A stretch of 64,000 bases of DNA from Rhizoclosmatium globosum (lineage: Eukaryota; Chytridiomycota; Chytridiomycetes; Chytridiales; Chytriomycetaceae), in assembly GCA_002104985.1 (NCBI GenBank), contig MCGO01000200.1, forward strand, positions 1-64,000, read 5' to 3'. The notes below the pieces were generated by a model. The model searched no databases and was not told the origin of the DNA. It worked only from the letters and a program-made list of their open reading frames with translations. Positions within the stretch are counted from its first letter, which is position 1. Each line of letters begins with the position of its first letter. The position numbers and the translations under genes are program-made. This document shows, piece after piece, positions 1 to 64,000 of the stretch.

Positions 1-1718
1 GTTACTTGCATAGACAGTGAAAATATTCACATGCTATTCTTAGACTTGGATGCTGATGTGAATGATGTTCAAGACGATGGTACTTTGGCTGTTCCAACTG
101 TCAACGCTAACGGCAAAGCTATGCTGATTAGATGGGGTGACACGGCTAAAGGTGGTTCTGCCGCTCGTTGTGGCTACGCTGTACGCGCGGGAGCCAGTGC
201 TTGTATTTTGTACTCCAACAATGACGCCATGTCAAACATTCTTGGAGCTGCTCAAATTCCAAGTATGTTCATTCCACGTGCGGCTGGTCAAGCTATTCTC
301 GCTGCTATCAAGGCTGGAAAAGCTCCTAAGGTTGTTGCGACTTGGCAATTGATGAACATGCCAATCAAGACCGCTGCTACTCTCTCTGACTTTTCTTCCC
401 CCGGTTGGACAACGAATTGTGGTTCAAGCCTGATCTTGGTGGTATTGGTGGTCAAGTTCTTTCTACCTTGTCTCCAGAGGGTTCCAAGGCACAAGGATTC
501 CATGAAAACTACGGTGTTATGTCTGGAACTTCGATGGCTTCTCCATATGTTGCTGGTGTGGCTGCGCTTGTGCTTCAGGCAAAAGGAAACATCACTTTCA
601 GCGAATTGCGCGGTTACCTCCAGAATACCGCGTCTCTCAAACCAGTTTACGGACAGAACTACATTCACTCACCATCTTATCAAGGTGCTGGTTTGATTAA
701 CGCTTACGCTGCCGCCTCCATCAAGACCATTGTCTTGCCAAGTGCGATTGCGTTGAATGACACTGTCAACCTCAAGCAATCCTACAACTTCACCATTACC
801 AACAACTACAAGTTTGATCAAAATTACTACTTGAACAATAACGCCGCCGCTACCGTGTATGCTCTTATTGCGGGTGATGACTTCACTCAAGACAAGTCCA
901 CCACCACCTTCACTGACACAACACCAGCTGACCTGAAATTCTACGGAGACGATGGATATGGGCAAGAAGCTTGGGATTTCAAGTTGGTTCGCGTCAAGGC
1001 AGGTAAATCCGTGACTGTCTCGTTCCAAATCACTCCACCCTCTGTCGACTCAAGCCTCTATGCTGTCTACGGTGGTTATATATCGATTGTCAACGACTAC
1101 GACGACAACGTTATTTCCATTCCATATGCCGGAGTTGTTGGTGACTGGAAGAATCGCAACATCTGGACCCGCAAATCTGCTTCTCTTGCGAGCAAGTGGT
1201 TGATTCCATCTGTTAAAAGTCTCGGTTTCAAGGGTGATATCACTGCCTTCGCATCAACTGGTGCTTTCCCCGACTTGTCATTCAAGACTCCTGTCGCCAG
1301 AAATGCAGTTGTGAACATGACATCTTCAAATGGACTCTTCCTTCTCCCATTGCCATCAATGAATGCTCGTTTTGCTGAAATTCAAGCCATCTACCAGGGT
1401 GATGACATTACTCCTCTGTTGAAGGCCGGATTCGCCAGTCGCTCAGTTGTTCTTCGTTATGGCGATATCTTGAACGGAGGAACAAGACCTGGATACTTTG
1501 AGCCTTTGCAACGTACCACTTTCGCCAAGGCGCAGTCCATTCAGGCCAACGGTATCTACCAATGGACTGGTATTGGTTACAACAAAGTATTCCGTTTGGC
1601 TCGTCTTCCACCTGGTCCATACAGAATTGTTTTCGCAGCTCAGAAGAACTTTGGAGACGAATACAACAATGACGACTTTGATGTTGTCGCGTCTGAAGCA
1701 TTCAACTTGGTTTATTAG
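1..1718 (+). CDS. Secreted subtilisin-like serine protease, 3' part, with one frame break
   Basis: The coding sequence is open from base 1, so the N-terminal part with the catalytic Asp and His lies outside the window. Visible are a protease-associated (PA) domain (about 60-330, including ARCGYAVRAGASACILYS), then the catalytic-serine block GTSMASPYVAGVAAL (about 520-560), then a long beta-rich C-terminal region like the Fn3-type domains of large extracellular subtilases. The stop is at 1716-1718. The frame changes once, near 400-407: upstream the protein reads in frame 1 to SDFSSPG, downstream it resumes in frame 3 as DNELWFKPDLGG. The two halves join without loss of homology, so one base appears to be missing in the GGTTGG stretch. 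This is either a consensus error or a recent inactivating mutation. Family known: secreted peptidase S8, used by saprobic and parasitic fungi for extracellular proteolysis. The gene is convergent with the next gene (stops 103 bp apart). Confidence 0.88.
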
Positions 1719-1821
1719 ATAGTGATAGTCATTAATAAAAAGACAGTAAGCAGTTTCTGATATTGATTGAATTCAACAAAAAGCGCAAGTTATTCAATAT
1801 ATCAATATTTTACAGCGAAAC

Positions 1822-3100
1822 CTATTTTTCGGCATCATGACTTGTGATAGTCACACCACGTCTCTCAGCCTCCTCTAACTTTGCGCGCCAAGCTCTTTTT
1901 ACTCCATACCCAAGGCAAGCCACCTAAGCCAATGATTCAATATATTGGATTCCGAATAGAATGTCGAACTAACCTGTAAAATCAAATCGATGACAGAGGA
2001 AATCCACGCGATATCACCTGCAGATAGTATTCGTCGTTCAATAGAGCTTAACGGCAAAGTGGAACGTACCAGAAGCGTAAAGATACTTTTGAACCTCATG
2101 GTTAAAATAGCCAACACCGATTGCACCCCAATATGACATTTGGATAAACCTTATATTCAGACGAAAATGAGTAAAAACGCAGGATTCATAGCGTTTTAGC
2201 ACTTACTGATCAGCGATGGTCCAAACAGGAGTGAGCAACACACCAATGAGAGCAAATTTCATGTTCAAAGTTTGCTTCGCTGGATCAGAGTGTGGATAAA
2301 CAACTACGTATGCAGTAGTAACGCCAAAGAACATATCCATGGACGTAGTCAATGCTAGTGTAAGACCTTAAGGCTATTTGTTCTATAACATAACCAAAAC
2401 GTACCTTCAAACCAACGAGAGACAACAATCATTTTCTTGGCAGAACCAGCTTGAACGTACCAGTCTCCCGGCCCGTTTTTGTAATCTTTAAACAACTGTT
2501 GGAAACGATCAACGTATTGTTCAAAAGGCTCGCAACGCCTGCCTATCGTAAGAAATAATAGCCCAATAAAGTGAATTCATACCATTCATGCTTTGTATCT
2601 GGATAAATGTCCATGGCAACAGGGTCATATCCAAACTCAGTATCACCGCAGATCTACAACAATCATCATCAGGTGAACGCTATCAAAGGAATATAGACAC
2701 GGAATCTACCTGAAAAAGACCACCGGTGTGATACTGGTCTCCACGCCTATTTGATTGAAATTTAGCATGATCTCCATTAACGCCACCAATTTAGTACCAA
2801 TACGGCAAGATAATGGAAGCCCATTGAGCCGACCAAGAGCAGCAAAGTAAGACCATCATGATAACAACTAAAATGGCAAAGGCAGGAACGTTGGAGTGTT
2901 AGCCAATCGACAATGTGAGGCCCGTGGCCCAATTAAAAGTACCACCCACCTCCAACAATCAACCTCTTGTCTTTCGTCAGGTAGTGTCCAGGTTTACGCA
3001 CTGGGGCACTCTCATCTTCTGAGATAGGGATGGCAGTCAGCTGTTCTGGTGCTGTAGTTGAAGGCTTGTCTGCCGCACTATTGGGGATTTCTAGAGTCAT
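1822..3100 (-). CDS. Four-TM claudin/Sur7-like family protein, copy 1
   Basis: Multi-exon gene. The ATG at 3098-3100 opens a polar N-terminus ending in KPGHYLTKDKRLIVG. After an intron (about 2950 to 2868) comes TM1 (FCCSWSAQWASIILPYW type). The extracellular-type loop reads GDQYHTGGLFQ, then ICGDTEF after another intron, then WRCEPFEQYVDRF and VQAGSAKKMIVVSRWFE. TM2 (FFGVTTAYVVVYPH), TM3 and TM4 (SWISSVIDLILQ) follow. The protein ends ITSHDAEK, stop at 1822-1824. Introns are GT-AG and short. It is closest to copy 7 (37575-38874), which shares the N-terminal block and the ITSHDA tail; these two form one subfamily. The GLFxxC plus later Cys between TM1 and TM2 resembles the claudin/PMP22/Sur7 signature, an inference from motif and topology only. 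Function unknown; a plasma-membrane role is likely. Confidence 0.78.
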
Positions 3101-3333
3101 TTTTTGTTAGTGATGTGGACTCATTCAATCGGAGGAAGAGAAAACGTGGCTGGCTTTTGTGCGGTATGGAGATTTTAAAATGGATGAAAGAATGGATTTA
3201 AGACCTGATAAAGATACAGATAAAAGATATTCTGTATCCTCTGAATGCGGTCTTTCTCTTTTCATTAATTCCATTCATTCTTCCACTTTGTTTTATAATA
3301 GTGTAATTGAAAATCACTGTTCCCAAAAACAGT

Positions 3334-3514
3334 TGTCAAAATAACTCGGTGCGGTAGCGGTAAGTCGGGCTTATCGAGTATAGAAAGGCTGAACGACGGC
3401 TTATGAGGTTCAGGGAGGGCGGGGCAGGACAATGCTCGATTGTCGCGTTTTTCAGAAGATTTCTCTTCCTATATATTATTGAACAAAACCGATGGGCATA
3501 GCCAGATTCTGACA
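3334..3514 (-). repeat. 3' LTR of the gag-only element
   Basis: The 181-bp repeat runs from TGTCAAAATAACTC to GATTCTGACA and matches 5164-5344. It has one extra A near its start, one fewer G in the GGGG run, and T for C near base 3372. In element orientation (minus) this is the downstream LTR. Confidence 0.9.
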
Positions 3515-3582
3515 CTTCCCCTGTTCAATAATATCCGTTGGTAATCATTTCAATTAAAGCCGTCTGATATACCAATACCCCT

Positions 3583-3850
3583 CAGTTGAACATTCAAGTT
3601 CAATGCATTCAGTTTCAGTAGAACATCAGTTCTATACAGGTCAGTAGAACAACACAGTTCCATACAGTTCAGTAGAACATAAAGTTCTATACGTTCAGTT
3701 CAGTAGAACATAAAGTTCCATACAGTTCAGTTCAGTAGAACATAAAGTTCTATACGTTCAGTTCAGTAGAACAACATAGTTCTAGACAGGACAGTAGAAC
3801 ATCAAAGTTCTATGCAGGACAGTAGAACATTAAAGTTCTATACAGGACAG
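3583..3850. repeat. Tandem hairpin-forming repeat, about nine units of 28-33 bp
   Basis: The unit core is CAGTAGAAC, a 4-6 bp spacer, then GTTCTATAC, followed by CAGTT or AGGA. GAAC and GTTC are complementary, so each unit can form a small hairpin on either strand. The first unit (3583-3615) is degenerate; the remaining eight run from 3616 to 3850. The array lies in the 3' untranslated part of the gag-only element, between the Gag stop and the 3' LTR. Confidence 0.85.
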
Positions 3851-3998
3851 TTTCACATTTCAGTTTACAGTTCAGTTTACGTGACAGTTGACAGCAAGCA
3901 CATTTAATCGTTCGACAGTAACAGTTTCAGAGCAGAATCAAACATAAATAGCGTTAACAACATAATCAAAACAAAACCAAATACAGTACATATCAAAA

Positions 3999-5159
3999 TC
4001 AGTGCAGACCAACACAAGGTTCCCAACCAACATGTTTTGGACCAGCATTCACCAGTTTCTCAGAAGCTCGTTCAGTTATTGCAGTTACAGTCATAAGTGC
4101 ATTTGGGTTAGCATTGTTTGAGGTGTTTGAGGTAGAAGTGGGATTGGATGGATTACTTCCCCTTTTGGTTTTGTTCGGACAGATTCTGCTGATATGATCC
4201 ATTGATCCACAACTCCAACAAGAATTGCAATCCCAGTCTGGATTGTGGGATCCGGGACAGCGTTGACATTGAGGTTTACCACCAGCATAACGTTTGTTTG
4301 ATTGATCAGATCCAGGGTTTCCACGGTGTCGTTTTCCTCCAATTGTAACATTTGCAACAGCTGTTGATTCCTCCTGAATCTTGTTGTCCAATTCAATACT
4401 TTCACAGTAAGCAGTCCAGCAGTCATTTAAATCCTCTTCAATTTCTGCAACAGTGCTGTATTCTTTGATGCGAAACAACATTATAACGCCCGAGAATCTA
4501 CTATCCAATTTAAGCCGAATAGTTTTCTGAGAATTAATATCTAGATGGAACGTTTCACCAATAGCTGTTAACATATCTTCAATTCTGCGGACTTCAGCAA
4601 GAAATTCTTCCATTGACTGATTAGGCTTAATATACAGAGCATTATACAGATTCTTGATCTTTGTATTCTGGTTGCGTTTTTTGGGACCATAGATTCGTGT
4701 AAGTTCGGCCCATAATTTAGCAGGAGTATCAAATGACGAATAATCAGCTTTCATAGATTTTGTGAGACCTTCATGAATAATTTTCAAAGCCGATGTCATT
4801 GCGAGAGCTTCACTTGCTGCACGATCGTCTTCAAGTTGCCAGTACTTCAATCTGTTTTCATATAATTTGAATGACTCATTCAACTCCTTCATTTTTGATT
4901 CATCAATTTTTTCCTTTGTGTTCAACATTTTCACCCATTCTTCTGGTGCTTCTGGACGTTCTGCATTGTTCTGATGGGGTTGATAGGAAGCTTCAAGCGT
5001 TTTAGCCTCTTGCTTTGACATACGAAGAAGGCGGAGGCGTTTCCAAATAATAAAGTTCTTTGAATCAAGCAGGATGACTTTAGACTCGTTCTGCTGCATA
5101 TCTCCATTGTCTCGTGAGTTGCTATTCATCTTACTATACTGCGATAAACCTGGGCTCAT
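3999..5159 (-). CDS. Gag-like protein with CCHC zinc knuckle (Copia type)
   Basis: The 386-residue frame is uninterrupted. The N-terminal two thirds look like the UBN2/Copia Gag capsid region: an early DSKNFIIWK stretch, LWAELTRIYGP, and a block around KNLYNALYIKPNQSMEEFL. Near residues 310-325 is a zinc knuckle, CWSCGSMDHISRIC, with the C-x2-C-x4-H-x4-C spacing. The protein stops soon after, at GWEPCVGLH, before any protease or integrase motif. The ATG at 5157-5159 sits five bases inside the 5' LTR boundary and is part of the tRNA primer-binding site. Expected role: packaging of element RNA into virus-like particles in the cytoplasm. The frame looks intact and could be expressed. Confidence 0.85.
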   Translation of the reverse strand: MSPGLSQYSKMNSNSRDNGDMQQNESKVILLDSKNFIIWKRLRLLRMSKQEAKTLEASYQPHQNNAERPEAPEEWVKMLNTKEKIDESKMKELNESFKLYENRLKYWQLEDDRAASEALAMTSALKIIHEGLTKSMKADYSSFDTPAKLWAELTRIYGPKKRNQNTKIKNLYNALYIKPNQSMEEFLAEVRRIEDMLTAIGETFHLDINSQKTIRLKLDSRFSGVIMLFRIKEYSTVAEIEEDLNDCWTAYCESIELDNKIQEESTAVANVTIGGKRHRGNPGSDQSNKRYAGGKPQCQRCPGSHNPDWDCNSCWSCGSMDHISRICPNKTKRGSNPSNPTSTSNTSNNANPNALMTVTAITERASEKLVNAGPKHVGWEPCVGLH

Positions 5160-5161
5160 AA
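5149..5161 (-). promoter_or_regulatory. Primer-binding site matching half initiator tRNA-Met
   Basis: Two bases after the 5' LTR the minus strand reads TTATGAGCCCAGG. This is complementary to CCTGGGCTCATAA, the anticodon stem-loop of eukaryotic initiator tRNA-Met. Copia of Drosophila and yeast Ty5 are primed by the 5' half of this tRNA after cleavage in the anticodon loop. The ATG in the site is the Gag start codon. Confidence 0.8.
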
Positions 5162-5163
5162 CT

Positions 5164-5344
5164 TGTCAAATAACTCGGTGCGGTAGCGGTAAGTCGGGCT
5201 CATCGAGTATAGAAAGGCTGAACGACGGCTTATGAGGTTCAGGGGAGGGCGGGGCAGGACAATGCTCGATTGTCGCGTTTTTCAGAAGATTTCTCTTCCT
5301 ATATATTATTGAACAAAACCGATGGGCATAGCCAGATTCTGACA
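5164..5344 (-). repeat. 5' LTR of the gag-only element
   Basis: The 181-bp partner of 3334-3514. In element orientation (minus strand) it lies upstream of Gag and should hold the promoter. Immediately outside is ACAGT (5345-5349), the right copy of the target duplication. Confidence 0.9.
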
Positions 5345-5349
5345 ACAGT

Positions 5350-5870
5350 GCTTTCTTCAACCACAATGTATTCAACCTACGTCTTATTCAACCTAAGTCT
5401 TAAATTCCGTCAGTTAATGAACAAACATAGGTTTGGTTATGTTCGAGATAAGGGAAGATACCGGAATTGTATAAAAACTATGTTATCTTAAATTAATACA
5501 ACAAATCACTACTATACTATGCACAGCTGAGAACTGTTATTGATTATTCCAGTTGACTCAGAAATTGTTTTCCAAACGAACGCACCGAAGCCTTCCTTGT
5601 TCTTGAATTGTATTTGCGGTGATTCGAACATTTGTATCGTTTTACCAGAACGCCACTCATAAGTAACCAATCATTCATCTTAACCTCATCCTACTCCGTC
5701 CAACGTTGATCAATCAAAAAAAAAAGAACGTCGAGTTATCCTCTTCATGTTCAACAATGCAGAGCTCTTTAACGTGAGATTTCTGAGAGATCCTAGGTGG
5801 CGTCAGCAGAGTCGACTCCTTTATCAGCCCATCACCTCCAATAATTTTTTCGAGCCCAGAAACTGCACTG
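5350..5870. other. Intergenic region upstream of tetraspan copy 2
   Basis: About 520 bp without a convincing gene. It is AT-rich and contains an A-run near 5717-5726 and a GGTGGCGTCA motif (5796-5805) shared with other family members. Part of the 5' UTR of copy 2 is probably here. Confidence 0.6.
5796..5805 (+). promoter_or_regulatory. Shared GGTGGCGTCA motif, tetraspan copy 2
   Basis: The motif ends 65 bp before the ATG of copy 2. The same GGTGGCGT core, in the same orientation, lies about 65-117 bp upstream of the ATG in copies 3, 4 and 6, and in copy 5 once the MITE is discounted. Likely a promoter element; the binding factor is unknown. Confidence 0.5.
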
Positions 5871-6909
5871 ATGGCCACTGCCGCAACCAAACAACAAGAC
5901 ATTGCCATGGAAGATGTCAAGGCCCAAGTGAAAGTCAACGCCACATTGAAGCCAGAGGAAGCGACCAAGAAAGAGCCTCAACACCAGTTCATCAAAGACA
6001 AGCTCTTGATCCGAGTGGCAATCGTCATTTTCTTCCTCCTCTGTGTTTCTTGGTCGGTTCAGTGGGCCTCCGTCATCCTTCCAGCCTGGTAAGCTCTAAC
6101 TTTCGTAAGTCCGGTTCATCCAATTGACCGCTTTCACCTTTGTAGGCGAGGAGATGAGTATCATCGAGGAGGTCTCTTCGAAATCTGTGGAAACTGTGAC
6201 CTCCAGCTCAACAAGACAACGTACCAGCTTTACCCTGGTCCGCTCTATGAATGGAAGTGCGAGCCATTCAACGATTATGTTGACCGCTTTGCAAAGATTT
6301 ATGAGGGTGTGCCGGGCGACGGACAGAAGCAAGCTCTTCATGCAAAGACTATGATTGTTGTTAGTCGTTGGTTTGAGGTTACCAGTACTAGTTTGGTGAG
6401 TTTGCGTTGATACATACAACAGATGTCTAACCAGATCAATCTTGTTCAAGGATATGATCTTCGGAGTAACGACTATTTGGGCGATTGTGTACCCACATAT
6501 TGATAGAAAGAAACAAATCAGAAATATGCAGTTTGCGTTGGTTGGTAAGTTGGCGAGACGTTGAATTACCATTAGACACTAACACCGCCCACAGGAATTT
6601 TGCTCACCCCTACATTCACATTGTTGGACTCCTTTATTCAGAACACATACTGGGCAATGATTGGTGTCGGTTACTTTGAAAAGGTGGGTATTGCTGGTTT
6701 ACCTCTTTCTTGACTGTGTTATAAATAATGTGCTGAATTTTATCAATCAGCGAGGAATCCAAAACTTCTTGTACGCTTCCGGAGACATGAACTGGGCTAG
6801 TTCGTTTACTGACTTTGCCTTGCAGCTTGGTTTCCTTTGTTGGGGTGTTAGAAGACAGTACGTTCTTTCGTTGCAGGGCGATGAGGTTGCTGCCCGCGGG
6901 GTTGTTTAG
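5871..6909 (+). CDS. Four-TM claudin/Sur7-like family protein, copy 2
   Basis: Start chosen at 5871: polar N-terminus (MATAATKQQDIAMEDVK), then TM1 with FFLLCVSWSVQWASVILPAW. Exon 1 ends at 6088 and exon 2 starts at 6146 after a GTAAGC...TAG intron. The loop reads GDEYHRGGLFEICGNCDLQ and WKCEPFNDYVDRF, followed by KTMIVVSRWFEVTSTSL. TM2 (DMIFGVTTIWAIVYPH), TM3 (FALVGILLTPTFTLLDSFI) and TM4 (FTDFALQLGFLCWGVRRQY) follow in later exons. The stop TAG is at 6907-6909 after the GVV tail typical of copies 2-5. Protein length is about 275 residues. GLFxxC and a second loop cysteine fit the claudin/Sur7 loop signature. The Ty3 element begins 259 bp downstream and now separates this gene from copy 3. 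Confidence 0.8.
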
Positions 6910-7167
6910 ATTTGATAAGAATAAAATAAAGCTGAGTGTGCGCATCATAGATATTATTATGCCATTTTCTTCTTACCGTAGCCGTTTGTCATCTATCCGC
7001 TTCCTTTTAAGCAACGAATTCGAATACTGATTTACAGCCATCTTAACAACGTTCGAACTGTGGAAATGTGAATCGTTCGACGAATATGTTCGAGTGATTC
7101 GGTTATTAGAACAAGTTTGGTAACTAAAACGCTTCAACGTTGCATGTGTCGAGATACTTTCATGACC

Positions 7168-8120
7168 TGTGAAACCTCTAACTGGTCTCAATCCATCGAC
7201 TGGACGACGACAGACCTCGATCGTTATAGATTTGGAAGTAATGTCCATCCTACCCTGCAGGTCCATTGGCCCCAATTGCAGAGCGGGAAATGTGCGGTTC
7301 CTAAGCACGTTAGAGCATCGTAGAACTAACAGTAAGGGAAGGGAAAGAACAGGAAAGAGAATAACAATAAAAGAAACAACACAACTAATAAAGAAATACT
7401 CCACCTCGTAGCTGCTCGACTTACCCCACTGAAGAGCGCTTTTAGGACTAGTGCCGCATGACCTCAACACGGTCTATAGCTCCTTTTCCTACGCTCCGAA
7501 CGACCAAGTCCAAACGTTAGAACGTGTCATTATATATGCTCGGTTTAGCAATCCGTGGGGAACTAGGTTCCTGCCTCCGCTCAAATATAATAAACTGTCG
7601 AGTCGCACCATGATCACCCCGCTGTACCTCTTGATCCATGGCTGCACAACTCCCCTTTGACTAAACGACGTCACCACGGTTATTTCCAGAAGCCGTTATC
7701 CGGTCCTAAGCGCTTCACGGTCCATTGACGTTATCCACGTTACTTTTGGCCAGACCTACAACCCACAGGTCCCCTAACTAGAGATTCTTCCTGTGCCCAT
7801 TGTACCTGTGCTACTTGTTCAACACTATCGCTCAGAACTCGCAACGAGATTCCCTGGCGTGAATATGGTCGACAACAGCGCTCACCCGCAGCGACTGTCG
7901 AAGGGTCCTTGAATATACTCTCTATGCTCGCCACAGCACTTCAATTATAGACAACTTCAATCTTTACTGATTTACCGCTGATCCCCCATAACAACAAATA
8001 AATAAGTAAAGTACATAAAATAACAATATAATAAAACGTAAAAGAATAAATACAAGCCCTGTTGCCAAGTCTTTGAACCTAGGTAATGAACAAGAAGAAC
8101 CCCTTGTGAAGTACTTCACA
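7168..8120 (-). repeat. 3' LTR of the Ty3-type element
   Basis: The 953-bp repeat runs from TGTGAAACC to CTTCACA. It matches 21376-22328 at a constant offset of 14,208 bases, with no difference noticed. In element orientation this is the downstream LTR. Confidence 0.93.
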
Positions 8121-8479
8121 GTGACCCCAAAAACAATCTTGTGGTTGCTCCGTCAGCCACGTGGGTACGTGTCAGAAGCAGCAAGATGTTGAATAATATT
8201 TTAAATATATGAGGTATGACAAATCACACCGCTGGGTAGCGTTAAGCATGAAATGTGAGGGACCTAGGGTTTCGTCACTGGAGGGTTTGTCCTTAAAGTT
8301 CACCAAGCTAGTATTCAAAGGCCTGCAACCTAAAATAACACCTTATAAGTAACAACACTAAATACACACCATACCAAATAAACCGAAACGCCAAATAACC
8401 CTACACCTAACATCTCTTGCCTCAATATCTACAAATAGTCATCCTGACTTATCCATCTGTAACAAGGCAACATATATCC
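8121..8479 (-). other. 3' untranslated interior of the Ty3-type element
   Basis: About 360 bp between the ORF2 stop and the 3' LTR. On the element strand the last bases before the LTR read TTTTTGGGGTCAC, the only candidate for a polypurine-type plus-strand primer; it is weak. No gene is seen. Confidence 0.5.
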
Positions 8480-11400
8480 TTACTTTACAGTAGGTCGTTC
8501 TCTCAGTGTCCTATTATGTTGCGTTGCTGGTGTATTCACTTTAGGTGAGACTCTAGCCTTGGAGGTTACAGTAGTCTCTGACTGTTGAACAGTCTTGGTC
8601 TTCCTTTCAGATTCCTTGGTCTTGCTCTGTGTCACAGTCCTCTTCCTTGTAGACTTAGTGCCAGCAAATGCAGCTTTCACAATCTGCGGTGTCAGCAAAA
8701 GATTATCATCAATTTTGAGTAGCTTCGGCATAGGTGAGGTACGTGTCCATTCTCCATTCAGCCAGTCCTGGTAAAGTTCATAATACTCAGGGTTTGTCTT
8801 CTTAACTGAATTATCCCAAACATCATTGAGGATAGCCTCAGGCATTCCTGCATGGGGTTGCCAACTAGTATTCCTGGACTTGTTCTGATGTAGCCATTCC
8901 ACAAGATACCAGTAAGCACGGTTCTCAAACTTAATCTTCTTCACATTAGATATAACATAAAGTGGATCTGATCTATCAATCTCAGACCACTCTGGATCAA
9001 ACTTCTTACGAAGCATCTCATGGGTCTCATCAAGAGACTGGTAAGAATCTGTTGGACGGCGGTTTGTGATAGTATATTTCATATACTCGTGCATCTCATC
9101 CTCAAAACTAACATTGGAGTCCTTCAGTGCCTTTGCTGCTGAATCAATAGGCCTTGTCGGTGTAAAGGGCCGTAGTCTACTGACATGTACTTTCCTGACA
9201 ACAATTACTCGTCCAGGGAAATTCTCTATGATAGTGTATTGGGTTTCCGTATCCCCTCCTGAGCGGTCATAGATCCTAACAGGGCCTACCCACCTGGGGA
9301 CAAACTTCTTTGTTACTTTCAGTCTTTGAGCTTCAGCTTCAATAGGTACTGCTAACCATGCTCGATCTCCTATCTCAAAACTGTAAGGAGCCCTGTCCTT
9401 CTCTAAGGATGTTGCTCTCAACTTGTCCTGTGCTTGCATTACTTTGTCCTTCACAACATCATAGGCAGCCTTCAATCCAGTTCTCAACCTCTGGAGGACA
9501 AGTTTCCTTATTTCCTCACTAGTTTCTTCAGCATATTCCTCATTATCCTGAACAAGGAAAGTCTCTAGGTCAAAGTTCTGGTCATCCACTTGTGGACTAA
9601 GGACAGTCTTATATGTTAAGTCCTGATATGCAAAGTCAATTCCTAGACAAGGTGCTCGGAGGAACTTGAAGTCTCCAGACCCTTGCCATACAGGTTTATC
9701 CTCAAGCATAATTATCTTCTCAAATCGCGGATCAAAAATGATACTATTCCAATCTGTAGGACGTGCACCTTCAGTTCCAAATGAACGGTAGGAACAAGTA
9801 AGTAATCCCATCTTCAGTGAAAGGTAAGGACCAATAGCCATTTCTGATATGTCACCAAGCGACTCTGGGGGAGGTCCAGGGTGAACAATTCCTGGTCTAC
9901 TATAAATAGACACTACTCTAGGTGCTGGGAAACGATCTAACTTAATCAAGTAAGGGGTATGTCCTGGTCGAATACGATAAGATCCCTTAAGATCAACACT
10001 GGTTCCGTCCTTCAAGAAGAAGTACCCCGGTATATGCTCCTTAGCATTTCCTTTGCCTCTGGGTTCAAACACCAAGACTAACACATCTAGAGCAAAAGTC
10101 TCATAGGCATCTTTTAGCACTTGCCAAAAGGGTACATCTTTCTTATAACCATGTATCTTAAGACATAACTTATCCTTGAACTGCTTCATGTTGGAAAACC
10201 TTGCAACTGCAATTCGAGGGAACTGGGGTTGCTCTCCTTTCATCATCATAAATGATGTGTGGGTTTCCTCAACATAATCCACTGGTCTGCAATCACTAAC
10301 ACTGTGACTAGGTGTAAAGCTAGAATCCTCCAACTCAGTGTTAACGTTACATACCGTTTCCTTATTGACTTCTGCTATATCCAGGAGATCCAACTCATCT
10401 GGGTATAACTCGTCATCAGGGCTGACCCCAAAAAACAAGTCTGTGGGCAGCCTTGCATCCCTTCCATGCCACATATAAAAAGGTGTTTCACCTGTGGTCG
10501 AATGTACATGTGTTCTGTACGCAAATAGGACAAATGGGAGTATCTCGTCCCAGTCGTCAAACTCATACTTATTGATATAAGCCCTTATTCCTTGAGACAA
10601 GGTCTTAATAACTCTTTCAACTGTACCATTAGCTCGCGGCCAATAGGGTGCAGTAAATGTCTTTTCAAAACCTAGGGCCTTTGACAACAACTTCATCAAG
10701 TTATCACTGAAAGGTGCGCCTCCATCTGTGTGAAGGAACACAGGTATTCCAGTTCTAACAAATACTTCTGTCACTAAGGCCTTTATCACCGTCTCAGCCT
10801 TGAGGTCAGGGATAGGAACAGCTTCAACCCACTTTGTAAAACTATCAATACACACCATGACGTACTGACAGCCTGTCTCTGAGCCTTCTTTCAAGGGACC
10901 TACAAAATCAACGAACATACGCTCATTGGGGTAATTTCCTATGGGTATGGGGTGAAGATATCCTTTCCTCTGACGGTGGTCTTTTGTCTTTTGACACGTC
11001 TCACAACTCTCACAGTATGACTTAAAGTCTTCAATTATTGAAGGCCACCAAAATCTATCCAACAAAGTTGGTAGTATCTTCGAATAACCCAAGTGTGCTC
11101 CATAAAGGTCGGCATGGTGACGGTCAAATATCTCCTGTCTCATCCCATCAGGGATGCATAATGCTATACGACCTGGTTGTCGCCTCACTGTCTTAGAAGT
11201 AAGTTCAGCAACATGGTACAACAATCCGTTCTTATCAAGAACCATGGACTGGGCTGTGCGCACAATTCCTTTGAACTTGGATTCGCGGGTCTTACCTGTC
11301 CTCATGAAGAATAGGACTTCACTAAAGAACTCGTCCCCTTCTTGCAACTTCTTAATCCTAGCCACATCATATCCCTCAAATGGTATTGTTTCAAGGTTAT

Positions 11401-14400
11401 AATTACACTCATAGGTGAAAGGGCTCTCTGCCTTGGGATCAAGCCAAGTGGTCTCATCTGGCATATCTGCAAAACCATACTTATGTAAGTTCACATGGAG
11501 TTCCAGTCTTAAGTGATCACTTAAGCTCTTGTCCATATTCACTCGCACATCAAAGTCTTCCTCTTTGATTCGCTTGTCAACCAAGACATGATCGATTCTC
11601 CAGAAAGGGTATTCCTTCTTATCCAGTCCTTTGAGTAACCAAGTGGCACCCATTTCCTTGGGGTGTTTAGTCCTAAATCCATCTGTGAAGTTCTCAGTCA
11701 TCTTCAAGAACCAAAGTTGTTCTTCTGGTGTTATAGATGAAGGGAACCTGTTTTCAAAGCCTTCCTCCTTTACAAATGGGAGTAAGTCCTCTGCTGTTGG
11801 TGCAATATTAAAGTCACCCAGGACAAAAACATAGTGCCGCTCTCTCAGAGAGTCACAGTACTTCTTGAGTTTATCCAGGAAGCGCATCTTATATTCATGG
11901 CGCTCTGACTTACGCATTCCACTAGGAACATAGGTTGTTACAAAAGCAAAGTCTGCTAGTTTAAGAGTCAAGATACGACCCTCATCTTCCTCGTTAACGG
12001 ATGGACCTTTTTCGGTCTTGACCAATTCAGAGTCAAACTTTCCATTCAACTCCTTCCTCCAAAGTATGGCAACACCTGCATAGCCTGTTTGTGTATCATT
12101 AAGTGAACAGTTCCAATTTGGAAGGTTCTTCAATGATTCAACAAGTTTCTGGCTTTTGCCGTCTTTACCAACTCTTGTTTCCTGTATACACCAAATACTA
12201 CTCTTGCTTTGATTGAGAAAGTGTTCAATGTTATCCACCGTATGAAATGCTGGACTTATTCCATGCTTATCATTATGTTTCTTCAACAAGTTTCTCAGGC
12301 CATTACAGTTCTCATTCGAAATGTTTACTGAAGGGCATTTTATGCCTCCCAAAGGTTTTAGCGATGTACGGATGTCATCAACCGAACGGATAGTCTTGTC
12401 TCGACTCTTCCGGCGCATCATGCGCTTTGAAAGCTCCGTAATTAGTTGATGGGTTGTTTCCTGCTTCATTTCAGTCTTGTTCAACATAGACTCATAAAGT
12501 TTCTTGAACCTGTTTCCAGCGTACACTACTTTTTCAGGCGTTGGATTGTGATGTCCATACATATAGCAATCTAAAAATGTTTCGAGTGGGGGGTGTTCCA
12601 TCAAGACAGTGTTGGCTGTTTCTGCTGAGATATCCGACTCAGTGTCAGAATCATCTTGGTCAACCTCCTGACCATCGGTCCCACTTTTTTGAGCATCACC
12701 TCTCCGAGGTGATAATGTATCCTTGTTATGGAGTTTCACTCTTGAAAGGGCATCAGCCACAAACTGAGTTTTCCCTGCTACGTGGTGTAGTGTGATGTCG
12801 TAGTCTGCAAGTGCATATGCCCATCTTGCAAAGCGCCCTGTCAGCTCACCCTTCTTGAAGAGAGGTAAGAGAGCTGAGTGGTCTGTTTCGATTGTAACTG
12901 GCCTATTCCAAATCCATCTATCAAATGAATTGATAGCCCAGATTACAGCAAGTCCTTCCCTGTCTGTGTTACTATATCTTTGTTCCACAGGTGATAAGGT
13001 CCTGGAAATAAAAGCGACTGGTTCCTTTTTATTTCCCCGCTTGACATAGAGGGCACCGCCAAGGGCGTAGCCTGATGCATCACACTCAATGATGAATTCA
13101 TCATCTACTGTTGGGATTGCAAGAACTATGTCTTCCTTTAACGCTTTCTTAATGGTTGCAAAAGAGGCTTTACAACTCTTGTCAAAATCGAAGAAAATGT
13201 CGTCTCTTAGCAGTCTGAACAAGGGCGCTGCTTTTGTTGCATAACCTTCCATATATCTCTTGAAGTAATTTGCAAATCCGAGAAACTGTTGCAGTTGCTT
13301 CTTAGTCTTGGGTTGAGGCCAATTATCAATATCCATGATTTTGTTAGGTTGTTTCCTCAATCCTTCCTTTGAGATGACATGACCTAGAAATGGGAGGTCT
13401 GTGTAAAAGAACTGACATTTCGACGGTTTGATCTTCAAGTTATAATCATTTAATCTCTGAAGCACTAACTCGATATGCTTAAGATGGTCTTCCGCATTAT
13501 CAGAATAGATGATAATGTCATCGATATAAACTAATGCAAATACGCATTTGTAGTTAGCAAGTACAGTATCCATTACTCGCTGAAAACTAGGAGGTGCGTT
13601 TGTTAAACCAAAAGGTAATACTTCAAACTGGAACAATCCTTGTGATGTTATAAACGCTGTCTTCTCTTTGCTTTCCGGTGACAGTGGAATCTGCCAAAAT
13701 CCTGACTCCAGATCAACAGAACTGAAGAATAGTTTATTGCCAACCAGTCCAAACATGTCGTCTATGTTCGGAAGAGGGTACCTATCCGGTACCGTTATTT
13801 CATTCAACTTTCTGAAGTCAACACAAAATCGCCAACTTCCATCTGGTTTCTTAGCAAGTACTACGGGTGCTGCATAAGCAGACGTTGAAGGGCTAATAAT
13901 ATTAGTTTCCTTCATCTTCTTAATATGTTCCAATATAACTAATGCGCGACCTGGTCCTTCTGGATAGGGATACTGTCTAGGTATACGCGCATTTTCCTTG
14001 ATTTCAATCTCATGGGGAGGTACCTTAAGGTGACCTGTTGTGACATGTTTGTTGAACACACCAGGGAACTTCAGAATTATCTTGATTAAGCGTTCCTTAA
14101 TATCGGTTGTGTCAACTAAATGCTCCAACTTTGACATATGCGAAAGATCAAATTTCGCAATCAGCTCCTCATCTGAGTTTGCAGCTGGTTCGCGAATATA
14201 GTCTCGTTTATCTTCCTTTGAAGTGTCATGCGTAGGTGTTGAATCCATGATAATGTTATCAACTTCCTTGTCCTTAATAGCTTGTGGTGTCACCTTTGGT
14301 TCCGGTTCTCCTTGTGGTAGTTCTCCTTTCTGAGCAGCTTCTGCTTCTGCGTCAAGTTTACGCTGAGTTTCCTCAAGTTCGCGCTTCTTAGCCTCCTTGG

Positions 14401-17400
14401 CAATAGAGAGGAATAAAGTGACTTGTTCCTTCTTACGCGCAAATTTAAAAAGGGGATATTTTGTAAAACGCCCTTTAAACAGCTGCCTTGCCGATTTGGC
14501 TTCCGAAAGGTTGAGAGCTTCCTGTACTTCATCTGACTTTGGGTGTTTTGTGTGGAGCATGTCGATTTCATCATCCACTTCAATAATATCAGTATCAAAG
14601 GTTAAGTTCGAAGCTCTAGTTGCTGGTTTTGATGGAACCATATCAAACTCATCGACTCTCTCCAAATTCTTAAGCTTCTGAGACTCATCAAAATCCTTGA
14701 GTTTTTGAATTGCACGAGGTAATGGATCCAAGGAGTCTGCCTCATTGGGAATTTCCTCGTACACATTTTTCCATAGGTGTTCTTCGAAGTCGCCATCGTC
14801 TCCGAAGTGTTGCCAGAGATGTGAACGGTCTTCTATATCGAAAACACCTTCCTGCTCACGTTTTAGAATCTTTTCCACGTCGTCCATACTCTTTGGATTG
14901 TGCATTTGACAAATCAATGCCAACTCACTCATTGCAAAAGAGTCTTCCAGTAGAGATTGCGGAATCTGATCCACAATACTCACCATTGACATAGCACAAC
15001 TATCTATATCCATTAGTGGTGTACCTTTCTTTACAACTAATTTCTTCTGGCCAACGTATAGGACAGGTACTTTGATAGAATCTCGTTCCAATAAATCACT
15101 TGTTTTAAACGCGAGGCTCTCAGGATAAATGCCTCTATCCTGCATCTGTCTAAGACCCATTGCTAAACAAGTCTCAGCGACGTCATCACGCATTAAACCA
15201 TGATCCTTTGGAAATGAGACATGAACACCAATTTTTGTAGGTCCTTTTTCAAACACCGTGTCTTCTGTGAAAACAAGTCCAAAGAAAGACTCTGGGTTGT
15301 AAATAGTTTCGTAAAACTTGATTGGTGTTGAACGCGAAACCCGTTTCTTTATAGGAATATTCTCATCCCCATAGAGATAATACTCATATTTCTGGTTATC
15401 TTTCCAGTTCACCATTTCATTTTCAAAGTTGAACTTTATTCCAAACTGATCGAGTTGTGGTGTACCAAGTAGTACGTCGCGTCCTTTCGCTATCTCCATA
15501 CAAACATGAAGTCGAATCTTTTGGACTTGGGAACGTAGAAAAGTTTCTCCTGGACAGAACTCGACGTCTACATATCCTAAAAGTGGTTGTTCACCACCAA
15601 TCCCTCTTGTTGATGTAGGTCGCGGGTACTTATACACCAAGGGTCTCGTCGGGAGTCTATTCACTAAATCTAAAGTGATAAGACCACAACTACTACAGCT
15701 ATCTCCCATCACGTTGGGAATGTCTATTCCTCCGACATTTCCTGCAAATGTTGAAATAGTGTATCGTCGATTCTTCTTATTCCAATCGAGCGAGGCATTT
15801 CGAAGGTACTCCTCAGCATTCCACGATTGCGTGTCACTTATCCTTGTGATTGCAAAAGAGTCGTCCTGAAATCTTGCAACGACAGTGTTTCCAATTGTAA
15901 CCCGTTTCTTGGGTTTCATTACGTTCCGAAATTCTTCGCGACACATTTCCTCAAGTGTAAAAGGTTGTTCCGCATATAAATACCTTGAAGGTTTCAAAAC
16001 TGTCGGGAATCTATGCATCGGTAGTTTCGGCGTCGCGGCGACCTTGACTTTTGGAATGGCCGTCCACGTGTGTTCGATGGATGGAAATAGTTGAGCCTGA
16101 AACGCTAATGATTCTGGATCCACTATTTCTTCAGCCCTAAACACTTTTGTAGTCTTTCCTTCTTCTACTTCTGTGTCTGCTTCAGCAGTTTCATCATTCG
16201 AAGAGGAAACATTTCGAACACCAACATCATTTATTGCAACTTCAATTAAACTCGAATCTACTGTGTTTAAGGTTTCAAGGGAATCCCCAATCACGTCCAA
16301 GTTTAAGTCGTCGACAGGGAGTAAGGTACTAAAATCAGAAGAGGGAACTACTAATATGGGTGAAATAACTTCAGAAATTAACAGAGACTCCTCTCTGTTA
16401 AGCAACATCTCCTTGACTGGAAGTTCCAACTCGGTTTGAACCTGCACGTTGGTGTGGGGTTGTTCCGGTGGGTTGGATTCCTTGACCATATGCTGATCTT
16501 CCTGAAGGGGAGTTGTTGTTTTCTGTGTTTCCGTATAGTTAGATTCTAACTTTGTTTCGGTCTCCTTACTCTGTGCATTTGGACAGTTACGTCTGAAGTG
16601 ACCAATCTCGCCACATCCATAACATTTCACATTGTCCACGTAGCTTTGAACATACGACTCCAATTCCGCTTGAGTATATGGCTCATAACCATACGGTTCC
16701 AACTCAATACTGTAGTACGTCTGCGCAATGCTCAAAAGATGAGTTTCGAAAATGTTCGGCGGTACTCCCAATGCGTCCGGATCACCATAACCCATTTGCA
16801 CAATATGCGTCTGATGATAAGGGGTTGGCATACGCGGGATAATACGGCGTTGTTGTTGTACTGGAGCAGTCGGTTGTACCGACGTTCGACTCTGTTGAAA
16901 CGGTGATTCTACCTTCGAAGGAAATTGGGTACGTTCCTTTTGAACAGTAGAATCCTGTGTCTTTGACACTCCTGACAAATAATGGTCGTTCATGAGAGCA
17001 AAGTCATAACCCCATCCTTCTGTCTTATCCAAGTATCCAATGAGGTCGTAGAAACTAACTTTCTTGTCGTTCCATTTACACTTCTCAATGACTTTCTTGG
17101 ACTTTCCTTCCTTCGTTACAACTTTAAACTTGTGGTTTTGGAGGGACGTGAAGGCTTTCATGATGCGATGTGACTTTTGTGCCTGGTATTCTACTGATAA
17201 GCCATTATACAATGCTTGCTTTTTGTCCTTATTGCTCAGTGTCACATTGAGAGTAATATGGGCGAGATCAATTTCGCAGCCTATCTCGGTAGCATTCACA
17301 GTTTTAAGTCTGAAGTCCTTAATAAAGTTATTCTTGCGGGTCTCGTCCGAAAATGGAGACTCCGCAGTCTTTTTGAGAAAATCCTTGATTGACTTCCAAA

Positions 17401-20038
17401 GATTGAGTCCCGGTTTTGTTTGACTCAATATCAGTTGCACTTGACGTCCAATCGAACCGTCAAACTTTGTTCCGTTCAAAAATCCTCTCACAAATGCATT
17501 GTCGTCCACGAAAACATGTGAGAGCATACGTTTCGCCATTTCCGCCTTTTCGAGCCAAACTTGCGCCGATGCTTTGTCCGTTAACGGCGGTTGTTGTTCC
17601 TGAAGTCCTTTGATGAGACTTTGGCTCGACATGACGTTGAAGCTATGTGTCATAGCGTTCTGCGATTCTATTAGAGAAACAAAGGCGTTATTAGCCAATT
17701 GATAAGATGACTTAGAGTCAGTCAATTTTGCCACTGCTCGGATAATACCTTCTTTCTTAGAGATACCACCAGCTTTCCTAGGCGATGAAGGGCCTTTCAA
17801 AGGAGCGACTTCCGATTCAGACGACAAATTATCACTGTCGCTCGAAGAGTTGTTGGACGAACCAGATCCTTCTGGGTCCGAAGAGTCGTCGTCGTCGCTG
17901 TCTCTTGGCGGAAGCTTTTTAGAAGAATAATTCCTTTTCGAATTACGACTGTTGTCCTCTGAACTGTGTCCGTCGGTACTCGAGGTTTCCTCCTCGTCCG
18001 GTTCATTATTAACGGTCGCAATTAATTGTCCTTTGGCAATGTCGAGGGCAAGGGCTTTCTGTTTCTCGGGTGACAGATTCGCAATTGCCAACATACTTTT
18101 TGTTGGTGACGACTGTTTGCTGGACGTAAAGGGTTCCAGCGCTACATCTATTTCGTCAAGGAAGTCCGTTTTCCTCGAACGAGATCCAGAAACTTTGGAG
18201 GGTGTCGTCTCCATTGGAGTTGACACAACTTCGTGATCATACACGACTCCCATCATTGATAAATATTCCATCAATCCGTACTTAGGTTGAGTCCATCGAT
18301 AGTGACTGATTCCCAAGTGCTTTTTGAAGTTTTGCAGGCATACAATCAATTTGTTCCAAGCAACGTCCGAATAGTTTTCTTCAAGATACTGGATTTCTTG
18401 TTGCCCGTCCTTAAAGAACTGCATGATAGAGCCGTCGCTTTTCAGTGAATGATAGGCAGCCTGGTAAAGGAACGGACGTAGGATACTCCTTTCCTCAGAG
18501 AAATCTCTGTACAAAACGCGTCCGTCCGTGAGAATGTAGAGTACGTCGTTCTCGTCTCGGTGACGTATGTGGATTTCAAAGGCTTCGCCTAACTCCAGTT
18601 TCTGAGGCATTTCACGAACAAGCCTAGGTTGGCGATTGAAATTCCAGGTAAAAATTAGTATTGCGAGAGTCAGAATGACTGGGATGGCGAAATATCCTAC
18701 TTCTCTCTCGCTCGCTGTGTCTTTTTTGCCGAACGTGTTTCGGCTATCGCCATGCGATTCATGAGATCTATGATCTCGTTCTCCGTACTGGCAGTTTGTT
18801 GCTGCTTCATCGATCGCGTTTTCATTGTTCTCGTTGTAGTTGCCATTGGGTGAGGTTGCTACAGTGACACTTGTTTGAAGAATGAATAGAATTGTCAAGG
18901 CTCCGCCTCTTGAAAAAATTCTCATAAGTCTCAAACAGGAGAAAAGAATTCTATTGAACGGTCTAAACCCAAGCGGGTACTCAAAATAAATAATCGCACT
19001 ACTAAAGAAATGAAGGAACAGTCTACTCCTGCCGGTCTCCGCGGCCTCCGTATCCCATTGTGGGAGGAGCTGGATTTTAGACGTCATTAATAGTTCCTCC
19101 TTTGTATAGAGTGTCATACCTCCACTAGAACTTCCACGATCGGAATTCCAGGATCCACGACCTCCTCGACCTCCTCTGGAGGTACTTCCTCGTGTGTTGC
19201 GGTAGTCACGATCACCGTGACTGTATCCACTTCCGTATTGGTCGTTACTTCCATAGTAGTCCTGGTCCAACTCAAAACGACGCAACTCCTCCTCGAATTC
19301 ACGTTCCGAACGTTCGTGTTCCGCACGTTGACGCTCTCGTTCGGCTTTCTCGCGTCCCATTTCACTCCGAACAATGTGTTCCCCGTGTTTTTCCTGAAGG
19401 AGACGTAGGGTTGTGTCTTTGATATCCTGGTACGTCGAACCAACTGGGGTAGCCGCCTTACTCAACCTGATACGTCTGACGGTTTCCCAGAATTCCTTGT
19501 CGTGTTGGTAAGTGACTCCTATTATTTTCGTTGTTTTAGTTGATTCCATCAACATAAGAAACCCCGTTATCATTGGGACAAGGCGTACTAAATAGTAGGC
19601 CAGCAAGGTAGTTGTTATCCCAACTAACCCGCCAATAAAAGTATGATAGGGATCATACGTACTTGCGTCGTAGCCCATATGGGCAATCCTCGACGTGGTC
19701 AAATTGTTCGACTGCCGACGTGCCTCCTGGCGATTTGCGCGGCGATCGGTTGGACAAGGTCTCTTGGGTGAAGTATCCGGGCTTCGACTACGCTGACGTT
19801 GAGGGTTTGGCGAAGGGCGGTTTCGAGACTCGCGATCAGAGTTCTGGTAGTTGTTGCGCGGCTCGTTGACAGACACTTGGCGACTGAATGTTTTCCGAGT
19901 CAGGTCCGTTTTGAAGTTAGGGAACTTCTCCTTGATCCGGGGCTCGCTGTCCTGTAGTTCCACGTAGGTGATTTTTTCTTTTCTAATTAAGGTATAAACC
20001 TTGTTTAGAAAGTCACCGAACTTCGACGAGGCATTCAC
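8480..20038 (-). CDS. Giant Gag-Pol polyprotein with EEP endonuclease between RNase H and integrase
   Basis: Uninterrupted 3852-codon frame; the first codon counted (20036-20038) is GTG and the frame stays open upstream, so entry is probably by frameshift from ORF1. Approximate residues: hydrophobic segments 131-163, 377-394 and 445-466; acidic/serine-rich 650-720; zinc knuckle CYGCGEIGHFRRNC 1137-1150; protease 1440-1535 with DSC at 1446-1448 where DSG/DTG is usual, and LLGTP; reverse transcriptase 2000-2240 with YIDD at about 2171; RNase H 2310-2435; EEP domain 2570-2845 (NCNGLR, IQETR, GDFN, RIDH, SDH); integrase HHCC about 2973-3015 and D3044, D3105, E3141 (exact DD35E spacing); unknown insert about 3210-3560; GPY/F-like WVGPVRIYDR about 3585; chromodomain-like YWYLVEWL about 3710. 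Expected products: capsid, protease, RT-RNase H, endonuclease and integrase. Confidence 0.92.
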   Translation of the reverse strand: MNASSKFGDFLNKVYTLIRKEKITYVELQDSEPRIKEKFPNFKTDLTRKTFSRQVSVNEPRNNYQNSDRESRNRPSPNPQRQRSRSPDTSPKRPCPTDRRANRQEARRQSNNLTTSRIAHMGYDASTYDPYHTFIGGLVGITTTLLAYYLVRLVPMITGFLMLMESTKTTKIIGVTYQHDKEFWETVRRIRLSKAATPVGSTYQDIKDTTLRLLQEKHGEHIVRSEMGREKAERERQRAEHERSEREFEEELRRFELDQDYYGSNDQYGSGYSHGDRDYRNTRGSTSRGGRGGRGSWNSDRGSSSGGMTLYTKEELLMTSKIQLLPQWDTEAAETGRSRLFLHFFSSAIIYFEYPLGFRPFNRILFSCLRLMRIFSRGGALTILFILQTSVTVATSPNGNYNENNENAIDEAATNCQYGERDHRSHESHGDSRNTFGKKDTASEREVGYFAIPVILTLAILIFTWNFNRQPRLVREMPQKLELGEAFEIHIRHRDENDVLYILTDGRVLYRDFSEERSILRPFLYQAAYHSLKSDGSIMQFFKDGQQEIQYLEENYSDVAWNKLIVCLQNFKKHLGISHYRWTQPKYGLMEYLSMMGVVYDHEVVSTPMETTPSKVSGSRSRKTDFLDEIDVALEPFTSSKQSSPTKSMLAIANLSPEKQKALALDIAKGQLIATVNNEPDEEETSSTDGHSSEDNSRNSKRNYSSKKLPPRDSDDDDSSDPEGSGSSNNSSSDSDNLSSESEVAPLKGPSSPRKAGGISKKEGIIRAVAKLTDSKSSYQLANNAFVSLIESQNAMTHSFNVMSSQSLIKGLQEQQPPLTDKASAQVWLEKAEMAKRMLSHVFVDDNAFVRGFLNGTKFDGSIGRQVQLILSQTKPGLNLWKSIKDFLKKTAESPFSDETRKNNFIKDFRLKTVNATEIGCEIDLAHITLNVTLSNKDKKQALYNGLSVEYQAQKSHRIMKAFTSLQNHKFKVVTKEGKSKKVIEKCKWNDKKVSFYDLIGYLDKTEGWGYDFALMNDHYLSGVSKTQDSTVQKERTQFPSKVESPFQQSRTSVQPTAPVQQQRRIIPRMPTPYHQTHIVQMGYGDPDALGVPPNIFETHLLSIAQTYYSIELEPYGYEPYTQAELESYVQSYVDNVKCYGCGEIGHFRRNCPNAQSKETETKLESNYTETQKTTTPLQEDQHMVKESNPPEQPHTNVQVQTELELPVKEMLLNREESLLISEVISPILVVPSSDFSTLLPVDDLNLDVIGDSLETLNTVDSSLIEVAINDVGVRNVSSSNDETAEADTEVEEGKTTKVFRAEEIVDPESLAFQAQLFPSIEHTWTAIPKVKVAATPKLPMHRFPTVLKPSRYLYAEQPFTLEEMCREEFRNVMKPKKRVTIGNTVVARFQDDSFAITRISDTQSWNAEEYLRNASLDWNKKNRRYTISTFAGNVGGIDIPNVMGDSCSSCGLITLDLVNRLPTRPLVYKYPRPTSTRGIGGEQPLLGYVDVEFCPGETFLRSQVQKIRLHVCMEIAKGRDVLLGTPQLDQFGIKFNFENEMVNWKDNQKYEYYLYGDENIPIKKRVSRSTPIKFYETIYNPESFFGLVFTEDTVFEKGPTKIGVHVSFPKDHGLMRDDVAETCLAMGLRQMQDRGIYPESLAFKTSDLLERDSIKVPVLYVGQKKLVVKKGTPLMDIDSCAMSMVSIVDQIPQSLLEDSFAMSELALICQMHNPKSMDDVEKILKREQEGVFDIEDRSHLWQHFGDDGDFEEHLWKNVYEEIPNEADSLDPLPRAIQKLKDFDESQKLKNLERVDEFDMVPSKPATRASNLTFDTDIIEVDDEIDMLHTKHPKSDEVQEALNLSEAKSARQLFKGRFTKYPLFKFARKKEQVTLFLSIAKEAKKRELEETQRKLDAEAEAAQKGELPQGEPEPKVTPQAIKDKEVDNIIMDSTPTHDTSKEDKRDYIREPAANSDEELIAKFDLSHMSKLEHLVDTTDIKERLIKIILKFPGVFNKHVTTGHLKVPPHEIEIKENARIPRQYPYPEGPGRALVILEHIKKMKETNIISPSTSAYAAPVVLAKKPDGSWRFCVDFRKLNEITVPDRYPLPNIDDMFGLVGNKLFFSSVDLESGFWQIPLSPESKEKTAFITSQGLFQFEVLPFGLTNAPPSFQRVMDTVLANYKCVFALVYIDDIIIYSDNAEDHLKHIELVLQRLNDYNLKIKPSKCQFFYTDLPFLGHVISKEGLRKQPNKIMDIDNWPQPKTKKQLQQFLGFANYFKRYMEGYATKAAPLFRLLRDDIFFDFDKSCKASFATIKKALKEDIVLAIPTVDDEFIIECDASGYALGGALYVKRGNKKEPVAFISRTLSPVEQRYSNTDREGLAVIWAINSFDRWIWNRPVTIETDHSALLPLFKKGELTGRFARWAYALADYDITLHHVAGKTQFVADALSRVKLHNKDTLSPRRGDAQKSGTDGQEVDQDDSDTESDISAETANTVLMEHPPLETFLDCYMYGHHNPTPEKVVYAGNRFKKLYESMLNKTEMKQETTHQLITELSKRMMRRKSRDKTIRSVDDIRTSLKPLGGIKCPSVNISNENCNGLRNLLKKHNDKHGISPAFHTVDNIEHFLNQSKSSIWCIQETRVGKDGKSQKLVESLKNLPNWNCSLNDTQTGYAGVAILWRKELNGKFDSELVKTEKGPSVNEEDEGRILTLKLADFAFVTTYVPSGMRKSERHEYKMRFLDKLKKYCDSLRERHYVFVLGDFNIAPTAEDLLPFVKEEGFENRFPSSITPEEQLWFLKMTENFTDGFRTKHPKEMGATWLLKGLDKKEYPFWRIDHVLVDKRIKEEDFDVRVNMDKSLSDHLRLELHVNLHKYGFADMPDETTWLDPKAESPFTYECNYNLETIPFEGYDVARIKKLQEGDEFFSEVLFFMRTGKTRESKFKGIVRTAQSMVLDKNGLLYHVAELTSKTVRRQPGRIALCIPDGMRQEIFDRHHADLYGAHLGYSKILPTLLDRFWWPSIIEDFKSYCESCETCQKTKDHRQRKGYLHPIPIGNYPNERMFVDFVGPLKEGSETGCQYVMVCIDSFTKWVEAVPIPDLKAETVIKALVTEVFVRTGIPVFLHTDGGAPFSDNLMKLLSKALGFEKTFTAPYWPRANGTVERVIKTLSQGIRAYINKYEFDDWDEILPFVLFAYRTHVHSTTGETPFYMWHGRDARLPTDLFFGVSPDDELYPDELDLLDIAEVNKETVCNVNTELEDSSFTPSHSVSDCRPVDYVEETHTSFMMMKGEQPQFPRIAVARFSNMKQFKDKLCLKIHGYKKDVPFWQVLKDAYETFALDVLVLVFEPRGKGNAKEHIPGYFFLKDGTSVDLKGSYRIRPGHTPYLIKLDRFPAPRVVSIYSRPGIVHPGPPPESLGDISEMAIGPYLSLKMGLLTCSYRSFGTEGARPTDWNSIIFDPRFEKIIMLEDKPVWQGSGDFKFLRAPCLGIDFAYQDLTYKTVLSPQVDDQNFDLETFLVQDNEEYAEETSEEIRKLVLQRLRTGLKAAYDVVKDKVMQAQDKLRATSLEKDRAPYSFEIGDRAWLAVPIEAEAQRLKVTKKFVPRWVGPVRIYDRSGGDTETQYTIIENFPGRVIVVRKVHVSRLRPFTPTRPIDSAAKALKDSNVSFEDEMHEYMKYTITNRRPTDSYQSLDETHEMLRKKFDPEWSEIDRSDPLYVISNVKKIKFENRAYWYLVEWLHQNKSRNTSWQPHAGMPEAILNDVWDNSVKKTNPEYYELYQDWLNGEWTRTSPMPKLLKIDDNLLLTPQIVKAAFAGTKSTRKRTVTQSKTKESERKTKTVQQSETTVTSKARVSPKVNTPATQHNRTLRERPTVK

Positions 20039-20042
20039 GGCA

Positions 20043-20969
20043 TCAACGATCGCAGCCGGAATAGGGACGATCTCGTCGACCTCCGATACTGGGACGGGTC
20101 TGGATGAGGCACCAGGATTGGGGGGAATTAGCGGTGACCACTGGAACGGGCACGTCCAATGGCTGAACGTCGACGTCCTGGCATTTCAAGACGGCCTTGC
20201 CCTTCGGGGATTGTGGAGGGACGTCCTGATCGACCTCCATTTCGACGGGAACGGAAGGTGAGTCTTCGGTGTTGACGCTGTTCAAATCTGATTCGCGACA
20301 GGTGACTACAGGCTCCGAAGAAGACGATCCAGCGACAATAGGAGTTTCCAAAGGCACGGTAGTGGCTGTAGTGGTAGGATCTGCTGTAGTAGTAACAGGA
20401 TCGACCGTATTGGCAGTGACAGGATCGACCGACAAATCAAGATCATCCCCGTCCACTTCCATAGGCTCGCGCGAGAGCGACGTCTCTCCGAGCATTCCTT
20501 CGAGTCCCGTATAATCCACATCCGCAGTAAGATCAGCTGAATTAGCCGAGGGTTGAGTTTCATCATTTGGGGGGTCTTCGATAACAATTTCAGCCGACTT
20601 CGGCTGCTTTCCACGCACAACTTTTGGCGCTTTAGTTTTCGATGGTTTTGGCAATGTTGCTGGAATGACAACAGGATAGTCGGGATGGAGCTTGTTGTAA
20701 TCATTTCCCAGCTTTACAACAAGTTGATGTATAGTATTGGCCTGGGGGTATATGTCCGGACGGATGGAGACTTCCCTCAAAAATTGAGGATAGTTGTATT
20801 TGCAGTAGCTAATAAACGTCCCATGAAGGAACTCCTTGTCATTCTCTTCCAATGGACCTCGTGCGATTCTTTGGTACATTTCGAGAATGATTCTCATGCC
20901 ATGTGCGTTTAATTTGAGAGTCTGTGTCTCAAAGTAGGAATCCTTTTGGTGGTCTGTAGTAGTAGCCAT
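20043..20969 (-). CDS. ORF1 of the Ty3-type element, unknown N-terminal polyprotein part
   Basis: 308 codons from ATG at 20967-20969. The first 100 residues are ordered-looking (AHGMRIILEMYQRIARGPLE, FLHGTFISYCKYNYPQFL). The rest is Pro/Thr/Ser/acidic-rich. I recognise no domain. It ends in CDR-stop five bases before the counted start of the giant frame, one frame apart (+1). The last 30 codons read poorly (PQSWCLIQTRPSIGG), while the giant frame reads well upstream through the same bases (VPVSEVDEIVPIPAA). The switch therefore most likely lies at the six-base C run (plus-strand G run 20120-20125). This can be programmed +1 frameshifting at CCC-C or a one-base error. If joined, the product would be about 4170 residues. 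Confidence 0.75.
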   Translation of the reverse strand: MATTTDHQKDSYFETQTLKLNAHGMRIILEMYQRIARGPLEENDKEFLHGTFISYCKYNYPQFLREVSIRPDIYPQANTIHQLVVKLGNDYNKLHPDYPVVIPATLPKPSKTKAPKVVRGKQPKSAEIVIEDPPNDETQPSANSADLTADVDYTGLEGMLGETSLSREPMEVDGDDLDLSVDPVTANTVDPVTTTADPTTTATTVPLETPIVAGSSSSEPVVTCRESDLNSVNTEDSPSVPVEMEVDQDVPPQSPKGKAVLKCQDVDVQPLDVPVPVVTANSPQSWCLIQTRPSIGGRRDRPYSGCDR

Positions 20970-21375
20970 CTTTGTTGTTTCTTCAAAAGAATGAATTGTC
21001 GGAATCCTGACAATACAACTCCTCCAAACATAACTGCCTGTAAATCGTTAAGGAAGTATTTTATCTTATATATTTTCGGAGGTTTGAATAAAGAAATTCT
21101 GTGAAACTTGAAGTTCCGAACAGGATGGTGGGTTTTCCATACCCAGGACTCAATTTTTTATCATTTAAGTTAAATACACGTTATACGTGGGTCAAAAGCG
21201 TTAAACGCATAATAGTAAAAAGGCGCGACATCCTGTCAGGCCAGCTACAATATCCGTAGCCATGGCGGTTATAAACGGCCTGGGGGTGTTTGTCACTGAT
21301 TGACACTCAAGTCCAGTAGTAACATCAATCCTCCGTGTCCAAAGGATTTGATGCGCTTTTGGCGTTGGGCCCCCT
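20970..21375 (-). other. Leader of the Ty3-type element
   Basis: About 405 bp between the 5' LTR and the ORF1 ATG. Just inside the LTR the element strand reads AGGGGGCCCAACGCC. There is no TGG at the LTR edge, so a conventional tRNA 3'-end primer site is not evident. Self-priming or an offset site are alternatives. No gene is seen. Confidence 0.5.
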
Positions 21376-22328
21376 TGTGAAACCTCTAACTGGTCTCAAT
21401 CCATCGACTGGACGACGACAGACCTCGATCGTTATAGATTTGGAAGTAATGTCCATCCTACCCTGCAGGTCCATTGGCCCCAATTGCAGAGCGGGAAATG
21501 TGCGGTTCCTAAGCACGTTAGAGCATCGTAGAACTAACAGTAAGGGAAGGGAAAGAACAGGAAAGAGAATAACAATAAAAGAAACAACACAACTAATAAA
21601 GAAATACTCCACCTCGTAGCTGCTCGACTTACCCCACTGAAGAGCGCTTTTAGGACTAGTGCCGCATGACCTCAACACGGTCTATAGCTCCTTTTCCTAC
21701 GCTCCGAACGACCAAGTCCAAACGTTAGAACGTGTCATTATATATGCTCGGTTTAGCAATCCGTGGGGAACTAGGTTCCTGCCTCCGCTCAAATATAATA
21801 AACTGTCGAGTCGCACCATGATCACCCCGCTGTACCTCTTGATCCATGGCTGCACAACTCCCCTTTGACTAAACGACGTCACCACGGTTATTTCCAGAAG
21901 CCGTTATCCGGTCCTAAGCGCTTCACGGTCCATTGACGTTATCCACGTTACTTTTGGCCAGACCTACAACCCACAGGTCCCCTAACTAGAGATTCTTCCT
22001 GTGCCCATTGTACCTGTGCTACTTGTTCAACACTATCGCTCAGAACTCGCAACGAGATTCCCTGGCGTGAATATGGTCGACAACAGCGCTCACCCGCAGC
22101 GACTGTCGAAGGGTCCTTGAATATACTCTCTATGCTCGCCACAGCACTTCAATTATAGACAACTTCAATCTTTACTGATTTACCGCTGATCCCCCATAAC
22201 AACAAATAAATAAGTAAAGTACATAAAATAACAATATAATAAAACGTAAAAGAATAAATACAAGCCCTGTTGCCAAGTCTTTGAACCTAGGTAATGAACA
22301 AGAAGAACCCCTTGTGAAGTACTTCACA
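21376..22328 (-). repeat. 5' LTR of the Ty3-type element
   Basis: 953 bp, ends TGTGAA and TTCACA; equal in length to 7168-8120 and apparently identical. In element orientation it lies upstream of ORF1 and should carry the promoter. Confidence 0.93.
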
Positions 22329-22332
22329 GACC

Positions 22333-22670
22333 AGTCGTTGAGACTTGCAAAAATATTATGTATACTTGCTCAGCAACGCATTGAAATTGAGGCACGCGGC
22401 GTCGTTTAATATTAAGCGTCTGAAATGAATGAGTTTCAACTTTGCTTTTCAAAGTTGCTTTGAGCTCATGAACTCAGGCTACTCAAAAAAAAACCCCCCA
22501 AACGAACGACAGATACAGTAATCTAACGACCGCATGACGGACAGTGGCACACGAATAAATTGGTGGCGTTTAAATCTCAAAAATTGCACGATTTTTTGGT
22601 TCTGAGCTGTGGAGATGGAAGAGGCACTCGGAAGCCATTCAATGCCAGAAAAAACCCCCTCCCAAAACGC
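22333..22670. other. Intergenic region upstream of tetraspan copy 3
   Basis: About 340 bp. Nothing coding is seen. It holds short A and C runs (about 22485-22500) and the shared GGTGGCGT motif at 22562-22569. Confidence 0.6.
22562..22569 (+). promoter_or_regulatory. Shared GGTGGCGT motif, tetraspan copy 3
   Basis: It ends 101 bp before the ATG of copy 3, in the same orientation as upstream of copies 2, 4 and 6. Here it reads TTGGTGGCGTTT. Confidence 0.5.
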
Positions 22671-23663
22671 ATGTCAGCCGTCGAAGAGAAGCAAGCAGAG
22701 ACGCCGGAAGAAGTTATTGTAGAGCCTCCAAAGAAGGGACACCAGTTCATCAAGGATAAGCTGCTCATCCGCGTTGCCATCCTCTTTGTCTTCCTGCTTT
22801 GTGTCTCTTGGTCTGTGCAATGGGCGTCTGTCATCATTCCAGCTTGGTGAGTCGCTCTTGTGAAGGTGTGATGTTGATCCGGCTGACGGTTGATGGTGTA
22901 GGAGAGGTGATGAGTATCATCGTGGTGGACTCTTTGAGATCTGTGGGAACTGTGACCTCCAACTCAACAAGACTACGTTGGAGTTGTATCCGGGGCCGTT
23001 GTATGATTGGAAGTGTGAGCCGTTTGATGTGTATGTTGACCGGTTTGCAAAGATCTATGATGGTGTTGATACGGGGAAGTTGAATGCGCAGTGGCAGGCT
23101 TTGAATGCGAAGAAGATGATTATTGTTAGTCGGTGGTTTGAGATTACGAGTACCAGTTTGGTGAGTAGAAAGAGGTTTTGGGAATATGAATTTGTAAGCT
23201 AACGTGGTGAATTGCAGGATATGATCTTTGGAATTACTACCATTTGGGCTGTTGTATATCCTCACGTTGATAGAAATCAGCAAATCAAGAATATGCAGTT
23301 TGCTATTGTTGGTAAGTTCTCATCGGCCGTTTGATTCATCAAAGTTATCTCACACCGATGATCAGGTATTTTGCTCACGCCTACATTCACGTTGATGGAT
23401 TCGTTCATTCAAAACACTTATTGGGCCATGATTGGTGTTGGTGTCTTTGAAAAGGTAATCCCTTCCCTTTTTTGTTGCATGCAGTTTAACAATTTCCGGC
23501 GCAGGGTGGCATTCAAAACTTCTTGTATGCATCTGGTGACATGAACTGGGCTAGTTCGTTCACTGATTTCGTATTGCAACTTACGTTTCTTATTTGGGGT
23601 GTGAGACGTCAGTACATTCTTGCTATGCAGGGTGATGAGATTGCCGCGCGTGGTGTTGTTTAA
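22671..23663 (+). CDS. Four-TM claudin/Sur7-like family protein, copy 3
   Basis: The ATG at 22671 (MSAVEEKQAETPEE) is the nearest start that gives a polar N-terminus like its paralogues. TM1 is FVFLLCVSWSVQWASVIIPAW. An intron follows TG^GTGAGT, and the loop resumes as GDEYHRGGLFEICGNCDLQ, then WKCEPFDVYVDRF and KKMIIVSRWFE. TM2 (DMIFGITTIWAVVYPH), TM3 (LLTPTFTLMDSFI) and TM4 (SSFTDFVLQ) follow. The stop TAA is at 23661-23663 after GVV. Copies 2 and 3 are very similar, including the CGNC variant of the loop. They were probably adjacent tandem duplicates before the Ty3 element inserted between them. The next family member starts 323 bp downstream on the same strand. Confidence 0.8.
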
Positions 23664-23861
23664 AACTGTCCGTATGAAAAGCGGAATGGTAGAATGACCA
23701 ATTAAATTTCTTGGTAGATGAATAAATCTTATAGATAACAATTTTTACTCATCATTATTCGATGAAAACGGATCTTTGATTCATGAAAACCAGATGAGAA
23801 ATGAAAACGAGATCCGTTTTGTTTTGAGTGATGGAAAATGGCTGGCTCACAAAAAAAAATT

Positions 23862-23871
23862 GGTGGCGTCA
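23862..23871 (+). promoter_or_regulatory. Shared GGTGGCGTCA motif, tetraspan copy 4
   Basis: Ten-base match to the site of copy 2, ending 115 bp before the ATG at 23987. It is preceded by an A-run and TT, as at copy 3 (AAATTGGTGGCG). Confidence 0.5.
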
Positions 23872-23986
23872 GATGCCATCTCCACCCAATTTCACGTGCA
23901 ACAAATCTCCATCATAGTTTCATCCTTCTGCGGATTGCGCACGCACAGGTTTCCTTCCCAAAAAACAGCCTACAAACAATACCAAG

Positions 23987-25072
23987 ATGGCAGCCCCCAC
24001 TCCAGCAGTTGCCACCATCTCCGCCAATGAACAACAGCCCATCGAGCTCAAGAAATACGATGAAGCTGTTGAGCAACCAGAGCAAGTAGATGGCAAGAAG
24101 AAGAAGAACCAGCACCAACTCATCAACGACAAGCTCATCCAACGAGCAGCCATCGGAGTCTTCCTCCTCCTCTGTGTCTCATGGAGTTTCCAGTGGGCGT
24201 CCATTATCATTCCAGCATGGTAAGCCACCCACTACTTTCTCCTTTCTGGTTTTCAATCAATGGATCTCCTTTTTCTGCAACATCACCATTGACACCGCCC
24301 CGTCGCCCCTTCAACGATATGGCAATGCTAACATGATGGACAACAGGAGAGGAGACCGATACCACACTGGAGGACTCTTTGAGATCTGTGGAAACACTGA
24401 CTTCCAGTTGGACAACAAGACCTTGGCATTGGTTCCTGGGCCCTCCTATCCATGGAAGTGTGAGCCATTCAATGATTACGTTGACCGATTCGCCAAGATC
24501 TATGATGGTGTGAACACTGGGCAGTTGAATGCACAGTACCAGGCGTTGAATGCAAAGAAAATGATTGTTGTGAGTCGATGGTTCGAGATCATTAGTACTT
24601 CATTGGTGAGTTTGTGTTGAGCATATCGATTCTGGATAGGATGAAAGTACTAAACATTGTGCCATTGCAAATAGGATATGATCTTTGGAGTCACTACTAT
24701 TTGGGCTGTCGTGTACCCACATGTTGAGCGAGAGAAGCAGAAGATGAACATGAAGTTTGCTATTATTGGAGTTTTGTTGACACCGACTTTCACTATCATT
24801 GATTCGTTTATTCAAAACTCGTACTGGGGATTCATTGGAGTTGGAGTGTTTGAGCACGTAAGTTGATTATTTCCAGGACACACATGATGTTAGCATACTA
24901 ATAATTACTAAAATAGTCCGTCAACTCATACCTTTACATTTCAGGAGACATGAACTGGATCAGTTCCTTCTCAGACTTTATTTTGCAGCTTGGATTCCTT
25001 GCATGGGGAGTTCGTAGACAATACCAGCTCGCACAGGGTGGTAACGAGATTGCTCAGCGTGGAGTTGTTTAA
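23987..25072 (+). CDS. Four-TM claudin/Sur7-like family protein, copy 4
   Basis: ATG at 23987 (MAAPTPAVATISANEQQP), a Lys-rich stretch before TM1 (VFLLLCVSWSFQWASIIIPAW). After an intron of about 125 nt, long for this family, the loop reads GDRYHTGGLFEICGNTDFQ and WKCEPFNDYVDRF, then KKMIVVSRWFEIISTSL. TM2 (DMIFGVTTIWAVVYPH) is followed by VEREKQKMNM and TM3 (LTPTFTIIDSFI). The last intron separates VFEH from SVNSYLYISGDMNW and TM4 (SDFILQLGFLAWGVRRQY). The stop TAA is at 25070-25072. The CEP135-like start codon lies only 113 bp downstream on the same strand. Confidence 0.8.
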
Positions 25073-25185
25073 ACAGAGTAAATACAGTATTGAATAAATA
25101 GACCTTTTACTTTTGTGTTTCCAATTTGTCCGAAGTAGCAACTAGTTCGAACCAACCAACTTCGAACGAACCAACCAACCAACCA

Positions 25186-28100
25186 ATGCTCAGCGCCGAA
25201 GCCGACTTTCTCCGGCACCGACTTGCGCAGTTGGACTACCGCGAGTCGTTCGACATGAGCTCTGCCGCGCTGATTCGGCACCTTCTTGCCGACTTGGTCC
25301 AGACGACCGACTCGGCCCGGCGATTCAAATCAGAGGCGGAAAAGGCGAGACGAGAAAAGGCGGCGCTCGGAGAACAGGTTTGTTTCTTTGTTTGTTTGTG
25401 TTTGTGTTGTGGTTTGTTGGTTTGACGCACAGTCTCTTCACATCAAACTCTCTCTTGAAACTCTCTCTTGAAACTAATTCAAATCCAAGGTCGCGCCCCT
25501 TCGCGCTGAACTCGCGCGTTTGACCGCAGAAAACAACGCTGTCCACCTCGATCTCGTCAGAATGAGCGACGACAGAGACGCACGCGACAGAAAAGCCGCT
25601 GACCAACTGGTGCGTTTCTTTGCCAATCTCGTTCAATTGATTCAAAGAATCTGCACACCCAACCCAGAGACGCGCTAAACTCGAACAAGATGACCTCAAA
25701 TTCATGGCGGCTCAATACGCCCAGAAACTGAGTGCGGAACAAAAGAGGAATGCGGAAGATCGAGAGAAGGCGGAACAGACCATGGCGAAACTGGGCCTCT
25801 TTGATACTTCTCTGGGGAACTCGTCAAAGAAATTGGGCTCGTTGGATGCTAAAAAGAAGCAGCAAGAGACTTTGTTGGAGAGGCTGCAAAAAATTGATAT
25901 TGATACCGGGTTAGGTGTGTATTCTATGCTGGACGCGGGGCTGTGTATTCTTTGTTGGACTCGGGGCTGTGTATGCTAGTCAAAGCTGTGAGCGGTAGCG
26001 AACGAGAGTTTGCAGAGCAAAGAGAATCTTGTCATCTGAGAAATAGCGGTGGACTTCAAAAACGCGAGTTGAATCGCCGCAGGCGAGACGAGTTTTCGCG
26101 AAGCGAGAAATCTGGGTAATAAGTGGTGGGCTTACAAAAGAGCTGTCTCGCCTACGGGCGAGACGAGCGTTTCGAGCTCTGAGCGCCAGCGAACGAGCTT
26201 TCGCGAAGCGAAGAGAATGTTATCATCGGAGGAATTAGCAGTGTATGTCTCTGGAGCTGTGAGCGTCAGCGAATGGGCTTTCGCGAAGCAAAGAGATAGT
26301 TATCATACATTGAGCGGAACGAGCATAAATGCTCACACTCCTAATGCAACCTTCAAACAAAAAACACAGAACCACTCGCCCACCCATCCCCCGCCTTCAC
26401 TCCACCCGAACCAATCACAATCAACGCCCTCCAAATAACCCAATCCCGCGTCGACCAGCTCGAAAAGACAGTCTCAGAGCTATCAAACCAAAACGCAGAC
26501 CTCGAATCCCAACTCCACGAATGCCGTGACCAAGTCGTTGAACGCGAAAAGGAAGTCATGCGTCTCGGAGCCCAACTCGAACTTGCGCGTGCGAACCAAT
26601 TCTCAAACGTTCAAGTACACGGGAAACCATTGGACTACATGCGCGACGAAGGAGCCCCGTCATCCCCAACCCAAACCATCCATCAACTCCCTATCGCCCG
26701 CGCGCGCATTGAGCAGCTTGAATCTCAAATTGAACACCTCCAAGCCCACATTGACACGCTTGAACAAGAACGCGCAGGTGTTGTTGCTGAAAAGGCGCAG
26801 TTTGCGCAAGGATTTAAAGATGAACGGGATTTCTTGAAGATGGAGTTGGAGGCGGAGAGGGAAAAGAATCGGGGATTGATTTTGGGGGTTGGGAAGGTGG
26901 AGAAGATGGTGGAAGGGTTGAAAGTTTTGAAGGAGGGGCTTTTGAGAGATGGACGACCTGTTTCTGGTGGCGGTGGTGCTGAAGCTGGACGAAAAAGTGT
27001 TAATGGTCAAGACTTTAGCTTGGATTTGGTGAATGAGGTGAGAGTCATCTTGAGCTTTAAGGTCTAACTTACCACCCCAAAACTAGATTGAGAAGTTTCA
27101 GAATACCATACGTAACTTGGAATCTATCGTGAATGAAAAGACGACGCGCGTTCAACAGTTGGAATTTGAGCTTGCCGAACAACGGAATGCTTATGGCTCT
27201 GTTCAGGATATCAGAGCATTAGAATCAAAGGCTCAAGAACTTCAGACACAACTAAAAGAGAAGGATCGGCATCGATCTGGGCTTGAACGTGACGTTGCTG
27301 CTCTTCGGCGACAATTAGACGTTGCTGTCAAGACAGGCGAGAAGGTTGATCCGTTGGAAGACGAGTTACAAACTTTGAGAGCTGAAAAAGAAGATGTTGA
27401 AAGAGAGCTTGGATTTGTCACAAAGTATGTAGTCAGTTTCTGAAATAGTTCAATAACTAACGAAACGGCTGAAGGGAGCGCAATGATATCATTGCTATTT
27501 TGGAGCGATTTGAAGCCCAATTAACGGAAATGCACGAAACTGTTGAGCAGCTGACCGCTGATCGGGATAATATGACTTCACTATATCAACAGGTATGACT
27601 TTCATCATTTTATACAAACCAGCCTGACTTCATCGTTATTAGACTCACGGAGAGCTCCAAAAGTTACGAGCAAAAGCATCCACAACTCCGTCCCCACTTC
27701 AGCCACAACCACAACGCCCCGGAAGCACTACACCTAAGCAACAGTCTCCACTCTCGCCACAACAAGAAGCCAAAACCAGCCCAACTAAATCAAAACCTGA
27801 TGTTACGGCGACAACCCTACAAATTAACCTCGAAATGGCAAACCTCCGAATCGAAGAACTTCAACAACGCGAAAAAACACTTCTCACAGACATATCAAAC
27901 CTTCAAGGAGACCTTAAAGCCACTCTATTCCGCCACCGTGAGCACCAAGCTCACGCTGAAGAAACCGTTCGTCAGATTGAAGTTGAACGCGATACAGCGA
28001 AACAGGACGTTGAAGACAAGCTTCTTTTGATTCGAGCTTTGGAAGAAAAAGTTGAGATTGTGAATGCAAAAGTTGCATTCAAAGAGCAGGAAGTTGTGGA

Positions 28101-30116
28101 AGGCAAACGAAGGATCGAGGAGTTGGTTGGAGTTGTTGGAGTTGTAGAAGGGAATCTGGCGGATGCTGTGAGTTTCCTTCTGCGCCTATATCACGACACT
28201 TAATCCTAATTCTAACCATTTTCCAGAACATGCAACTCAAAGAAGCCCGCTCAAAACTCACAGAAACACAATCAAAACTCGACACAACCCAAACCCAACT
28301 CCTCCAATACCAAAAAGAATGTCGCGAGCAAGCTGAAAAAATCTCCATGCACCGCGACTTGATTTCAAAAGTCGATCAGGACCGAGACCACTACCGCAAC
28401 GAAATTGATGAACAGACTGAACGGCTTTCTGAAGCGAAGGCCGCGCTTGAGACTACGCAGGCGGCGTTTTCGAAGGCGCAGGGGGACTTGGCGCAGGCGT
28501 ATGAGCAGTTGGAGCAGATGAGTTCTCAATTGGATGCGCAGGATCGAGAGCTTTCTGGGTTGTTGGGACAAGTGAGGGTGTTGACTGTTGAGCGGGATCG
28601 GTATTTGGGGGAGCAGAATGTAAGTTTTCTGGGGGTTTTTGATGATGTATTGACTGAGTTTTTAGCGGGCGCATGAGGATTTGAGGAACTTAAGCGCGGA
28701 TTTGGCGGCGATGACGAAGGAGAGTCAAGTCTTGAATGCTGAAATCACGTCGGTGAGTTCTTCAACATGTCTGATACCAATATTTAACTGATTGATTCTG
28801 TAGTTGGCGCGAGAACGAGATGCTATAAAATCAGACCTCTCTGAATGCGAGAACCAAATATCTTACCTTGACAGTCTCGTTCGCGAAAAAGACCATGAAA
28901 AGGATCATGCTATGAATTCATACATGAAGGTTGTTCAGGAACGGGATCGCTTAGATTTGCAGTTGAGGACAAGTACAGAGGAAGTCGGACATTTGAGGTG
29001 AGATATACTTCGAAAAAGATTGTTGTTGACCATTTTGTTTGCAGAATGGAGATTATTATGCGGGATAAGCGCGTTGCTCAGGTTCAAAGGGAGCTAGAGG
29101 AGTCGCAATCGAATCTTGCCAAACTCAAGATAGATTTGGGAGCGTATGAGAAGCAGTGTAGCAGTTGAGTCCAAATTAATGAGTTTCAAATATCGGTATA
29201 CTTAAAGTGTTGGGATTTTTAGACTTGACCAAGTCTCTTGCCACAACGGAACGGACTTGTCGGCATTTAGAGGTTTGAATGGTGAAACTTGGTACATACG
29301 GAACTTAATTTGTTGCAATTTTAGACTGAAAAGCAGCGATTGCTTCGTGAAGTCGGAGCAGTGCGAGACTTGGCTCAAACGTTTGACAGGACACGGGACA
29401 CTGTTCAAATGGAACTTTCTTCAGCAAAGATGGAAGCCGAAAGGCTCACAAAGAATCTTGAAAAGGCGCTTGCAGAGCAGGATCACCTTGTCAATGAGTT
29501 ACGGAATGAAGTGAGTTTCTTTGGTGTTGCATCAGTAATATAACGTATTTCTGGGGTAGAAACTGAAATATGAGCGATTGGAAAGTCTTCTTGCTGCTGA
29601 GCGGACCAAGAAGATGGTGATTGAAAAGTCAGAACGAGATAATTTGTTGGGACAGCAAGCGTCAAGTTTATCAGCAGTCACACGCGAACTTGCTGCTGCA
29701 AATCAAGAATTGCAGCTTTCGAGACAGACTGTTGATCGACTTGAAGGGTTGGTTCAAAGTCAAGGACAGGAACTTGAGGAATGTCGGTTGAGGATTCAAG
29801 TATTGGTGGTATGGATGCTCGTTCTTTGTGTCCTGGATTTTTGACAGTTTTCTAGGAAGCGAATGAGAAGGGGAAGCAGCCCGTGACTCAGAGTAAAGAG
29901 ACACAGCCGTTTAGCAGAAGTGTTTCCTCATCGTCGTACACCAGTGGTCAAGAGACGGATTTGGAAAAGAGGATTAAATCGGAACTTGAAAGTACGAAGG
30001 AGCAATTGCGATCGTATGAGGTAAGGTCTTGTAATTATGTTATGGTAATTATTGTGTTAACTTCGGTGTAGAAACAAATTGAAGAGAGATTGAGCCGGAC
30101 TTCAACACCTAAATGA
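25186..30116 (+). CDS. CEP135: Centrosomal/basal-body protein CEP135 (Bld10)-like
   Basis: Large multi-intron coiled-coil gene. The ATG at 25186 gives ADFLRHRLAQLDYRESF, then LADLVQTTDSARRFKSE, closely resembling the conserved CEP135 N-terminus (RLDQLGYR, then LVHTTESLR). After further exons comes DLKFMAAQYAQKL, matching the DLKFLNTQYAHKL region of CEP135. From about 26390 on the protein is almost continuous heptad coiled coil (for example ARIEQLESQIEHLQAHIDTL). It ends RLSRTSTPK with TGA at 30114-30116. Introns are about 45-65 nt except one of about 480 nt near 25912-26395. Known role of the family: cartwheel and microtubule-triplet assembly in centrioles and basal bodies, so the organism should build flagella. 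The gene is convergent with the small basic-protein gene downstream. Confidence 0.85.
25912..26395. repeat. Repeat-bearing long intron of the CEP135-like gene
   Basis: The intron holds three related copies (about 25985, 26185 and 26258) of a 50-60 bp unit: GAGCTGTGAGCG, AGCGAACGAG, TTCGCGAAGCGAAGAGA, TTATCATC. It also holds a perfect hairpin GTCTCGCC-TAC-GGGCGAGAC (about 26145-26164) and a short duplicated CGGGGCTGTGTATTCT-type stretch near 25935-25970. It is about ten times longer than the other introns of the gene. The exact acceptor is uncertain. Confidence 0.65.
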
Positions 30117-30251
30117 TATTTAAACTATATTTAATGCAATTGCGATGAAGCTGTAATAAATTCATTGTGACGAAGGGATTGTATACTGCAGTGACTGTTT
30201 ATTTACCCCCAGAAGCTCAAAAATATCAAGGAATTCAGCGAATCTTCATCT

Positions 30252-30868
30252 TTAAAACAAGACTCCAGGTTTTCCAAGTGTTGTTCCGTTTCCGACAGGG
30301 ATTGGCCCTGGAAGAACGCTCTCCAACGCAATATCTTTTGAGTTCCATTCCAACACCAATTGAGCCTTCTTTGCAGATCGTCTCTTTGACTTTGGAGCAA
30401 CGTCGTCTTCGTCATCGTCTCCTTCGCCCATTTCGACATCCAAAACACCAGCCTTGATCAAACGAGCTCGCTCCTAGAATCCGAAATCATTTCAATACCC
30501 AACAAAAGCAAACAATAATCAAAATTCTATACTCACAACTTTCTGCGAATGGTTCAGTTTTCTGAGCTTCTTTTTCGAGATTTCAGTTGGAGCAATGATA
30601 CTGTTTCCCTTTCCGATTTTGGCTTTACGGATAATCACGTTTCCATCGTATTCGAGTTCGTCTTCGCCGCTGTTTCGGGCCTTGATTCTTCGGTTAACGG
30701 AACGGACGGCGGTGGAGGAGTCGGTCTTTGTTGAGAGTTTGAAAGCCTTCTTTCGGGCACGGACAATTTTGTTCTGGATTGTTTGGAGTGTGGTTAGGAT
30801 TGGGACTGTAAGGGTGGGTATGGTTCGCTTACATAGTTGTGGTTTACTTTGTTGACTGTGCGGGCCAT
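30252..30868 (-). CDS. Small basic, probably nuclear/nucleolar protein (possibly ALB1-like)
   Basis: Three exons: MARTVNKVNHNY (ATG at 30866-30868); then NKIVRARKKAFKLSTKT to KKLRKLNHSQKV; then ERARLIKAGVLDVEMGEG to the TAA at 30252-30254. Splice sites are TAT^GTAAGC...CCAG and GTT^GTGAGT...CTAG. The protein has about 160 residues and is rich in Lys/Arg with an acidic patch (GDDDEDD), like small ribosome-biogenesis factors. Similarity to the pre-60S factor Alb1 is only suggested by composition and the SKKKLRKLN segment. Treat the identity as open. Convergent with CEP135. Confidence 0.6.
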
Positions 30869-31223
30869 GTTGGTGGTATCCTGAGTGATGCGAGACTTTA
30901 GTGATCAATTATCAATAGATAAGAGATTTGATGTCTCGAGGGTCATGCTTGATGCGGGAGTGTTGTTATGTAAAGTAGGGGCAGTGTTGTTACCTCTTGA
31001 TGTTGAAGAAAAAAAAGAAAGAAGGACAGAATAAATCATAATTCTTACAAGCATTTATGAATTCGTTTATATATTCAATCAGGAAAGAGAGAAGTAATTG
31101 TTGGGATGCAATGACTTAGGACTCGTTATCTACGTAGTTAACATGATACCGTCGAAGACGACATGATTTCCACCTTTCACATATTATTCTGTCTTTATTC
31201 ATTATTGTTTGAGCATCCAGCGA
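30869..31223. other. Intergenic region
   Basis: About 355 bp between two minus-strand genes. It has A/G-rich tracts around 31010-31025. No gene or RNA is recognised; it should hold the 5' UTR and promoter of the small basic-protein gene and the 3' UTR of NF-YB. Confidence 0.6.
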
Positions 31224-32080
31224 CTATGAATCCTGATCGTCGTCGTCATCAAACTCTTGGTTTCCGCCTCCAACACTGTTACCAGATCCTCCAAACTGCT
31301 GCTGTTGTTGCTGATACTGGTCACTGCGGCACGTATTTTGGTGCTGGTGATGCTGCTGAAATTGTTGTTGGCGTTGTTCGAAAGCGTGGATTGCCGACGC
31401 GTTTGGTCTGTCCAGAGATTAACGAAAGCACGAAAACAGAAAGCTTCAACATACATGGCACTTGATGTATTTTCATCGCGCGCAGATCCTGAGGAACGAT
31501 CCCCTTTGACGCTCTGTTTGTGGTTGGTCAGTTCCATCCGACCAACAATTCCAACACTACATCACACAACTATCCGCCAGATCCCGTGTACAATACCTCC
31601 TCTTTCAGAAGATATATTTAATTAAATCTCACCTCTCTGTACTTTCCAAGATATGTCTTTAAAGTGTCAGCGTAGTTGTCAAATCCAAGCGACTGCATCG
31701 CCCACAGAATATCTTCGCCATTAACAGTTTTCCTCTTCTCGAGCGCACATCGATCCGAAGCTGGCCAAAGTCAGCGATAAGCACAGACAAGGACCCAATG
31801 AACAACCACACACCTTCACTTGTCACAAACGATATGAACTCTGATACGCACTCCTGCAGACAATCCTGTGTAATTGATTACATATTGGAACTATGCCAGA
31901 AGGAGTTACCTTTGCATCTTTCGCAATCTTTGCATTTGCTGGCAGTGCTCTCTTCATCAGCCTGGCTACATTTGCGATTGGAAGCAGACGGTCTTTGTCG
32001 AGAGACTGGGCAGCACTCGCAGCAACGTGGTCGTCTTCGTCTGGGAATCCAGCCTCACCTTCGTGCTGATCCTGCATCAT
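31224..32080 (-). CDS. NFYB: CCAAT-binding factor subunit NF-YB (HAP3)
   Basis: The ATG at 32078-32080 gives an acidic N-terminus ([17 protein letters not shown]), then the histone-fold domain [18 protein letters not shown] and NAKIAKDAK. It continues over introns as [47 protein letters not shown] and KTYLGKYRE, practically the textbook NF-YB/HAP3 fold. Two further small exons give [17 protein letters not shown] and a Gln/His-rich tail ([16 protein letters not shown]) ending DDDDDQDS, stop TAG at 31224-31226. It pairs with NF-YC to form a histone-like dimer that recruits NF-YA and binds CCAAT boxes in the nucleus. Its start lies 89 bp from the divergent PLP-enzyme gene, so the two probably share a promoter region. 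Confidence 0.92.
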
Positions 32081-32169
32081 GTTCTTGTTTTGACAATTAT
32101 TATTGAGTCAAATAAATGAAGAGAAAGAATGGATAAAAGAGATCGCTCAAATTGTTATACTGCTTCCAA

Positions 32170-33647
32170 ATGATTCGCGAAAAAAGCACACTTGACGTGT
32201 CCTATGCGCGATCCCAAATACCAACCATTCGGTCTCACGATGGAACCTTTGTTTTTGCCGATAATGCTGGTGTTTCTGCCACATTGGAAAGCGCTGCCCT
32301 GAAGGTTGCGGACTATTTGATGCACTCGAATGTTCAATTGGTGATTTAACATCTTTTGAAGTGGTTTCGTGTTTGACTCAATAGTGTTCCTCAAATAGAA
32401 AGCGTCTTATCCATTGGCCAAGCATTCTACTCAACTGATTGGAGAATCTGATATTGCAGGCCAGAGGCTCATTAACGCCGCGTCGAATGGTGAAGTTGTT
32501 CTTGGTATCTCAGCCACACAATTGCTGGAAAACCTAGCACGGTCAATGGAGCCATTTATTGTAGAGGGACATGATGAAATCATTATTACTGATACCGAGC
32601 ACGAAGGTAGTCACCTTGATCTTAGTTTGAGTCGTCAGAGTGTCCACCAAGTGTGTCTAACGCATCCTTCCTAACAGCCAACGCCGGTCCCTTTGTCAAA
32701 TTAGCAAAACGAAAGAACTTGACTGTACATGTTTGGAAATGCAATCCGGAAAGCATGGAGCTTGAGTTGGATTCTCTTAAAGCACTGCTTAACCAGAAAA
32801 CACGACTCGTGTGCGTTGCACATTGTTCAAACATTCTTGGAACCGTTAATAATATCAAGTCAATAATTGATCTTGTTCATGCCATCCCCGGTGCAGAAGT
32901 TTGTGTGGATGGCGTCGCGTTGGCGGGACATCGTCTCGTCGATGTTCAAGCCTGGAATCCAGACTATTACTCGATTTCATACTACAAGATATTCGGGCCA
33001 CATATTTCGCAGCTTTATATTGCGGATCGATGTCGAAGTCGATTAAGCTCTTTGGTCCACTACTTTTTGAAGGAAGATGTCTACCCAGCAGCATTTCAGC
33101 CAGGAAATGTGAATCCAGAACTCGTGGCAGCTCTGCCAGCCGTTTTGGGATACCTTGGAGATCTGGGTCGACCTAGTGAAGAACGGCTTGGAATACAGGG
33201 TCAACGCGGTGTCAGAGCAGACGTTGGCGCGACAAGGCAAGAACTTATCAGGTACCTTTCATACATAAGCATCAATTTTGCTCATACAATAATAGAGCGT
33301 ATGCGGCAATAGCAGATCAAGAAACAATATTGGCAAACAAGTTTCTTGGTTATCTTACCTCCAAGCCGAATGCATTCCGAATCTTTGGTCGGAAAGTTGC
33401 AGATGAGGATCGAATAGCTATTATATCAGTCACGGTTGCTGGAATGTCCAGTGAGGAGTTTGTTCGACGTATCGATAAATTAGGAGTAGGTATTCGTCAT
33501 GGACACTTTTTCTCGCATCGCTTTGTATGCGGATCGCAAAGTTTGACGGCTGATGGTGTTGTTCGTGTCAGTTTTGCGCATTACAACACACTGGAAGAGG
33601 TGGACATAGTGATTGCAGCTTTTGAGTCAGCCAGCCAAAGCGAATAG
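32170..33647 (+). CDS. PLP-dependent class-V aminotransferase / cysteine-desulfurase-like enzyme
   Basis: ATG at 32170 (MIREKSTLDVSYARSQIP). The N-terminal motif VFADNAGVSATLES matches the LDNAAGS region of the class-V fold. Exons continue with ASYPLAKHSTQLIGES, EIIITDTEHEANAGPF and LVCVAHCSNILGTVN. VCVDGVALAGHRLVDV gives the cofactor-binding Asp/His region. SISYYKIFGPHISQLY holds the predicted PLP-binding lysine. The C-terminal GIRHGHFFSHR and VRVSFAHYNTLEEVD are typical of the cysteine-desulfurase-like (VC1184-type) subgroup. Stop TAG is at 33645-33647. Introns are short GT-AG at about 32341-32398, 32608-32676 and 33253-33297. The substrate cannot be told: cysteine desulfurase and epimerase-like activities are known in the family. 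Convergent with tetraspan copy 5. Confidence 0.85.
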
Positions 33648-33727
33648 ATTCAGTTAACATGAGGTCGTTGTTGTACGATTTATTTTCTATATCAATGTGA
33701 ACTTTTTAAGTGATTTGCTTCATAGCT

Positions 33728-34775
33728 TTATACAACTCCGAGTTTAGCAGCTTCGTTTCCTTCCAAGAACAAACGATATTGCTTTCTGATGCCCCAACCC
33801 AAGAATCCAATCTGTAAAAAGAAGTCCATCGCAGTGGACGCCCAGTTCATGTTACCAGCAGTGTACAAGAAGCTTTGAATTCCCCCCTTTTGTCTGCAAT
33901 TAGAGGCGATTCTACAATTCTGTCTTGACAACAAACCTTTTCAAAGTGACCGACTCCAATAGCCTCCCAGTACGAGTTTTGCATGAACGTATCAACAAGT
34001 GTGAACGCCGGCGTGAGCAAGACACCTAAAAACATATTCAGTATATCAACAATAAAAATTGAAACAAACCAATGAGAGCGAATTGCATGTTTTTCTCTTG
34101 CTTCTTCCTGTTGGTGTTTGGATAGAGGACAGCCCAAATGGTTGTGATACCAAAGATCATATCCTGCAGCGCAAAGTTTAATTGTTGATACTCTATACTT
34201 CTGGCATACCATAGAAGTCGACGTAATCTCAAACCAACGAGAAACAACAATCATACGTTTCGAGCTTTGCGCTTGGACATACCAGTCACCGTTTTTGTTG
34301 GGAAAGATACTGGAAAATCTATCGACATAATCATCGAAAGGCTCGCACTTCCAAGGATAAACTTATGTTTGATTGAGCAACCTTAAGTTTATAGCCTTGG
34401 AATCTTACTCTCGCCAGGGTAGATATCAGAAGTCGTTGCGTTAAACTTAAAGTCGGTATTGCCGCAGATCTGGAACAATCCACCAGTGTGGTATTTATCG
34501 CCTCTCCTGTTAGAAATTCACTTAATTTTAAGTGAAGTGGCGCCTTTTGAAGCTCACCAAGCAGGAAGGATGATAGAAGCCCATTGAAAGCTCCAACTGA
34601 TGCAAAGTAGTATTGCAATAACGATTGCAGAGCGAATCAAGACTTTGTCGTTGATGAGAACATGACGTGCTCCCTTGGCAATACCAACAGGCGGATGGTT
34701 TGGTTTGTTGACTTCATTCAGCTCAACAGCCTCGGTAGCTTCTTGGACGGGAAGGTTAACGGATGGAGAATTCAT
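33728..34775 (-). CDS. Four-TM claudin/Sur7-like family protein, copy 5
   Basis: ATG at 34773-34775 (MNSPSVNLPVQEATEAVE), then VLINDKVLIRSAI and TM1 (AILLCISWSFQWASIILPAW). The loop reads GDKYHTGGLFQICGNTDF, then CEPFDDYVDRF and VQAQSSKRMIVVSRWFE. TM2 (DMIFGITTIWAVLYP), a basic linker (NRKKQEKNMQF), TM3 (LLTPAFTLVDTFM) and TM4 (DFFLQIGFLGWGIRKQY) follow. The tail is AAKLGVV and the stop TAA is at 33728-33730. Upstream, a MITE begins 38 bp from the ATG and separates the gene from its GGTGGCGT-type promoter motif. The frame looks complete. Confidence 0.8.
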
Positions 34776-34813
34776 TTTGGGTTAATTTTTGAGCTTTTCA
34801 GTGATGCCTTTTA

Positions 34814-35469
34814 CAGCTGTTTGCAAAACTAATGAGCCACCCCCAACTTTTGAAGGTGGAAAAGTGATGCAATTATGATGCAAAACAGATGAATAAAGCC
34901 TTATCTCCCAATGCAAAAGTGATGCATTTCTGTGTAAAAGATAGCAGGCTTTTAGTGCACGTGACATCCTGCTGCCTTGGCAGTGTGTGATACACGTGCG
35001 ATTCATCTGAGTGTTACCTCAACTCAACAACTCTCAACTACGATTTTTACTGATTCAAACATTTTTTATATGATTGTTCAAGTGAAAGAGTGAAATATTG
35101 AGTCGTTAAGGCTCATTCATCAGTTAAAAAATACCAGATCTTGTTTTTAAAGCAGTCCCTCTAAATATGCTGTCTGTTGGTGCATATTGCTCTGTATAAT
35201 TGAGAGTGTTTAGATTGTAAGTTCAGATTTGAGTGAGTTGAGCACTTGAAAGGAACCCGTTCCCCTGTTCACATATCACAAATGTCACATGTATCACACA
35301 TGGCCAAAGAGATAGAGTGTCACGTAGGCCAAAGCCCGTTATTTTTTACACAGAATTGCATCACTTTTGCATTAGGAGATGAGGCTTTATTCATCTGTTT
35401 TGCATCATAATTGCATCACTTTTCCACCTTCAAAAGTTGGGGGTGGCTCATTAGTTTTGCAAACAGCTG
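34814..35469. mobile_element. MITE with long terminal inverted repeats, TA target duplication
   Basis: A 656-bp element starting CAGCTGTTTGCAAAAC and ending with its exact complement. The outer inverted repeats are about 127 bp (34814-34940 and 35343-35469) with only a few mismatches. A weaker inverted match continues about 65 bp further in (ACGTGACA, TGTGTGATACA). It is flanked by TA (34812-34813 and 35470-35471). No transposase frame lies inside. CAG ends with a TA duplication are what pogo/Tigger-type Tc1-mariner elements leave, so a non-autonomous derivative of that type is likely. It sits in the promoter of tetraspan copy 5. Confidence 0.88.
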
Positions 35470-35472
35470 TAA

Positions 35473-35831
35473 CGAATGATTTCGCACATCCCCGAATTTT
35501 CGTTTAGACGCCACTTTTTTGTGCCGCACCCACTTGCTCTCGGTAATATCCAAAGAAGGAAACAAAAGGATTTTAATACAAAGTGAATATTCAAATGTTT
35601 TTAAAGTCCCGATAAGGACGCAGCCCCACTAAGAGTTTTGTGTGACTGACCACCAATGTAAACGCTGGAGCAGAATTCGTTTTAAGTGACGCCACTCTTG
35701 GAAAAGAGCGAGAAAGTGAGATGCCTTATATCGAATGATGTGAGTGAACTTTGTCAGGACAGAGGAAAAAGCTGAAGGTCGCATTTTGATCTCAAGACAA
35801 ATAATCAATCTAGTTTATTTTCCTCTTCATC
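35473..35831. other. Intergenic region between MITE and tetraspan copy 6
   Basis: About 360 bp, no gene recognised. It holds two minus-strand AGTGGCGT motifs (35518-35525 and 35689-35696), so it is probably the original promoter of tetraspan copy 5, now displaced by the MITE. Confidence 0.55.
35518..35525 (-). promoter_or_regulatory. Displaced AGTGGCGT motif of tetraspan copy 5
   Basis: A variant of the GGTGGCGT site of the paralogues. It is 742 bp from the ATG of copy 5 today but only about 84 bp if the MITE and one TA copy are removed, which falls in the 65-117 bp range of the other copies. Confidence 0.45.
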
Positions 35832-36917
35832 TTAAGCGGCATTAGCGCGAATAGCAATCTCATCTCCCTGAGCAGCGAGAACATACTGCCGACGAATACC
35901 ATAAATCAAGAACCCAATCTGCAACGCAAAGTCAAGAGCACTGGAGATCCAAGAGATGTCTCCAGAGGCGTACAAGAAAGTTTGAATGTTCTGGTTGAAG
36001 ATACCAACACCAATATCAGCCCAGTACGAGTTTTGGATGAAAGAGTCGACGACGGCGAATGTTGGGGTCAAACAAATTCCAATCAGGGCGTACACCATGT
36101 TGCGTCTCTGTTGCTTTGGGTCAACGTTGGGGTAAATAACGGCCCAGATGGTTGTGGCTCCGAAGACCATGTCCATAGCAGTAGTAAGAGCTTTTATAGC
36201 AGTAAGTACAATTTCATCATGATAAAGTGGACGCATGATAAGGCTCACCTTCGAACCAACGGGAGACAACGATAAGCTTACGAGCAGACCCAGCCTGAAC
36301 ATACCATTCCATATCCTGACGAGGGAAAATGCTCTGGAACCTGGTTACATAATCGTCGAAAGGCTCACACTTCCAAGGGTATGGAGGACCTGGGACAATG
36401 TTGGTGGTGTTTGGGTTGTAGATGAAGTCACGGTCTCCGCAGATTTGGAAGAGCCCTCCAATGTGGTAGTCGTCTCCACGCCTTTTTGTGTGTCTTGGAT
36501 TAGTGGCGGGTTTGTGGCAGTGAAACAACAAACCAGTATGGCAAGGCGAAGGCAGCCCACTGCGCCGACCAGGAGCAGCAAAGAAGGACGAAGATGATGA
36601 TCGCTGTGTGGGGACAATTGAGTTAGAAACGGGTGCGGAAGAGCCGGATGGCACAAGATCCTGTGACCAACTGCAATCTGCTGTTTTGAAACAAGTAACC
36701 CTTTGGCTGCCAAGGTGAGTATCCTGTGGTCGTTGCTGCTCCAAATGCATATCCCTTCGGACTCCGGCTGAAGCAACCAAGGATCTGAAACAAGACTGGG
36801 TAGGTACTCACACCAACGGATAAGGATTGGATCCTTTGAAAGCTGATGCTTCTTTGGGGCATCCACATCCTCAATGGTCTCCTTGGTGGCAGCTTCCTTC
36901 AACTCGATGTCAGACAT
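35832..36917 (-). CDS. Four-TM claudin/Sur7-like family protein, copy 6
   Basis: ATG at 36915-36917 (MSDIELKEAATKETIED) leads to KHQLSKDPILIR, then a long first intron of about 230 nt (GTGTGAGT...CACAG) inside TM1. TM1 resumes as IIIFVLLCCSWSAQWAAFALPYW. The loop reads GDDYHIGGLFQICGDRDF, then PYPWKCEPFDDYVTRF, FPRQDMEWYVQAGSARK and LIVVSRWFEG. TM2 (DMVFGATTIWAVIYPN), the linker VDPKQQRRNM, TM3 (ICLTPTFAVVDSFI) and TM4 (SALDFALQIGFLIYGIRRQY) follow. The tail is AIRANAA and the stop TAA is at 35832-35834. It combines features of both subfamilies (YVQAGSA of copies 1/7, RRQYVLAAQGDE of copies 2-5). Divergent from copy 7. Confidence 0.8.
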
Positions 36918-37574
36918 TTAATTGGATGTTTGTTCCGGAGACGTTTTCTGTTGGGAGATGAAATGAAGAAAACGAGACGGAACTCTGTTGACCAACGCCA
37001 CCCAAATCTCCAAACATCTCCATTTGGAAAATGGATTTACTCTTGGCAAGTGGGTGCATTGACTGTTTATCTCGGGGTTTGCGATTTGCTTTTCTGTCGC
37101 TTTAATGCATCTGTGTCGTTGGGTATCGACCTGCTGAGAGGAATGCGCACCATCTTTCGATTTGAAATGAGTGTCTTTGCCACCTCCATTTTTTCAGACG
37201 ATGCAGAGGCTTACATTTTATCAACAAATTGCGGCAAACGAATCCAATTCGCATGTTTTATCGTAAGGTTTCAAATAGAAAGACCACATCGAGAACTTTG
37301 GCATCATATCGACAAAACATGCAAAAGTGAAAAGAGCAAAAAACTGAAAATTGTACAAAGCCTCATTTTTGAAACTCGTGTCTACTTTCCTTCTACTATT
37401 CTCTTTATTAGTTTGTGCATAATTAATTGGACCCACTTTCCAATTTTCTATTTTCACCAGCCTTAATCCCACACCGCAATATACCGCATCTGTTGTCGGA
37501 GGTCAAGACCAGCCTCATTTTCTTGGCCCGCTATTTTTTCTTGCGACACTCTGCTTGAAGGATCAATTCAGAAA
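36918..37574. other. Intergenic region between divergent tetraspan copies 6 and 7
   Basis: 657 bp between two divergent start codons. It contains the GGTGGCGT motif of copy 6 (36995-37002, minus). An apparent 206-codon plus-strand frame crosses the region but starts inside copy 6 and shows no domain, so it is not annotated as a gene. Confidence 0.6.
36995..37002 (-). promoter_or_regulatory. Shared GGTGGCGT motif, tetraspan copy 6
   Basis: The plus strand reads ACGCCACC. In gene orientation it is GGGTGGCGTTGG, 77 bp before the ATG of copy 6. Confidence 0.5.
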
Positions 37575-38874
37575 ATGAGTCCCCAAATCCATGCCGCAGC
37601 TAAGCCTGCAGACGAAGCAGTCCCCAACGACCTCATCCCTGTACCCATCAACAATGAAGAGAAAGAAGTACCCGAGCGCAAGGCAGGACACTATCGTACG
37701 AATGACAAGAAGCTGATTGTTGGAAGTATGTCATCTCACCCATAACACTCAATTTAAATTCCTCACTCTCCAACTCATTTCCAACAACTCACTTTGTTAC
37801 TTAGCCATAATCATGATGTTTCTCCTCTGTCTCTCATGGTCAGCTCAATGGGCGTCGTTTGCTTTGCCGTACTGGTAATATCTTAGTGGCGTTGATAGCC
37901 AAGAAATTTCCATAATGAATTGAAATCCATCTCCTCCGATAAAATAGGCGAGGCGATAAATACCACACAGGGGGCCTCTTTCAGGTTCGTTTTTTCGATT
38001 GGTTCTGGGATTGTTTCTGAAATGGCGATAGGTCTGTGGAAATACTGAGTTCAGATATGATCCTGCCACGACGGATATCTACCCTGATACTACACACGAA
38101 TGGTAGGATTTTTATAGATTAACGATGGTTTCTCATTTGGATGCGTTTGAAAACAAATAGGCGTTGTGAACCGTTTGAACAATATGTGGATCGATTCCAG
38201 CAACTTTTCAAAGACTACCCCACGGGTGACTGGTATGTCCAAGCTGGATCCGCCAAGAAAATGATTGTCGTTTCTCGTTGGTTCGAAGGTTTGTCTCTCT
38301 TTCGATTCAGAGAACCGGCTTTCCCTCTAAACCACTGTTGATGCAAAGCCTTGACGACTTCGATGGATATGTTCTTTGGAGTTACGACGGCGTATGTTGT
38401 TGTGTATCCACATTCCGATCCGGACAAGCAGACAAAGAACTTGAAACTTGCTTTGATTGGTGTTTTGCTCACGCCAGTATGGACTATTTGTGATCAGTAC
38501 GTCCTTAATATTCAATTTATGTTGATTTAATTGTTAAATATGATTTTTTAGGTTTATTCAAATGGCGTACTGGAACTCCATTGGAGTGGGAATCTTTAAC
38601 CACGAAGTTCAGACTTATTTGTACGCTTCTGGTGAGTTTATTCCGTCATGTCTCTTTCTTTCTGGGAATAACGGTTGTTTAGGTGATATTTCATGGATCT
38701 CTTCTGTTATCGACTTGATTCTCCAGGTTTGAACGTTATTCAATTCCTTCCTGTTGTACTAATATTAAATTATGTCAGGTCTCTTGCCTCGCTTTCGGAG
38801 TAAGAAGAGCTTGGAGATTAAAGGATGAAGCAGCTGCGAAGGCTGGCATCAAGATCACAAGTCATGATGCGTGA
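37575..38874 (+). CDS. Four-TM claudin/Sur7-like family protein, copy 7
   Basis: ATG at 37575 (MSPQIHAAAKPADEAVP), ending exon 1 with AGHYRTNDKKLIVG. After an intron comes TM1 (IIMMFLLCLSWSAQWASFAL). Small exons give GDKYHTGGLFQ, VCGNTEFRYDPATTDIYPD, WRCEPFEQYVDRFQQLF and YVQAGSAKKMIVVSRWFE. TM2 (DMFFGVTTAYVVVYPHSD), TM3 (ALIGVLLTPVWTICDQFI), NSIGVGIFNHEVQTYLYA and TM4 (SWISSVIDLILQVSCLAF) follow. The tail is AGIKITSHDA and the stop TGA is at 38872-38874. Intron positions match copy 1, its closest relative, 34 kb away on the other strand. No GGTGGCGT motif was found upstream of either. Confidence 0.8.
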
Positions 38875-39133
38875 GCCGTCCGTTGTAACTTGATTTGTGT
38901 GTTATGTGTATCTTGCTTTATTTTATGTCTGTACCATTTGATATATCCCCAGAATAGAATGTATAACTGTAATTTGGGATCATGGTACAGTTCGCATTCT
39001 CGGTACAATCTTCATGAATCATTCTTTACTTTCCCTATTCAAAATGCATTTGACTTGTATTATCCAGTTGGTTCAGCCTTGCCAGCCTCATATGCTTGCC
39101 TTGGAAAAACTCTTTTGGGAGAAGTCCATTTAG

Positions 39134-40639
39134 ATGGCCTCAGCAGACCAACAAGACGAAGCATTCCTCACTGCCAATGATGCTCTTTCGCAGGCCACTA
39201 CTTCAGCAGTTCCGCCAATTGTGACCGTTGCACCACCAGTCTCTGACACTGACACTTCTGACTTGATCACATTCACACCCAAACCATTCACGCTCGACCG
39301 ACGGCGCTTCCTCGTCTGTTTCGGCGTGTTCCTTCTCATTTTCGGCAACAATGTTCTCTTTGGCAGCTACGGCGCCGTGACGCCAACGACCGCAAAACGA
39401 TACAACACGTCAAGTTGGTCAATCAATTTGTTGAACGTTGTCAACGCCGCCGCTGCAATTCCGTCAACGTGGCCGACAACGTGGCTCTTGGACACGCACG
39501 GGATTCGGCCAGGTGCATTTGTCGTGGTTTTGGGGACGGTGGTCGGGGCGTTGTTCAGATGGCTCAGTTTTGCGAGTGAGCAGGATTCGGGGAAGGTTGC
39601 GATGCTTGTGGTGGGATCGTTGTTGATTGGACTCGTGGGTCCTACGGCTCAGGATCAGAGTACTAAGGCGGCTGCACATTGGTTCTCGGGGAATGGGAGG
39701 TTGACAGCGAATAGCTTGATGGGGCTTGGAACTCCACTAGGTGTCGCTGTCGGGCAGTTTATTGGGCCGTTGATTGTGAATTCAGATCCGAATAATGTCG
39801 ATCTCCTGAATCTCATTAGTTTGGGTATTGCGGCAGTTTGCTGTGTTGTGGGTGCTCTCCTGATACAGAATACGCCTGCAACTCCGCCTTCTGCCAGTGC
39901 TCAACATGGAACTGTAAACTACAAAGAAGGTTTACGTCAAATAGGTCGAAATGTTCCCTTCTGGATTGTTGTCTTCACTGGGTCAGTCGCAATCGCTGTC
40001 ATTGGTGTGATGTAAGTGTTGGAGTATAACCTTACAACCTCTAAATCTTACGATATATCTGGTATTAGGTCTACCTTTGCAAGTAATTATCTAACTCCGT
40101 ACGGATACACCGAAGACTTGGCAGGAAACCTTGCCATCGCAATGTTTGTTGGAGGAATCACAATGTCCATCATTCTCTCCCGAGTCTTGGACTACACAAA
40201 AGCTCATACCACTGCCATGAAAGTCCTCACAGCCATGCTTGTCCTTGGAACCTCATTGTTTTATTCCGCCGTTGTTGCCACAAACCAAGAAATTCTATGC
40301 TACGTTTCTTGTACCTTGGTAGGTATGGCCGCAATGCCAATGGTTTCGTTGTCGATGGAAATAGCTGCAGAAGCAACATTCCCAGTTCCTGAGGCGACTT
40401 CATCCGGAACTTTGATTCTTGTTTCCCAAACGTTTATTGTCATCTTTATTTTCGTAACGAATGGACTCGCTGAGTCAGGAACGGGGAAAATGTGGAGGTC
40501 GCTTGTGTTTCTCATTACGGCGTCAGGCGTTTCTCTTGTGGCGAGCTTATTTTACCGTGCGACTAATCGTCGAATTGAGCTTGAGAAGCAGCATGCAATG
40601 AATTTACTAGTTGTGGGTGTGCCAAAAGATGAAGAATAA
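39134..40639 (+). CDS. MFS transporter, SLC49/FLVCR-like, paralogue 1
   Basis: ATG at 39134. A soluble, Asp/Thr-rich N-terminus of about 55 residues is followed by twelve predicted membrane helices. Motifs shared with the SLC49 family (FLVCR1/2, DIRC2) include PSTWPTTWLLDTHGIRPG after helix 2, GALFRWLSFAS, and KAAAHWFSGNGRLTAN with TPLGVAVGQ. One intron is placed at GAT^GTAAGT...TTAG^GTC (about 40012-40069). Stop TAA is at 40637-40639. Known family members carry heme, choline or other small molecules across membranes; the substrate here is unknown. It heads a same-strand cluster, with the next gene only 40 bp downstream. Confidence 0.8.
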
Positions 40640-40679
40640 AGGAGGAATCTCTTTCTTATCACTTAATAACCTTACGTAA

Positions 40680-41796
40680 ATGACGACAACCACGTCAGTT
40701 CCGCTGTCACCCGGCGACATTGCCATGAACGAGTTCTGCGGCATCTCCACGGCCACGTACTATCCAGGCCAACTGCCAATCGACTTTCTGCGCAAACGAA
40801 CCACCGAAATCATTGAAAAGAACCCGTGGCTCACTTCAACCCTCAAAAAGAACACGCAATCAAACACTCTCTGCGCAGTATTCTCCTCAGATCCAGTTCA
40901 ATCCGAGGACTACTTCAACGTTGTGAACGTACCCGCTTTCGAACCATCCTTCCAAAGTGCATCACGGGCCCTGAAAGACTTTCAAATCAGAAAGGGGAAA
41001 GAGTGTATCGACAACGATGAGAAGTTGTTCAAAGTGACTGCTGTTTCTGTTGGTGACAGCAAGGCTGAGACTGTGCTTATTGTCTCGTTATCTCACACTT
41101 TGGCTGATGGCTTCACCTTCTATTCAATCTATTCAATGTTCGAAAAGACACCTTATCCAATGACCTTTGAGCGTGTTGACGGGTTCGCGGATCAGAGTAA
41201 AGAAGTCCTTGGCGCGGGATTGTACTTCTGCTGGCTTCATTTCAGGTGTGGTTGCAAACTTGGCGACTGCGCCTCCACCTATTGTTCAGTACGAGATTGA
41301 TTTGGGTGTTATCGAGAAGGAGAAGGAGAAGACCAAGAAGGATGTTGAGTATGTGTCAACGAACGATGTTGTCACGAGTACATTCTTATCAAACTCGGGA
41401 ATCAATTACGGGATGATGGCTTTGAATATGCGGGGACGTGTCTCATCTGTTACGAATAACCATGCAGGGAACTATGAAGGTTCTATCGTCTTGATGCCTG
41501 CCAACTTTGAATCCCCTGCTTCGGTACGAACAGCGCTCAAGAAATTCAAACTGGACGCGTTCCCAACGTTCTTGCAGGCATGTCTTGGAAAGAATGCGGT
41601 TGTTTCGAATTGGGCTTCGTTTCATCATGACTTGAAGTTTGAGGGAGGGTTGAAGCCTGTGGATCATCATCCTTTGGAAAGAGATTCTGTGCATATGATA
41701 TGGTCGACTGGGATTATTTACAAGCCTACTGCAGAACGATTGGCGTTGTTGTATGGAGACACGAAGAAGGCGAATGGAGTGAACCTCTTTCAATAA
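40680..41796 (+). pseudogene. HxxxDG acyltransferase-like gene with a frame break
   Basis: The first frame (ATG 40680, MTTTTSVPLSPGDIAMN) carries the conserved SLSHTLADGFTF, an HxxxDG catalytic motif of the chloramphenicol-acetyltransferase/condensation/BAHD fold. It runs to DQSKEVLGAG near 41220. There the reading must move to another frame, TSAGFISGVVANLATAPPP, which continues to ANGVNLFQ with stop at 41794-41796 and contains NTHAGN-like TNNHAGNYEG and DLKFEGGLKPVD. A GT...AG stretch of 24 nt at the break keeps the frame and cannot repair it. Either one indel (consensus error) or a disabled gene. If intact it would transfer an acyl group to an unknown acceptor. It lies between two paralogous transporters. 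Confidence 0.65.
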
Positions 41797-41926
41797 ATTG
41801 CGTTTAAGGGATAAAGTGGAGATCCCTCTTCTGAAACGTGCCCCTCTCATGCTTTTTTCCTTGTTTTTGAAACTGTTCTTGAAGCAGAAAATTCCATCAC
41901 CGTTTCTAAATTTACCGACGGTCAAT

Positions 41927-43467
41927 ATGACATCCAACATCGAGTCTGCAACGCACAAAAACAGTCATACAAAGTTCAAATTGTATCCTTGGCGCTTCGC
42001 TGTTGTGACAGGTGAGTACGTTACACAAGTGATTAACGATGTAAGCTTGCCATCTAGTTACTGAAACACACAAACTTTCTATACAGCCATCTTCTTTGTT
42101 ATTCTTGTCAATGTGATGCAATTTGGAGCATATGGAAGCATCACTCCAACCGTTGCGAAGCATTATGACACCGAAGATTGGGTAATCAACAACTTGAATG
42201 TATGGAACCTTGCCGCTTTCTTTTTCAGCGTGTATCCAGGAACCTGGTTGTTGGATGTGTAAGTTTCTATTTATTCTTGCAATTGATTGAAGAATTCCAA
42301 TGTTTGGAATAGGTATGGCCTTCGACCTGCGATTATTACTGCCGCTGGTTTGAACGCTTTTGGTGCTTTGTTGAGGTGGCTCAGTTTCGCATCTGATTCC
42401 CAGACAACAAAGCTGGGTTTATTGAGTGCTGGTTCGTTTATTATTGGAGCTTCTTCTCCTTTATCTGCGGATGCTGTAACGAAAGCTGCTGCTCATTGGT
42501 TCTCCGGTGAAGGCAGATTAACGGCCAATGCTGTCATGTCTCTGGCCACACCGATTGGCGGCGCTCTAGGTAAAAGTTCACAGGTCCTAAACTCTATTAC
42601 TTAATGTGGGGACTTGCACAGGTCTCCTTCTCGGCCCCCAAATCGTCAACAACGATCCAAACAACGTTGACTTCTTCAACATGATTCTCTTCATCCTCTC
42701 CCTCGTTCTCGGTCTCGCTTCCTTTCTCGTATTCAACAACCCAACTACACCGCCTTCCCAAAGCGCTGAGAAGGGGACTATAGAATTCAAGCAAGGACTC
42801 AAACAGATTTTTAAGAACGGCGGGTTCTGGATCCTTGTTGTTGTGTTCACTGGTGTGTATGCTTCGTTTCAGTTGATTTCAACGTTCTTGTCGAATTACG
42901 TGACGCCATACGGGTTCAGTGAAGATGATTCGGGGAATTTCGGGGTGACGGTAGTTGGGTCTGGAATTGTAGCAGCGATAATTGCGGGTGTGATTCTTGA
43001 CCGAACCAAAGCACACAAGGTTGCGTTGAAGGTGCTTTCCGTTGTCATGTGTTTGGGATGCATTGGGCTTTACTTTGGAACTACAAACTCGAACCTTGTT
43101 TTGGTGTTTGTTTCGTCGGCGTTGATTGGGATTGGTGGATTACCCTTGATGAGTATTTCATTTGAGTTGGGAGCTGAGGCGACGTATCCTGTTGGTAAGT
43201 ATTGAAGCTGTGCTTTAGTAATTTACTTATTTTGGTTCAGCGGAGGCAACGAGTACTGGGCTCCTGATGACAGTTTCTCAAGTCTTTACCATCTCCATGA
43301 TTTTTGTTACAAACGCGTTGGCGGAGTCGGGGTCAGGAAAGCTGTGGAAAGGATTGATATGTGTAATTGCTTTGTCGTTTGTTGCGATGGTTGGTTCGTT
43401 CGCTTACACAAGTGATAATCGAAGAATTGAGATGGAAAAGTCAGACACTTCGAATAGCTTGGAGTAA
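41927..43467 (+). CDS. MFS transporter, SLC49/FLVCR-like, paralogue 2
   Basis: ATG at 41927 (MTSNIESATHKNSHTKFK) followed by YPWRFAVVT and a first intron. Exon 2 carries IFFVILVNVMQFGAYGS, TPTVAKHYDTEDWVINN and YPGTWLLDV. Later exons give YGLRPAIITAAGLNAFG, LLRWLSFASDS, KAAAHWFSGEGRLTANA and TPIGGALG. The last exon gives SQVFTISMIFVTNALAES and ends in SDTSNSLE, stop at 43465-43467. The intron within TYPV^AEATSTG is shared with paralogue 3, whereas paralogue 1 lacks it (VPEATSSG continuous). Its N-terminus is shorter than that of paralogue 1. Substrate unknown. Confidence 0.82.
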
Positions 43468-43569
43468 AGTGCTCAATTCATAAAATTAATTTGGGTGTCT
43501 GGGCATTTTCTTGTTTGCACAGTTTTCATAGTTCGAGAAGAATCCCACCGTAATGCAAACTTTCCCACA

Positions 43570-45094
43570 ATGGACAGGAATAAGCAAAGTCAGCAGAGTG
43601 CATCCGAGTTCAAGCTCTATCCATGGAGATTTGTTGTAGTCACAGGTCTATTGTTACTTATCACGATTATCAAAGTCCTAACAACATCGCCCTACCAAAG
43701 CCATCTTCTTTGTGATATTCGCCAACGTGATGCAGTTCGCTGCTTACGGAAGTGTCACACCTACCGTCGCGAAACACTACGACGTTGGGAACTTTACAAT
43801 CAATTCGCTCAACATCTGGAATATGGCAGCCTTCTTCCCGGCAGTATACCCTTCAACATGGCTCCTTGACACGTATGAAACCCATTTATTTCGATATTCC
43901 TAGTTTGATACTTGCTCTTGTCAGACATGGGCTCCGTCCCGCCATCATCTCAGCTGGCTTCATAAACGCGTTTGGGTCTATGCTACGATGGCTCAGTTTT
44001 GCTGCTAGTTCTCCTGACATGAAAGTGAATATGTTGTACGCTGGGTCAGCCATAATAGGCGTGGCGAGTCCATTGTCTGCTGACGGTTTGTTCCCTTTCA
44101 TCCACCCTCAACAATGACTTAAACCTGAAAAAAAAAATGCAGCTGTTACGAAAGCTGCTGCGCGATGGTTTTCTGGAGAAGGGCGTTTGACGGCAAATGC
44201 AGTTATGGGATTAGCGACTCCACTTGGAGGTGCAGCCGGTCTCTTGATGAGTCCTATGATCGTTTCTGGTGATCCAAATAACGTCGACACGTTTAATTGT
44301 GTTCTATTTGCTTGTTCGGTTGGGTTTGGACTGATGTCATTCGCAGTCTTTAACGATCCACCTACTCCGCCGTCAGAAAGTGCGAAACAGGGAACGGTTG
44401 GATTTAAAGAAGGTCTTGGATTGATTGTTCGGAACAGTGGATTTTGGATTCTGGTTGTTGTATTTACAGGAGTGTTCAGCACGTTCCAGTTGATGACGAC
44501 CTTTATATCGAATTATGTGACGCCTTATGGATTCAGTGAAGAAGATGCAGGGAATTTCGGGGTTGCGCTTGTGTTAAGTGGTATTGTCGCTGCGGTCTTG
44601 GTTGGGTTGTTGTGTGACAAGACGAAATCCCATCAAGTAGCAGTAAAGGTGTTGTCTGTGATACTGGCCGTCGGAACTATTTGCTTCTATTTTGGTGTGA
44701 CGAATAGTACTGGTTGGCTGGTATATTTCGGGGCTGGATTGATTGGAGTTGGTGGTTTACCTGTGATGAGTTTGTGTATGGAGCTTGGGGCTGAATGTAC
44801 TTGGCCAGTTGGTAAGGCGCCAACCACGATTTCTGATGTTAATCGCTTTTTTACACAGCCGAGGGGACATCAACGGGAATATTGATGACTATTTCACAGA
44901 TGTTCACGATTATTGTGATATTCGTAACTAATTCTCTGACGGAACCAGTGACAGGAAAGCTTTGGAAGGCATTATTTATTGGAATTACATTGGCTGGAAT
45001 ATCTGTTGTTGGTTCAATATTTTACCAGACGGAAAACAAGCGAATACTACTGGAGCGGGAAGTCACAGAAGGCCAAGGTCTGGCTATTCTGTAA
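43570..45094 (+). CDS. MFS transporter, SLC49/FLVCR-like, paralogue 3
   Basis: ATG at 43570 (MDRNKQSQQSASEFKLYP), first intron after VVVT as in paralogue 2. Conserved blocks: MQFAAYGSVTPTVAKHYD, AVYPSTWLLDT, HGLRPAIISAGFINAFG, MLRWLSFAASS, KAAARWFSGEGRLTANA, TPLGGAAGLL. A small intron (about 44085-44142, ending in an A-run plus TGCAG) separates SPLSAD from AVTKAAA. The last exon gives MTISQMFTIIVIFVTNSL and ends EGQGLAIL, stop TAA at 45092-45094. Close similarity and shared intron positions with paralogue 2 show a local tandem duplication. Only 69 bp separate it from the next gene. Confidence 0.82.
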
Positions 45095-45163
45095 TTTATT
45101 TTGAAGCATTGAATATCTATAAAGTATGGGAGATTTGTTTTTATTTTCAAACCTTTCCCACAA

Positions 45164-46779
45164 ATGCGACGGGTTGTTTCCCTCGCTGTCCTTGTCGCCT
45201 TCTACCTCTATTTCTACCACCAAGGGCCCGTGTTCAGTGGCGAGTACAAGATTCTCGGGCTGAATGCGGCACCGGAAGCCACTGTTGTTGGATTCACGGC
45301 GACGGGATACGAGTCGCTCCGAGGGCTGTTGAAGAAGGGATACGCGGACGGCGACGACCTGGGCAGTCAAGTGTCGGTGTATGGTGAGTGTTTGTTGAAC
45401 GTGGTTGAAGCTGACTCGATTGATTCAGTTGGCGGAAACCTGGTTGCTGAACTGGCTGGCGGATTCACAGACAAGACGTACTCAACTCAGTACTCGGTTA
45501 ATACCCTCCAACAAGTATTCTCTTCCTCAAAGTTTGTCACGAGCATGGTCTTTCTGCACTTGATTGATACAGGGAGACTCAAACTATCGGATCCTGTCGT
45601 TAAATACTGGCCTGAATTCGGAGAAGGTGGAAAGGAGCATGTTACTGTTGGACTATTACTGCAGCATCACGGCGGTGTGGCGTTTTTGGACAAGGAACGC
45701 GTTCCGACGCTTGAGGAAATGCTGGATTTGGATGTTCTTGCTGCAAAGATTGCTGGCCAGCCTCATAACTTTGGTGGAAAACCAGTGAGTGCGTATCACG
45801 CTGTAACGCGTGGATGGTATCTGAACGAAGTCGCCAGACGCGCAACGGGAGGAATGTCTGTGCGTCAAATTATGTACAAAGAAATCCTTCCCAAACTGAA
45901 TGGAGGAAACAAAGTGTTTGGTGTGGAGGATCCGCTTAGCAATGGGAGCTTTCCTTATGAGTTTCATTACGGGATTCCAGACACACCTGAGGCATTAGCA
46001 CATTCTGTCCGATCTCGAGTGGTACAGCTGGATTCTTCTCCTATCTGGTACAGATTGGTACACATTCTTACACCAGCGTGGGTTTCCAAACTGTTTGGAC
46101 AAGGTTCCGTTCCCACTGCACTCATCAAAGCCGTGTTCTTGAAAGGGAGCGTGCAAAATAAGGCACTCTTTGGGTCAGGGTATGTTCGCCTTTTATTTAA
46201 ATGTCTGTCTTCGTTTAACCTTTTTTAAACAGCCCAGCTTTCGTTCACAACAAAATGTTCCCATGGTCATACAACGACCCGACCTCACGTCGATCCGAGT
46301 CTCCTTCTTTCAACGGACTCACGAACGCACGCACCCTTGCTAGGATTGCAGAGCTTGTACGTCGCTCAAGAACAACACACGCATTTGTTTCCCCTGCAAC
46401 ATTCAACGCGTCTTTTGCCACTCGTCCACCAGGCATTGACCGCGTCATCAATCGCGAAATTACGTTCGCTAAAATTGGTGTTGGATATTTCAGCAAAGGG
46501 TTTGGCATTGGAACCAAGTGGGAGACGGGTACCACAGAGCGGTTCTATGGATGGAGTGGAGCAGGCGGGAGTTTGGTCTGGTTTGAATTGGACTATGGAA
46601 TAAGTTTTGCTTTCACGCCAAATTATTCAGGGTTACAGGCTGTGGGTGATCAGCGGAGTTGGAGGTTGATTGGTGAAGTATTGAGGATTGTGAAGGAGAA
46701 ACGGAAGAAGGAAGTCGTTGAAGAGAACTTTGTTGATGAACATAATGAAGTGAATGAAAATGGAAAGGACGAGTTGTGA
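45164..46779 (+). CDS. Beta-lactamase-fold serine hydrolase, membrane-anchored
   Basis: ATG at 45164. The hydrophobic N-terminus VVSLAVLVAFYLYFY should act as signal anchor. The body reads like class-C beta-lactamase/esterase family proteins: YSVNTLQQVFSSSKFVTSM contains the S-x-x-K motif, followed by LIDTGRLKLSDPVVKYWPEF, VTVGLLLQHHGGV and AYHAVTRGWYLNEVARRATG (Tyr region). The C-terminal part has GWSGAGGSLVWFELDYGIS. A 45-nt intron (45384-45428) keeps the frame open and could be missed; a second lies at about 46180-46231. Stop TGA is at 46777-46779. Fungal relatives are eukaryotic LACTB-like or esterase-type enzymes; the substrate is unknown. Last gene of the same-strand transporter cluster. 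Confidence 0.82.
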
Positions 46780-47142
46780 ATAAATGTTGACAAAACAATG
46801 CGCTGATTACTTTCTTTTCATCAATCGCTTGTTGAAAAATAACTGACAGAATATATGGAGTTCTCTGCGCACAAAATAGCAACTGATATGTACAGTAGCA
46901 CGATGTCAGGGCCATCATACTTGGGAGTTGCCTGCTTGGAGAGTCCCTCTTAAAACTGAGGCTACAAGTTCTTTCCTAGCGTTTACAAATGTGCAAAGCG
47001 GCTCAAAACTTATTGCCCGGACATAAATGAATACTGCGCATGGACCGTGGGTGTATTTCAGAACGCATGCGTATTCTTTGTCCCTTGCAGTTAACCAGCA
47101 GTATCCCCACCTTTCCAGTTGTTAACGCCGCCGCCAAAAGCG
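46780..47142. other. Intergenic region
   Basis: About 360 bp between the hydrolase and tRNA-Glu. No gene or repeat is recognised. Confidence 0.55.
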
Positions 47143-47214
47143 CTCCCAGACGGGGAATTGAACCCCGGTCGCCACCGTGAGAGGGTGGAATCTTAGCCAC
47201 TAGACGATCTAGGA
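47143..47214 (-). tRNA. tRNA-Glu (CTC)
   Basis: The minus strand reads TCCTAGA...TCTGGGA plus G discriminator: a seven-pair acceptor stem, including one G-T pair. The D-arm is GTCTAGTGGCTAAGAT, the anticodon loop has CTC within CCCTCTCACGG, and the T-arm is GGGGTTCAATTCCCC. 72 nt, no intron. Internal A- and B-box sequences are intact, so it is probably functional. Confidence 0.93.
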
Positions 47215-47551
47215 ATGTGATCCAGCAAATCATAAAATTAATTATAATTTCTTTAACTTCTTATAGAAACGCACCAAAACTAACTCCAACGCGTTAAAAG
47301 CGCGTAAAAGATAATTAGATTGGCTATAAGTTAGAAGGCATGCAGTTTAGAAGTCTAGAATTATAAAACTTTAAACCAACTGTTTTCCCCCCTGCACTTT
47401 CCTTCATACACTCTGATATCCCGTTAAAAGAGAATATATTTAACGCATTGAATAATTGGTTAGAGGAGGAAAACGCGTGAATAGTGAATTTAATTCTTCC
47501 GTCCACCTTCTTTCCCCCAAACCACCACAACCGCCTACAAACTAAAACACG
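47215..47551. other. Intergenic region between two tRNA genes
   Basis: About 340 bp, AT-rich. Nothing coding or structured is recognised. A run of T on the minus strand downstream of tRNA-Leu (around 47510-47520 the plus strand has CCC and A clusters) could not be called a clear terminator. Confidence 0.5.
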
Positions 47552-47633
47552 TGAGCAGAGTGGGATTCGAACCCACGCCTCCGGAGAGACCACGGCCTTA
47601 ACGTGGCACCTTGGACCGCTCGGTCATCTGCCC
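47552..47633 (-). tRNA. tRNA-Leu (AAG)
   Basis: The minus strand reads GGGCAGA...TCTGCTC plus A: seven acceptor pairs including one G-T. The anticodon stem CCACG/CGTGG closes the loop TTAAGGC, giving anticodon AAG. There is a long variable arm (TCTCTCCGGAGGC), as in type-II tRNAs, and a T-arm GTGGGTTCGAATCCCAC. 82 nt, no intron. Confidence 0.93.
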
Positions 47634-47913
47634 AGATGACATTTTCAACACCCAAAATACAATATAAAGCTTTGCATAAGACATTTGTATGGACTGCATA
47701 TATCATAATTTCTTCTTTTATTGACTTGACTGGTATTTACGTCAGTGCCGCAGTGTTTGGTTCCTCAACAGGCTGTGTATCCAGAAAAAGGAGTCAAATC
47801 TTGAACGTTTTGGATCTACCAACTGTCTTCATTCTCTACAATACGAAATAAGTAATTATTGTCTTTATGAAGAAGGTGTATTGGTATAAAGCGAAAATGT
47901 GAAGTGCCAAAGA

Positions 47914-49438
47914 TTAAAACAGTACCAAGCTGAAGATAACAACCAACACCCAAGCATCCCATGAAATTCTCTTCACTCCGTGGCTTGTTACAATATTGGT
48001 AGTGACTTTAGCAGTCGCTACCGCAGTCATTGTCGAAGGTACTACAAGTGTTTGAACAGGAATAACCGAAAATGTTGGTGAATACCAATACACCCATTGA
48101 GTTTTATCCTTATACGCTGCCTTGATACAATAGCTTGATCCTTTCGCCAAGGCAGGAACAGTTACTTTCGCAGTGAGGTCTGCGAATTTAGCGGTGGTTG
48201 GAAGTGTTCCATTTGCTAGGGATTGCACATTTTGAGGGTTGCTGCAGTCTGCGATTTCGAAAGCGGTTGTCGCGTTTAGGAAGACGTCGGATGGGTTGCC
48301 TTTGATTTGCCAGATAATTTGCTATGAAGGCGAAGTTAATATAAATTAAAACGTACGCTGGTTGTTTGAGCTTACGAGAGTTGCGCCAATTTGATAGACA
48401 GACCCGTTGGCTGGACTTGTGATGGATAGTCCAGTTCCTGATGGCAAGTCCGGTTTAATTAGTGTTGGCGGTGGAAGTGTTGATGTTTTTATTGTTGATG
48501 CCGTAAATATCGAAGAGCTCGTCTGTGGGGGAGTTGGGGTTGGAGTTGGTGCAAAGGACTTTGTCGATATCGAACTCGTCAATGGAACTGAAATCGTTGA
48601 GACGCTCGGCGTAGGACTTGGAGATGGCGATGGTTTTGGCTTTGGAACAATACCAGCTGGTGGTCCAGTCGGCTTTGTTCCGCCAACACAGTAAGGCATC
48701 ATATATTGACTGTCTGCTTGAGCGTAATACACACAGTTGAAATCTGGCCACCCGTACGCGTTACTACAGACGTCAATCTTGACGACGATGTTGTTGTAAC
48801 AAGCCACCATGATGTTGAGATTGAGATCGAAATCGTAACTGCACGCGTACACTCCGTTCAAAGTGCATGAGTCACCAGGGTAAATACTAATTGGTGGCGT
48901 GTAGGGTTTTGTGGTTGGAATGACAACTGGTGCTTTTGTTGTTGTTGCAACATAGACTGATGAGGGTACTAATCCAGGTGTGAATACTGGGGCAGATGCT
49001 GGCGTTGATATGGGATTGAGGGCCGGTGTAGGTACTGGTGTTGTTACGGAAGTGAAAGCAGGTATTTTGTAACCTTGAGGAGGTCCCGTTGGTTTCTGTT
49101 TGAATGCTGTTTAGCTTCAATGGTGGAGCAACAAGAATACTTAACCGATCCACCAACACAGTAGGGCATCATGAATGGGCTGTTGGTTTGCGCGTAATAA
49201 ACGCACGAGTAATCAGGGAATGGGTCTCCTATTCCAGGACAAGCGTCGATTGTCACAACTACGCCATTGAAACATGCAACGATCGTATTCAGGTTTCTGA
49301 TTAGGTCGTATCCACATGCATATGTGGCTTCCAGTGAGCAAGCGTCACCAGGATAAATCGAAATTCTATGAGTGCAGATATTGAATCAAAGCTGGGTGTG
49401 TAGATGAATGAAACTTACGGAGGTACGTATGCAGACAT
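47914..49438 (-). CDS. Extracellular/wall-anchored protein with two six-Cys modules and Kre9-like domain
   Basis: Start placed at 49436-49438 (MSAYVPP, then ISIYPGDAC after an intron). Two copies of a roughly 68-residue module with six cysteines follow, the first ending MMPYCVGGS and the second MMPYCVGGT. Spacing in both is C-x7-C-x13-C-x10-C-x10/11-C-x14-C. A Pro/Ser/Thr-rich linker follows each. The C-terminal part (ITSPANGSVYQIGATLQ, then IIWQIKGNPSDVFLNA) resembles the Ser-Thr-rich GPI-anchored Kre9/Knh1 domain. A hydrophobic end (ISWDAWVLVVIFSLVLF) suits a GPI signal or membrane anchor; stop TAA is at 47914-47916. No N-terminal signal peptide was found, so an upstream exon may be missing. 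The cysteine pattern faintly recalls chitin-binding CBM19; untested. Confidence 0.7.
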
Positions 49439-49582
49439 TCTTGGTTTTTTTAGTTGAATGATTTGTTTTGTTTTGCGTTCTAGTTTACAAAAGAACTCTT
49501 GCCTTGTTCTGATTGGTGTGTGTAAACGATGGGTGAAAACCATCACTATAAAAAGCCTAAAGTATATCTATAGCACGTCATT

Positions 49583-50839
49583 TTATTTTCGAATACGTTC
49601 TTGAATCCACTGATCCCTCCATTTTCGTTCAGCTATGTCCCTCATCATGTCGTTTTGGCCAACTACGTAAATTCTTGGAAGCGTGTAAGGTTTGAGATCC
49701 TCTTCATTCTCTAATGTGCTTGAAATATTATCCGGAAGCGTCAGTGGTGATGAAATTTTTGAATGTGAATGTGATTGATTGTTTGGGTTTGAGTTGCTTG
49801 ATTTTGATGGATCAGCTGTGTCATCAGTGACCTCATGCTGAGCACCTGAGGGTCCAACGCTGTTTGGTGGCGGTGATTTTCGTTTCGGATCAGCTCCTTG
49901 CGGTTGTGGTTTTGTGATGACATTAGGGGTTTCGGTTGGAATATGCTCTTCCTCTTTGGGCTTTGGGATGAAAGCGAAAACTAGATTGTATTTGAAGTAA
50001 ATGTGGAATGACAGTGCGATAGCTATCATTGCTATTGATATTATGGTTGCGATTGTTATTCGAAGCCCACTGTCACTGACGGAGCTATTTTCAAGGACAA
50101 TCACGCTTTCCGAACCAGTGACAGTGGGCAAAATATTGGTTGATGTTCGCAATTCTGACTTAATTTCGCTTGTGCTGTCCTCAGTCTTTGTTGGTGCTTC
50201 AGTTTTTTCGAAGTTTGCAGCAGATTCAGATGATCCTGAAGACTCTGACAGAAATGACTGAAAAATGTCACTCTGTAAGATTGTGGATTGTGGAACACTG
50301 CTATTTGTTACAGAGGCAGTCATTGTGGCTTCGATTGATGAAGGTTCATTTAAAGATACATATGAGGAAGATGGAGATTCGAAAATCGATTGAACAGTCG
50401 GACTATCTGAAGTTATGATGCTCGAAATAACATTGGACGGGATGACAAAGTCAGGAGGAGGACCATCAGGGACCTGATAAATGTTAAGTAACCAAGCAAA
50501 GTCCAATACATTACTTACAGGTCCAGGAACGCAATATGGCATCATGAACGGACTATTATCAAAGTATGCACAGTCGTAATTATCGTCTCCTGTGCAGTGC
50601 CCTATTAACAACACTTCTCCTCCCCAACACGCCACGATCGAGTTAAGATTTTCTATGATGTCATAGCTACATGCATAGGCTCCTTCCAAGTTGCAAGTAT
50701 CCCCCACATATTGAGATATTCTATGTGATTGAAGTTGTCAGAACATCATATGTCCAATATCTTTCAATACTCATTGAACTCACGGTGGTGTATATCCTTT
50801 GACTATATGCGTAAAAATAAGTGTTGTTAGAAGGAGCAT
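49583..50839 (-). CDS. Single-pass membrane protein with one six-Cys module
   Basis: ATG at 50837-50839; exon 1 encodes a clear signal peptide (MLLLTTLIFTHIVKG) and YTPP. After an intron the module starts at GDTCNLEGAYACSYD and ends SPFMMPYCVPG, with six cysteines as in the neighbour. A Ser/Thr-rich ectodomain follows (VTNSSVPQSTILQSD). A transmembrane helix (LRITIATIISIAMIAIAL) leads to a cytoplasmic tail of about 150 residues, Pro/Ser-rich, ending KWRDQWIQERIRK; stop is at 49583-49585. The stretch VSNVLDFAWLLNIYQ right after the module may be a retained intron (starts GTAAGTAATG), which would restore PG-VPDGPPP as in the neighbour. Signal peptide, module and TM suggest a surface receptor or adhesin. 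Neighbouring genes in the same orientation suggest tandem duplication. Confidence 0.75.
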
Positions 50840-51603
50840 TCTGGATTCTTGCTTGATTCACTCTGATTGGCCTTCAACTATACCATTTAAAGTAAAAGTG
50901 AATAATAGATATTTCATAAGCTCGATTTTAACACGCGATTTGTGTCTCTTTAATTAAGCTATAGTTTAGCAGTTTTTGTGAATCTGTCTGGATCATTGGA
51001 TGTAGTCAAGAACTATGCGGCTTTAAAACCTAGAGTTACGAATAAATCAAGTAGATTGTGTCAACTACAGACGACAGTTTGCAGTAGGTTAGTAGCTGTT
51101 AGTAGTAGGTGTGTTGGTGTTAGAAAGGAAGCAATCACCTGAAAAATCACAATGGTACCCAACCAACCACCATGTCCCATCCCCATCCACCACCAACTCA
51201 TCAGACATCCGACACTCTCAAATACGCATCCGAAGTCATCAGGGACGCATATTGATCTTGGAGGAGGGTCGTTCGATGGCAGATTGGGCGTGCGAGGGAG
51301 AGATGCCATGTCGCAATCGAACTGAAGCCATCTTCTCCAGCGGCAGCTTTCAGTGACAGCCACGTGAACAGTCGAATTCGAACTATTGGAAGTTGGAAGA
51401 TTGGCTCGTGTTGGTGAAGGGGAGGATCGGTGGAAGGAGAAGGTGTGAGAGGCAACAGTCAGCGAAACAACCAACTCAGCGAACTTGGTTTCATCAAACA
51501 CACTCAACGCATCGAAGAGTCGCTGCTACTGGATACTCCTCCTCAAACTACGCACTCTCAAACTGCGCTGGAACCCGTGGCTAACCTCTGCCCCCTTTTT
51601 CAG
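50840..51603. other. Region upstream of eL14 holding its first exon and intron 1
   Basis: About 760 bp between divergent genes. Several short frames occur but none has a recognisable domain. The start codon of eL14 must lie here in a tiny first exon; ATG^GTACCC near 51154 is one candidate. Promoter elements were not recognised. Confidence 0.5.
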
Positions 51604-52242
51604 GTCTACAACCGTTTCATTGAAGTTGGCCGTGTCGTTCTCGTCAACTACGGACCAGATGCCGGAAAGATCGCCGTCATCGTTGACATTGTCGACCACG
51701 CTCGTGTGCGTATTTCACCCTTCTACTCAATCCCATCCCTTGACTCCAAATTGGGAAGTTCTTTCTGAACTGCATTTCGGCGCATTGAACTATCCTGGAA
51801 TCTGTCTTCAGTTCGAATGAATGTCGCACACAATTCGTATGACACTGGACGCACTTCTTCACTCCTTTCCAATCAGCAAAAACCCACAACGTCAAACTGC
51901 TTTACTGATTCCCAACTATTTTAGGTCCTCGTCGACGGACCAACCACTGGTGTTGAGCGTCAGGTTCTCAACTACAAGCGCTTCAACTTGACCGACATTG
52001 TCGTCAAGGTCCCACGCGCTGCTGGAACCCACGCCATCACCAAGGCTCTCGAGAAGGCTGACATTGTCTCTCTCTGGGCCAAGACCTCCTGGGCCAAGAA
52101 GTTGGCTGTCCGCAAGGTCAGAGAGAACTTGTCCGACTTTGACAGATTCAAGGTTATGATTGCCAAGAAGCAGAAGAGAGCCATCATTGGAAAGCAGTTC
52201 GCCAAGCTCCGTCGTGCTGCCTTGAAGGCCAACCAGCTCTAA
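51604..52242 (+). CDS. RPL14: 60S ribosomal protein eL14 (5' exon with start codon not placed)
   Basis: Exon 2 begins after a CTCTGCC...TTTTTCAG acceptor at 51604 and reads [34 protein letters not shown]. Exon 3 starts at 51925 after a 219-nt intron: [19 protein letters not shown], then [15 protein letters not shown] and basic residues to [10 protein letters not shown], stop TAA at 52240-52242. This is the eL14 family throughout (N-terminal SH3-like KOW fold, basic C-terminus binding rRNA on the large subunit). In many eukaryotes the ATG of ribosomal-protein genes sits at the end of a short first exon; here it lies upstream of 51604, giving an M(V)-N-terminus. Convergent with the WD40 gene. 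Confidence 0.92.
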
Positions 52243-52388
52243 GCAAAGAAAAATCTGTTCGATAGAAATTCGCCTGTAATTTTTTGAATAGCATTTCTTT
52301 TTTGTGAAGTTGTTGGGGGGTGCGAAAGGGTTTGATTATAATCCAAATCAATAAACTTTATTTCCTGTCTCTTGTTTCTCTTCTTTGA

Positions 52389-55300
52389 TCATTGGTCGAT
52401 CGTTACTTCTTTTGATTTGTCACCCGCTTTTTTGGAACTGCGATTCTGAGTTTTCGGCGATGCTTTCGATCGTTCATGTCCATGAGGGTTGTGATGATGA
52501 TGCGACACGTGAGTATGATTATGGCCGTGAGCATCGGTGTGCCTATGATGATGATGGTCATGATCATCAACATCATCCACATCATCAGGTTCAGTCAAAT
52601 CTACCATAAAATATTTCCTTCCAACAGTGAAATATGTGGCACGTCCATCAGCAATCGGTTGCCCGATAGAATTGTAGATTGGCTCAATATTCTTGGGGCC
52701 TTTACGAATATACTCCAATTCCTGACTCAAAGTCACACCGCCATCAACATTCGGATTGATATAATCGATCGCGTCAGGCGCATCGTAGAATGACGGTAAC
52801 CGCCACGATGAGTTTGATTTCGTGGAAGATTTTTTGGGTTGAGGTGACATGAGAATAGGAAGCTTTGGAGATTGGGACTCTACTTTGCGTTGGATTCGTG
52901 GAGGTGCAAGTGGAGGAAGTGTGACTTGGTTATGATGTGCTTGAAGTGCTGCGTGACCGTCGTTGTATCCAAATGGGTTTAGTTGAATATGCTCCACTGG
53001 CATTGACCTGTTGATTGCATTGAAATGATTGGCGAGCATTGTTGTTCCGAGGCTATGGTCGTGGCGATGCATACAGGGAAGGGTAGCTGTATAGAGTTAG
53101 TAGGTTGAATATAAGATGTATAAACTCAACTGTCTAACGTTTCTCTCGATGGATGGCATTTACTGACGTGAGTGGGTCCTGTAAACCCCTTGAAAGCTTT
53201 TGTGGGCTTCTTAATCAGCGCCATTTCAGCTGCCAATTTCGCAGCAGCCTTTTCAGCTTCTTTGGCCGCAATCTTGTCCTTGAGCATTTGAGCCCTTGCA
53301 ATTCTCTCTGCCTCTTTTAATCGCATATATTCAGCCATAGCTTCCAGCTTCTCGCGCTCCTTTTGCTGCTCCTCAGCTATCCGAGCTTCTCTGGCAATCT
53401 TTTCAAGATACTCCTTCTGTTCGCGTTTCATTTTCCTGTCTAGACTTATGGAATACATGTTCATGACGCCAATGAAATCCAGAATGGTTGGAGTTTGTAG
53501 TGCGATTAAAGCGTTTCTGGTTAGTCCTATTTGTGTTGGGTTTGCTGGAGCCATTTTGTATAGTATATCCTAAATAGTACGCGGATTAGAATCATAAAAA
53601 AAGGAAATTGACGTACGATTGAGTTGGCGCTTTTGGGTCTTTTAGATTCGGTTTGAGGCAGTTTTGAAGGTGAAGCACTAATATCAACCGAAACTCGTTT
53701 GCCTCCCTTATTACCAGCCACCAGTAAATCTTTTGTTATCGAATTCTTCTTCCCTCCTTTTTTACCGCCAGGAGCAGCAGCTTTTGTAGCTAATGCTGCA
53801 TTCGAAGCTGCCGGTTTGTTGGGAACACCACGATCCTTTTCTCTCTGAGCCACCATCTCTTTATCCTCCTTTGCTTTTTCCTCAATACTTTGCTTGTTCT
53901 TGTCCAACATGCCGCTTTCATTCAGTTCCAACAGTTTACCAAGAGTTTCATCGTCTTTCGCTGTTCGGATGAGAAATTTTCGGAACCCTTTGCGGAGGAA
54001 TGTCATTATTTGATTCTAAGGTAAATTGTGAGTATGATATTGGTGACATCGCTTGAAACATACTCTTAACTCCATGGTATAATTTGGTCCCGACGATGGT
54101 CCTGTAGACGGGGATCTTGGCGGAAGACCTGTTAGTTGCATCGTAGACCCGTGAGGAGAAGGTTGTGGAGAAAGATTCCTTTGCAGAAATGGCGGCGTTC
54201 CCTTGTTTGGAGGAGTCGTCAAAGTAGATGCTCCAGCAAGTAAAAGTTGTTTCGCTGTTGGAGCGCCTTTTTTGGCTTTGTTGAATGCTACTGCTTCTGT
54301 GAGCAAAGAGGGCTCCAGGTCTTTCGCGAGATCTTTCAACTTTTGGAGAAAGAGGTCGTGATATTCTTCGTACCATCCAATATTAAATAATTCTGCGAGG
54401 GCGAGATTTTTTATGGTTTCGATTGGCGAGTAGAGCTGCATGAGGAGGGTTGGTAGCAGCTCAAGTTGACCCAACCCAAGTTTGGTAAGTACGAGATAAT
54501 ACGCTCTCGTAACTGTAAGTATGAATTAAATTGTAATTCGTAGTTGATTTCGGTCTTACTCGTTTTTCATCTTCATCCAGATCAAAGAACGGGTTGATTT
54601 GGAGGTATCTACAAAGAGCTCGAATAATCATTGTCGTATCCTTATTTCCCATTTCTTGATAAATCCAAGTCATATAATCAAACATTTCAGTCTTTTTCTT
54701 GACCGACTGCTCTTTTTAAAGAGTTCGAGTATGATACCAATCATTACATCCCGTCGGCTCGATTTTAAGTACTCGCAATTCATCGTCCTTCTTTTCCTTT
54801 TTGATGTACATGCTTTGTGCTTTTTCAATCTTTGGGTAAAAGATTTCGTCCTCGGGGAACCAAGAGTATTGCAACAGTTGTTCGATAATTTTCGGATATT
54901 TTTGAGGTTGTTGCGGAGCTACGAATGTGACAGGTCTGCTTTGGAGTGTTTTGCCTCTGGACGGTGCTTTTTCATGAACAGGTTCTTCAGGTGGCTTTTC
55001 GGGCTCGGCTGCGCCAGCTGCTTCACGGGCTTTCCTTTCTGCTTCAGCTTTCTCTTCAGCTAGTCTCTCATCTTCTTGCTTCTTTTTCAGCATTTCTTGG
55101 ATCTTTGCTTTGAATTCCTCCTTCTTCTTGTCTTGATCGGATGTTTCCGATTTCGACTTTCTTTTCTTTCTTTTTTAGAATGATTTGACGGACTAGGTCT
55201 GCGAAGGGAAGCTTTTCGGGGAGTTGTGGATGTAAGTCTCTCCATTGTTGAATTGTGTCAGTGAGAACGGAGTTGGGAAGGGCCCGTCTGGAGCTACAAA

Positions 55301-58300
55301 GATTTTGAGGGAAGGTTTCTGAATTTCTTCTGGCTTTTGTTGAGGCTCCTCGCCAGCCACTGTTGTGGTAGTCTCTGGCTCGTTGACACAGGGTTTTCAG
55401 GTTCTTGTATCACTTGTTCCTCAATCATAGCCTCAACCGCAAGCTATGATATGTCAGTAACAGATTTCAAGCCAATTATGTTATATACCTCCAAATCAGC
55501 TGGCTCCGGTGAGCTTGGCAGAAGTTCCGCCAAAAAGTCCATATGAAAGTCATCATCGAATGGTTTCACAACTTCAAATTCATCTACTCCAACAGTTTTT
55601 GGTTGCTCAATAGACTCATTCGAGTTTCCGACAATTTTGGAATCGCAGTTGGTCATCATCAAAGTATTTCGGTGGAACATATTCTTCGTCTTCTTCGTCG
55701 TCACTATCCTTCAAGAATGCCTTCTTTTCTTCGGGGGCCATTTCATAGAACGATCCAGTCTGCCATCGAGATTTTCGAAGATATGATGGCTCAATGTCCA
55801 GTATCTCCTTATATCGCTGGAACTTTTCAAACTCCTCATGCAGAATATTATCCTAAACCTTCATGAGTCACCAAGAATGAACAGTAACACATACTCTCTT
55901 TTCAATTTCCAAATTCTCCAGCTCAATCCGCCTTTTTGCACTATCAACAATTTTCCTCCTACGTTCAGTTATAACAGCAAGTTTATCCATCAACGCCTGA
56001 TACGCCTGCTCCTGCTCCTTCTGCGCCTCCTTCCTCCGATGAGCACTTAATCAACCTTGTCTTGATCTTCGCTTCCGAATACGAATCAATCGCGAAATTC
56101 ATGGTCATGAAATGCATTTTCGATTCGGATTGTGGGTTGGATCCTTCCAACCATGAAAAGTCGATGCCATCCAAGTCGTTTGCACTGTCTTTACAGGGTA
56201 CGTGAGACGCGGCGAAGTTGAGTTTGAAGTTGAAGTCTTCGTCGAAGGAGATTGGGTCTTCTATTGCGGAAGTTGTGTCGTCTAAGTTGTCCGCTAGCTT
56301 TACGTATTTAGGAGGGATAGAGCGCGTAGTTTATGATGTCGATCCGGTTTTCAATGTCGATTAAGATGTCGCCTTTAGGGTTTGCGATGCATATTGATTC
56401 GATTGGATCGTGAAATTGAATTTCGCTGGAATAGTGTAAGCTGAGATACAGACTCATGAATCTCACCGAACAAGGTTATTTTGGAGATCCCACACTTTGA
56501 TTGTCGCGTCGTGACTTGATGTTAGGAATAAACCAAGCTTCTTAATGCAGCAGATGGAAGAAATCGATTCTGAGTGGTCGTCACTGCGACTGTGATTCGG
56601 TAACGGCTTCCAAGCTATACTTGAAATGGTCAGGTGTCAAAGTTATAGAGTAGGAGGATGACTCAACTCCCTTCCTCAAGATCAAACGAAAACATATGCA
56701 CGGTGGAATCCTCATAAGTCACGCATATATGGTTCAATCCATACATATATCCTTAGGCACATGCTCTGTTTCAATCGCAACCTTAACCTCAAACATATTC
56801 GCAGCCCCAGGATTAAAATGCGTAACATTGATCACATTATCGTCACCCGCCGTCACAAGAATATCCTGCTCCATATCATTCGCAATACACGTCACATTCC
56901 CAAAATGGAGCTGTTGCCGATGAACAACATCGCCCACCAAATTATAAATCAATTTGTCCGTTCTTGGTTCCACTCATAAGTACGCTGTACGGTACAAGTG
57001 GGGATTTGTTTTCTTTCCCGTTGGTTCTTTTGCTGATGACAGATTTCCTTCGCATATCGGGGACGACTGTGTTGCTTTGTTTGAATCCTTCCACGATGCA
57101 GAGACAGCTGATGTCTTCTCCGTCGCTATCTGGGCCAGATGTCGAGAACTACGCATGGGTTTACTGTTGTGCCTATGATCCAGATTTCGCCGTTCTCGAT
57201 GAGAGGAAATTTTGTCTGTTGGTGCGTTTAGTGTTTTGGATAGACTGATATAGAGGACTCAACTTGCTTTGCGGCATAAATCACGTCTACTACTCTGTCC
57301 ATTTCAAATAAGGGGAGACACGTTGTAATTACTTTTCCGGATTTGGACTGATTAATCGAATGACTTCATCCTCGGACCTTGCTAGAATACGTGATGGAGT
57401 TCCCATCGATTCAATATTTCTGATTTTAAGAGGACGTGCATTTATGCTACAGAACTGAGTGTTGATGTGATTCAGACTCCAGACCATAACTGAATCAGTA
57501 CACATAAGGCACATGCTATTTTCATCCATAATATGCATATCAAGAGGCTTATCCTGCAGCTGAAGACTACCAAGCCATCAGTATGCTTCCAAACCTAAAT
57601 CCTCAAACACATACCAATAAACCTCCTTAAAAGTCCTCAAATTATACATCCGCACCGTCTTGTCCATCGCTGACGCGACAACAACAGGTCCATATGGATA
57701 CACCGCCACAGCCGTCACAGGCTTATACTGACTCTGAAACTCATGCACAAGCACATTCGCGCTATTCAACACCTTCACAGACCCGTCTTTACACCCTACA
57801 ACCGTGAACCCATACGGATGGTACGTTACGAGACACGTCACCTGGCGCGATGATATAGAGAGCCAGGAGTCGAGTTCCATAAGTGTTGTGGAATCGTAGA
57901 CGAGGACTTTTGAGGAGACGAGGATGTGGATGTATGTTGTGTGGGTGTCGAATGTTGCGGAGGTTATCCATTCTGTTGGGGGGAGGGAGATTTCGGTTTG
58001 GGAGCGGAGGGTCATGTCGATTGTGAGTGTTCCTCTGGTTTTTGGGTGGTTAGGATGAGAGACGTGTGGGGAAAGAGTACCTGAATACGATTGCTTTCAT
58101 GGCCCAGGTTGTGATTACGTGTGAACTTATTGCGATTAGTTGGTGCAAGTGTGGGTTGTAGAGTAAACTGTGAGAGTTAAATGAATGGAACCGAGAGATA
58201 ATAGAAGTCTTACAATTGTATGTGTGAGTTGTTTTGTGTGTTTGTATAAGTTCGAAGTGAGGGTTATAGAACTATATTCGTGTAAGATGCAAGAATCTGT

Positions 58301-58924
58301 CAATTACTGAGCTAAAGACTTACTCGAATAGCCTTTTCGTCGGAACAAGCAGCATAGACGCTATATCGCGGGATAAAACAAAGCTTTCCAATGCTCTTGC
58401 TGACTTTGTTGAGTATCGAGGATGGTTTGGTAAACATTTCACAGAGTCCCAGCATTTGATTGCCTTATTGGTTTCAACAAGTACAAACGTGTAAGCTGTT
58501 TTCTTGTCTTTTGCTTGTTGTAGCAGGTGTTACAATGTCCGGGGGAAAGGGAAGAGGTGGCGGACGCGACGAAATTGGGTCATTGTTGCCATCTTCAAGA
58601 AGGACAGCAGAATCTTGCTTGGTTGATTTATGATGTTTTGAAGAAGTGACTTGATCCATATTATCCTCAAGTGACAGTCTTCTCTGTGACGCGGCATCTT
58701 TTCGTGAACAACCATAGTAGAAAGCAAGTGTTTTGATCTTAGTCTGAACCGAAATTGAAAGCCTTGTTTGATTGTGAGTGGATAGGGGGCGGAACTTTTG
58801 GTTGATCTTGAGTGTCTGGAATCGGTCGAGATGATTTCTCTGGCGAGACTGCGCTCCGCACAATATTCCACAGCTCTTTTCCTGTTTTTTGGACGTGAGG
58901 CTCCTGTGGTGGTAAGACCTCCAT
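52389..58924 (-). CDS. Large WD40/coiled-coil protein of ciliary type, with frame breaks
   Basis: Taken as one gene on the minus strand because the segments follow each other without a clear gene boundary; a split is possible. From the N-terminus: MEVLPPQEPHVQKTGKEL (ATG 58922-58924); WD40 repeats between 58455 and 56650 (AACSDEKAIR, VVGCKDGSVKVLNS, VASAMDKTVRMYN, DILVTAGDDNVINV); charged coiled coils (RRKEAQKEQEQAYQALMD at about 56030; DERLAEEKAEAERKAREAAG at about 55060); a helical segment (TTMIIRALCRYLQINPFF; LALAELFNIGWYEEYHDLF) between 54680 and 54350; another coiled coil near 53400; and a His-rich C-terminus (HDHHHHRHTDAHGHNH, about 52550), stop at 52389-52391. Single-base frame changes are seen near 58740, 56950, 56738 and 56045. 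The architecture recalls axonemal WD proteins (WDR97/WDR87, CFAP43/44); I cannot choose among them. Confidence 0.55.
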
Positions 58925-59113
58925 CTTTGCCAGTCAGTTCAACGGAGATTTTCAACACCCCTCCATTAAAGATAAATAAAGAATAATTAAGGTAATAACA
59001 AAGAGGCCCTATTTATCATAGTTAATTTATGAAGTGAGAGAAAGAGGAAGAGAGAAATCAGAACATCAATTTACTCGCCTTCAACTTGACACCAACAAAC
59101 ACCCCGCACTGGG

Positions 59114-62100
59114 ATGATCAACCGGGAGACCAAGGTACGCCCCTCCCCGACCACTTAACCAGTTTACTCACGCACACCTTTTATGCTCCAACCACGTCCA
59201 ATTCGACAGCTTCTCCAGGCAAAGCGCAAACTCGACCGGTTCCAGCGCGCACGAACATCGGCGGCGCCCGGGTCGTCGAGCGTGTCGCTGTACGAATTCG
59301 ACGAAGGTGAGCCACGGGCAAAGTCCGGCCGGCCTCGTGTCCAACTTTGGCGACGACGAGAACGAGAACGAGAACGAGAACGAGTAAGTGTCGATTAAAA
59401 GTATCCTTCAAACGAGTTAAGTGGCGCCAAAGACTGTCTCCCTCGTCACTTCGAAGGCCGTCTAAGAACTCGGTTCGGCCATCGGCGAGGACATCGGTGC
59501 GTGTGGAAGTCTCGCTTTACTAGCACTAACAAAGGCCTTCTCCTGCTTCAGCCTACAAGAAGATCCATTCGGTCCTCAGGCAAAGAGTCCTATTCAGTCC
59601 TCAAAGCCGCTCAATGTATATTTATCCCTTCAACCATCACACAGGCCCTGACATTTTCACCCAAAAACACAGGTTGACACTACATTGGCCATCATTGAAG
59701 AACTCTCTAGCGCCAAACACTCACTTGAATCTCGTCTATCTCAAACCTCATCTTTGAATGCGCTCTTTTGGATAAGATTGCTCTTTTGGAGCGAGAGAAG
59801 GAAGCTGTTGAGTCACAAACAAAGAGAAGCGCCTCACAAAGTCCAACGCGAGTATCACTGGAGAAATACCAACAACTTGAGTCTGACTTGGAAGCTGCAA
59901 AGTCTAAGGAAGCTTCCCTGAATATCAAAATCTCAGAGCTGGAAACTTCACTCGTTGCAGCAACAACAGCCGTCATACCCACGTCAGATAATACAGCCGA
60001 TCTTTTGGAAAAATTGGCTGCCAAAGACGAACAACTGGAGTCTGTCCACAGTCAACTTCAACTTCTTCAAGGAGATTTCCAACTTGTTCAAGCTGAGCGA
60101 TCTCAATATCTGAAAGAATTAGAGCAAAAGAGTGAATTGATTGGATCCCTTCAAAGTCAAGTGGATCAACTCACAAAGGGAGTGGAGGCTGGGAAGGACG
60201 TACTCACCCGCGTGGAAGCGTCAGATTCCCTCGTCAAACAACTGCAAGAAGAGAAGGACTCGCTCGTTTCGCGTATCCGAACTCTTGAATCCTCTGCATC
60301 TGAACCCAAAACTTCCACTTTCACAGAAGACTTGGAAACCAAACTCATCAATCTCGAAAAAGACCTTCTCGAGTCTCGTTCCGAAAACCAAAAACTTCAA
60401 GAACAAATCGATCAACTCCAATGGGACCAAGAATGGCCAACCCTCAACGTTGCCGCCTCTCCAAAATCAAAGACCCCACCAAACAGCGCCATTTCCCCTT
60501 CCTTCCCTACAACCACCACAACCCCATCCAACGCAGAACTAGACTCTCTCAAATCCGAAATCACCCACCTAAAAACCGAAATCGAAACCCTCTCCCGCGA
60601 AGCCGAACAAGAACGTATCCGCTCTCACGACCTCCAAACCTCCCTCACCCACTTCAAATCAACCGCCCTCGAAGTCGCACAACTCCAACAAGAAATCATG
60701 GATCTCCAGCAGTTGAAGGAGACAGAGGCGAATCGGTTCGTTGAACAGAGCACGCGTCTTGAGAATGAGATTCGGGAGTTGCAGAGGTACTTGAAGGCTG
60801 CTGAGGAGAGAATGGGGGGTTAGAGAGAAGGTGGATGATTTGGAGGAAGTTGTTCGGTCTGTGAGGAACTCGCCTACCGGGGCGAATGCACCTGGTGGTG
60901 TCGTTGCTGGGGAAGAAGTTGTTCGAGTTAAGAAAGAGCTTGAAGAGCTTCGGGTTTTGTATGAGAACGATTCTCAGCGGTTGGAGACTGAAGTGCTTGA
61001 GCTCAAAAAGTACTTGAAGGCAAGTGAAGAGGACAATGTGGAATTGCGGGAGCGTGTAGAAATCTTGGAGGAAGAGAAAGAGGCGTGGTTCAACAACACC
61101 AGCAACAATTTGTGTTCCCTCGAGTAGAGACTCCTGAAGAGTTGAAGTTGAAGGGAGAGGTGGAAGCTGCGCGTCAGTTGCACAAACAGGTTGTTTTGAG
61201 GCTGGAGCAGGAGCTTGTTGATTTGCGAAAGTATTTGAAGGCGAGTGAGGAGGATAATGCTGAATTGAGGAATTCTCTTGAAAAGACGGAAAGAGGAATT
61301 GGATCTGTTGCGTCAGCGTCAGCAGGAGCAGTTTGTTTTCCCACCACCGTCAGCTGCCAACAACAGCCAAGACGTCGCTCATATGCAGCAGAAATCAACG
61401 AGCTTAAAAAATACCTCAAGGCCAGTGAGGAAGACAACATGGAACTCCGCGAGAAACTTGAGCTCCTGGAAGAGCAACTGGAAGCTCAACCCAATGCTGT
61501 CCCACCCGTTGCTGTTCCAAGATCCATCACTCCTCAACCTCAACCTACTACCAACACAGAGGAATGGGATTCATGGGACTCTGAAATCGTTCCACAAAGC
61601 GCCAACACTGACGTTCAAATTTCCGACCTGAACCGCCAAATCGACGTTCTCTCACAAGACAAAATCCGCCCTCGAGAAACTAACTGTAGCTCTGGAAGAG
61701 CGTAAGCACCTGGAACAACAGCTCGAACATCTCCGACACGACTTTGACGTTTGTGATTTCGCCAAAATCGAAGCCTTGGAGAAACTGACAATGGCGTTGC
61801 AAGAGCGGGATGACCTTGGAGAAGAGTTCGAGCCGTTCATATCGAGCGGGACTCGTTGTTGCAAAAGATTGCGACTGTGCAAGCGGATGTGAAGGCTTTG
61901 CAAAGTCTGGTTGAGGAGGCGAGGAAGGAGCGGGATGCGGCGCTTTTGGAGGCTGTAATGGTACTGGAGACGCGACACGATTTTGGAGGACGTTCAGGCG
62001 AAACTTGGGGTTGCTGTTTCTGAACGTGATGCGGCTTTGGCGGAGAGGACACGGGTTCGAGAGGAGTTGGACCGATTGAAGGAGGAGGTTTCGTTCAAGG

Positions 62101-64000
62101 CTACTCAATCTGTTGATCTTGAAGTTCTCTTGACTCTCCAAAAGGAGTATGATTCGCTCAAGAACCGTATGAGATCATTGGGGAGGAGATGGAAGCTGCT
62201 CAAGGACAGTTTGAAGAAGTCGCTAGGGCGAAGGAGGAGCTTGAGATTCGGGTTGAGGATATGCGGTGTGACGCTATTGATGTCAGTGAACGACTTCAAA
62301 AAGTTGAAACGGAGCACGAGCGTTGTTGATTGAGCATGAACAGCTTTTGGGAGAGCAAGAACTGTTGACGGCTCAACACTCTGACTTGAATGCTCAAAAC
62401 CAATCGCTCGTAGCTGCTGCTGAAGAAATGCATGCTAGGCATCAAGACCTTGTCGCACGATATGACGACCTGTCAAATCGCTTTGAGAACCTGAGTGCTC
62501 AGAACCATCACATTCGAGAAGCGGTTCTGCAGTCGTCGGCGAGAAGTCTTCTTTGGAAGAGGAAAATGCCATGTTACAGCAAGAGTTGAATACCCTGCGT
62601 GAAGCTGGTGCAAAGATTTTGGAGGATCGTCAGGCTTTGGAAGAGGAGGCGGATGCCTTTGCAGCACAAGTTGATGATCTTACCGCGCAATTGGCAAGCT
62701 TTACTGAAGAAAAAGCCGTTCTCGAGAACCAGATTGCAGAACTGAGAAACGAGCTTGACAATAGCCAGCACGTCTTGCAGGAGGCCGAATCTCGCGCGTC
62801 TCGTTTCGAGCAGCTTTACCGCGAAATTGAAGCAAAGTCTACCAACGATACTGCTGAGCTGGTTGATACTCTGCGAAATTGACGCACGAAAACAGTGACT
62901 TGAAACACACAATTCAAGAGCAAGTTGACACCTATAACACCCTCAAATACGACAACCAAGATCTTTCTACACTGAACTCTGAGCTTCTCAAAAGCAGGAT
63001 ACCTATGAGCGGACTTGGCTGCTAAAATTGCGGAGCTGGAGCAGAAGTCGGCACAACTTATTGAATTGGAGGAGCAAGTCAAAAACTTACACTCAACTAC
63101 TTTTGAAAGCATGCAGCAAATTGATATGGAGCGTGGACAGCTTGCTGATCAGTTGCAGGATGTTACTGGACAAAATGTAACTTTGACTGAGAAGGTTCGG
63201 GAACTTGAGGACTGAGCGGGATCAGATTTGCTCAAGTCAACGAGCTTACACATCAGTGCAATGTATTGAGAGAGTCAACTCAATCTGCGGATCCTGAGGA
63301 GGTGGAGTTCTTGAGACAGCAGCTTGTTGAAGCGAGGTAAGTTCTGCTTTGTTGTTCGAGGATGTTTCTTGCCTGAACGCGAATGACTTTGCAGGCTCGC
63401 TATGACCAGCTCTTCACCGATGAGAAGCGCACACTATTCATTTGGAAGATCAACTCAACTTGGCCTCACAAGCTATTGAAAGCTTTAACACCGAGCGCGG
63501 TCAACTTCAATACGAAATCGACTTTTTGAAAGAGCGCTTTAGTGCGGAAGAAGAGTTTTCCGCGTCATTGCAAGCTGAAAAGCAGGGATTAACTACTGAA
63601 TTAAATCAATTACGCAGTGCACGAAGAAGCTCAAGGCCGTTTGCAGCTTATTGAGAGTGATTTAGCGGGTGGTGACGAGGTATTGAATAGGTCACGGCAA
63701 AGTTGTCTGCCGCTGAGGAGCAGATTGCTTTTATTACTGATGAGTTGGAGCAAACTCGCGCGGAGAGGAATGCTCTCAGCGAGGAGTGCTCTATGTTGAA
63801 GGTACAAATGGATGAGTATGCGGCTGAAAAGGAGTCTTTGACTGCAGCTGCCGTTGAACTTGATACGTTGCGTGGTGTTGGAGAGTTGGAGCGGGAACGA
63901 ACCCATGTTGCAGAACAGTATCAACATCTACAAGGTGCGATCGATGAATCTCAGACGCGATGTGTTGGATTGGAGCGCCAGCTCGACGAGACCAACGCGT
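59114..64000 (+). CDS. Golgin-like (GM130-type?) coiled-coil protein, incomplete and frame-broken
   Basis: The proposed start at 59114 (MINRETK, donor GTACGC) is spliced to LLQAKRKLDRFQRARTSA at 59210. This resembles the basic N-terminus of GM130 golgins (KLAAAKKKLREYQQ). Alternatively ATG 59183 without splicing. A (GAACGA)n microsatellite lies at about 59358-59384. From 59768 to 60823 a clean 351-codon coiled coil runs (KYQQLESDLEAAKSKEASL). Downstream a repeated unit (LKKYLKASEEDN, RQQQ, FVFP) recurs about every 200 bp (60.78, 61.00, 61.21 and 61.40 kb). From about 60.82 kb to the window end the frame changes by single bases roughly every 100-250 bp, yet each piece is still good coiled coil. 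The 3' end lies outside the window. Function in Golgi tethering is an inference from the N-terminus only. Confidence 0.5.

Follow-up and report, generated by a model that had tools for sequence, protein, structure and literature searches.

An Xth-type AP endonuclease domain within the Gag-Pol polyprotein of Ty3-type LTR retrotransposons of the chytrid Rhizoclosmatium globosum

Introduction

As far as is known, the damaged cDNA of LTR elements and retroviruses is left mainly to the host, and the retroviral dUTPase is the well-known example of a hygiene enzyme encoded by the element itself. In the lentiviruses that express it, dUTPase is encoded between RNase H and integrase (PMC4531489), and a dUTPase-like domain is reported between the protease and the reverse transcriptase (RT) of LTR elements from fungi and rotifers (PMC6431247). 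Complex transposons that bear numerous extra domains are mentioned in a survey of LTR elements in fungi (PMC3248453), and the Exo_endo_phos domains of fungi have been assigned to LINEs (PMC10799480).

The element described here lies in a window of 64,000 nucleotides (the whole stretch of DNA that was analysed, positions 1 to 64,000 of contig MCGO01000200.1 of Rhizoclosmatium globosum), and an Xth-type EEP domain is embedded in its polyprotein. The interest of the case is in an AP endonuclease apparently under selection in Pol, present in two element clades, with an unrelated counterpart elsewhere in the metagenomic protein P0140.

Architecture of the window element

The window element is 15.2 kb long (Table 1), and its RT, RNase H and integrase stand in the order of the Ty3/Gypsy type by Pfam, with the HHCC/DDE integrase downstream. 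The LTRs are 100% identical in a single 954-bp blastn match (7168-8121 versus 21376-22329), trimmed to 953 bp from TG to CA with the short inverted ends TGTGAA..TTCACA. Because the LTRs are identical, the ends are TG..CA and the 4-bp target duplication GGTC is found on both flanks, the element is a recent insertion with integrase-type ends. Its LTR has 36 matches in the genome, 16 of which span the whole LTR. The gag-pol frame (8480-20038, minus strand) contains no internal stop over its 3852 codons, and its Pfam matches run from zf-CCHC (residues 1138-1154) through RVT_1 (2063-2222), RNase H (2286-2413), Exo_endo_phos (2577-2842) and Integrase_H2C2 (2962-3020) to rve (3037-3133). The D, D and E columns of the integrase are invariant among seven aligned elements.

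For the protease, the window element gave no Pfam match, and a retropepsin-like motif was seen by eye only. Similarly, no chromodomain was matched by Pfam at E <= 0.5 in residues 3640-3852, near the end of which a chromodomain-like stretch was seen by eye, and the approximately 1100 residues upstream of the CCHC knuckle in the large frame are without a significant Pfam match. The TGG of a tRNA-type primer site was absent, by eye, at the expected place after the 5' LTR; the comparison with tRNAs comprised the two tRNAs of the window, and for self-priming there was no exact match of 8 bases or more.

Table 1. Features of the window element, in window coordinates
Feature	Position	Strand	Basis
5' LTR, TGTGAA...TTCACA	21376..22328	-	953 bp; blastn repeat match and ends read
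3' LTR	7168..8120	-	953 bp; blastn repeat match and ends read
Target-site duplication GGTC, upstream copy	22329..22332	-	Sequence flanking LTR
Target-site duplication GGTC, downstream copy	7164..7167	-	Sequence flanking LTR
308-aa ORF, upstream of the large frame	20043..20969	-	Without Pfam match
gag-pol frame, 3852 codons, predicted start	8480..20038	-	ORF and Pfam
CCHC zinc knuckle, end of Gag	16577..16627	-	PF00098, 22 bits, cut-off 20.8
Reverse transcriptase RVT_1	13373..13852	-	132 bits
Ty3-type RNase H	12800..13183	-	PF17917/PF17919, 99.7/95.5 bits
Xth-type EEP (AP endonuclease/exonuclease III) domain	11513..12310	-	PF03372, TIGR00633, PDB match, catalytic residues
Integrase HHCC zinc-binding domain	10979..11155	-	PF17921, 63.6 bits
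Integrase DDE core	10640..10930	-	PF00665, 37.8 bits

Identity and active site of the domain

The sequence-only reading had placed an EEP domain, with its hallmark residues in order, between the RNase H and the integrase of a Ty3 polyprotein, and the order of the Pfam matches bears this out, with the domain at residues 2577-2842 of the frame (window 12310-11513). Profile searches agree on the identity: Exo_endo_phos (PF03372) matched with E 2e-12 (47.8 bits against a cut-off of 24.5), and NCBIfam TIGR00633 (xth) with 120.9 bits against a curated cut-off of 99.05. The strength of the domain match is far beyond chance. The closest relatives by sequence in the PDB are exodeoxyribonuclease III and APEX/APE1 chains (5j8n, E 6.9e-20; 2o3c, E 1.3e-15; around 1e-14 to 1e-12 for the majority of the remaining APE1 chains), and the domain is 23-29% identical to the 55 database proteins aligned with it. 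As to the hallmark residues, the alignment shows N, E, Y, D, N, D, D and H at all eight positions of the Xth/APE1 active site. Judged from its sequence, the domain is a predicted Xth/APE-like nuclease with a complete active site.

The same holds for its relatives in the genome, whose families and clades are set out below. All eight EEPs scanned with TIGR00633 (families A, C and D, three of clade II and one each of clades III and IV) exceed the cut-off, at 106-130 bits, and five places of family B score 115-136 bits (C43, C214, C366, C184 and C86). All eight catalytic positions are kept in 26 of the 28 aligned retroelement EEP loci, many of which are near-identical copies, and also in L070. In the other two loci the match stops before one or two of the catalytic positions are reached. 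All eight are likewise present in L066, a host EEP of a different kind, and seven in a LINE endonuclease (L053); hence, the eight-position test shows an intact active site and not the subfamily.

Copies, families and clades in the genome

The genome examined comprises 56.9 Mb in 420 contigs, and the window EEP as a query gave 50 matches in it. The fungus-specific PF04082 has 39 matches in this genome and none in 14 control genomes, which marks it as fungal. The copies C363, C401 and C246 cover the whole query and are 99-100% identical to the window element, and in a fifth copy (C366) the frame is broken inside the EEP. Since it is repeated in near-identical copies on other contigs, the junction is not an assembly join; these copies together with the several diverged families rule out both an assembly join and a one-off chimaera, the outcomes that the sequence-only reading had named as refuting it.

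Clade I consists of families A-D, the window element included, and has the EEP between RNase H and integrase. Its further families have EEPs about 57-61%, 47-48% and 42-43% identical to that of the window where well matched, with RT-RNase H identities to the window element of about 62-66%, 59% and 55%. Searches with PF03372 and with RT also revealed a second, distant Ty3 clade, the RT of which is only 27-29% identical to that of the window element. In clade II (C90:238k, C387, C383:220k, C13, C203 and C397) the EEP follows 151-160 bp after the RT-RNase H match, and it lies before RT in clade III (C368, C412 and C383:76k, with C301 alike by position) and in clade IV (C146, C347 and C411).

By Pfam, a single frame holds EEP, RT, RNase H and the integrase zinc finger in C368, C383, C90, C13 and C397. 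The Pfam model of the integrase core matches only C383 among these five; its D, D and E positions are alignable in clades II and III, and the triad is kept in the aligned rows of clades I, II and III. The frame of C146 combines the EEP with matches to RNase H and, under the cut-off, to RT; no integrase was seen within the stretch examined. Clade-IV EEPs have only weak RT matches at their side (C146, E 1e-9; C411, 1.6e-9; C347, 3e-4), and the RT match next to C363 is a fragment of 57 residues.

Ty3 elements without the EEP are found in the same genome (C77, C365, C388 and C264 by Pfam; C399 only by its absence from the list of PF03372 matches), and C77 and C388 have a Pfam chromodomain. Within clade I, the only element found with RT-RNase H and integrase and without the EEP is C384:148848, which is nested in family D. 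It has a deletion of about 1172 bp, frameshifting by the reading of its open frames, and a stop in the RT-RNase H stretch; this is a broken copy with an EEP deletion. The host genes for Apn1 and dUTPase were each found twice, on different contigs, and hence the assembly may hold two haplotypes, with copy numbers approximately doubled.

Genome-wide census of Xth matches

The genome-wide search with TIGR00633 gave 67 matches, 35 of them at or over the cut-off, which is a lower bound as only the best candidates were scored. A Ty3-type RT lies on the same strand within 1.4 kb of 34 of the 35, which follow the RT in 29 cases and precede it in 5, the RT comparison set being 58 of the 95 RT matches after same-place fragments and weak matches were left out. 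The remaining match (C54) adjoins an integrase, and C411 reaches the cut-off only when matches adjacent to it in the frame are counted in. A free host gene is thus not apparent among the 35; the six-frame search reads genes exon by exon, and a split host Xth gene could score lower. For annotators this is a warning that an Xth match in fungi of this sort can belong to a retroelement and not to a host repair gene.

The matches under the cut-off are fragments of the same families and a second clade-III family (C383:78k and C301), which reaches about 68 bits to TIGR00633 with the eight positions kept (L070). About ten further matches of 64-85 bits lie in long open frames (C212, C69, C360, C380, C405, C410, C377 and others). 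The host genome has an EndoIV gene of the Apn1 type.

Constraint on the domain

Synonymous sites are saturated in most pairs, families A versus B included, and the usable omega values of the EEP, 0.028 and 0.056, come from two near-identical family-A pairs with few changes each. In the same two pairs omega is 0.063 and 0.037 for RT-RNase H and 0.031 and 0.032 for integrase. Between families A and B, dN is 0.31 for the EEP, 0.33-0.35 for RT-RNase H and 0.33-0.34 for integrase; between families C and D the EEP is freer, with a dN of 0.64 versus 0.38 for RT. The integrase value of D_C257 is out of frame and carries no meaning, and B_C86 was not among the rows used. By these estimates, the EEP is about as constrained as RT and integrase, and less so than RT in some pairs.

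A second AP-endonuclease fold and database searches

Xth and EndoIV are unrelated folds that have AP-site incision in common. P0140, a metagenomic Ty3-like Pol of 1741 aa, carries an EndoIV match at residues 1378-1660, scoring 307.5 bits to TIGR00587 (nfo) against a cut-off of 129.65 over model positions 2-274 of 279, and 192 bits to PF01261. It is one metagenomic protein with one member sequence, and its RT falls in the sister group of clades II-IV on the RT tree. AP endonucleases are thus found in Pol after RNase H and before RT (Xth), and after integrase (EndoIV, in P0140).

In protein searches, a 1601-aa piece of Pol including the EEP gave 1411 candidates, none of them with E <= 0.001, and the EEP alone gave 375 proteins, the named ones among the 120 listed being exodeoxyribonuclease III. 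A profile of EEP and integrase, for which 7999 candidates sharing most words were scored, gave 50 matches; four of these had PF03372 (P0155, P0161, P0165 and P0170), and no Ty3 Pol with PF03372 was among the 50. IMG/VR yielded no relative of the RT or of P0140, and one 25% match to the EEP, without RT or integrase nearby.

History of the capture

The RT trees set clade I apart from clades II-IV, and when metagenomic Ty3 proteins (without an EEP by profile search) were added, EEP-less elements fell on both sides. Monophyly of the EEP bearers (clades I, II and III) on the RT tree was rejected by the AU test (p 0.00027), the tested group having been chosen after the tree was seen. In the EEP tree, clade I and clades II-IV form two groups (support 100/99 and 98/98). 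With the LINE and one host EEP left out, the two come together (97/94) against 13 bacterial ExoIIIs, which make up the comparison set with no eukaryotic APE1 among the rows.

Since the EEPs group together despite the split of the RT clades, one capture with later transfer, or capture from a common eukaryotic source, is possible beside two independent captures. The EEP tree is compatible with two captures from similar sources as well as with a single capture and subsequent movement from element to element. Such transfer has been proposed for the DEDDy exonucleases of bdelloid retroelements (PMC5408684). The domain has been taken up at least once and is now found in two Ty3 clades at two positions of the polyprotein.

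Proposed function and its alternatives

The reading to which we would give slightly better than even chances, taken as a whole, is that the window element is an autonomous-looking Ty3/Gypsy LTR retrotransposon with a captured Xth-type AP endonuclease in its Gag-Pol, and that this domain would incise abasic sites and clear 3' ends of the element's cDNA before integration. Among the roles that the sequence-only reading had put forward, it is repair of abasic cDNA that we favour, as what we infer from the domain and its setting. The EEP would be packaged with RT, RNase H and integrase as part of Gag-Pol; during or after reverse transcription it would incise cDNA abasic sites arising from uracil excision or base loss and clear blocked 3' ends. 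The 3'-OH so left could be extended by RT, so that a larger share of the cDNA would be integrable, and integrase would then insert it in the ordinary way. As the domain occurs at two polyprotein positions in two Ty3 clades, its mode of work is probably that of an enzyme set free or only loosely tethered, and not that of a part in a fixed RT-integrase geometry.

The activities of Xth enzymes further include those of a 3' exonuclease, a 3' phosphatase and an RNase H, and hence AP-site cleavage need not be the selected one. Counter to the repair reading, other Ty3 elements of the genome live without the domain, one clade-III family scores under the TIGR00633 cut-off, the EEP is freer than RT in some pairs, and the EndoIV case is a single protein. 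In addition, uracil-bearing cDNA could be destroyed and not rescued if an AP endonuclease acts with no glycosylase or ligase; virion UNG2 together with APE1 is reported to degrade edited HIV-1 DNA (PMC2427051).

The several activities of the family bear directly on a fairly unlikely alternative, in which the EEP processes cDNA ends or the primer as an RNase H-like or 3' exonuclease instead of repairing abasic sites. This draws on the same family-level evidence (TIGR00633 and the ExoIII/APE1 matches in the PDB), and the neighbours of the domain in clades I and II are indeed RNase H and integrase. However, clades III and IV carry it before RT, so that adjacency to RNase H or integrase is not essential, and Ty3 elements that lack the EEP need to have their ends processed by other means. 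The EndoIV of P0140 also speaks against this alternative: EndoIV has AP-site incision and 3' clearing in common with Xth, yet little exonuclease activity. The position before RT in clades III and IV gives a LINE-like EEP-RT order, and PF03372 is a superfamily common to LINE endonucleases; both would fit nicking of target DNA in the LINE manner, with the EEP helping to choose or prime the insertion site. Yet all eight EEPs scanned are over the Xth cut-off, whereas the LINE endonuclease C46 reaches only 38.8 bits and lies far off in the EEP tree on a long branch, a thin control in that one endonuclease was compared and the approximately ten matches of 64-85 bits may include LINE endonucleases nearer to Xth. 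LINE-type endonuclease identity was rejected on this comparison. The integrase has kept its triad, and full TG..CA LTRs and the 4-bp duplication flank the window insertion; the role in target choice that the sequence-only reading had considered thus finds little place, and we regard it as very improbable.

A role against host defence, in which the EEP might target retroelement DNA with modified bases or uracil, or else nucleic acids of the host, seems quite unlikely. Maintenance in several families of one fungus would fit an arms race, and it has been proposed that retroelements use accessory domains to counter silencing by the host (PMC6338049), but the low omega indicates constraint and not rapid change, as far as the two usable close pairs go. 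The same low values (0.03-0.06) weigh against a neutral passenger, that is, a captured host exon without function. Retroelements do capture host genes, and in one copy of family D (C384:148848) the EEP stretch is missing from its place between RNase H and integrase; nevertheless, this sole EEP deletion found sits in a broken copy, and the active site is conserved across deeply separated families. A neutral passenger is scarcely credible and was rejected on the low omega together with the kept catalytic positions.

Beyond the window element, it is possible, though we put it somewhat below an even chance, that Ty3 elements repeatedly acquire a step of base-excision repair: two AP-endonuclease folds would have entered Pol at three positions, the Xth module would circulate between distant element lineages of one fungus, and the particle would mend its own cDNA. 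If cDNA repair is indeed the role, cDNA damage would be a problem strong enough for elements to encode the next repair step, and where and how retroelement cDNA is repaired would become testable with one small domain.

Comparison with known systems

Taken singly, both the element and the enzyme belong to known kinds. The sequence-only reading knew of no described LTR lineage with this layout, and in the open-licence literature, with Repbase reports and most subscription journals outside the scope, we likewise found no description of an Xth domain in a Ty3 Pol; the combination was not found in print, and a prior description is possible. With the fungal Ty3/Gypsy elements (Metaviridae) the window element shares the LTRs, the CCHC knuckle, the RT-RNase H-integrase order, the HHCC/DDE integrase and a short target duplication; it differs from them in the Xth-type EEP inside Pol and the unusually long frame of 3852 codons, and it is without a Pfam chromodomain. 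Likewise, the domain has in common with exonuclease III/APE1 (Xth, TIGR00633) an above-cut-off match, all the catalytic residues and ExoIII/APE1 relatives in the PDB, but it is a domain of a retrotransposon polyprotein and not a free repair enzyme. With the APE-type endonuclease of LINEs it shares the EEP superfamily, and in clades III and IV the EEP-RT order; it is set apart by the Xth subfamily (against the one LINE endonuclease compared), by the LTRs of the window element and by the integrase.

The bdelloid elements Juno and Vesta offer a parallel in that the same accessory nuclease is reported in separate LTR lineages, as an ORF3 encoding a DEDDy exonuclease or GDSL (PMC5408684). Their nuclease is of another kind and lies in the separate ORF3, for which the authors report no significant departure from neutrality (PMC5408684). 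The non-primate lentiviruses are alike in carrying an extra DNA-hygiene enzyme in the same slot of the polyprotein (PMC4531489). The lentiviral dUTPase is an unrelated enzyme which prevents the incorporation of uracil (PMC4531489), whereas the Xth domain of the Ty3 elements would act on DNA that is already abasic.

Long and short copies of the element

The copies of the Ty3-type retrotransposon fall into two lengths from LTR to LTR, with 15.2 kb on the contigs C114 and C366 of the searched fungal genome and 11.2 kb on C401, C363, and C246. A segment of approximately 3.7-3.9 kb located 5' of Pol, the CCHC motif included, is present in the window copy (16313-20010) and absent from the C401 copy (G000:C401:26040-28300, L078). 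The latter may represent a Gag-deleted form that is mobilised in trans and whose Pol is still constrained. The C363 copy is missing most of the RT match, and its deletion is therefore distinct from that of C401.

Residues 1-700 of the 3852-codon gag-pol frame (window 17939-20038) gave no match over the Pfam cut-off and contain, as judged by eye, two membrane-like hydrophobic stretches 5' of the CCHC. Residues 3240-3450 had no Pfam match either and are alignable in part with families B-D of the same Ty3 clade (clade I). The metagenomic protein P0149 (1548 aa) was placed as the sister of clade I in one RT tree (90/91), and a second RT analysis did not resolve this placement. No EEP was found in P0149 by profile search; its precomputed Pfam list includes a SET domain (PF00856).

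Coordinates of the additional features
Feature	Location	Strand	Remarks
gag-like ORF	window 3999-5159	-	copia-type PF14223 and CCHC, each slightly under its cut-off
~200-residue stretch of the gag-pol frame	window about 9690-10320 (residues 3240-3450)	-	between integrase core and C-terminal part
Xth matches below cut-off	G000:C212:299580, C69:32583, C368:92074, C360:325459, C380:4702, C212:228482, C405:30491, C410:22738, C377:69971		64-85 bits

Other candidates in the window and the genome

The gag-like ORF is bracketed by a direct repeat of 183 bp (98%; window 3333-3514 and 5163-5344), and the two possibly constitute a small non-autonomous LTR-like element.

Among host genes, Apn1 and dUTPase each occur as two copies with equal scores on separate contigs (G000:C109 with C372; C124 with C125), which suggests that the assembly holds two haplotypes. 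A 2'-5' RNA ligase-like domain is fused to an EEP domain in one open frame at G000:C113:429280-429966 (L066), for which no retroelement link was found, as far as seen.

Most of the nine tabulated Xth (exonuclease III/AP-endonuclease type) matches lie in long open frames, and none adjoins any RT match among the 58/95 compared. These matches possibly belong to LINEs or to further retroelements.
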